Virus record (IMG/VR): IMGVR_UViG_3300046744_000384
Location: 1-24,169 of that record
DNA from: a virus
Strand: one strand, 5' to 3'
Length of the DNA: 24,169 nucleotides
Part shown: positions 1 through 24,169 of the stretch, one piece after another
Position numbering within the stretch: position 1 is the first letter of the stretch
How the letters are laid out: every line of letters begins with the position of its first letter
Program-made: the position numbers and the translations under genes
Notes under the pieces: model-generated
Told to the model about the DNA's origin: nothing
Database searches by the model: none
Seen by the model: the letters and a program-made list of their open reading frames with translations, nothing else

Positions 1-602
1 TATTTTGTCCAAAGTGCTGAGTTAACTTTTACCCTAACATCGCTATGATCTACCATTGATTTTGTAATTACGTTAAAAGATTGAAAAGATTCTCCAGTTG
101 AAGTAAGCTTTTGTGTTTCATATTCACCCTGAACAACGGGAGCATATATGTAATTTGAATTTGATTTTTCTAATCTAAATTGATCGTTACTAGTTCTTAG
201 AGTATATTTAAGACCGTTATCTTTACATTCTATAGTAGCATTTGCTGGAATATTTAATGCATCTCCAGTGATATCGTCTAAATTAGAAACGCCTAATCTA
301 AGTTTTATTTCACCAACGGCGGCAGCTCCTCTAAATGCATCATGACCAGCCAACCTAGATATTCCATAAATGGATTCAGGGTTTTGTGCTGTTAATATGT
401 TTTGCTCTACTGTAGAATCTTCAATATAGAAGAATATTAATCTTCCTATTTCTGAAATGACATCTAGAATCTGCGAAAAGGGAGAAGCTGTTGTAAAAGC
501 ACCTTGTACTTCCCCGTATATCCTACTAATATAGGATCTCACGTCTTCAATCATTTCACCAGCTTTAATTCTGGATGTCGATAAAAATTTATTATCTGCC
601 AT
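1..602 (-). CDS. Baseplate wedge protein, gp6/baseplate-J-like (partial, 3' end outside window)
   Basis: The frame opens with ATG at 602 (MADNKFLSTSRIKAGEMIED) and stays open for 200 codons to the window edge, so the C-terminus is missing. The N-terminal part is helical and contains SPFSQILDVISEIGRLIFFY. It is followed by a beta-rich stretch with IPANATIECKDNGLKYTL, the pattern seen in baseplate-J/gp6 proteins, where a Pro-Ala-Asn/Gly turn precedes a short strand. In T4, gp6 dimers form the ring linking the baseplate wedges around the hub. It follows gp25 by 17 bp, as expected for wedge genes, and has no promoter motif of its own. Assignment rests on remembered family patterns and position; the role is fairly likely and the exact orthology less so. 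Confidence 0.7.
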   Translation of the reverse strand, partial: MADNKFLSTSRIKAGEMIEDVRSYISRIYGEVQGAFTTASPFSQILDVISEIGRLIFFYIEDSTVEQNILTAQNPESIYGISRLAGHDAFRGAAAVGEIKLRLGVSNLDDITGDALNIPANATIECKDNGLKYTLRTSNDQFRLEKSNSNYIYAPVVQGEYETQKLTSTGESFQSFNVITKSMVDHSDVRVKVNSALWTK

Positions 603-619
603 TTTTAATTTTAGTTTTA

Positions 620-973
620 TTATACATAGACACCTAGTTGATATCTATTATCAATTCTTATGTCTACAAACACCATGTGTCTATCAACTTCTTTTGTGAA
701 ATCGACATCTACTGTGACGTTAAATTTACTAGCTAAGGGAACATATTTATAAATTTGTTCAGCAACTACCTTTTTAAGTAAATAATCATTATAACTTAAA
801 GAGTATACGTAATCTTCTAAATTTGCACCAAATTCAGGTTCACCTAAAACATCTCCTCTTCTTGTAAAAAGAACAGTTTCTATCTGTGTCATTAATCTAG
901 CTAAATCAGAATTAATTTCTAACGTAGAAGGATTAAATCCGGGATCACCTTTTGCTTTTATATAAAACTCCAT
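620..973 (-). CDS. 25: Baseplate wedge protein gp25-like (GPW/gp25 family)
   Basis: A 117-residue protein, the usual length of the GPW/gp25 family. It carries the family hallmarks: an N-terminal strand, the helix NSDLARLMTQIETVLFTRRGD, then GEPEFGANLEDYVYS, which fits the conserved R-G-[DE]...P-x-[FY]-G-[ACS]-x-L motif. A C-terminal beta segment (FVDIRIDNRYQLGVYV) completes the fold. In T4, gp25 sits in the wedge core and acts as the site where sheath polymerisation starts. The gene lies directly before the gp6-like gene, a conserved baseplate order. A GAATATATAG motif (978-987) ends only 4 nt upstream of the ATG. There is no Shine-Dalgarno sequence. Confidence 0.9.
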   Translation of the reverse strand: MEFYIKAKGDPGFNPSTLEINSDLARLMTQIETVLFTRRGDVLGEPEFGANLEDYVYSLSYNDYLLKKVVAEQIYKYVPLASKFNVTVDVDFTKEVDRHMVFVDIRIDNRYQLGVYV

Positions 974-977
974 TTAA

Positions 978-987
978 CTATATATTC
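978..987 (-). promoter_or_regulatory. Candidate late promoter motif (GAATATATAG)
   Basis: On the minus strand GAATATATAG lies 4 nt before the ATG of the gp25-like gene. It is one of eight related G(A)ATATATAA-type motifs found in gaps before genes in this window. The short spacing would make the mRNA nearly leaderless if the motif acts as a -10 element. Its role is inferred from recurrence only. Confidence 0.45.
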
Positions 988-989
988 TA

Positions 990-1823
990 TTACGAGTGCA
1001 TCATCCAATCGGTGCCCTCATCTGTTTTTATTTCTTCAATCACAGCCTCTAGTTCTCCTTCACCTAGGCCTTGAATTGCATCGGCATTAACTTCAATATT
1101 TCCAGGTAATGCAAACCCAAATATACTTAGCTTTTGACCTAATGAAATTTTAATTTTTGCGGCGCAATATCTAAAAAAAGCCTCATCTTCAAAAAGTGCA
1201 CATTCCGGAATAGTTTCATATACTTCCAATATAATATCCCTATTAGGAGTTTCTCCTGTAAATTTAATTTCATGGGTTAATTGATTATAGTGATAACCTA
1301 TTGGATTTTCTAAAATCTGTCTAGCTAAGTCAAAAAAGCTTTCATTAATTACATAATATTGTAGGTTTTCTGCAGCATCTACTACACTATCTCCATTAAA
1401 CATACCAGTATACATCATTCTTTCGATCGCAAAATCACCTTGTGAAAATCTAATATCTGTTCCACCTGCATATTTAGATCCTGTTTCAAAACAGCCGTAC
1501 ACTGAATATACTTCTCCGCCTCCTGTTATTGGGTCCATTGTAGGAAGAGTAAATGTTCTTTTATTTTTAAAGTAGTTTGTGTTAAATAATTCTTTAGGAA
1601 GAACCATAAAGTTTTCCTTCATAGAATATTCATAGTTTTTATAAAACCATTTCTTTGCTCTTTTAACAATATTTTGAACCTCTGATTTAGGAAGATTCAT
1701 AGGAATCATACAAGACCCTGTTACTTCTGATGCTAATTCATTTACAAAATTATTAAAACACTCCGTATCCCATGAAGGTGGAGTCGTTAAATCAGATTGA
1801 TTACCTATTATATTATCGCTCAT
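990..1823 (-). CDS. Putative virion structural protein (possible neck/connector-type)
   Basis: A 277-residue soluble protein. Its layout is an N-terminal helix with KSEVQNIVKRAKKWFYKNYEYS, a beta-rich middle (LPKELF...KRTFTLP, then the YSVYGC strand), a central helical segment (FFDLARQILENPIGYHYNQL) and a C-terminal part with DEAFFRYCAAKIKISLGQKL, LPGNIEVNADAIQ and an acidic helix. The late part resembles, from memory, an unnamed myovirus structural protein family in which a helix is followed by LPGGI/V-x-L/V-N and an acidic helix. I cannot confirm this without a profile search. It lies 16 bp downstream of the amidoligase gene and 16 bp upstream of gp25, so co-expression with baseplate genes is likely. 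No catalytic motif is visible. A neck, wedge or adaptor role are all possible. Confidence 0.5.
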   Translation of the reverse strand: MSDNIIGNQSDLTTPPSWDTECFNNFVNELASEVTGSCMIPMNLPKSEVQNIVKRAKKWFYKNYEYSMKENFMVLPKELFNTNYFKNKRTFTLPTMDPITGGGEVYSVYGCFETGSKYAGGTDIRFSQGDFAIERMMYTGMFNGDSVVDAAENLQYYVINESFFDLARQILENPIGYHYNQLTHEIKFTGETPNRDIILEVYETIPECALFEDEAFFRYCAAKIKISLGQKLSIFGFALPGNIEVNADAIQGLGEGELEAVIEEIKTDEGTDWMMHS

Positions 1824-1839
1824 TTTATTTTAATTATTT

Positions 1840-3138
1840 TTAAACTTCTGTATAAAGTATTTTTTCTGTTTCAGTGCTAAACTGCGCTGTTCTCTTATCG
1901 TATTTTCCATCTCTAAATATTCCACCTTCCATTTTACCTTTCATCATTCCATTGCCATAAATGTAACAATCTTTTAATACACACGTCTGGTGAACGTATG
2001 AGCTTTCTAATTTAGAAGAATTTATCTGAGTAGATTGATAAAAATTAGATGAATGAATATCTGATCCGTTTACATCACAGCTAAAGAAATCACATTCTGT
2101 AAATTCTCCTCTGAGAAAGCACCTAATAAATTCATACCCTCTTAAATCCACGCAATAAGGAAGATTACCTCCCTCAACTTGAATTGTCCCGTTGTCAGAA
2201 TCATAGTTAATGTGCCCAACATTTAATTCACCATGGGTGAAAAGCGTCAAAACTCTTTCTCTAATATTAGGCCAATGTAAATCTATTATTTTTTCATTGT
2301 CTTTAAGATCAACTGTTAGTTTTACCTTTCCATTCCATCCCTTGTCGATATTTCTCCAATTAGATCTACTTTTTATAATTTTTTCATTTTTAGAAAGAAT
2401 TTTTCTAAGCTCTATTGCATTTAACGGTGTAAATGAAGTTGATGAAGTGCTATCCCATAATTGAGATATAAATAGCTCTAACATTTGCAATATCTTAGAA
2501 GTTTTCTTTTCCCAATCAGCACCACCCAAATATCTAAATTCTAAATAGTTTTTGTGTCTTTTTTCAAAGTTAACTCCATAGTATTTAGAATCAGGGAAAG
2601 TAAAATTACTAGGTGTAATATTTAAACCATCAAAGAAATAAGTGTCAGATTTTGGTAAAATAAATTTAATTGATTTAGCGTAGGCTGAATCCTTTCTTTC
2701 AGGAAAAAACTTGAATACTTGACTTTCTTTAAAATCTAAAATAAATTTAAGAACATTCATTTTAGAAATTCTGTGTTTATTTTCTATTTTATTAGTATCG
2801 AATGAAAGATTTAAATGAATAGAACTTCTATCATTAGTATATCCATTTTCTTCTATCCATTTACATACCTTGATAATCATCATTCTACCTGAATGATATG
2901 GCTGTGCACCAGTTACAAGTTCCATAAGCTTTTCACCTCCACTCATATCTGGTTCTATTTTGAACTCATCTCTAGTAACCTCAAAATCGCTATGTGCCTT
3001 AGATTCTACTCTAATCTTTTTACCTAAAAGACTAGCCAGTTCTTTGGCGGTATCGTCTATGGACTTGTTAGAATAAAATTCAAATTCTACCCCGATAAGA
3101 GCATTCTCCAATATTTTAGAGTTATTGATGTTGTTCAT
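1840..3138 (-). CDS. GS-fold amidoligase (COOH-NH2 ligase) fused to a pentapeptide-repeat domain
   Basis: This 432-residue protein has two parts. Residues 10-230 match the amidoligase pattern (PF12224-type): GVEFEFYS (16-23, the G-x-E-x-E metal/ATP motif), FKIEPDMS followed by MELVTGAQPY (59-81), SSIHLNLSF (105-113, the central His motif) and NYLEFRYLGG (197-206, the E-F-R motif). Such enzymes are related to glutamine synthetase and are predicted to form amide bonds between a carboxylate and an amine, using ATP. Residues 330-405 show a five-residue periodicity (for example DLRGYEFIRCFLRGEFTECD) typical of a right-handed pentapeptide beta-helix. The substrate is unknown; the gene's position among baseplate genes suggests modification of a virion protein or a cell-surface peptide, which is inference. 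A GATATATAAA motif lies 26 nt upstream, and no Shine-Dalgarno sequence is seen. Confidence 0.75.
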   Translation of the reverse strand: MNNINNSKILENALIGVEFEFYSNKSIDDTAKELASLLGKKIRVESKAHSDFEVTRDEFKIEPDMSGGEKLMELVTGAQPYHSGRMMIIKVCKWIEENGYTNDRSSIHLNLSFDTNKIENKHRISKMNVLKFILDFKESQVFKFFPERKDSAYAKSIKFILPKSDTYFFDGLNITPSNFTFPDSKYYGVNFEKRHKNYLEFRYLGGADWEKKTSKILQMLELFISQLWDSTSSTSFTPLNAIELRKILSKNEKIIKSRSNWRNIDKGWNGKVKLTVDLKDNEKIIDLHWPNIRERVLTLFTHGELNVGHINYDSDNGTIQVEGGNLPYCVDLRGYEFIRCFLRGEFTECDFFSCDVNGSDIHSSNFYQSTQINSSKLESSYVHQTCVLKDCYIYGNGMMKGKMEGGIFRDGKYDKRTAQFSTETEKILYTEV

Positions 3139-3164
3139 TTACGTAATTATATAACTTAAGTTGG

Positions 3165-3174
3165 TTTATATATC
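3165..3174 (-). promoter_or_regulatory. Candidate late promoter motif (GATATATAAA)
   Basis: GATATATAAA on the minus strand, 26 nt before the amidoligase ATG and just downstream (in transcription order) of the terminator at 3199-3226. A terminator followed by this motif is what would be expected between two transcription units. Confidence 0.5.
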
Positions 3175-3198
3175 TCTCTTAGATACTCTTTCACGTGA

Positions 3199-3226
3199 AA
3201 AAGCCCGGCGGAATGACCGGGCTTTT
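3199..3226 (-). terminator. Rho-independent terminator after the S1-like gene
   Basis: A perfect 10-bp stem, AAAAGCCCGG (3199-3208) with CCGGGCTTTT (3217-3226), and an 8-nt loop. On the minus strand the stem is followed by a five-T run, starting 20 bp after the stop of the S1-like gene. This is one of the few GC-rich spots in the window. It could also act weakly on the plus strand, where no gene is present. Confidence 0.9.
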
Positions 3227-3246
3227 AAAATTAATAATAAACCTTA

Positions 3247-4533
3247 TTATAATTTAAGAAATACCTTTCTGGTATCTTCTTCAACTCTAATAATTTGAAC
3301 TGTAATATCGGCGCCTTTAGATATTTCTTTAATGTCGATATTATCTGGAAATTCTGAAACATGTAATAAACCTACTACACCTTCTTCAACCTCAACAAAT
3401 AGACCATAATCTTTAGTAGACTTTACCTTTCCGATAACTTCTGTCTTTTTATTATATCTTTGTGAAATACCTTCCCATGGGTCTATTTTCTTTTCAGCTG
3501 GAGAACCCTGTACAAGTGTTATTTTTCTTTCGTTAATAACTTCTTTTACATAAAAATTAATTTCAGAACCCGGTTCTAACGTTCTTTCTCTATGTAATTT
3601 TGCAGTTTCTTTATCTAAATCATTAACATGTATCATGCCCGTTAAACATCCTTCAAATTCTACAAAGACACCATATTTTGCGGAACCTGTGACATGGCCT
3701 GTTCTTTCTACTGAAATATCTTCTTGTATTTCTTTAATCTTATTAGGAATTAAGGCTCTTAAATAAGCTCTATGAGAAACTACAACAGTTCCTTTTTCTT
3801 CAGAATAACTTACTGGAACTACATACATATCTGTTCCAATAATAGATTCAAAGTCGTGTAATTTATTAACTCCAGCTAAGGAACCTGGCATAAAACAATC
3901 TACACCTTGAACTTGTACAATATATCCTCCGCCTGGAATCATTTTAATAACTGTTCCACTATATGCTGTATTTCCTTCATTTATAGATTCTACAATTTCT
4001 CTTACCACCTTTGTTTTTAGACCGGCGGCAACTGATCCTACCATATACCTTTTGACGTTCATAGATTTATCAGCTATTAACTGTACGTCTACTTCTACGC
4101 CTGTTTGTAATAATTCTCTTACCTCTGCGGTTTCTCTAGATAAGTCTACATATATTAGTTCCCTATAACCTACGTCAATGGATGCCCAGTCTGAGTCTAC
4201 TCCATAAACTTTTCCAGTGTAACTTGAACCTAGTTGTAAATTATATTGTGTATTAGAAGTTAATGAATAACCCTCCATTAAGTCTAGTAATTCTTGGGCG
4301 TAAGGTTCCCTACTATAAACTTTAACACCGGGAGGTGCCTTAACATGTGGGTTTGGTTTTCTAAATTTAGTTGGACAATCTGCTTCGTAAGCTTCCCAGT
4401 TAAAATCTTCAAGTGGTTCTGGGGAATTTAAAAGGCTTTCATCTTTTGAAGTTTCTTCGATTTTTACTTCTACTTCTTGTGTTTTTGTAGAGATTCTTTG
4501 TCTCTTTTGTTTAATTGTTGTCTTTGTTGACAT
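3247..4533 (-). CDS. Ribosomal protein S1-like protein with four S1 domains
   Basis: A 428-residue protein. After a charged, low-complexity N-terminus (about 1-65) it has four S1/OB RNA-binding repeats at about 101-168, 187-256, 274-342 and 363-428. Repeats 3 and 4 are the clearest: TGHVTGSAKYGVFVEFEG with TGMIHVNDL, and IGKVKSTKDYGLFVEVEEG with VGLLHVSEF. The linker DPWEGISQRY is the typical bacterial S1 linker. Cellular S1 usually has four to six repeats and brings mRNA to the 30S subunit, and in Bacteroidota, where Shine-Dalgarno sequences are rare, S1 or other features are thought to matter more. I infer that the phage copy biases translation or mRNA handling toward phage messages. The gene has its own motif (4573-4581) and terminator (3199-3226), so it is a monocistronic unit within the tail module. 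Confidence 0.9.
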   Translation of the reverse strand: MSTKTTIKQKRQRISTKTQEVEVKIEETSKDESLLNSPEPLEDFNWEAYEADCPTKFRKPNPHVKAPPGVKVYSREPYAQELLDLMEGYSLTSNTQYNLQLGSSYTGKVYGVDSDWASIDVGYRELIYVDLSRETAEVRELLQTGVEVDVQLIADKSMNVKRYMVGSVAAGLKTKVVREIVESINEGNTAYSGTVIKMIPGGGYIVQVQGVDCFMPGSLAGVNKLHDFESIIGTDMYVVPVSYSEEKGTVVVSHRAYLRALIPNKIKEIQEDISVERTGHVTGSAKYGVFVEFEGCLTGMIHVNDLDKETAKLHRERTLEPGSEINFYVKEVINERKITLVQGSPAEKKIDPWEGISQRYNKKTEVIGKVKSTKDYGLFVEVEEGVVGLLHVSEFPDNIDIKEISKGADITVQIIRVEEDTRKVFLKL

Positions 4534-4572
4534 TTAATTTTGTTTTTAAAAGGTTAATGTATGTTTTACTTG

Positions 4573-4581
4573 TTATATATC
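4573..4581 (-). promoter_or_regulatory. Candidate late promoter motif (GATATATAA)
   Basis: GATATATAA on the minus strand, 39 nt before the ATG of the S1-like gene and overlapping the last bases of the preceding structural gene (stop at 4580-4582). It gives the S1 gene a 5' untranslated region of roughly 30 nt if it works as a -10 element. Confidence 0.5.
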
Positions 4582-6310
4582 AAATTACGGTGGCGTCAAA
4601 TCCTATCATCGGAATGTATGGAACAGTTCCTGCAGGAATGCCTCCAAGGTAAATAAATTTCATCTCGCTAAGGTGTGTAAAATAAGAATACGCAAGCGCC
4701 TTAGCCACCGCAGCCGCAGCTCCAGCCCTATCTAATCCATAATCTTTTCCAGAATTAAGTGCTCTTCGTATATTGTCTGCTAATTTCTTTTGATTTCCGT
4801 AACTAACTCCTATGTATTTTCCGCCCAAAGGGGGAACAGAAATGCACGGTGGGGTTGGTGCAGAAGTTGCAAAAGGCTGTAACTTTGCGTCTTTCCAATA
4901 TTTAAGAGTTGCCTTAGCAAGTTCTTTATATGGATCGTCTTTACTACCTCCCTCTGCCAACATCGCAGCTTCTAATCCTAATTCAACTATTAAGGTATTT
5001 CTAATTTGTTTTGCAACAGTACCAGTTTTGGACATATCTATATTCACTATAGAATCGGTGCCTTCATCGGACTCTGTCAATGGACACCCAAACCATTTTT
5101 TTCTTAATTCGGTTTTAATAAAGGCTTGATTGAGTTTACTTTTTCTTTGGCCATATTCTTTAGTTCCGTTCCACGTAAATTCTGAAATAACATTTGTAGT
5201 TAATACAGGTGGCATCTGTGGATTTTCATCATAAGGTTCCTGTATTTTTAAGTTAGTTAATTTAAAAGGGTATCTAACTTTCATCTTTTCACCTGGTTCC
5301 ATTTCCTCATAATTCTCAGGTAGTTCGTTATCGAATGGCCATGGATATTTAATAGGCTGTATAGCCTCCGCCTTTATAGCTCTTTCATGCCATACTGTAG
5401 TTAAAACAATAGTTCTATTAGTACCTGTTGCCCATGTAGCATCTTCGTCTAGGGGATGTGCTTTCATTATTTCTTCATAAACGTATTTTACAACTAACTT
5501 ATGAAATTCTCCATTCCTGTTTCTTGTGTTATTTGTAATTCCAACTTCCTTTTGAAAATCACTCCAACTCCAGTCAAGTTTTTTTAATTCGTTAATAGCT
5601 GAAGTCCTATTTGCAACCCTGTCATTAATGACAGCATTTGTCACGCCTCCAGTATCTCCATTATTACTTGAGTTATGTTTATTTGTTTCAAATTTATTTA
5701 ACCAACGTATAAAATCCCATCTCCTATCTTTAGCGGGCTTAAGGCCGTCAGTAATATCTTCAAATTGCATCAATAGTCTAGTTGCAAAAATTCTGGCCAA
5801 CTCATCTGCACTTTCTTTTCCATCTAGGCGATGAAATTCAAAATACTTAAATCTATATAGATCTTCTACATTGTCATCTTTATACTTCTCTAAGTACTTA
5901 TCGAGTTCTTCGGTGGGTTGATATTGTATACCTCCTCCAATTTCTCCTTCTAATTTATTATATGCGGGATCACTATCCTTTCCAGCGATACTTAATCTAG
6001 ATCCAGCTCCAGCTGCACTTGCAAGCCATGCTGCAATTCCTAATTTTTCTTCTTCGGTATCAGGAGATACCATTACAGGTTCTCCTTTTTCAAAAAGGTC
6101 TGTAAACCATTGTTCATAGCTTGAAATAAATGCAGATTCTCCGGGTGAAGATTCATGAATGGCTGTTCCAGGAACACATGTTGCAAGGGTTTTAACAGCT
6201 GCTAAATATTCATTAGCTAATTTATTACCAAAATCTCCTGCTGTGTCTGGAGTTTGTTCTAGAAGAATTTTGGTTACGTTTGTTATAAATGTTGGCCAAA
6301 GTGCAGTCAT
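4580..6310 (-). CDS. Large putative baseplate/tail structural protein, function unknown
   Basis: A 576-residue protein I do not recognise. The N-terminus (MTALWPTFITNVTKILLEQT) is a helix, and the middle is hydrophilic and rich in W, K and E. The C-terminus has an Ala-rich segment (GAAAAVAKALAYSYFTHLSE) and then a Gly/Pro-rich hydrophobic end (GGIPAGTVPYIPMIGFDATV). No catalytic motif and no signal peptide are seen. The gene follows the gp5-like spike gene with only a 2-bp gap, and its start at 6310 follows that stop directly, so it is very likely translated with the hub/spike genes. A role in the baseplate, or as a tail-tip or tail-fibre adaptor, is inferred from position only. Confidence 0.6.
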   Translation of the reverse strand: MTALWPTFITNVTKILLEQTPDTAGDFGNKLANEYLAAVKTLATCVPGTAIHESSPGESAFISSYEQWFTDLFEKGEPVMVSPDTEEEKLGIAAWLASAAGAGSRLSIAGKDSDPAYNKLEGEIGGGIQYQPTEELDKYLEKYKDDNVEDLYRFKYFEFHRLDGKESADELARIFATRLLMQFEDITDGLKPAKDRRWDFIRWLNKFETNKHNSSNNGDTGGVTNAVINDRVANRTSAINELKKLDWSWSDFQKEVGITNNTRNRNGEFHKLVVKYVYEEIMKAHPLDEDATWATGTNRTIVLTTVWHERAIKAEAIQPIKYPWPFDNELPENYEEMEPGEKMKVRYPFKLTNLKIQEPYDENPQMPPVLTTNVISEFTWNGTKEYGQRKSKLNQAFIKTELRKKWFGCPLTESDEGTDSIVNIDMSKTGTVAKQIRNTLIVELGLEAAMLAEGGSKDDPYKELAKATLKYWKDAKLQPFATSAPTPPCISVPPLGGKYIGVSYGNQKKLADNIRRALNSGKDYGLDRAGAAAAVAKALAYSYFTHLSEMKFIYLGGIPAGTVPYIPMIGFDATVI

Positions 6311-6312
6311 TC

Positions 6313-7038
6313 TTATTTATTTTCTTGTTGATAATCAGGGTGTTTACTTTTCAAAGATGCAACGCCTGATGGGGTAGGCGGCAATGAGACTGCGGTTCCT
6401 GATGGACCAACACCGGTCGGATGTATATGGTTTTCGAAAAGGGTTAAATACTCATCTAACCATGCTTCTAGAGATTTACCTCTTACAGCTGGTTCAGATG
6501 TGTCTTCTCCTTCTTCACCCGTATTACTTAAATATACATTTCCTGAATCTAAAAATACTCTCGCTTCGGTTGAGATTTTTATATCACCTGCTTCGTCGAT
6601 TTGAATTATAGGTCTTTCTTTTGCACCACTTCCTCTGGTAATTACCAAACCATCTTCTTCTGAATGATAGATTCTTACATTTCTTTCAGCATCATATACT
6701 AAACTAATTACATTTTCAGCATTGCCAGCGCCGTCTAATATATCTGCCTTAAGGTCTTTATTCTGATCGATGTGAAACCAATATTCAGGATGATATAGGT
6801 TTCCATTATCAAATCTAGCGGAAACAATATCTCCTATTCTTGGAACATGATGTGAACCTACTGCGTCTCTATTCATGGGAGTTGCCCATGGAATAGCATC
6901 ATCTGGTAAATTATCAAACTTTCCCAAAACTTTAACCTTGCATCTACCTAGCTTAAGAGGATCGACATTATCGATTACTTCTCCTAACCAGTGAGTGTCT
7001 CTAAGGTTATCAGTATTTAATTCTTTTTCAGTTGACAT
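6313..7038 (-). CDS. Baseplate central spike, gp5/gpV-like (OB domain, no lysozyme)
   Basis: A 241-residue protein. Residues about 15-92 form a gp5/gpV-type OB domain: HWLGEVIDNVDPLKLGRCKV, then IPWATP, RIGDIVSARFDNG and HPEYWFHI, the usual order in spike proteins (motif V..I.DP...GR..V...G, then PW..P, then G..V...F..G). A short beta region with repeated DAE/DEAGDIKIST strands follows, then a C-terminal segment with ENHIHPTGVGPSG, commonly seen near the end of myovirus spike proteins. T4 gp5 carries a lysozyme domain between these parts; none is present here, so this is a gpV-style spike. It pierces the outer membrane as the central tip of the tail in related phages. It overlaps no gene but is only 3 bp from the upstream gene. 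Confidence 0.85.
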   Translation of the reverse strand: MSTEKELNTDNLRDTHWLGEVIDNVDPLKLGRCKVKVLGKFDNLPDDAIPWATPMNRDAVGSHHVPRIGDIVSARFDNGNLYHPEYWFHIDQNKDLKADILDGAGNAENVISLVYDAERNVRIYHSEEDGLVITRGSGAKERPIIQIDEAGDIKISTEARVFLDSGNVYLSNTGEEGEDTSEPAVRGKSLEAWLDEYLTLFENHIHPTGVGPSGTAVSLPPTPSGVASLKSKHPDYQQENK

Positions 7039-7041
7039 GTA

Positions 7042-8331
7042 TTAATCGTTTACGTTACCAAGAGATTCTTCAGCCGCTCTAGTCAAGGCTTCTCCAACTG
7101 TTGCTGAGGTATCTACGTTAAATACGTTTTCAGCAATAGTAGCTCCAATGTTATCCACTCCGTCAGAAACTCCTCTTAGAGCATCTTGATATATGTTTTC
7201 AAAATTAGGAACTCTTCCTCTAACAGCATCTCTAGCTCCTTGAACTAATTCGTCTTTCTTTTCTCTTGCTAATCTATTTAAATCATCTAGACCTCTTTGG
7301 CCTAATTCTTTTAATTTTCCTTTTATTTTATCTTCTAAAAATCCTCCAATTCCATCGGCTGCATAATTTTCAGAATCTGCCGCAGGGGATAGTGCATCTG
7401 GAATAGTATCTGCTACGATTCCATTTAAAACTCTAGCGTCCATCTTATCTATGACCTCGTAGTTTATCTCTATACTTTGTCTTGCCTGTTCACCTGGATT
7501 TTTAGTAAGATCTCCGAATACTTCTGAACCTGTATTTAAAGAAAATTCACATTCTCCAAATCTAAACATAAAGAATGGTCTGTTTGCACTTCCTGAAATT
7601 CCTTCATTGCTATTACCGACTCCTACTTTAGGTTTTAAATTTCCAGGAAAGCCTTTAATAGTATCTATGTCTATTTTTTTAGGAACACCCGTAAGTTCTA
7701 TTTTAGACATATTCTGTATTTTTCTTATTTCAGTTACATAAACCACCATAGAAAATTTTCTTAAGTTTTCAGGTAAAATCCAATTCCATTTTACTTCATC
7801 AAAGACAGCCTTTCTATAAAGGTGCATTAAACCGGAAACTCTAAGGTTAATAGATTCCAAACAACTTAATGTTAATTTCGCATCGTCTCCTCCGTAATAT
7901 GGATTATTTGGATCAAACGCAGTAACCGCTCTATCTATTCCCTGTAATCCTTGGAAAAACCAAGGTGTATTTCTATTAATATCTAATAATGCTTTTTTAA
8001 ACTTTATAAGATTCTGTAATCTATCTTCATAAAACCTAGATGTCGGTGAATTACCTGACGTAGGGTCTAATGTAGCTGTTTCTTCAGCTCTAAGAGCCGA
8101 AAGTCCATGAGAACCTTCCTTTTTAGTAGCGTTATCTATATTTCTTTCGTTTCTTGCAGTCGCTCCTAACTGCTGTGTGTAAAATTCTTCTGCAGCGCCC
8201 GATAAAAGAGGAGAATTAGTATGATCGCTCGTGTTAAACAATATTACAAACGACAAATAAGTCGGGTCCTGATAAGGAGACTGTGCTAATTTACCTTTTT
8301 GAAAATCTAATCTATCTTTAAAGTCTGACAT
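7042..8331 (-). CDS. Baseplate tube/cap-type protein (gp48/gp54-like, tentative)
   Basis: A 429-residue protein. The N-terminal part has DPTYLSFVILFNTSDHTNSP, and the middle contains SGLMHLYRKAVFDEVKWNWI and RKFSMVVYVTEIRKIQN. A tail-tube-like beta segment follows: FFMFRFGECEFSLNTGSEVF and ARQSIEINYEVIDKMDARVL. The C-terminal 110 residues are helical and charged, with GFLEDKIKGKLKELGQRGLD and repeats of RGR/RGV. Mixed beta segments of this type fit the tube-domain fold shared by gp19, gp48 and gp54 in T4. Between hub and spike genes it is probably a tube initiator or baseplate tube protein, but which T4 counterpart is unclear. A GAATATATAA motif ends 3 nt before the ATG. Confidence 0.55.
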   Translation of the reverse strand: MSDFKDRLDFQKGKLAQSPYQDPTYLSFVILFNTSDHTNSPLLSGAAEEFYTQQLGATARNERNIDNATKKEGSHGLSALRAEETATLDPTSGNSPTSRFYEDRLQNLIKFKKALLDINRNTPWFFQGLQGIDRAVTAFDPNNPYYGGDDAKLTLSCLESINLRVSGLMHLYRKAVFDEVKWNWILPENLRKFSMVVYVTEIRKIQNMSKIELTGVPKKIDIDTIKGFPGNLKPKVGVGNSNEGISGSANRPFFMFRFGECEFSLNTGSEVFGDLTKNPGEQARQSIEINYEVIDKMDARVLNGIVADTIPDALSPAADSENYAADGIGGFLEDKIKGKLKELGQRGLDDLNRLAREKKDELVQGARDAVRGRVPNFENIYQDALRGVSDGVDNIGATIAENVFNVDTSATVGEALTRAAEESLGNVND

Positions 8332-8334
8332 GGG

Positions 8335-8344
8335 TTATATATTC
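8335..8344 (-). promoter_or_regulatory. Candidate late promoter motif (GAATATATAA)
   Basis: GAATATATAA on the minus strand, only 3 nt before the ATG at 8331 and overlapping the TAG stop of the hub gene. The same 3-nt spacing occurs before the genes starting at 19595 and 23248. Confidence 0.45.
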
Positions 8345-10455
8345 TATTTTGGTCGCATGTTTTGGATGTCATCATCTTCTTGAGACGAGTCGAGCTCTAG
8401 TTTAGCTTCTTCTACTAACATTTCTTCAGCAGCACCTATGGCCGGAACACCTCTATATACTTCAACACCTTCCTTGTAGACTACTATGCCTTTCTTAGGA
8501 CCTTGTCTTGTTATTTCATATGTATATAGAGAATCATTATATTCGAAAGTCATACTAGAAGAAGCTGTAAATTCTTTATCTTCCGCTTTAAATGTAATAT
8601 TTATTTCGTAATCTCCATCTTCATATATTATCTCTGGGCTTTTAAATTCCCATGTTCCACTTGTCGCAGCTTCTCCGTTTTTAGGAGTTATTTGAGGATA
8701 ACCCCATATTCCATCGTCATCCGTGGATTCAAATTCAATTTCAACATCTTCAAATCCTTCAAAATCTCTATTAGATTCCCAGGTTCCTGTTATAGAAAGA
8801 TAATTACTTTCGCTTTGAGAGAATGAAGTGCCTTCTCCGTCTATTGTAAGGGTTATTTCTAATTCTTCTAATTCTTCTTCTGGTTCTTCTACAACCGGCT
8901 CTTCAACAACAGGTTCAGGAGTTGGTTCAGGTTCCGGAGCTGGTGGTGTAGGTGGTGGAGTTTCTTCAGCTAGAGTTTCTTCGTTAATTTCTGACATTCT
9001 ACTAGGCCATTCCCTTCTTAACAATGTTAATTTTTGAGTAATTCCCGTAGAAGGCTTATACATATAAATGATACCGCCTATAATATAATAACCTGATAAA
9101 AATTCATCTCTAACTTGATCTACATTTAAGTCATTTGCACTTTCAGCTTCTAATTCTTGATCTGTATCAAATCCTTTTTCATCTTTGTCCTTATTAGTCT
9201 GTTGCTGTGCAGTTATTTGTGCAAAACCACCTTTCATTATTTGAACAGGTATTTTTTGCCATAAATGTATACCCGGGTTAAACGTTTTTAAAGTTAATTC
9301 AAGTTTCATTTTATTCATTTCATCAATATTTTGCTTATTGCTTATTGCGGAATATGAATAATTTAAATGTACGTTTGGAGCTTCATCAGATTGAATAGGG
9401 AGCCTTCCAACGTATTTTGATTTTACTTCTTGTTGATATCTATCTTCTCCTCTTCTACCCTTCAGTGGCTCTTCAATGTCTTTCATGTTTTCACTAGCAA
9501 GCGGCTCTAATTCATGAGCTACTATTCCTTCAGAATCATTTTCATAGTATATCATTTTTCTTTTATAACCATTTCTTTTAGATAATGCGCCTGAATTATT
9601 TATAAGATTATAGCTTTCTATAAATGTATTAGTTGCATTCATTGACGAAGCATTGGTTAATATATTAGACATTTGTATCTTGTTAGAAGATTGTTCTTCG
9701 CCATCTTCATCAAAATCTATTTCAAAATTAACAAATGTTTCATCAACGCCTTCTTCTGAATTTAAAAGAGCGTTGACATCAACGTAACATATATTATAAT
9801 AAGGATCTATAGAATAAGTTTGAAAACTATCTTCACCTATATATGAATGTTCTACTAAATTATTTAGAAACTCAAAATTAGGCTGACAGGCATTAAGCGC
9901 TTTCATGTTATCGTCAGCAGAATCTATATTAGTGGCTAACCCTAATTTTAGGTTCGTCGCAAATTCTTCAATTTGTTCTCTAGAAGTTCCTTCATATGAA
10001 GCACATCCTTCAGAATGCATAGTGGGTATTTTCATAGTCCCACTAAAAGTATATTTAGCTCCTTTTGTTGCTTTTTCCAGATCTCTAGTAGGAGGTCCTG
10101 AAACCTCATCAATATCGAAATCTATTCTAATATCTCTAAATGTATCTTGTTGCCTTGCAGCGATTCTTACGGAAATTACATCACCATCCCTTGGTATGTT
10201 ATCTACATCTAAAGTTCCTCGAGTGTCTATGATCGTTGCATCAATTGTTGGAATTTTTACATTGCAGTTTATTTCCATTCTTTTAATATCCTGATCTAAA
10301 AATGAAACACCATTGATTACAATCATAGGAACTGGCCCTCCAATTTCATGGCTTATTTTTGGTGCACCTTCTTCTTCTTTAAACGAATCAAATTTTATAA
10401 CATCTAATTCCAAAGCGTGCTCTAATACATTTAAAACATGATTATTTAATGGCAT
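8344..10455 (-). CDS. Baseplate hub protein (gp27/gpD-like) with C-terminal Ig-like extension
   Basis: A 703-residue protein. Residues about 1-480 look like a gp27/gpD-type hub. IVINGVSFLDQDIKRMEINC and PTIDATIIDTRG match the opening strands of the first tube-like domain, and PRDGDVISVRI the strand that follows. A helical segment with NFEFLNNLVEHSYIGEDSFQ then fits the middle hub domain, and ends in GYYIIGGIIYMY with LTLLRREWP, the strand pair that usually closes hub domains. Residues about 497-532 are a Pro/Glu-rich linker. Residues about 533-640 are an acidic beta domain with alternating strands, plausibly Ig-like. A short C-terminal beta domain (GIVVYKEGVEVYRGVP) ends the protein. The extension is not present in T4 gp27. 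It lies next to the LysM-like and spike genes, in keeping with hub identity. Confidence 0.7.
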   Translation of the reverse strand: MPLNNHVLNVLEHALELDVIKFDSFKEEEGAPKISHEIGGPVPMIVINGVSFLDQDIKRMEINCNVKIPTIDATIIDTRGTLDVDNIPRDGDVISVRIAARQQDTFRDIRIDFDIDEVSGPPTRDLEKATKGAKYTFSGTMKIPTMHSEGCASYEGTSREQIEEFATNLKLGLATNIDSADDNMKALNACQPNFEFLNNLVEHSYIGEDSFQTYSIDPYYNICYVDVNALLNSEEGVDETFVNFEIDFDEDGEEQSSNKIQMSNILTNASSMNATNTFIESYNLINNSGALSKRNGYKRKMIYYENDSEGIVAHELEPLASENMKDIEEPLKGRRGEDRYQQEVKSKYVGRLPIQSDEAPNVHLNYSYSAISNKQNIDEMNKMKLELTLKTFNPGIHLWQKIPVQIMKGGFAQITAQQQTNKDKDEKGFDTDQELEAESANDLNVDQVRDEFLSGYYIIGGIIYMYKPSTGITQKLTLLRREWPSRMSEINEETLAEETPPPTPPAPEPEPTPEPVVEEPVVEEPEEELEELEITLTIDGEGTSFSQSESNYLSITGTWESNRDFEGFEDVEIEFESTDDDGIWGYPQITPKNGEAATSGTWEFKSPEIIYEDGDYEINITFKAEDKEFTASSSMTFEYNDSLYTYEITRQGPKKGIVVYKEGVEVYRGVPAIGAAEEMLVEEAKLELDSSQEDDDIQNMRPK

Positions 10456-10459
10456 ACTT

Positions 10460-10933
10460 TTAAGTTCTTATTTCCCCGTTAGTAACTTCGATATTGGTTT
10501 GCCCCGATTGTAATATGTTAGGTGGCAATATTTCTTTATTATATTTCTTGCTTAAATACTTAATTCTATTAGCATCCTTCACCGGTAATCTTTTCGTGTT
10601 TATAAACTGATCTCTAATAGGATTTTTATAGTTTTTATTTAAGGTAAGCTTCCATTTTTTCTTAGCAACATCTATCTTAGGTATAAGAAGAACATCTCCT
10701 TCTGTGATTGAAAAAGGATTAGATATTCCATTAAACTTTAAAATAGCATCCACATGGTCATGTGTTCCGTATTCGGAAAGAGACACTAGATCTATTCTAC
10801 ATGTTTCATCATTTTCAACAACATGAACAGATTGAACGGAACTTTCTGCCATTTCTAGAAAAATAAAAGAAGGCGTTGACATTGTTAGTTTTCCTTCAGA
10901 TATTTCTTTTTTATCTATACTATATAATTTCAT
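10460..10933 (-). CDS. LysM-like baseplate protein (gp53/gpX-like)
   Basis: A 157-residue protein. Residues about 36-88 resemble the LysM-like domain of tail protein X and of baseplate gp53: CRIDLVSLSEYGTHDHVDAI, then LKFNGISNPFSITEGDVLLI and PKID. The order (D-L-x-S, Y-G, D-x-I-L-K-x-N-G-I-x-N-P-F, G-D-x-L-x-I-P) is characteristic. In contractile tails this protein helps bind wedge or tube parts of the baseplate. The rest is basic and unstructured. It starts 2 bp after the preceding tube-like gene and ends 4 bp before the hub gene, so all three are co-translated neighbours. I cannot tell gp53 from gpX function by sequence alone. Confidence 0.7.
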   Translation of the reverse strand: MKLYSIDKKEISEGKLTMSTPSFIFLEMAESSVQSVHVVENDETCRIDLVSLSEYGTHDHVDAILKFNGISNPFSITEGDVLLIPKIDVAKKKWKLTLNKNYKNPIRDQFINTKRLPVKDANRIKYLSKKYNKEILPPNILQSGQTNIEVTNGEIRT

Positions 10934-10935
10934 TC

Positions 10936-12693
10936 TTACCCGTTAGCTATTTTTCTAAATTCAGAGTTAAGAGCCTTTCTCTTATCTTTTCCACCGTATG
11001 CGGTTTCCACATAAACTTGATTAACATCAACTCCATCTTCAGGTTGTAAATAAAATCTACCTCTACCCATATTAAACATAGATTCAATATCTAATTTATC
11101 TCTACCTCTACCAGGCTTTAATGTGATTTCAACAACCATTCTTTCAGGAAAATCTTGAACACCTAATCCTCCTTCAAAGGTTACATTAGTTTCTCTACAT
11201 GTAAGATTACCTACCATCATAATAGGATTTAATGGATTTCCAACCGTAAGGTGCCATGCACCAGTAGGATCTCCTGTTAGTAGAGAAGCTGCTGCTTGTC
11301 CACCTGATGGAGAATTAAATAGTTTCATTAGTGTTCCACCTAATATATTATTTAAGAATTTACTATCCTTTCCAGATGCTAAATTACTAACATCCTTTTT
11401 AACACCCTGGAACATATCTCCTAATCCTGAAGCGACACTTTTAATAAATCCGCTATAATTACCAGATTTAATTAAACTTAAATCTCCTAAAGGTTTTCCT
11501 GCTCCTCCGCTTCCAACATATCTTACGGCTCCTCCCCAGAATGGAGCTTGACTAGATGTTAAAACCATGATGTTGGCCAGTTGATCTAGCATCATAACCT
11601 TAGGGTTTGCTCCGCCGAAAGATCTTAATTCATATTCAAATTTAAGTTTGAATTCTTGACTAAACGTTAGTCCTTGCTCTCTAAAGGCAACATCTTTTAT
11701 AACATTAACAGGTCCAAACACATGATTTGGATATGTATTTTCCATATAATCGTATCCGCTTCCTCCGTTTTTTCTTCTTTGTGCTGTGATTCCATCGACA
11801 CCGGCTGCAGCGTTAGCGGCTGCAGTACCTATTACACTTGAATCCAAGAACTGACCGAAGGCACCTCTTCTACTGGAATTATTAGATTGTTTAGTTTGCA
11901 CACTTGCTGATTCATCTTTCCAATTATATCCATGAGACCACCCTAAAATATCAGACATACTATTACCGGTAACTTCACTCATCCACGTAACTGCCCTTGC
12001 AATATCTGGCTGATCAACTTCTCTGGGCTTTCCAGCCTTATCAATATTCATCGGTGTGATAATATCATCCTGTACGGGATATGGGAATCTTCTAAGTGTT
12101 AATAGATAATTATTAGGTATTTTACCATTATATCTACATAGCGCAAAATCTGCATAATTATACATATATCCATAGCCGCTTGTGGAAGAAGCATTGTTTT
12201 TAGTAATTTCAACTATTTTAGAAACAGTAGGATTATCTAAAGTTCTTTCATCTATTTTATTATATTCTTCCTTATCGGCTCCTTTTGCCTTTGCAGATCC
12301 GCCCGGTGTAAAGAAACTACCCCTATAATTTACAAGCGAATATTTGTTAAATACGGAATATGCGTGCTTTCCGTCTGTGATTTCTTCTTTAGTGTCTTTT
12401 CCATCAGGGCCTCTCTTATAATATATTACCGATTGAGCCTCTTGTGTATAGTATTGTGCTTTACCACCGGGTCTAACATTACTGAGAGGTTCTCCAACTA
12501 ACATTGCCCTACTTCTTGCGTTTGGATTATCGAACGTTCCAAGAATAGTGTCCTGTGGATCAACGTTCTTAGGTACTCCTGATCCGTCCGGACTGGATAA
12601 ATCGAAAAAATTATCAACCTTGTCTCCGAAACCGGAAACAGATGATTTTAAACTGGAAGCTGTTGCGGTAGATACTAACCCAAATAATGGCAT
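10936..12693 (-). CDS. Large tail tube/baseplate cap-like structural protein
   Basis: A 585-residue Gly/Ser-rich protein, first gene of the tail operon behind a GAATATATAA motif. The N-terminal half contains long polar stretches and GYGYMYNYADFALCRYNGKI. The second half has two beta-rich segments that look like halves of a tail-tube fold: EQGLTFSQEFKLKFEYELRS with a following helix (MMLDQLANIMVLTSSQAPFW), and AWHLTVGNPLNPIMMVGNLT with TFEGGLGVQDFPERMVVEIT. The C-terminus ends in GRGRDKLDIESMFNMGRGRF. This is compatible with gp48/gp54-type tube-capping proteins, which share the tube fold. The functional name is inferred from fold-like patterns and the adjacent LysM and hub genes. Confidence 0.55.
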   Translation of the reverse strand: MPLFGLVSTATASSLKSSVSGFGDKVDNFFDLSSPDGSGVPKNVDPQDTILGTFDNPNARSRAMLVGEPLSNVRPGGKAQYYTQEAQSVIYYKRGPDGKDTKEEITDGKHAYSVFNKYSLVNYRGSFFTPGGSAKAKGADKEEYNKIDERTLDNPTVSKIVEITKNNASSTSGYGYMYNYADFALCRYNGKIPNNYLLTLRRFPYPVQDDIITPMNIDKAGKPREVDQPDIARAVTWMSEVTGNSMSDILGWSHGYNWKDESASVQTKQSNNSSRRGAFGQFLDSSVIGTAAANAAAGVDGITAQRRKNGGSGYDYMENTYPNHVFGPVNVIKDVAFREQGLTFSQEFKLKFEYELRSFGGANPKVMMLDQLANIMVLTSSQAPFWGGAVRYVGSGGAGKPLGDLSLIKSGNYSGFIKSVASGLGDMFQGVKKDVSNLASGKDSKFLNNILGGTLMKLFNSPSGGQAAASLLTGDPTGAWHLTVGNPLNPIMMVGNLTCRETNVTFEGGLGVQDFPERMVVEITLKPGRGRDKLDIESMFNMGRGRFYLQPEDGVDVNQVYVETAYGGKDKRKALNSEFRKIANG

Positions 12694-12720
12694 ATTTTAA
12701 TATTATGTTTTTACTATGTT

Positions 12721-12730
12721 TTATATATTC
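12721..12730 (-). promoter_or_regulatory. Candidate late promoter motif (GAATATATAA) for the tail operon
   Basis: GAATATATAA on the minus strand, 27 nt before the ATG at 12693, in the 35-bp gap after the gene 12729-13319. It would drive the run of cap, LysM and hub genes. A second copy near 8335 may add transcription of the later genes. Confidence 0.5.
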
Positions 12731-13319
12731 ACAATTCTATGTCATCCAGGTCGTCTGACTGCGGTCTATATAAAAGCTTATCATAATATTTATCCATCTT
12801 TGGTTCTCTTTCTCCTAAAAATTTCTTAAGATGGGCAGAATATACTCCCTTTGATTGATAATAGTAGGAACCTCCTGAATATACACTTCTACTAGAAAGT
12901 TCATAAATATCTTTAAAATTTCTTTCGATTAAAAAATCTTGTATATTATTAAACAATTGTATTACCTCTGACTTAGTTTTAACACACATTACAGAATCTA
13001 CGGATATCATATATGATTCCCATTTTGAGTCAATATGATCTTGGAAATCTTTCATAGATTTATAGTTCTTTCTAGAAAGGCCAAATGTAGTTTTTTTATT
13101 ACCAAAATCTTTTGAAAATTTCATTCCAAATAGATATCTTTTTAAAAAATCTATGTTATCGTAAAATTTGGTAATTCTAATTTGATACCTTGGCATATCC
13201 TCATCAAATTTAACATCATGTATAACCCCCAATACAGGAAATACAATGTGAGAATGTCTAGAGTTTGAAACAAGGGCGTGAATCCTTTCGCCCTTTGAAA
13301 AAAGTTTGTGTCTTATCAT
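12729..13319 (-). CDS. Unknown phage protein (196 aa)
   Basis: I do not recognise this protein. It is basic and aromatic-rich: the N-terminus MIRHKLFSKGERIHALVSNS is followed by HSHIVFPVLGVIHDVKFDED and RYQIRITKFYDN, which read as a small beta barrel. Next come a helical middle and the Tyr/Ser-rich stretch SRSVYSGGSYYYQSKGVYSA, and the last residues are acidic (DDLDDIEL). The start overlaps the stop of the upstream gene as ATGA, so translation is coupled. It is the last gene of the unknown block before the tail operon, so a tail assembly or chaperone role is possible but unproven. Confidence 0.65.
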   Translation of the reverse strand: MIRHKLFSKGERIHALVSNSRHSHIVFPVLGVIHDVKFDEDMPRYQIRITKFYDNIDFLKRYLFGMKFSKDFGNKKTTFGLSRKNYKSMKDFQDHIDSKWESYMISVDSVMCVKTKSEVIQLFNNIQDFLIERNFKDIYELSSRSVYSGGSYYYQSKGVYSAHLKKFLGEREPKMDKYYDKLLYRPQSDDLDDIEL

Positions 13320-13714
13320 AGGTCAATTATCTTAACGCTTTCAAATCTTTTAAGAACGTTTTTAGGATAATCATCTCTATTAATTACGGTTAAATTTAAT
13401 GAAGCAATGGGTTCGATAGTGTCTTCTAAAAATAATTTAAAATTATCTATAGTTTCAGTGTCTAGGTTTTTAAACAAATAAACGATTTTATTTAAATCTT
13501 CATTTTTATTTAAAACATTTATAAATGAATTTCTTATTGCTAGGCCAATTACTGATGCATGTGGTTCTGTGTCATACGGATCCGATTTTACTAATTTATT
13601 TCTAATACTAAAATGATCGATGACAGTTTCACCAGGATTATTTCTGCAAAATTTATTAAATTCTTTTCGGCTATTACACCATATACATTCTATAGTAATT
13701 GTCTTTTCTTCCAT
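13316..13714 (-). CDS. Unknown phage protein (132 aa)
   Basis: Unrecognised. The N-terminal ITIECIWCNSRKEFNKFC contains two Cys in one short segment (C-I-W-C) and a third nearby. These could bind metal, but there is no fourth ligand in a typical arrangement. The C-terminal half alternates helix and strand: KIVYLFKNLDTETIDNFKLF, then IASLNLTVINRDDYP. The start forms TAATG with the stop of the upstream gene and the end forms ATGA with the next, so it is translationally coupled on both sides. Confidence 0.65.
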   Translation of the reverse strand: MEEKTITIECIWCNSRKEFNKFCRNNPGETVIDHFSIRNKLVKSDPYDTEPHASVIGLAIRNSFINVLNKNEDLNKIVYLFKNLDTETIDNFKLFLEDTIEPIASLNLTVINRDDYPKNVLKRFESVKIIDL

Positions 13715-14025
13715 TATGCCATTTTCTCCAATTCAGCTAATTCTTTTTTTAGCTCTTGGATTTTATGTTTTATTTCAAGGGTAGAAGGCTTATAATTATT
13801 ACCCCAATTACTTTTCACCTGTATCTGATTAGATTGTTTTGAATTACCAAAATCTAATCCGATGTCTATGCATATGTCATTTATAAAATTTATCCTATCT
13901 TCGATACCTTTTTCAAAATCATACACGACAATAGATTCGTAATTTTCTCCGGCAGCATTAATGTTATCATCTGTTATAGTTTTAATAACACCATTATCTG
14001 CTATTTTAAGATTTACTTCCTGCAT
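13714..14025 (-). CDS. Unknown small phage protein with C-terminal coiled coil (103 aa)
   Basis: Unrecognised. The N-terminal two thirds are acidic and mixed alpha/beta. The C-terminal 25 residues (STLEIKHKIQELKKELAELE) form a heptad-like coiled coil, suggesting oligomerisation. The start lies 20 bp inside the upstream gene, in a different frame. It is part of the tightly overlapping block between dCMP deaminase and the tail operon. Confidence 0.6.
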   Translation of the reverse strand: MQEVNLKIADNGVIKTITDDNINAAGENYESIVVYDFEKGIEDRINFINDICIDIGLDFGNSKQSNQIQVKSNWGNNYKPSTLEIKHKIQELKKELAELEKMA

Positions 14026-14395
14026 TTGCTAATCTTTTCTTTTTTGAGTTATTAGCTTCTTTTAACAAGGACTTTGACCTTTTTCTGTCTTCTCTCCAGG
14101 TTTCTTTATTTTTTATGTTTGTTAGAGTAAACGCCTCTTCCAGCATTTCAATTTCTTTTTCTGAGTAATTGAGTCCTTTCCACGTTTCTTTTAAAGAGTT
14201 TAGTTTAGAACCTAACTGTTCTTCTATTTGATCATTAACCATCCTCATGTGCTTTTCGTGGAAGTCTCTACCTTCTTCCTGCTTTAGACCGTACCATGCA
14301 ATTCCTTTTTCTGAAAATCTACCCCAGCCATTTTTAGCTTTTAATAGACCCATTTTTCTATAAGTATCTCTTCTGTATTTTCTTGCTAAACTCAT
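14006..14395 (-). CDS. Unknown basic phage protein (129 aa)
   Basis: Unrecognised. It is strongly basic, with Lys/Arg clusters at both ends (SLARKYRRDTYRKMG and KKKRLANAGSKS) and an amphipathic helical middle (SEKEIEMLEEAFTLTNIK). A nucleic-acid-binding or structural role would fit the charge but is not shown. It starts 3 bp after the upstream stop and overlaps the next gene by 20 bp. Confidence 0.6.
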   Translation of the reverse strand: MSLARKYRRDTYRKMGLLKAKNGWGRFSEKGIAWYGLKQEEGRDFHEKHMRMVNDQIEEQLGSKLNSLKETWKGLNYSEKEIEMLEEAFTLTNIKNKETWREDRKRSKSLLKEANNSKKKRLANAGSKS

Positions 14396-14398
14396 TTG

Positions 14399-14932
14399 TT
14401 ATAATTTATAATAGTTAGTAACGTATTTTTGAATTTCTTCTGTTAAAAATTCTTGTAGGTTATTTATCTCTATTTGAGAAGATGCTACTTTGCTGATCTC
14501 TTCGATTATTTCCGATTCTTCTTGTTCAGAATTATCAACTAGCATTTTAAAAATTTCTTTTTTAGGAAGATTAATCCCTATGTCCATTGTGAAAGACTCC
14601 ACGTTTTTAGAAGATAGGTTTTTAATTAACTGTGTTAATGGTGAGTCCTCTACTTCTACAACCTTTTTAACTTCTTTAGGTTGCATAACTACTTCTTTTT
14701 TAGAATTATTATCGGGAACAATATTTTCGACTATTAAGTCTGCTCCTGGAAATGGAATCTCTTCTCCCTTTATTTCTTCTAAAAATTCAGAAGCTACTTT
14801 ATGAAATATTTTGCTTCCATCTGTAAAATATAAAAACTTATCGTCAGATTCCTTTACCTCTACGATAGTTCCAAATTTATCTCCTTTTTTCCACTGATAT
14901 TTAAGGATTTCTTTAGTCTCTTCTTTTTGCAT
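14399..14932 (-). CDS. Unknown acidic phage protein (177 aa)
   Basis: Unrecognised. The N-terminus (KYQWKKGDKFGTIVEVKESD, KFLYFTDGSKIFHKV) looks like a small SH3-like beta barrel. A Lys/Val/Glu-rich linker follows (KEVVMQPKEVKKVVEVEDSP), and then a helical C-terminal domain (SPLTQLIKNLSS through LQEFLTEEIQKYVTNYYKL). This beta-barrel, linker and helix layout suggests an adaptor or assembly factor, which is inference. The 27-bp gap before it holds a TATAATATTTAAATA-like AT-rich segment on the minus strand but no copy of the ATATATAA motif. Confidence 0.6.
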   Translation of the reverse strand: MQKEETKEILKYQWKKGDKFGTIVEVKESDDKFLYFTDGSKIFHKVASEFLEEIKGEEIPFPGADLIVENIVPDNNSKKEVVMQPKEVKKVVEVEDSPLTQLIKNLSSKNVESFTMDIGINLPKKEIFKMLVDNSEQEESEIIEEISKVASSQIEINNLQEFLTEEIQKYVTNYYKL

Positions 14933-14959
14933 GATTAAACCTATTTAAATATTATACCC

Positions 14960-15181
14960 TTAAACTTCAAAAAGTTTAAGTTGAGGAATTTGATAAAATA
15001 CAGGTGCGTTACCTTTCTGATAGTATAACATAAATTCGTCAATGAATTCATGGGATAAACTAGGTCCTACCATCACATCTGTCTTTTTTAGAAACCTTTC
15101 GTAGAATTTATGGCTTCCGTTTTCTTTTAAAAATAATTGTAATTCTTTCTTTTCTGGTAAAAATCTTTTGTTAATGCTCAT
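14960..15181 (-). CDS. Unknown small phage protein (73 aa)
   Basis: Unrecognised, soluble and helical, with aromatic residues (HKFYERFLKKTDVMVGPSLS, HEFIDEFMLYYQKGN). The start lies 11 bp inside the 3' end of the dCMP deaminase gene, in another frame, so translation is likely coupled to it. A role together with nucleotide metabolism is possible only by association. Confidence 0.6.
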   Translation of the reverse strand: MSINKRFLPEKKELQLFLKENGSHKFYERFLKKTDVMVGPSLSHEFIDEFMLYYQKGNAPVFYQIPQLKLFEV

Positions 15182-15677
15182 TCCATACTATTACTTGTTC
15201 GACAATAATTCCTGCCTTTTCTAATAAAGCAATGCCTGACATATCTCTATAGCTTTCACAATAGAATACTTTCTTTACACCTGCTTGTATAATTAATTTA
15301 GCACATTCAAAACACGGAGAGGTTGTCGTGTATAGGATAGCTCCCTTTGACGTGAGTGTAGATTTTGAAATCTTCATTAGCGCATTAGATTCAGCGTGTA
15401 AAACCTCTTGCTTAGTAACCTGCTTAGAACAACAAGTGTCTTCGCACTCATATCCTTTCTCTATCAATATTTCTTTATGATCAGGATTATCTATGTTTCT
15501 AGTTTGGGTTTCTTCACATGTATTGTCAAATCCATGTGGAGTTCCATTATATCCGAATGAAACTATTTGCTCGTCTTTAACGATAATGCATCCTACCTTT
15601 CTTCTCTCTGCATAACTAAGTTTTGAAACTTGGTATGCTATTTGCATGTAAATTACGTCTACTGATATTCTTGGCAT
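15171..15677 (-). CDS. Deoxycytidylate (dCMP) deaminase
   Basis: A 168-residue zinc deaminase that converts dCMP to dUMP, feeding dTTP synthesis for an AT-rich genome. The catalytic motif is complete: HAES (H94, E96) and PCFEC (C122, C125). The N-terminal KVGCIIVKDEQIVSFGYNGT and the family's FGYNG element fit dCMP deaminases, as in T4 gene cd. Between them is a Cys-rich insertion (C54, C78, C82, C83), like the extra zinc site reported for the T4 enzyme. Activity in the family is usually controlled by dCTP and dTTP. It follows the terminator at 15694-15724, so it needs its own promoter or readthrough; no clear ATATATAA motif was found in the 73-bp gap. Confidence 0.95.
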   Translation of the reverse strand: MPRISVDVIYMQIAYQVSKLSYAERRKVGCIIVKDEQIVSFGYNGTPHGFDNTCEETQTRNIDNPDHKEILIEKGYECEDTCCSKQVTKQEVLHAESNALMKISKSTLTSKGAILYTTTSPCFECAKLIIQAGVKKVFYCESYRDMSGIALLEKAGIIVEQVIVWNEH

Positions 15678-15693
15678 GATTCTTTATAAATAA

Positions 15694-15724
15694 AAAAGGT
15701 CTATGTATTATACACAGACCTTTT
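15694..15724 (-). terminator. Rho-independent terminator after the acidic internal-protein gene
   Basis: A hairpin with outer arms AAAAGGTCT (15694-15702) and AGACCTTTT (15716-15724). After one mismatch, an inner TGTA/TACA stem closes on a 3-nt loop. On the minus strand it is followed by a six-T run. It lies 26 bp beyond the stop of the 474-residue gene and 16 bp before the dCMP deaminase gene. Confidence 0.9.
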
Positions 15725-15750
15725 CAAAAGTTTATATTATTGTTTAAGTA

Positions 15751-17175
15751 TTAAGCTTCTGGCGTTTCTTCACCTACTGCTGAATCAGATTCTTTCATCT
15801 CATTCACTTTCTTAGAATATGCTTCGATCATTTCATTACATGCAGCTTCATAAGCTTCAACAGAATAATCTTCTTTCATTTCTTTAAGGCATTTAGCAGC
15901 TAATCCACCAACTAATGCAGCATTTTCTTTCATGTAAGTTTCTACTGTATGCTCATCATGTGCATCAGATTCCCATGCTTTAGCTTCGTTTTTACATGCT
16001 TCATACACCTCAGATAACATATCAGAAACTGCTTTAGTTTCTTCAGCTTCTTCTTCTGCAACTTCTTCAGATTCTTCAGATTCTTCAGATTCAGAAATTT
16101 CTTCATTACCTGCGCCGTCAACTGTATCTTCTAATTCAGTTTCTAATTCTTTTGACTTATCTTCAGGAGCTTCAACATCGTTATCAACTTCTTTAGTTTC
16201 ATCTTTTAAATCTTCAGCAGGTAAACCAGCTTCTTCTCCAGATTCAGTAATTGTCTTTACTGATTCTGAGAATTCTTCAAGATGTTCCATGTCTATTTCT
16301 CCCTCTCCTTTTAGCGCTTTTTGTACTTCTTTAGACTTTAATAACTTTTCTATTTCTTTAATGTCGTATGGTCCGTCACCAAGCTTTTCTTGAGCAAAGT
16401 CAGCTAGAATATAATATTGATTAGAAGAATATCCTTCACCATCTCTAAAATCTGCAACTTCTTCGATGTCTGCTTTAGCAATTTTCTTACCTTCAGCAAC
16501 TTTTTCAGATTCACATACACAAGGTTCTTCGTTACATGCTCCACATGATTCTTCAACCGTTTCAGTTTCAACCGATTCAAATGATAAAGAATCAATAGCA
16601 ATGTTCATTGAAACCATTTCCATTGGTTTAGTACCATCTTGATAGTCTACGGTAGCCATACTACCTGATTTGTTAAAAGATAAAATCTTAAATCTTCCAG
16701 GGAATCTGATATTTTCACCATAAACTGTTTCGCCTTTTTCGACGGCCTTTATAGCTTTCTTAATTTTAGCGTGAATACCTTCATTTACTTCTTCAGTTTC
16801 AACGGATTCAAATTGTAAAGAATCAATTCTGATATTCATTGAAGCCATTTCCATTGGTTTAGTACCATCTTCATAGTCCACTGTTGCGAACATATCTCCA
16901 AGTTCTATGATTTTAAATCTTCCAGGAAATCTAACGTTTTCTCCGTAAACAGTTTCGCCGTTCTTAATTGCTTTTTGAGCTTTCTTTAATTTAGGGTGTA
17001 CACCTTCATTTACTTCTTCAGTAGATTCTTCTACAGCATCACCATTACCCTGAACTTCTTCCGCTTCTTCTTCTGAATGTTCAACTGGCTCAGCAGTAGC
17101 AACTACATCTTGTTGCACTTCTTCAGCTCTATCCATTTCAGATAAAAACTGTTCAAATGATTTTAATTTTGCCAT
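15751..17175 (-). CDS. Acidic, internally duplicated putative capsid-internal/core protein
   Basis: A 474-residue, strongly acidic protein. The N-terminus MAKLKSFEQFLSEM matches the shared motif of this cluster; L-S-E at its end fits a T4-type prohead protease site. Two tandem repeats of about 75 residues follow (54-128 and 129-206), each starting EVNEG[V/I]H and containing GETVYGEN[V/I]RFPGRFKI and DGTKPMEM. Residues 211-221 hold four Cys (CGACNEEPCVC), possibly metal-binding. Then come a helical stretch, a Glu/Ser-rich low-complexity region (about 355-380) and a helical C-terminal domain (390-460). It has its own promoter motif 25 nt upstream and a strong terminator, suggesting high expression. 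I infer a head core, scaffold or internal protein cleaved during maturation; a generic acidic DNA-mimic is the main alternative. Confidence 0.6.
   Translation of the reverse strand: MAKLKSFEQFLSEMDRAEEVQQDVVATAEPVEHSEEEAEEVQGNGDAVEESTEEVNEGVHPKLKKAQKAIKNGETVYGENVRFPGRFKIIELGDMFATVDYEDGTKPMEMASMNIRIDSLQFESVETEEVNEGIHAKIKKAIKAVEKGETVYGENIRFPGRFKILSFNKSGSMATVDYQDGTKPMEMVSMNIAIDSLSFESVETETVEESCGACNEEPCVCESEKVAEGKKIAKADIEEVADFRDGEGYSSNQYYILADFAQEKLGDGPYDIKEIEKLLKSKEVQKALKGEGEIDMEHLEEFSESVKTITESGEEAGLPAEDLKDETKEVDNDVEAPEDKSKELETELEDTVDGAGNEEISESEESEESEEVAEEEAEETKAVSDMLSEVYEACKNEAKAWESDAHDEHTVETYMKENAALVGGLAAKCLKEMKEDYSVEAYEAACNEMIEAYSKKVNEMKESDSAVGEETPEA
16558..16791 (-). repeat. Tandem repeat unit 2 inside the acidic protein gene
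   Basis: Encodes residues 129-206. It is similar to the preceding unit, with a four-residue length difference, and shares EVNEGIHAK, GETVYGEN, RFPGRFKI, DGTKPMEM and SFESVETE. The DNA is also clearly alike (for example around 16600-16640 and 16840-16870), so the duplication is fairly recent. Confidence 0.85.
16792..17016 (-). repeat. Tandem repeat unit 1 inside the acidic protein gene
   Basis: Encodes residues 54-128, the first of two tandem units. Both begin with EVNEG, where V-N-E followed by G is close to a prohead protease site, so each unit could be released as a separate fragment. That is inference. Confidence 0.85.
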
Positions 17176-17200
17176 AATTATTTGTTTTTAATTTTTTTAC

Positions 17201-17212
17201 TTAATATATATC
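17201..17212 (-). promoter_or_regulatory. Candidate late promoter motif (GATATATATTAA)
   Basis: GATATATATTAA on the minus strand, 25 nt before the ATG of the 474-residue gene. It is a slightly longer variant of the motif, in the 43-bp gap after the gene 17219-17749. With the terminator at 15694 it delimits a single-gene unit. Confidence 0.45.
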
Positions 17213-17218
17213 CCTTTT

Positions 17219-17749
17219 TTATAAGGTTTTGATGTTATTTCTTTTTATCCAATCTTCTAACTTTTTAGTGGCTGCGTCAAACATTCTACTTCTACTATAA
17301 TCCTTTCCATGATTTTTAAACCATTCTTTAGTAATATAGTATGCTGGTTCTACTGGTTCGTCGTTAGCAACCATGTCTTCAACCATTTTACTTAATCCTA
17401 GTGCAATCACTGCACCTTCCCATTCGAACGCAGTATATCCTCTAATATCATTCCATTTGTCATTAAGAAATTGACTACCTGTTTTACCAAACTCTTTATC
17501 TCTTAGTTTACGATCTGCGTATATTTTAAACAATTCGTCTCCTAAAGAATTAGTCCATATTGACATGTTCTGGTGTTCACTGTCATACACCTTATCCATC
17601 ATACCCGCTTTAATAATTTCTTTACGAGTCTTTTCTATCCATTTGGGGTATTTAATTTTACCGTTACCTTTAATCCACTTGTCGTAGTCGTATTTGCTAA
17701 CTCCTTCGTTTAAGGATGTAAACTCTTCAAATAGTTTTAGGTGCTTCAT
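17219..17749 (-). CDS. Putative capsid-targeted internal protein (176 aa)
   Basis: I choose the ATG at 17749 over the one at 17788. It sits 4 bp after the upstream stop (TAATAAGATG) and gives the N-terminus MKHLKLFEEFTSLNEGVSKY, matching neighbouring proteins. The motif M-K-x-L-K-x-F-E-x-F is followed by L-N-E-G, a possible prohead protease site. The remaining 160 residues are rich in Lys and Trp and mostly helical (KWIKGNGKIKYPKWIEKTRK, EWFKNHGKDYSR). The mature protein looks basic, like T4 internal proteins IPI-III. The enzymatic function is unrecognised; no catalytic motif is visible. A packaged protein delivered with the DNA is the inference. Confidence 0.6.
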   Translation of the reverse strand: MKHLKLFEEFTSLNEGVSKYDYDKWIKGNGKIKYPKWIEKTRKEIIKAGMMDKVYDSEHQNMSIWTNSLGDELFKIYADRKLRDKEFGKTGSQFLNDKWNDIRGYTAFEWEGAVIALGLSKMVEDMVANDEPVEPAYYITKEWFKNHGKDYSRSRMFDAATKKLEDWIKRNNIKTL

Positions 17750-17753
17750 CTTA

Positions 17754-18068
17754 TTAATAGTCTCTATGACCTCCGTTAATTCTTTCAATTTTATCGTATT
17801 CTCTTCTTGAATAATTAGAAGAATCGCCTGAAATTGAAATGTCTCTATTTCCGTATAAACCCATTTTATCTAATCTATCGATGATGTCTTCGGCAATAGG
17901 ATCAGGGGCATCCATTCCTATAAGAATGTCTATTTCATTCCATTTAGAAACAAACATTACAGTTATTGGATATTTTGATTTTTTCAGCGCTTTAACTACC
18001 TTATCAAAATCTTTTTCGGTAATCTTAGCTTCACCTATAAACTGTTCAAATAATTTTACTTTTTTCAT
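17754..18068 (-). CDS. Putative capsid-targeted internal protein (104 aa)
   Basis: The N-terminus MKKVKLFEQFIGEAK has the shared motif and then I-G-E before A, an exact fit to the T4 prohead protease rule ([L/I]-x-E then small residue). The likely mature part begins at A14 and is a small alpha/beta domain: TEKDFDKVVKALKKSKYPIT, VMFVSKWNEIDILIGMDAPD, PIAEDIIDRLDKMG. Its strand/helix order would fit a ferredoxin-like fold, but this is only a guess. It starts 2 bp after the upstream gene's stop. Confidence 0.6.
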   Translation of the reverse strand: MKKVKLFEQFIGEAKITEKDFDKVVKALKKSKYPITVMFVSKWNEIDILIGMDAPDPIAEDIIDRLDKMGLYGNRDISISGDSSNYSRREYDKIERINGGHRDY

Positions 18069-18070
18069 AA

Positions 18071-18721
18071 TTAGCCGTTCATTATTCTTATTAATTTGTC
18101 TGCAAAAGATTTATTGAAACCATAGTTAGAAGAAAGGCCTATCGTAGAATAATTAGTACCTGATTCGTGATTAACAAAAACTCCGCCGTCTGATGAATTA
18201 AATTCATCTAATATAAATAATAGTTCGTAAATTTCTTGAAATAATTTATCTTTAGCCGCAGAGCTAATTCCACCTCCACATGTAACTGCGATTAAATAGC
18301 TTCTTCTGCCACCTGGTGTAAAATTAGATCTACCTTCAATTTTACCACCGACGGTTGATCTCATTGTACCTGACCATCCGCCTGCTGCAGGAACTGAAGA
18401 TTGTTCAGTTTCATATTTCTTATATTTCTTTATGACTTTAGAAATTTCTTCTGCTAATTTAATAGCGTTTCTTCCTTGAAATATTTGATAAGTGTCTTTT
18501 TTATCTCCTCCAGCTACATTGATATGTTCTTTATAATTAGATAACTTACCCGATTTAAGCATAGATTCTATCTCTTTATATTGAGATTGGTATGAGTCTC
18601 CCCATTTAGATATAGCCATTTTAGCTATTGACAATTTATCTTCTAATTTTGCTCTAATTCCTTTTTTACCAAAAGCAGCAGATTCATTTATAAAAGATTC
18701 AAATAGTTTTACATTTCTCAT
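18071..18721 (-). CDS. Putative capsid-targeted internal protein (216 aa)
   Basis: The N-terminus MRNVKLFESFINESAAFGKK has the shared motif followed by I-N-E before S, again a candidate prohead protease site. The mature protein would be basic: helices KLEDKLSIAKMAISKWG and AIKLAEEISKVIKKYKKYET, a Gly/Ser-rich loop (AAGGWSGTMRSTVGG), and a beta segment (RRSYLIAVTCGGGISS). The start overlaps the upstream stop as ATGA. No known enzyme family is recognised. Its charge and position fit the other cluster members. Confidence 0.6.
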   Translation of the reverse strand: MRNVKLFESFINESAAFGKKGIRAKLEDKLSIAKMAISKWGDSYQSQYKEIESMLKSGKLSNYKEHINVAGGDKKDTYQIFQGRNAIKLAEEISKVIKKYKKYETEQSSVPAAGGWSGTMRSTVGGKIEGRSNFTPGGRRSYLIAVTCGGGISSAAKDKLFQEIYELLFILDEFNSSDGGVFVNHESGTNYSTIGLSSNYGFNKSFADKLIRIMNG

Positions 18722-19062
18722 GTTAATTTTATCTGTAATTTTAGAGGAGTTTTACCAGGAATTATTCTATGATATACTCCGGCCTCTATCTTTATATATC
18801 CTTTTAAAGGGATGGGTATTTTATTGTCGTATTGAAACTTCCAGTCGTTATCTTCTATCGCATTGATAATTCTATCCTGCTCATCGAAGTGCCATTTAAA
18901 AAGATGGTTAGGTTGATTAGGTTGAAATTCCCTGATGATTATATTTTCTGAAATAATTGTCTCTGTAAAAGGAAGAGTTTGGTCATCTATCATAGAAATC
19001 ATTTCATTCATTGACATTGTTCCACATCCGCAATTTTTACATTTGCAATCTTCGTTTACCAT
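18718..19062 (-). CDS. Small cupin-like protein with N-terminal Cys cluster (114 aa)
   Basis: The ATG at 19062 (ATGGTAA overlap with the upstream stop) is preferred over the upstream one at 19116, which would add 18 residues inside the neighbour's coding region. The N-terminus has DCKCKNCGCG, four Cys in eight residues, likely metal-binding. The rest resembles a small single-domain cupin: NHLFKWHFDEQDRIINAIED, PIPLKGYIKIEAGVYHRIIP, GKTPLKLQIKL, with His and Glu residues at about the places used for metal in cupins. It lacks the capsid-targeting motif of its neighbours. The family call is from pattern memory and the substrate is unknown. Confidence 0.5.
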   Translation of the reverse strand: MVNEDCKCKNCGCGTMSMNEMISMIDDQTLPFTETIISENIIIREFQPNQPNHLFKWHFDEQDRIINAIEDNDWKFQYDNKIPIPLKGYIKIEAGVYHRIIPGKTPLKLQIKLT

Positions 19063-19595
19063 GGTTGGTCGCTCTTTAGTCCTAATTGTTTTCCGAATAG
19101 AGTAGGTCCATAGCATGCCCAGAATCCATTTTTATTAGGGTCCATTTTTGACATTTTATCACATCCATGTCTTGCCCAAAAATTAGCAGCTCTACCTGGA
19201 TCGTCGTTTTTAACAGTGGACGAAGGATCTCCCCATTCTAACTTTTTAGCAATGACGTTTCCTTCTTTATCAGTTCTTCCAGTGTTTCTATAAACTATGA
19301 ATTTCTTTTTTCCACCTCTTTCTGGTGAATCTAATTTTACGTTTATTTGTTTTCCTCCTCTCGGTTTATAAATAGCTTTTTTACCTACTTCTAAGTTTTT
19401 TGCCATCCATCCTGAAGGACCCTTTAAAATAATATTGTTTTTATCCCAATATTGTTTTACCTCTTCAAAGAGTTTTGAATATGCATCGCTTCCTAATCGA
19501 AAGAAAGAATTAGTTAAATCTAAGCCCTCATCAACATGGGCCTTTAGCTCAGGAGAAACGCTATCCCACTCTTCAAATGTTTTAATAAACTTCAT
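19056..19595 (-). CDS. Putative capsid-targeted protein with a conserved RHxCD-type C-terminal domain (179 aa)
   Basis: The N-terminus MKFIKTFEEWDSVSPE matches the cluster motif, with W in place of F; no clear I/L-x-E site follows, though V-D-E-G is at 21-24. Residues about 95-165 match a small domain that I recall from many phages and some giant viruses: KKKFIVYRNTG, DPGRAANFWARHGCDKM, NGFWACYGP, with conserved R, H and C residues. The function of that domain is unknown to me. A GATATATAA motif ends 3 nt before the ATG. It is the first gene of the internal-protein cluster. Confidence 0.6.
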   Translation of the reverse strand: MKFIKTFEEWDSVSPELKAHVDEGLDLTNSFFRLGSDAYSKLFEEVKQYWDKNNIILKGPSGWMAKNLEVGKKAIYKPRGGKQINVKLDSPERGGKKKFIVYRNTGRTDKEGNVIAKKLEWGDPSSTVKNDDPGRAANFWARHGCDKMSKMDPNKNGFWACYGPTLFGKQLGLKSDQPW

Positions 19596-19598
19596 AAC

Positions 19599-19607
19599 TT
19601 ATATATC
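19599..19607 (-). promoter_or_regulatory. Candidate late promoter motif (GATATATAA)
   Basis: GATATATAA on the minus strand, 3 nt before the ATG at 19595, heading the putative internal-protein cluster. It overlaps the end of the UV endonuclease gene (stop at 19607-19609). Confidence 0.5.
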
Positions 19608-20539
19608 TATGATAGAACGAGCTCCTTTAAAAACTCTTTCTTATATCTCTGCAGTGCAAGTTCTTTTGCCTTTGCTTCGAGCTCGATATCCAGATCCATG
19701 CCGTATGTTTCGATGTGGTCATATACGTAATCTGCATGTGCACGTTTGTTGCCTTGTGTGGCATCTTCGTGTATTTGTTTGCATGAAGAATAGTGGCATA
19801 GTTGTCGAATTCCTTTAGGCCACGATTTAGCAGCAAGTTCTAGTGCTTCTTTTTCTGGCATAGGATCTTCGTAACACCAGTGATGATGATAGTCGAATGT
19901 GATCGGGGTTTTCCCTGTCAGTAAATGTATGTCATATAAATCTTGTACAGAATATTGTGCTGTTTTATCGTCGTTTTCGATTACAAGTCGATTCGCTGCA
20001 CCTGGAACAAGTCTTTTGAAATTATTTGCAAATCTTTGCTTAGTAGCTTCTTTATCGTCATATGTTCCGCCGATATGAATATTAATAGCGGAGTATGGGG
20101 TTTGAGGAAGACCGAGCATATCCATAATTTCTGAATGTTGTCGTAAATCTTTAAGAGCTTTTTTTACAACCGCTTCATTAGGAGAAGCAAGAACATTGAA
20201 AGGACCGGGATGAAAAGTAAGTCTTTGTCCGTATTGCTTTGCTAGTTGACCTGCACCTTTAAGAAGATTAGAAAGTTTATCATAATCGGGAAGATCGGTT
20301 AATTCATATTCAGACATCCATGGAAACATATCACTTGACATACGATACATTGTTATATCATTCTTATAGTTCCACTTGATAATTTCTATCATGTCCTTAA
20401 TATTTAATACTGCAAGTTCCGATGCGTATTTAATACCCTTTTCTTCAAAGGTTCTTTTAATCATTTTTCTACCAACATATATGTTTGATTCTTTTTTAAG
20501 AGTCATGTTGATACAACAATATCCGTAGTCTGCTGCCAT
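19607..20539 (-). CDS. uvsE: UV-damage endonuclease (UVDE/UvsE family)
   Basis: A 310-residue TIM-barrel nuclease, close to the usual length of bacterial UVDE. The enzyme nicks DNA 5' of UV photoproducts, starting repair. Family motifs are in order: GYCCIN (6-11), RMSSDMFP (66-73), LTFHPGPFNVLASP (107-120, metal-binding H110), INIHIGGTYDDKE (152-164, H155), RLVIENDD (184-191, E188) and FDYHHH (215-220, D216). The nearby gene is transcribed in the same direction behind 10 bp. Its base composition looks less AT-rich than its neighbours, in line with acquisition from a host. A phage could use it to repair its genome after sunlight damage in surface water, which is inference. Confidence 0.95.
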   Translation of the reverse strand: MAADYGYCCINMTLKKESNIYVGRKMIKRTFEEKGIKYASELAVLNIKDMIEIIKWNYKNDITMYRMSSDMFPWMSEYELTDLPDYDKLSNLLKGAGQLAKQYGQRLTFHPGPFNVLASPNEAVVKKALKDLRQHSEIMDMLGLPQTPYSAINIHIGGTYDDKEATKQRFANNFKRLVPGAANRLVIENDDKTAQYSVQDLYDIHLLTGKTPITFDYHHHWCYEDPMPEKEALELAAKSWPKGIRQLCHYSSCKQIHEDATQGNKRAHADYVYDHIETYGMDLDIELEAKAKELALQRYKKEFLKELVLS

Positions 20540-20549
20540 ATATTTTATA

Positions 20550-20783
20550 TTAAGGTTTTAAGTTAAGTTTCTTTTTGATATCCCTGACTTCTCTTTCGGC
20601 TTCACATGCTTCCTCTAATGTAAACACATCTAAATCTAAGAAAAGAAGACCATCTTCAGTATTAACAAATATGTTATCTCCTACGATCTCATATCCATTT
20701 TGCCGATACACTACGCTATCCTCAACTCTAACGACGTGTGTAGTTGATTCTATCCGATCTATTCTTTCATGAATGGTCATCAT
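20550..20783 (-). CDS. Unknown small phage protein (77 aa)
   Basis: The start at 20783 is chosen because it forms TAATG with the stop of the upstream gene; a further upstream ATG would lie inside that gene. The protein is acidic (MMTIHERIDRIESTTHVVRV, DGLLFLDLDVFTLEEACEAE), with a beta hairpin followed by a C-terminal helix. The family is not recognised. Confidence 0.6.
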   Translation of the reverse strand: MMTIHERIDRIESTTHVVRVEDSVVYRQNGYEIVGDNIFVNTEDGLLFLDLDVFTLEEACEAEREVRDIKKKLNLKP

Positions 20784-21199
20784 TATTCCCATTCCTTTTC
20801 GAACGTATACCAGTGATCTGCAGAGGCACAACACCTTAGTCCTTCCTGAATTAATACGTCTATTTCAGAAGCGGATAGAGAATCAAACCACGACTCTATA
20901 ATACCTTCAATGAGAAGACCAACTTGCTCGGTTTCCATTGAGTTACGACCCATATTTGAATATACATACTGATCCGCTGCACTTTCAACGATTGCTCCTG
21001 CGATTCTAATCGCGACGTCACCGTCCGTTGAATATCTTCGACCTAAATAATGGTCATCGTTTTTAGGGAACTTATTAAAAATTTCTTTATCTGTAAATCT
21101 CATCCGATATAAACCGATTTGGGTGGTGAGGTGCGGAATAATATTTTTAGCAGGTTCGTGCCATGTAATTCCGTTTACTTTAATTGATTCTACGTTCAT
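20783..21199 (-). CDS. Unknown phage protein (138 aa)
   Basis: Unrecognised. The first half is mixed (GITWHEPAKNIIPHLTTQIG), and the second half is helical (VAIRIAGAIVESAADQYVYS, LLIEGIIESWFDSLSASEID). It ends with CCASADHWYTFEKEWE. It is the first gene behind the early-type promoter repeat at 21232-21262. The following two genes (the small protein and the UV endonuclease) are probably in the same transcript. Its base composition is less AT-rich than that of the structural genes. Confidence 0.6.
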   Translation of the reverse strand: MNVESIKVNGITWHEPAKNIIPHLTTQIGLYRMRFTDKEIFNKFPKNDDHYLGRRYSTDGDVAIRIAGAIVESAADQYVYSNMGRNSMETEQVGLLIEGIIESWFDSLSASEIDVLIQEGLRCCASADHWYTFEKEWE

Positions 21200-21231
21200 G
21201 TTTTTTTATTTAGTTATTTAATTACTGTTCA

Positions 21232-21262
21232 AATATAAGCAAAAATTCTGAGATAAAAAAAT
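21232..21262 (-). promoter_or_regulatory. Candidate early promoter repeat, copy 1
   Basis: A 31-bp element on the minus strand (ATTTTTTTATCTCAGAA then TTTTTGCTTATATT), identical at 30 of 31 positions to the element at 21975-22005. The TATATTTG that straddles its end fits the Bacteroidota -7 consensus TAnnTTTG. It ends 32 nt before the ATG at 21199 and begins just after the stop of the upstream gene. Confidence 0.7.
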
Positions 21263-21580
21263 TTATTCTACAGAATTTTCAAAAAGTTTAGAAGGAGCAC
21301 CTACGTTCCATGACATTTGTGCAAAAAATCTGAGTGCCATCATATTACTACCATCAACATTTGCAATCGCACGTGTCAAATCATTATTCACAAATGCCTC
21401 TACAAATCCTCCTGAATGTTTAGATATATTCCATTTAAGACACAGGATTTCTGTTCCGGTTTTTATGATATGGTTTTCAGTTTTTTTATCTAATGCTGGA
21501 ATTCCACAATACGCGCCGTTTTTATCATAATAGTCCTTAACTACTTCTCTAACTATTTCAATTTTTTTAAATGTTTCCAT
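21263..21580 (-). CDS. Unknown phage protein (105 aa)
   Basis: I choose the ATG at 21580 (METFKKIEIVREVVKDYYDK) rather than the one at 21655, because the 48-codon gene upstream occupies the other frame there. The start overlaps that gene's last 14 bp. The protein has one Cys/Gly segment (NGAYCGIPALDKKTENHI), a strand (TEILCLKWNIS) and a C-terminal helix (GSNMMALRFFAQMSW). The family is not recognised. It is part of the small-gene operon behind promoter repeat copy 2. Confidence 0.6.
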   Translation of the reverse strand: METFKKIEIVREVVKDYYDKNGAYCGIPALDKKTENHIIKTGTEILCLKWNISKHSGGFVEAFVNNDLTRAIANVDGSNMMALRFFAQMSWNVGAPSKLFENSVE

Positions 21581-21713
21581 CGTCTTGTTTTTTATGTTTC
21601 TTTTTTCTTCGATACTTTTTCTTATTTCTAACGGGAGTAGGCATACGAAGAGCATCTAGCCACTCTTGCAATGTTAAATTTACTTCTTTTAATTTCTTAC
21701 CTTCGTTTTCCAT
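21567..21713 (-). CDS. Small basic protein (48 aa) overlapping both neighbours
   Basis: A 48-codon frame starting at 21713, where its ATG forms TAATG with the upstream stop, and ending 14 bp inside the next gene. The sequence is MENEGKKLKEVNLTLQEWLD, then ALRMPTPV, then a strongly basic tail (RNKKKYRRKKKHKKQDDGNI). The packing is typical of coupled phage genes and explains the stretch between 21580 and 21713. The Lys/Arg tail suggests nucleic-acid binding; the function is unknown. Confidence 0.6.
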   Translation of the reverse strand: MENEGKKLKEVNLTLQEWLDALRMPTPVRNKKKYRRKKKHKKQDDGNI

Positions 21714-21937
21714 TACCTTTCTAAAATTACGAAATCTCCAAACGCTTCGTCAAATACCTTAATAAGATTTTCATAGTCTCCTTCTGTCATTTGAGAATAA
21801 AGAGTTTCCCAATCCTTTCCGAGATCTTTTGAAAAACTTTTTGCATAGGCTAATAGCATGAAGGCATTTCCTTCAGGTCCTGTTAAGTCGATTATTACAG
21901 GATTTGATTGATGTTTGTGTAGTTTTTTTCTGATCAT
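21713..21937 (-). CDS. Conserved small phage protein (74 aa), function unknown
   Basis: The sequence opens MIRKKLHKHQSNPVIIDLTG, then PEGNAFMLLAYAKSFSKDLG and a C-terminal helix (DYENLIKVFDEAFGDFVILE). The combination NPVIIDLTGPEGNAF...A...LG..GDY..L...F...FGD resembles a small uncharacterised protein I recall from several T4-like phages; its role is not known to me. It is the first gene after promoter repeat copy 2, so it is probably expressed early. Confidence 0.65.
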   Translation of the reverse strand: MIRKKLHKHQSNPVIIDLTGPEGNAFMLLAYAKSFSKDLGKDWETLYSQMTEGDYENLIKVFDEAFGDFVILER

Positions 21938-21974
21938 GTTTGTGTGTATATCTTTTACTGATTATTACTATACT

Positions 21975-22005
21975 AATATAAGCAAAATTTCTGAGATAAA
22001 AAAAT
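21975..22005 (-). promoter_or_regulatory. Candidate early promoter repeat, copy 2
   Basis: Identical to copy 1 except for one base. On the minus strand it reads ATTTTTTTATCTCAGAAA then TTTTGCTTATATT, followed by AGTATAG. It ends 37 nt before the ATG at 21937. The spacing to the start codon is similar in both copies, which supports a promoter rather than a chance repeat. Confidence 0.7.
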
Positions 22006-22052
22006 ATTTAAGCAATTATTTTTTAAAAACTTTTGGTTATAACCATATGATA

Positions 22053-22649
22053 TTATAAAAACCTTTGGGTAAGTTTATTTAATGGATATTCATTGTCTTC
22101 AGATTCCATTTTTTCTGGATGCCATTGTACTGCCCATATTTTATTGTCTAAATCCTCAAAGGCTTCAATAACAGAATACGAAGGATAAGAAAGATGTGTT
22201 GCCTTGAAGTTATTTGATAACACGCTACAGTGCTGATGATGCCTTGAATTAACCGTTGTTAATGTTCCATTTAAATCTTCAACTGCATGAAACTGAGATG
22301 GCTTTCCGCTATGATCTATGTTCTCTGAAAAGTCTGCTGATTTATGATCTTCTACTATTGCATCAGATAAATCTTCTACCTTTCCTCCAAAATAATGATT
22401 TAGGATTTGCATTCCTCTGCATATTCCCAATATTCTATTATTAGAATCTAAAGCCTGTTTAATCCATACAAATTCCCTGGCATCTCTTTCTTCATCTTTT
22501 CCAATGTCTGCTCCTCCACATAGTAACAGGGGTCCTTTAACTTTACGTCTAAGATCGAGCCAAATTATTTCATGACCAAACCTAACAAGCCAATTTTGAA
22601 TTGACTCCCTTTCTCTTTTTCCTCGTGGCGGTGCTACATAAATAATCAT
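22053..22649 (-). CDS. Class I glutamine amidotransferase-like protein (peptidase C26 type)
   Basis: A 198-residue protein with the complete catalytic triad of the family: GICRGMQ (Cys77 as nucleophile) and QWHPE (His177, Glu179). LLLCGGADIG (41-50) and VNSRHHQHC (133-141) are typical of gamma-glutamyl-GABA hydrolase/PuuD-type C26 members. Such enzymes hydrolyse gamma-glutamyl amide bonds or release ammonia from glutamine. No synthase domain is attached. The start follows a transcription terminator by only a few bases and has no Shine-Dalgarno sequence. The window also encodes an amidoligase (1840-3138), whose relatives often occur with this family, so the two may act together. The substrate is unknown. 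Confidence 0.9.
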   Translation of the reverse strand: MIIYVAPPRGKRERESIQNWLVRFGHEIIWLDLRRKVKGPLLLCGGADIGKDEERDAREFVWIKQALDSNNRILGICRGMQILNHYFGGKVEDLSDAIVEDHKSADFSENIDHSGKPSQFHAVEDLNGTLTTVNSRHHQHCSVLSNNFKATHLSYPSYSVIEAFEDLDNKIWAVQWHPEKMESEDNEYPLNKLTQRFL

Positions 22650-22656
22650 AGAAAAA

Positions 22657-22675
22657 AACCCTAGAACTTAGGGTT
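22657..22675 (-). terminator. Rho-independent terminator between the 186-aa protein and the amidotransferase
   Basis: A perfect 7-bp stem, AACCCTA (22657-22663) with TAGGGTT (22669-22675), and a 5-nt loop. On the minus strand a seven-T run overlaps and follows the stem. It starts 12 bp after the stop of the 186-residue gene, and the amidotransferase ATG follows within about 8 nt. Confidence 0.85.
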
Positions 22676-22687
22676 ATTTTTAGAGAG

Positions 22688-23248
22688 CTACGCTTTAAAC
22701 GTAGAATTTACTCTATCGACAATTTTATTATCCTTGTACGCTCCTTTAAAATGCTTAACTAATTCTTTATTAGCCTTCTTTTTATCTGAGCTCGATAGTT
22801 TATTAAACCTATCTTCTATTGCAGAATTATTTCTCTGAGCAGCTCTATATTTGCCACCGTCGTCAATGTATTGATAATAAAAATCATAAGACTTGGCATA
22901 TTTTAGGAAGAGCTCTAGATCTGACATGTTTTCTTTTTCCAGTCTAGATTTTAAATCGCTTGATTCTATTTTCTTTTTATTAAGATAAAATTCCCACTGA
23001 CCTCTCCAGTTTCCAACCTTAAACATGTGGATTGTATATTTACCTACTTTAGCTTCAAACTTAATTCCTTTATCTTCTATAGAAACATCCTTTATAGATT
23101 TAATCCATTTATCTTTAAAGGTTGGCATTAATTTTTTAAGAGTTAAAAATGCATCTTCCTTTAATTCTTCAGGGCTACCCCATCTACTTCTAGGATGTTG
23201 ATAATCAGAATATTTCTGATAATTTTCAAATGTCATTAAATGTTTCAT
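22688..23248 (-). CDS. Lys-rich protein with capsid-targeting-like N-terminus (186 aa)
   Basis: The N-terminus MKHLMTFENYQKYSDYQ resembles the cluster at 15.7-19.6 kb (M-K-x-L-x-x-F-E-x-[Y/F]), with M instead of K at position 5 and no clear I/L-x-E site. The body is basic: FLTLKKLMPTFKDKWIKSIK, a beta pair (KGIKFEAKVGKYTIHMFKVG, WEFYLNKKKI) and a helical end (SSSDKKKANKELVKHFKGAY). A GATATATAA motif ends 3 nt before the ATG and a terminator follows, so it is a single-gene unit. It may be another packaged protein; the family is unrecognised. Confidence 0.6.
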   Translation of the reverse strand: MKHLMTFENYQKYSDYQHPRSRWGSPEELKEDAFLTLKKLMPTFKDKWIKSIKDVSIEDKGIKFEAKVGKYTIHMFKVGNWRGQWEFYLNKKKIESSDLKSRLEKENMSDLELFLKYAKSYDFYYQYIDDGGKYRAAQRNNSAIEDRFNKLSSSDKKKANKELVKHFKGAYKDNKIVDRVNSTFKA

Positions 23249-23251
23249 AGA

Positions 23252-23260
23252 TTATATATC
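23252..23260 (-). promoter_or_regulatory. Candidate late promoter motif (GATATATAA)
   Basis: GATATATAA on the minus strand, 3 nt before the ATG at 23248. It lies in the 28-bp gap after the small membrane protein gene. Context on both sides (ATAGATATATAA, then ATG) is nearly the same as for the gene starting at 19595. Confidence 0.5.
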
Positions 23261-23276
23261 TATAAGGGAACTATAA

Positions 23277-23618
23277 TTACTTCCAGAATATTTGTATAGA
23301 TATTAATATCACTGTTAATAATAAAGACACTCCGGTCTTTGCGGTGATACCTTCGTTCATAAAGTAATATGTCATAGCCGTAAATATAAAGATACCGCTC
23401 GCAAACCCTATGAACCTTCCAGGCCATAATAGCCCGTCAAAATGCTCAACAACTTGTTGAGTAGCCTTAATTAGAATGTAACTAATAATAGAACCAAATC
23501 CTATCGCAACTGGCCATGGATTCTTTTTAAACCAAGGCCAAACAAATTGACCATTCGTTTGAATCCAAATAAGACCTTGTCCTAAAAGGAATAATAAAAA
23601 ACCATAAAAAAGTTTCAT
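23277..23618 (-). CDS. Small membrane protein with about four transmembrane helices (113 aa)
   Basis: Hydrophobic segments: residues about 3-20 (FYGFLLFLLGQGLIWI), 35-55 (WPVAIGFGSIISYILI), 68-88 (FIGFASGIFIFTAMTYYF) and 94-112 (TGVSLLLTVILISIQIFW). Short charged loops lie between them. No signal peptide or catalytic motif is visible. It begins within TAATG at the end of the ribonuclease HII gene, so it is coupled to it. Its function is unknown; in phages such proteins often act at the inner membrane during takeover or lysis, but nothing in the sequence shows this. Confidence 0.7.
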   Translation of the reverse strand: MKLFYGFLLFLLGQGLIWIQTNGQFVWPWFKKNPWPVAIGFGSIISYILIKATQQVVEHFDGLLWPGRFIGFASGIFIFTAMTYYFMNEGITAKTGVSLLLTVILISIQIFWK

Positions 23619-24169
23619 TAAAATAAAGAGTTAGTAGTAGTTAATAGATGTGAAATAAAGGATGGTCTGTGATGTTCGCTTGATCCGTTTTCCTTAATTG
23701 CGGTTATATGTTGTTTAGTTCCATAGCCTTTATTAGAATTCCATCCATAGCCGGGTGTCTCTTCATCTAAGGTTTTCATCAAAAGATCTCTTTCTGTTTT
23801 TGCCAAAATAGATGCCGCGGCAATGGAAGAATATTTATTGTCTCCTCCTATTATGGTTTTAAAAGGTTTTCCATCAAATCCATGAAATTGATCTCCATCA
23901 ACTAAAATAAAATTAAAGGGATGTGATTGACATGTTTTAGCGAGTGCTATTCTCATGCCTTCTAGAGTTGCTCTTAAAATATTAGTATTTTCTATAACGT
24001 CTGTGCCGATATGTTCTACTGTGTAGGCTATCGCATTTTCTAGCACTATCCGCCTAGCTTCTTTTCTTTGAGCTTCGTTTAATAGTTTAGAATCTTTAAT
24101 TAAAGGATGATTAAAACCATGTGGCATTATACATGCGGCAACTGTAACTGGTCCCGCCAAGGCTCCTCT
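23618..24169 (-). CDS. rnhB: Ribonuclease HII (partial, 5' end outside window)
   Basis: The frame is open to the window edge and reads RGALAGPVTVAACIMPHGFN. This is the end of the family motif DEAGRGALAGP, so the true start and the first catalytic Asp-Glu lie beyond 24169. The TTG at 24160 is not the start. Other family blocks are present: DSKLLNEAQRKEA, LVDGDQ, KYSSIAAASILAKTERDLLM, NKGYGTKQH and HRPSF. RNase HII cleaves RNA in RNA-DNA hybrids and at single ribonucleotides; in a phage it could remove primers during replication. T4 uses an unrelated FEN-type enzyme for this. The stop overlaps the membrane protein start (TAATG). Confidence 0.95.
   Translation of the reverse strand, partial: RGALAGPVTVAACIMPHGFNHPLIKDSKLLNEAQRKEARRIVLENAIAYTVEHIGTDVIENTNILRATLEGMRIALAKTCQSHPFNFILVDGDQFHGFDGKPFKTIIGGDNKYSSIAAASILAKTERDLLMKTLDEETPGYGWNSNKGYGTKQHITAIKENGSSEHHRPSFISHLLTTTNSLF

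Follow-up and report, generated by a model that had tools for sequence, protein, structure and literature searches.

What does an amidoligase do when it is fused to a pentapeptide-repeat helix and encoded among the tail genes of a phage? The question is raised by a single gene on the minus strand (positions 1840–3138) of the window analyzed here, i.e., the whole 24,169-nucleotide stretch of the IMG/VR virus record IMGVR_UViG_3300046744_000384.

Results

Architecture of the fusion protein

The open reading frame (ORF) at 1840–3138 runs exactly from ATG to stop and encodes 432 residues, an assignment that draws on the ORF, Pfam, an alignment, and a structural model. The glutamine synthetase (GS)-like enzyme domain (residues 1–300; 2239–3138, minus strand), recognized by its invariant residues and by the model, contains the three motifs GVEFE, SIHLNLS, and LEFRY just where a preliminary description of this DNA had read them, namely at G16-V-E18-F-E20, S106-I-H108-L-N110-L-S112, and L199-E200-F-R202-Y203. 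In Pfam, Amidoligase_2 (PF12224) matches the window protein at 26 bits, just above the curated cut-off of 22, with only residues 14–69 aligned, and it is matched by 38 of 59 homologs at E ≤ 0.1; a search for PF14395 (COOH-NH2_lig) gave no match even among the controls and is hence uninformative. With the family match, the fold (see below), and the motif residues all present, the enzyme domain is a GS-like member of Amidoligase_2.

The C-terminal part forms a pentapeptide (quadrilateral) β-helix (residues 325–427; 1858–2166, minus strand), identified from a profile match, a period-5 signal, and the model. The profile match, to McbG-like pentapeptide proteins, is weak (E = 5e-4); the period-5 hydrophobic signal is found over residues 325–415 (permutation p = 0.006, as against 0.66 in the enzyme domain) and again in the homolog alignment (p about 0.01). 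Some 17 five-residue units can be written between residues 330 and 414, 10–12 of them with a hydrophobic center, and the earlier count of about 15 was thus a fair one. The Pfam pentapeptide models do not match the window protein itself at E ≤ 10; Pentapeptide_4 is matched by 23 of the 59 homologs (best E = 2.6e-6).

An AlphaFold2 model of the fusion protein built from the 59 homologs (pLDDT 91, pTM 0.82) has an alpha/beta enzyme domain up to about residue 300 and, from about residue 325 to 427, three-residue strands at five-residue spacing, with a regular repeat from 341 to 409. The enzyme domain aligns with 4bax_A (VIA-align Z = 11.8, 3.5 Å over 184 residues) and, in Foldseek, with glutamine synthetases (E = 5e-5), and the 50 VIA-align matches listed are glutamine synthetases and their relatives. 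Structure prediction had been named beforehand as the check on a GS fold with E18/E20, H108, and E200/R202 as its ATP and metal residues; the fold is present in the model, and these residues are invariant in the 59 homologs, their equivalence to the metal and ATP ligands of GS being assigned by motif rather than from superposed coordinates.

Conservation and distribution

Across the same 59 homologs, with identities down to about 31%, E73 and N110 are likewise invariant, and the motifs KIEPD.SGG and KYYG are invariant or nearly so, both in these sequences and in a 20-sequence alignment with blocks. Ka/Ks is about 0.1 in the enzyme and in the helix (window-lineage pairs), i.e., both are under purifying selection. 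The predicted GS fold, the invariant motif residues, and the low Ka/Ks together make it probable that the enzyme is active and has not decayed. The last coil of the helix ends in an unusually conserved C-terminal cap, GxMxGGxFRxG, in which M403, G406, R409, and G411 are invariant; its conservation in both of the phage lineages described below may mean that this part of the helix binds a partner or closes off the structure.

Relatives are encoded in at least 543 IMG/VR stretches. Six of 50,697 phage records carry one, all of them uncultured genomes of 462–735 kb, and no cellular homolog was found in one profile scan of genome contigs, which worked via two short peptide patterns and was not exhaustive. 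Two lineages can be told apart, that of the window and a giant lineage (25 loci from 500–735 kb phages, about 30–35% identity), and in both of them the two halves of the fusion stay joined.

The tail-module neighborhood

A contractile-tail (myovirus-type) module, with gp25, gp5/gpV, LysM/gp53, tube-initiator, and neck genes, lies near the locus. On the minus strand, a gene for an Ad2-like neck or head-tail adaptor protein (990–1823) is directly downstream of the amidoligase gene, followed by one for a gp25-like baseplate wedge (620–973). Upstream, on the same strand, are genes for an S1-domain protein (3247–4533), a gp5/gpV-like baseplate spike OB-domain protein (6313–7038), a LysM/gp53-like baseplate protein (10460–10933), and a probable tail-tube initiator with a gp48/gp54-like fold (g585; 10936–12693). 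The setting among S1 and structural genes given in the preliminary description is borne out by the Ad2-, gp25-, and gp5/gpV-like neighbors. The assignment of g585 comes from a low-confidence model (mean confidence 57) of which the core alone is interpretable. This core has its best match in the P1 baseplate (Z = 8.8), nearly all of the structural matches listed are baseplate, tube, or cap proteins, and Foldseek alone gives no match at E ≤ 0.001; the modeled core looks like the tube initiators that contractile tails have in their baseplates. Elsewhere in this region, g576 (window 4580–6310) has a highly variable middle and conserved ends among its relatives, as in diversifying exchange, and is possibly a surface-exposed tail part.

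An independent search with the neck protein found the amidoligase immediately upstream of the neck gene in 80 of 80 loci. Within the window lineage, the order S1–amidoligase–neck (Ad2-like)–gp25 hardly varies, apart from small genes occasionally inserted after S1, and it is retained in a 462-kb phage at 38% identity. The giant lineage is rearranged: the amidoligase adjoins a tail operon in most loci, usually in divergent orientation, and this operon begins with a g132-like gene (E = 8e-5), after which g585-, LysM-, and hub-like genes follow in most loci. With window proteins as queries, no tail neighbor was detected in the searched flank of three loci (L084, from the 735-kb phage, L173, and L194). 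That the linkage has outlasted rearrangement in the giant lineage is, in our view, the strongest indication that amidoligase and tail are functionally connected.

It should be noted that seven phages share a g585-type tail gene and have no amidoligase (no family-profile match even at E ≤ 10). The tail type therefore does not need the enzyme in general, and the idea that the amidoligase is a universal part of the g585-type tail is ruled out. Phages with a homologous g585 infect mostly Bacteroidota (Tenacibaculum, Prevotella, Chryseobacterium, and Flavobacterium), and one may reasonably guess that the window phage has a host from this group.

The position in the tail module and the rigid β-helix would also suit a fusion protein that forms part of the tail and works, as an enzyme or as a mere scaffold, at the recipient envelope during entry; in the related type VI apparatus, spike-tip chaperones likewise carry fused pentapeptide-repeat domains (PMC11883445). 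An ATP-dependent ligase would, however, be without ATP outside the cytoplasm, and yet the active site is invariant, and we regard such a virion-borne role as improbable.

Upstream regulatory elements

The amidoligase gene is preceded, 36 nt upstream of its ATG, by the AT box GATATATA (3167–3174, minus strand), which is kept in homologs, where it is the most conserved stretch in an alignment of 20 upstream regions, and is common to tail genes. The corresponding word, RATATATA, occurs nine times on the coding (minus) strand of the window, in eight cases within 60 nt upstream of a gene start; the opposite strand has a single occurrence, which overlaps with one of these nine. Among 128 AT words, RATATATA is the top-ranked one (p = 2e-6 against the AT-word background). 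The tube-initiator gene has the box at 36 nt, as does the amidoligase gene. RATATATA is likely a late promoter element of the phage. A T4-type late promoter, TATAAATA, is absent upstream of the amidoligase, where the shared box is RATATATA, and a generic sigma-70 scan did no better than shuffles. The boxes upstream of gene starts lie at minus-strand positions 23260, 19607, 17212, 12729, 8343, 4581, 3174, and 986, at about 12–13 nt from the start in four genes and about 36–48 nt in the other four; the former, if promoters, would imply nearly leaderless transcripts.

The gap between the S1 and amidoligase genes also holds a terminator-like hairpin (3199–3226, minus strand; −17.7 kcal/mol, z = −3.7), and the closest relatives carry a similar one. 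Given the hairpin and the AT box in this gap, the transcription unit would be amidoligase–neck protein–gp25. Of the baseplate operon put forward in the preliminary description, the tail and baseplate neighbors stand, while S1 falls outside the unit; an operon with S1, or read-through behind it, is weakened by the hairpin and by the lost S1 linkage in the giant lineage. In several relatives the same gap contains a copy of a 74-residue gene (g74; window 21713–21937), which is found at distant places among relatives (L056:4712–4933 and L070:4496–4711; also L140, L141, L160, and L161).

RimK adds glutamate to ribosomal S6, and by analogy the amidoligase might modify the translation apparatus or the phage S1 protein encoded next to it. 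The S1 gene is directly upstream in most window-lineage loci, as this would lead one to expect; set against it are the hairpin between the two genes and the giant lineage, which keeps the linkage to the tail and in which that to S1 is not seen. We consider a target of this kind very improbable.

Co-occurrence with peptidase C26 and GGACT

A gene for a peptidase C26/class I glutamine amidotransferase-like protein (22053–22649, minus strand) lies far from the amidoligase in the genome and is connected with it through co-occurrence only. Among 11 amidoligase carriers with complete or large records, six have C26 and three others GGACT, i.e., nine of 11 have one of the two, as against none of the seven g585-type phages that lack the amidoligase. 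Fisher's test (p = 0.002) treats related genomes as independent; the association is carried by few lineages, and because of this relatedness the events that are truly independent are few. Within the window lineage, C26 was present in 6/6 records in one test and 5/8 in another; across phages its relatives are rare (13 of 50,697 records). GGACT was found in three distant genomes only, and in the giant lineage neither gene was found in two large records (of 636 and 508 kb) or in nine further fragments. The pattern is suggestive of C26 as a possible γ-glutamyl-cleaving counterpart of the amidoligase, which is a lead toward γ-glutamyl chemistry and no evidence of mechanism.

The same data could be read to mean that the enzyme γ-glutamylates a small molecule, making a polyamine or other amine conjugate in the manner of PuuA and PuuD, with C26 catalyzing the reverse reaction and the tail linkage reflecting late expression only. 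The GS fold would allow PuuA-like chemistry, and the C26 protein, PuuD-like and rare in phages, would be a fitting partner. Nevertheless, the C26 gene lies at a distance from the amidoligase gene and did not turn up in the giant lineage, and a small substrate would make a docking helix unnecessary; we give this reading little probability.

Two further observations concern this end of the window. A gene for a UvdE-type UV endonuclease is located at 19607–20539, and several small genes next to one another (17219–19595) encode a similar N-terminus, M-K-x-x-K-L/T-F-E-x-F/W, that is also found at 15751–17175 and 22688–23248 and has the look of a common leader that is processed, or of a peptide for capsid targeting.

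Discussion

We tentatively favor, as the best explanation, a late ATP-dependent ligase that is docked on the tail through its helix and makes an amide bond, perhaps of the γ-glutamyl type, on a tail or neck protein; such a substrate is preferred because of the family chemistry, the docking helix, and the tail linkage taken together. Ligases of the GS-like family proceed through an acyl-phosphate intermediate to an amide product. Here, the group phosphorylated by the enzyme would be a carboxylate, probably that of a glutamate side chain or of a protein C-terminus; once activated, it would react with an amine, and the bond formed would be an amide or an isopeptide. As a docking arm, the β-helix would bring the enzyme to the tail, baseplate, or neck assembly, and the tail or neck substrate would be either crosslinked or capped with an amino acid or a small amine. 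Peptidase C26 may limit or reverse γ-glutamyl products in the window lineage. Catalysis, late timing, docking, γ-glutamyl chemistry, and the virion as substrate are all steps that we infer, and gene neighborhood alone is insufficient proof of a virion substrate. That the enzyme may modify a virion protein had been suggested in the preliminary description; the suggestion is strengthened by the kept tail linkage and the shared promoter box, and it is still one that we infer.

A further proposition, which we hold to be doubtful, is that two or more lineages of giant phages use a dedicated, tail-docked ligase to covalently crosslink or tag their own tail or neck proteins via ATP-made isopeptide bonds. 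Crosslinking in HK97 is autocatalytic, and a tail-docked ligase would be its enzymatic counterpart. If virion proteins are indeed modified, the enzyme would be the first ATP-driven amide ligase known to us that is dedicated to the assembly of phage tails, encoded by a gene that hundreds of uncultured large phages carry, one of them of 735 kb. The prediction is testable by mass spectrometry, with the neck protein, the tube initiator, and the gp25-like wedge as possible substrates.

For the amidoligases of LUZ24-, phiEco32-, and PSA-HP1-type phages, envelope modification and superinfection exclusion have been proposed (PMC5498523, PMC10580990). Applied to the window protein, this hypothesis would have the enzyme form amide bonds in peptidoglycan or another host envelope peptide and so bring about superinfection exclusion or altered lysis. 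The enzyme family and fold are the same as for these amidoligases, and many carrier genomes have C26 or GGACT genes elsewhere. However, the phage cassette described for such enzymes (amidoligase, COOH-NH2 ligase, GATase, ATP-grasp, and AIG2; PMC3890496) is absent around the gene, whose neighbors are S1, neck, gp25, and baseplate genes and which has its AT box in common with the neck and tail genes among which it sits. We therefore judge the host envelope, which the preliminary description had named as an alternative in the form of a host surface peptide, an unlikely target. The comparison with known systems is as follows.

GS-like amidoligases of phages and bacteria (Amidoligase_2) were reportedly described by Iyer et al. 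in 2009, as cited in PMC10580990. The window protein is like Amidoligase_2 (PF12224) in its family match, GS fold, and GxExE, HxNxS, and LEFR motifs, and unlike it in the added pentapeptide helix and the tail-module location, with no amidoligase–GATase–ATP-grasp cassette seen nearby. With the peptide-modification cassettes of LUZ24, UFV-P2, and PSA-HP1 it has in common a phage amidoligase of the same Pfam family (PMC3890496, PMC5498523), but those cassettes are early or replication-side and include ATP-grasp, GATase, and AIG2 genes, whereas the window gene stands alone among tail genes. The amidoligase of Agrobacterium phage Atu_ph07 (AUZ94978.1; L208:6930–8432), also from a jumbo phage, is encoded two genes from the portal gene; it differs in aligning to the enzyme domain only and in lying on the strand opposite to its structural neighbors. 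The structural linkage of phage amidoligases may be broader. MfpA, Qnr, and McbG-like pentapeptide-repeat proteins share with the fusion a weak profile match and a regular short-strand β-helix, which in the window protein is short and enzyme-fused.

A database search for the fusion, as proposed in the preliminary description, had a mixed outcome: BFVD holds one full-length fold match, the nameless, uncharacterized protein A0A6J5PQ40 of an uncultured Caudovirales phage (TM 0.84/0.82, 23% identity), which shares the fusion architecture, and PHROGs and NCBIfam have no usable family for the fusion protein. No characterized phage example had been known to the preliminary description, and our literature searches agree, the enzyme family as such being already known in phages; a huge-phage study (PMC7162821) does not mention an amidoligase, and the literature searched, to which subscription literature did not belong, contained no description of the fusion and its tail-module location in giant phages. 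The parts are known, then, and it is the fusion of the two domains, together with its place in the tail module of giant phages, that is new with respect to the literature searched.

Follow-up and report, generated by a model that had tools for sequence, protein, structure and literature searches.

A shared N-terminal leader, predicted to be a capsid-targeting signal, on a large exchangeable set of phage proteins

The closest described system is that of the internal proteins IPI–IPIII of bacteriophage T4, unrelated proteins with a common short N-terminal leader, MKTYQEFIAE, known as the capsid-targeting sequence (CTS) and cut by the gp21 protease. They are described as basic, and the genetics of IPIII assigns targeting mainly to residues 4 and 7 and processing to residues 8 and 10; gp67 and gp68 are parts of the T4 prohead core (PMC9026906, in part). 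There are three internal proteins in T4 and at least ten across related phages, and Ip1, Ip2 and Ip3 inhibit type IV restriction (PMC12373910, in part). Head-packaged and ejected proteins are also described for giant phages of the SPN3US/PhiKZ type and for P1 (DarA/Hdf), the ejection proteins of SPN3US being processed by the prohead protease (PMC5694885, PMC7411985, PMC10052503, PMC12810830, all in part).

The window, that is, the whole analysed stretch of 24,169 nucleotides, contains six consecutive genes on the minus strand (15751–19595), and the products of five of these share the N-terminal leader MK-x-[IVL]-K-L-F-E-x-F-[ILV]-x-E. The features are listed below, with a slash at each predicted or possible cut.

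15751..17175, minus strand: acidic leader protein of 474 aa, beginning MAKLKSFEQFLSE/MDRAEE, a conserved member of the set
17137..17175, minus strand: leader of gene 15751, MAKLKSFEQFLSE/M, predicted cut LSE/M after E13
17219..17749, minus strand: leader protein of 176 aa, start ATG 17749, family of 5
17705..17749, minus strand: leader of gene 17219, MKHLKLFEEFTSLNE/G, predicted cut LNE/G after E15; displaced sites are also seen in other leader ORFs
17754..18068, minus strand: leader protein of 104 aa, a variable-slot gene, family of 4, missing there in several relatives
18030..18068, minus strand: leader of gene 17754, MKKVKLFEQFIGE/A, predicted cut IGE/A
18071..18721, minus strand: leader protein of 216 aa, a variable-slot gene, family of 11, 9 members aligned
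18683..18721, minus strand: leader of gene 18071, MRNVKLFESFINE/S, predicted cut INE/S
18718..19068, minus strand: cassette gene without the leader, 116 aa from ATG 19068
19056..19595, minus strand: leader protein of 179 aa, MKFIKTFEEWDSVSPELKAHVDE/G, start MKFIKTFEEW, possible displaced cut VDE/G at residues 21–23
19527..19595, minus strand: leader region of gene 19056 up to the displaced candidate site
22688..23248, minus strand: doubtful member, start MKHLMTFENY, no protease-type site at residues 11–13

The earlier note on this DNA had reported the leader on five of the six genes. This is confirmed, and the phenomenon extends well beyond what was noted. Six N-terminal matches are present among the 34 called genes of the window, compared with 0.004 expected from the internal rate, which is far in excess of chance. 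The sites LSE/M, IGE/A and INE/S at residues 11–13 and LNE/G ending at E15 are there as it described. The 19056..19595 protein has no site at residues 11–13; [VIL]-x-E is found at residues 21–23 in all six members of its family, which is weak evidence, since the family is conserved along its whole length. The sixth match is the 22688–23248 gene, which had been proposed as an additional member. It starts with MKHLMTFE, and inspection by eye revealed no [ILV]xE at residues 11–13 in this protein or in the seven relatives found; hence its membership is doubtful. The mechanical ORF of the gene 17219..17749 begins at TTG 17788, and the in-frame ATG at 17749 gives the leader. The 474-aa protein contains two repeats, with VNE/G ahead of each. 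Scanned against Pfam and PHROG, the cargo proteins of the window itself gave nothing secure (a weak Peptidase_C25 match was below the cut-off), and the predicted structure of the 18071 protein is poor (mean pLDDT 65), with no fold match at E 0.001.

The leader resembles that of the T4 internal proteins in being short and common to unrelated proteins, and in having an aromatic residue, F, followed by a cut-type site [ILV]-x-E and a small residue. By eye, residues 4, 7, 8 and 10 of IPIII align to F7, F10, residue 11 and E13. However, the sequence differs from MKTYQEFIAE, being 13 aa long and of the MKHIKLFEQFINE type. We know of no comparable short shared modular leader in the SPN3US/PhiKZ-type or P1 DarA/Hdf ejection proteins, and none of six leader strings occurs in the open-licence PMC literature searched.

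A search for the leader across related phages, suggested in the earlier note, yielded 4–22 matching genes in each of five large contigs (0.025–0.07 expected). Over six contigs there are 68 gene-start matches compared with about 0.24 expected; a few of the 68, and some of the four matches in G001, are probably spurious. A single contig may have up to 22–24 tagged genes, compared with three in T4. Above the threshold were 355 start-codon ORFs, whereas the null gave one of 20,790. Near-identical contigs account for many of the loci, and deduplication was by the first 50 residues only. With the leader codons in the real order, at least 120 stretches were matched in viral_contigs, against none in the scrambled order; the real pattern had no matches in genome_contigs. 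Among the gene-start matches counted, L134:17248 (MNDLPDFDEW), L126:17324 and L131:8242, the last a PGA_cap protein without the site, are probably not real members. A motif-free comparison of gene starts recovers the window leader too. Applied to T4, it finds MKTYQEFIAE as one gene pair ranked under the homing-endonuclease starts, so that this control is positive but weak; in the Tenacibaculum phages PTm1 and pT24 it reveals no clear repeated leader. Leu6 is encoded by TTA (160), CTA (124), CTT (13), CTG (6) and TTG (6). As the amino acids of the leader are kept while the synonymous codons vary, selection acts on the protein. No clear enrichment of a T4-type late promoter was found upstream of the leader genes; AT-rich words are mildly enriched there.

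The cut-type site was counted in 121 leader ORFs picked on residues 2–10 only, in 153 loci retrieved independently of the leader pattern. Of these ORFs, 93 have [ILVM]xE at residues 11–13 and 112 have it within residues 11–25, at a background of 0.87% per position; the remaining nine have none in residues 11–25. Residue 14 is A in 35 cases, S in 20, K in 19 and G in 13. After E13 the conservation falls, as is characteristic of targeting signals that are removed, with the predicted cut at [ILV]-x-E. In a set prefiltered by a score that includes residues 11–13, there are 23 ORFs without a site at this position, and 17 of these have one by residue 25. Near N-termini in general, [ILV]xE[ASG] is raised only weakly and unevenly (0.63–2.61-fold, below 1 in G001 and MA9V-1), and we do not count it as support.

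The earlier note had also called for a search for a prohead protease. The T4 gp21-type (S77) enzyme is present in all 12 large related contigs searched and in eight of nine further records, the exception being Flavobacterium phage MaF61; the T4 control was positive, and the 24-kb window fragment has no S77 match. In the relatives, unlike in T4, the protease shares one ORF with a scaffold-like region. In four genomes examined (G004, G012, G006 and MA9V-1) a leader-type gene lies between the portal and protease genes, the leaders in G006 and MA9V-1 being variant ones; the head-gene identities come from PHROG in G004 and from likeness or place in the other three. The order portal – leader-type gene – protease/scaffold – MCP is similar to the T4 order 20-67-68-21-22-23, the leader-type gene standing at the position of gp67/gp68. 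In PTm1, no leader-type gene is seen in the portal–protease interval. Inspected by eye, 22 non-T4 MCP starts have [LI]-x-E followed by D, N or S where T4 has LTE/A. The MCP start of MaF61 is similar, yet no S77 match was found in this phage. In Sphingomonas phage PAU, N-terminal sequencing places the MCP cut at the [LI]-x-E site or within one residue of it (PMC5646251, Table 1).

PAU itself has 20 genes with a cognate repeated leader, and they surround the portal, protease and MCP genes. Its leader, for example MKTISKLYEAKLNE/A, aligns by eye to MKHI-KLFEQFINE/A of the window type. It differs in detail, with [LM][YF]E and a cut-compatible residue in all 20 cases and [KR]LNE in seven. Four of the five 'internal capsid protein' labels of PAU, which are record annotation only, fall on leader genes (P ~7e-5); the fifth, gp70, has no leader, and if the 'internal capsid vertex protein' labels (gp1 and gp10) are added, the count becomes four of seven. 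No description of the PAU leader as a targeting system was found in the available part of PMC5646251 or in the open-licence PMC literature.

The proteins carrying the leader are diverse: 351 of them, among 278 sequences, form 156 cargo families, 97 being singletons. The families are blastp single-linkage groups, so that distant relatives may be split; the annotation scan covered 148 of the 156 family representatives. The description of the window proteins as mostly Lys-rich proved half right. Lysine makes up 9.1–14.3% of the five leader proteins, compared with the window median of 9.1%, but one of the five has a net charge of −76, and only 36.5% of the 156 family representatives are net basic, the median charge being about neutral. 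Lysine richness is therefore not supported as a feature of the family. Unlike the basic T4 internal proteins, the cargo here is not mainly basic; we take basic charge to be typical of the T4 proteins rather than to define them. The earlier note considered occurrence of the leader on clearly cytoplasmic enzymes to be evidence against packaging. None of the 135 T4-homologous genes in five contigs has the leader, but some other enzymes do, namely cytidylyltransferase-like, zeta-toxin-like, GNAT and lysozyme proteins; these could fit either an effector or a non-effector reading.

Two cargo types are close to known inhibitors of immunity. Each was sought in 47 records (50 loci, some sharing a record). 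The Acb1 profile (PF23474) matches in 12 of the 47, seven times above the cut-off. Both H-x-T motifs are invariant in the eight aligned Acb1-like proteins, and their best PDB folds are Acb1, although other 2H phosphoesterases match the fold too. One of the 12 proteins lacks the leader and three more have variant prefixes only. The Acb1 homologs in Maribacter phage Molly_5 and the uncultured phage LR756508 begin near the domain, whereas most of those considered here are leader-tagged. We predict the tagged Acb1-like proteins to be of the anti-CBASS type. Three of the four Tad3 homologs (PF25185) have the leader and one does not. Residues 47–244 of the cargo protein match residues 7–190 of PDB 9b7d (E 6e-34); compared with Tad3, the tagged protein has about 46 extra N-terminal residues that include the leader. 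In all three aligned proteins a second [IL]NE site directly precedes the Tad3 domain. These are predicted anti-Thoeris inhibitors. An Acb1-like enzyme and a Tad3-type inhibitor are what would be expected of effector cargo, and the counter-defence character, predicted here from sequence, is shared with the T4 internal proteins, although Ip1–Ip3 have a different target. No papers on packaged Acb1 or Tad3 or on the leader were found in the open-licence PMC literature.

As with the T4 internal proteins, gene content and loci are variable. The slot occupied by the window cassette is empty in some relatives, whereas others have there a single leader gene, two of them or different ones; in one relative the cassette holds a leader-bearing Acb1. 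A search with the C-terminal 90 residues of the 15751 protein identified 31 distinct ORFs in 75 loci. The strict leader is present in 29 of these ORFs and the variant MASIKKFDEFVSE in another, the last being a fragment; a relative in L216 has a different start. Among the named records in which a related structural protein occurs, the hosts given are Prevotella (15), Tenacibaculum (5), Sphingomonas (2), Chryseobacterium (2) and Flavobacterium (1), and six are uncultured. From these hosts it is likely, as the earlier note supposed, that the window phage infects a phylum other than that of the T4 host.

Taken as a whole, the sequences make it highly probable that the leader serves as a capsid-targeting signal, in function the counterpart of that of T4, with a large exchangeable set of packaged cargo, of which many are probably ejected counter-defence factors. 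The proposal that the cassette encodes packaged effectors is supported by the protease in the relatives, by the Acb1-like and Tad3 proteins and by the diversity and exchangeability of the cargo, and none of the refutation tests that were run is clearly against it.

The tagged proteins might, on the other hand, be packaged and cut and yet be mainly core or scaffold parts, degraded or retained in the head and not ejected. The conservation and acidity of the 15751 protein agree with that, as does the small leader-type protein that recurs in the portal–protease interval, gp67 and gp68 of T4 being such core parts (PMC9026906, in part). However, the number of cargo families and the prevalence of singletons are unlike structural parts, one locus may contain different leader genes, and the Tad3 and Acb1-like proteins are related to those acting on cytoplasmic immune signals; we regard this explanation as unlikely.

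It is very improbable that the leader addresses some other place, such as a replication compartment, membrane, host protease or partner protein, with [ILV]xE not being a prohead cut. The tagged enzymes listed above might be taken in its favour, but the leader site is of the same kind as that at the MCP starts (by eye), the leader residues correspond to the T4 targeting and processing residues, the T4-homologous genes are free of the leader, and both the head-gene order and the PAU annotation point to the head. One could also imagine a recombination or expression module, that is, 5' DNA serving for swapping or translation, the peptide having no role. Leader genes are indeed gained and lost as units, and the AT-rich words upstream agree with it, but given the five codons of Leu6 and the cut-type sites often retained when displaced by a few residues, we reject this explanation as scarcely credible.

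For a capsid-targeting leader we infer the following course of docking, cleavage and ejection. Before DNA packaging, the leader would dock the protein that carries it into the core of the prohead. The S77 (gp21-type) prohead protease would then cut after [ILV]-x-E and release the mature form within the head. DNA would be packaged around it, and at infection at least many of the tagged proteins would exit with the DNA. The 15751 protein and the small portal–protease protein of the relatives resemble conserved core components. The remaining tagged proteins would be the exchangeable set; their functions are for the most part conjectural, and many are probably counter-defence factors acting from the onset of infection.

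Acb1-like second-messenger nucleases and Tad3-type inhibitors are usually thought to be made after infection. We consider it rather more probable than otherwise that a widespread jumbo phage lineage, probably of Bacteroidota, has a general protein-loading code, by which at least twenty interchangeable tagged genes in some genomes pre-load a counter-immunity kit that includes both. If so, anti-CBASS and anti-Thoeris proteins would be present at time zero, ahead of immune signalling, and the untyped majority of the tagged families would be candidate new anti-defence genes, retrievable by the tag without data other than sequence. The T4 internal-protein principle, which covers three proteins in T4, would then reach more than 150 cargo families, probably in another host phylum. 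With the leader as a sequence tag, one could predict the proteins that a phage delivers together with its DNA, and the same leader may offer a new address by which proteins of choice could be loaded into phage heads.

The common leader, MK-x-[IVL]-K-L-F-E-x-F-[ILV]-x-E with a candidate cut after E13, opens five of the six genes of the cassette. Its sharing by consecutive genes, proposed in the earlier note, is confirmed: the motif is seen at six gene starts in the window against 0.004 expected from the contig's own internal rate. The sixth match, 22688-23248, had been suggested as a further member; its start fits, but neither this gene nor its seven relatives found have a site at residues 11-13, and its membership is doubtful. 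The 24,169-base window, a virus record, also has tail and baseplate genes, and the following features are listed in it.

Features of the window
15751-19595, minus strand, six-gene cassette, five genes with the common leader
18718-19068, minus strand, cassette gene without the leader
1840-3138, minus strand, putative amidoligase domain (Pfam Amidoligase_2, 1e-5), flanked by structural genes
3247-4533, minus strand, S1 RNA-binding repeats (Pfam S1, 2e-20), resembling ribosomal protein S1, within the tail/baseplate gene run
19607-20539, minus strand, UV endonuclease UvdE
22053-22649, minus strand, class-I glutamine amidotransferase-like protein
23618-24160, minus strand, RNase HII

The cut-type sites following the window leaders are LSE|M, LNE|G, IGE|A and INE|S. 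In the gene 19056-19595 the candidate site is displaced (VDE|G); [VIL]xE is present in 6/6 relatives, the family being well conserved overall. The 474-aa protein (window 15751-17175), with relatives in 74 loci, contains two similar repeats, each immediately preceded by VNE|G. The length of its leader-bearing relatives varies between 112 and 474 aa, suggestive of inserted modules with flanking cut sites. The 216-aa protein has relatives in 16 loci.

The slot between the 18718 and 17219 genes varies among loci of relatives. It is occupied by the 18071 and 17754 genes in the window and L002, holds a different leader gene in L008 and L178, and has no leader gene in L004, L006, L009, L021, L023 and L135. 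In L216 the same genes are rearranged, and the cluster includes a leader-bearing Acb1 (anti-CBASS protein), an HExxH protein starting with MKHIDNYSDFINE and a GNAT protein whose leader is read from a GTG start. The latter (L216:6619-7527, minus strand) apparently carries MKFVKLFEDFVSE and LKFEEFITE as tandem leaders, and two tagged genes may have fused to give it.

The leader shape was assessed on 121 ORFs. Their selection used residues 2-10 alone, and they come from 153 loci retrieved by means other than the leader pattern. Residues 11, 12 and 13 carry 2.01, 1.86 and 3.01 bits, followed by 1.22 bits at 14, 0.75 at 15 and less than 0.5 at 16-20; residue 14 is A in 35 ORFs, S in 20, K in 19 and G in 13. 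The [ILVM]xE site is at 11-13 in 93/121 and anywhere in 11-25 in 112/121 (background 0.87% per position), nine ORFs having none within 11-25. The amino acids of the leader are fixed while its codons vary. According to an excerpt of a review (PMC9026906), T4 IPIII genetics assigns targeting mainly to residues 4 and 7 of the signal and processing to 8 and 10. By-eye alignment places residues 4, 7, 8 and 10 of the T4 signal MKTYQEFIAE at F7, F10, residue 11 and E13 here.

Five large related contigs have the leader at the starts of 22/311, 11/200, 4/296, 8/216 and 17/288 called genes (less than 0.1 expected in each), a few of these matches being probably spurious. A motif-free comparison of gene starts recovers it in these contigs; in the T4 control, MKTYQEFIAE emerges as one pair only, ranked below a homing-endonuclease start group. 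The codon pattern of the leader matches at least 120 stretches in viral contigs and none in the cellular genome collection; the same codons in scrambled order have no match in viral contigs. A scoring matrix over 278 sequences yields 355 start-codon ORFs above the threshold, against 1/20,790 in the null. Grouped by similarity beyond the leader, 351 of these leader proteins, each at least 60 aa long, fall into 156 cargo families, of which 97 are singletons.

The prohead protease that the earlier note's reading called for is borne out in relatives: Pfam Peptidase_S77 exceeds the curated cut-off in 12/12 large related records and in 8/9 further records, with T4 as the positive control and Flavobacterium phage MaF61 lacking a match above cut-off. 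In the 482-kb virus record G014 (locus L191), leader-pattern matches and an S77 protease are present and the Acb1-like protein has no leader. The protease and a scaffold-like region share one ORF in G004, G012 and MA9V-1, while in T4 gp21 and gp22 are separate genes.

Protease/scaffold and associated ORFs in related records
L101:5510-7432, minus strand, protease/scaffold ORF of G004, 640 aa
L115:5337-7184, plus strand, protease/scaffold ORF of G012, 615 aa
MA9V-1 (OR050627) 126501-130541, protease/scaffold ORF, 1347 aa
MA9V-1 126193-126450, second, T4-like leader type MKTFTCFINE|A, just before the protease; seven MA9V-1 genes by pattern

In G004, G012, G006 and MA9V-1 the portal gene is followed by a small leader-type gene, then by protease/scaffold and major capsid protein (MCP), an arrangement resembling T4 20-67-68-21-22-23. 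Portal and MCP were assigned by PHROG match in G004 and by likeness to it in G012 and G006; in MA9V-1 the MCP was found by search and the portal only by size and place. The leaders between portal and protease are variant in G006 (MKHLKTFKNYSNLTE) and MA9V-1 (MKTFTCFINE). G012 has a further leader gene between protease/scaffold and MCP, and Tenacibaculum phage PTm1 has no leader-type gene between portal and protease. By eye, at the position of LTE|A in T4 gp23, the MCP starts of 22 non-T4 sequences have [LI]-x-E with D, N or S as the next residue.

Phage PAU, whose record names Sphingomonas as host, has a cognate leader. We take its host strain to be really a Sphingobacterium (Bacteroidota). 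Twenty PAU genes match M[KR][TSGN][LIV]..[LM][YF]E against 0.02 expected from the internal rate, and many adjoin its portal, protease and MCP. Over the whole record, five genes are labelled 'internal capsid protein' (gp70, gp142, gp154, gp199, gp270), and all except gp70 carry the leader (4/5, P ~7e-5, labels as in the record). The wider count is 4/7, since gp1 and gp10, noted as 'internal capsid vertex protein', are outside the twenty. The PAU MCP is listed at 585 aa, and its mature form is 520 aa by N-terminal sequencing (PMC5646251, in its Table 1). LME ends in E at residue 64, which puts the cut there or within one residue.

A Pfam scan of 148/156 family representatives gave 22 families at E 0.001, including Tad3 (anti-Thoeris; 9e-22), Acb1, zeta toxin, phage lysozyme, GNAT and cytidylyltransferase-like. 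Among 47 records, Tad3 occurs in four and Acb1-like proteins in 12 (seven above cut-off); the canonical leader is on 3/4 and 8/12 of these proteins, respectively. The remaining four Acb1-like proteins comprise three with variant prefixes containing [LIV]xE and one without any. The Tad3 cargo matches PDB 9b7d (E 6e-34), with a second [IL]NE directly ahead of the domain in 3/3. The Acb1-like proteins keep both HxT motifs; the model has pLDDT below 50 for residues 1-18 and is confident elsewhere, and its best-matching solved structures are Acb1, then other 2H phosphoesterases. Two Acb1 homologs outside this phage group start near the domain. G044 has a run of five leader-bearing genes including Tad3 and Acb1, with one gene between these two. 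On T4-homologous genes of five contigs the leader occurs in 0/135.

In protease type, cut-type site, gene order and variability of the loci the system matches T4, which supports the proposed likeness to the T4 internal-protein signal. Unlike T4, the leader is different and the cargo far more abundant, and its classes are absent among those named for T4 internal proteins in an excerpt of PMC12373910. Judging from sequence, the leader system very probably works like the T4 capsid-targeting system, and the tagged proteins are predicted to be packaged and cut, and at least many of them ejected.
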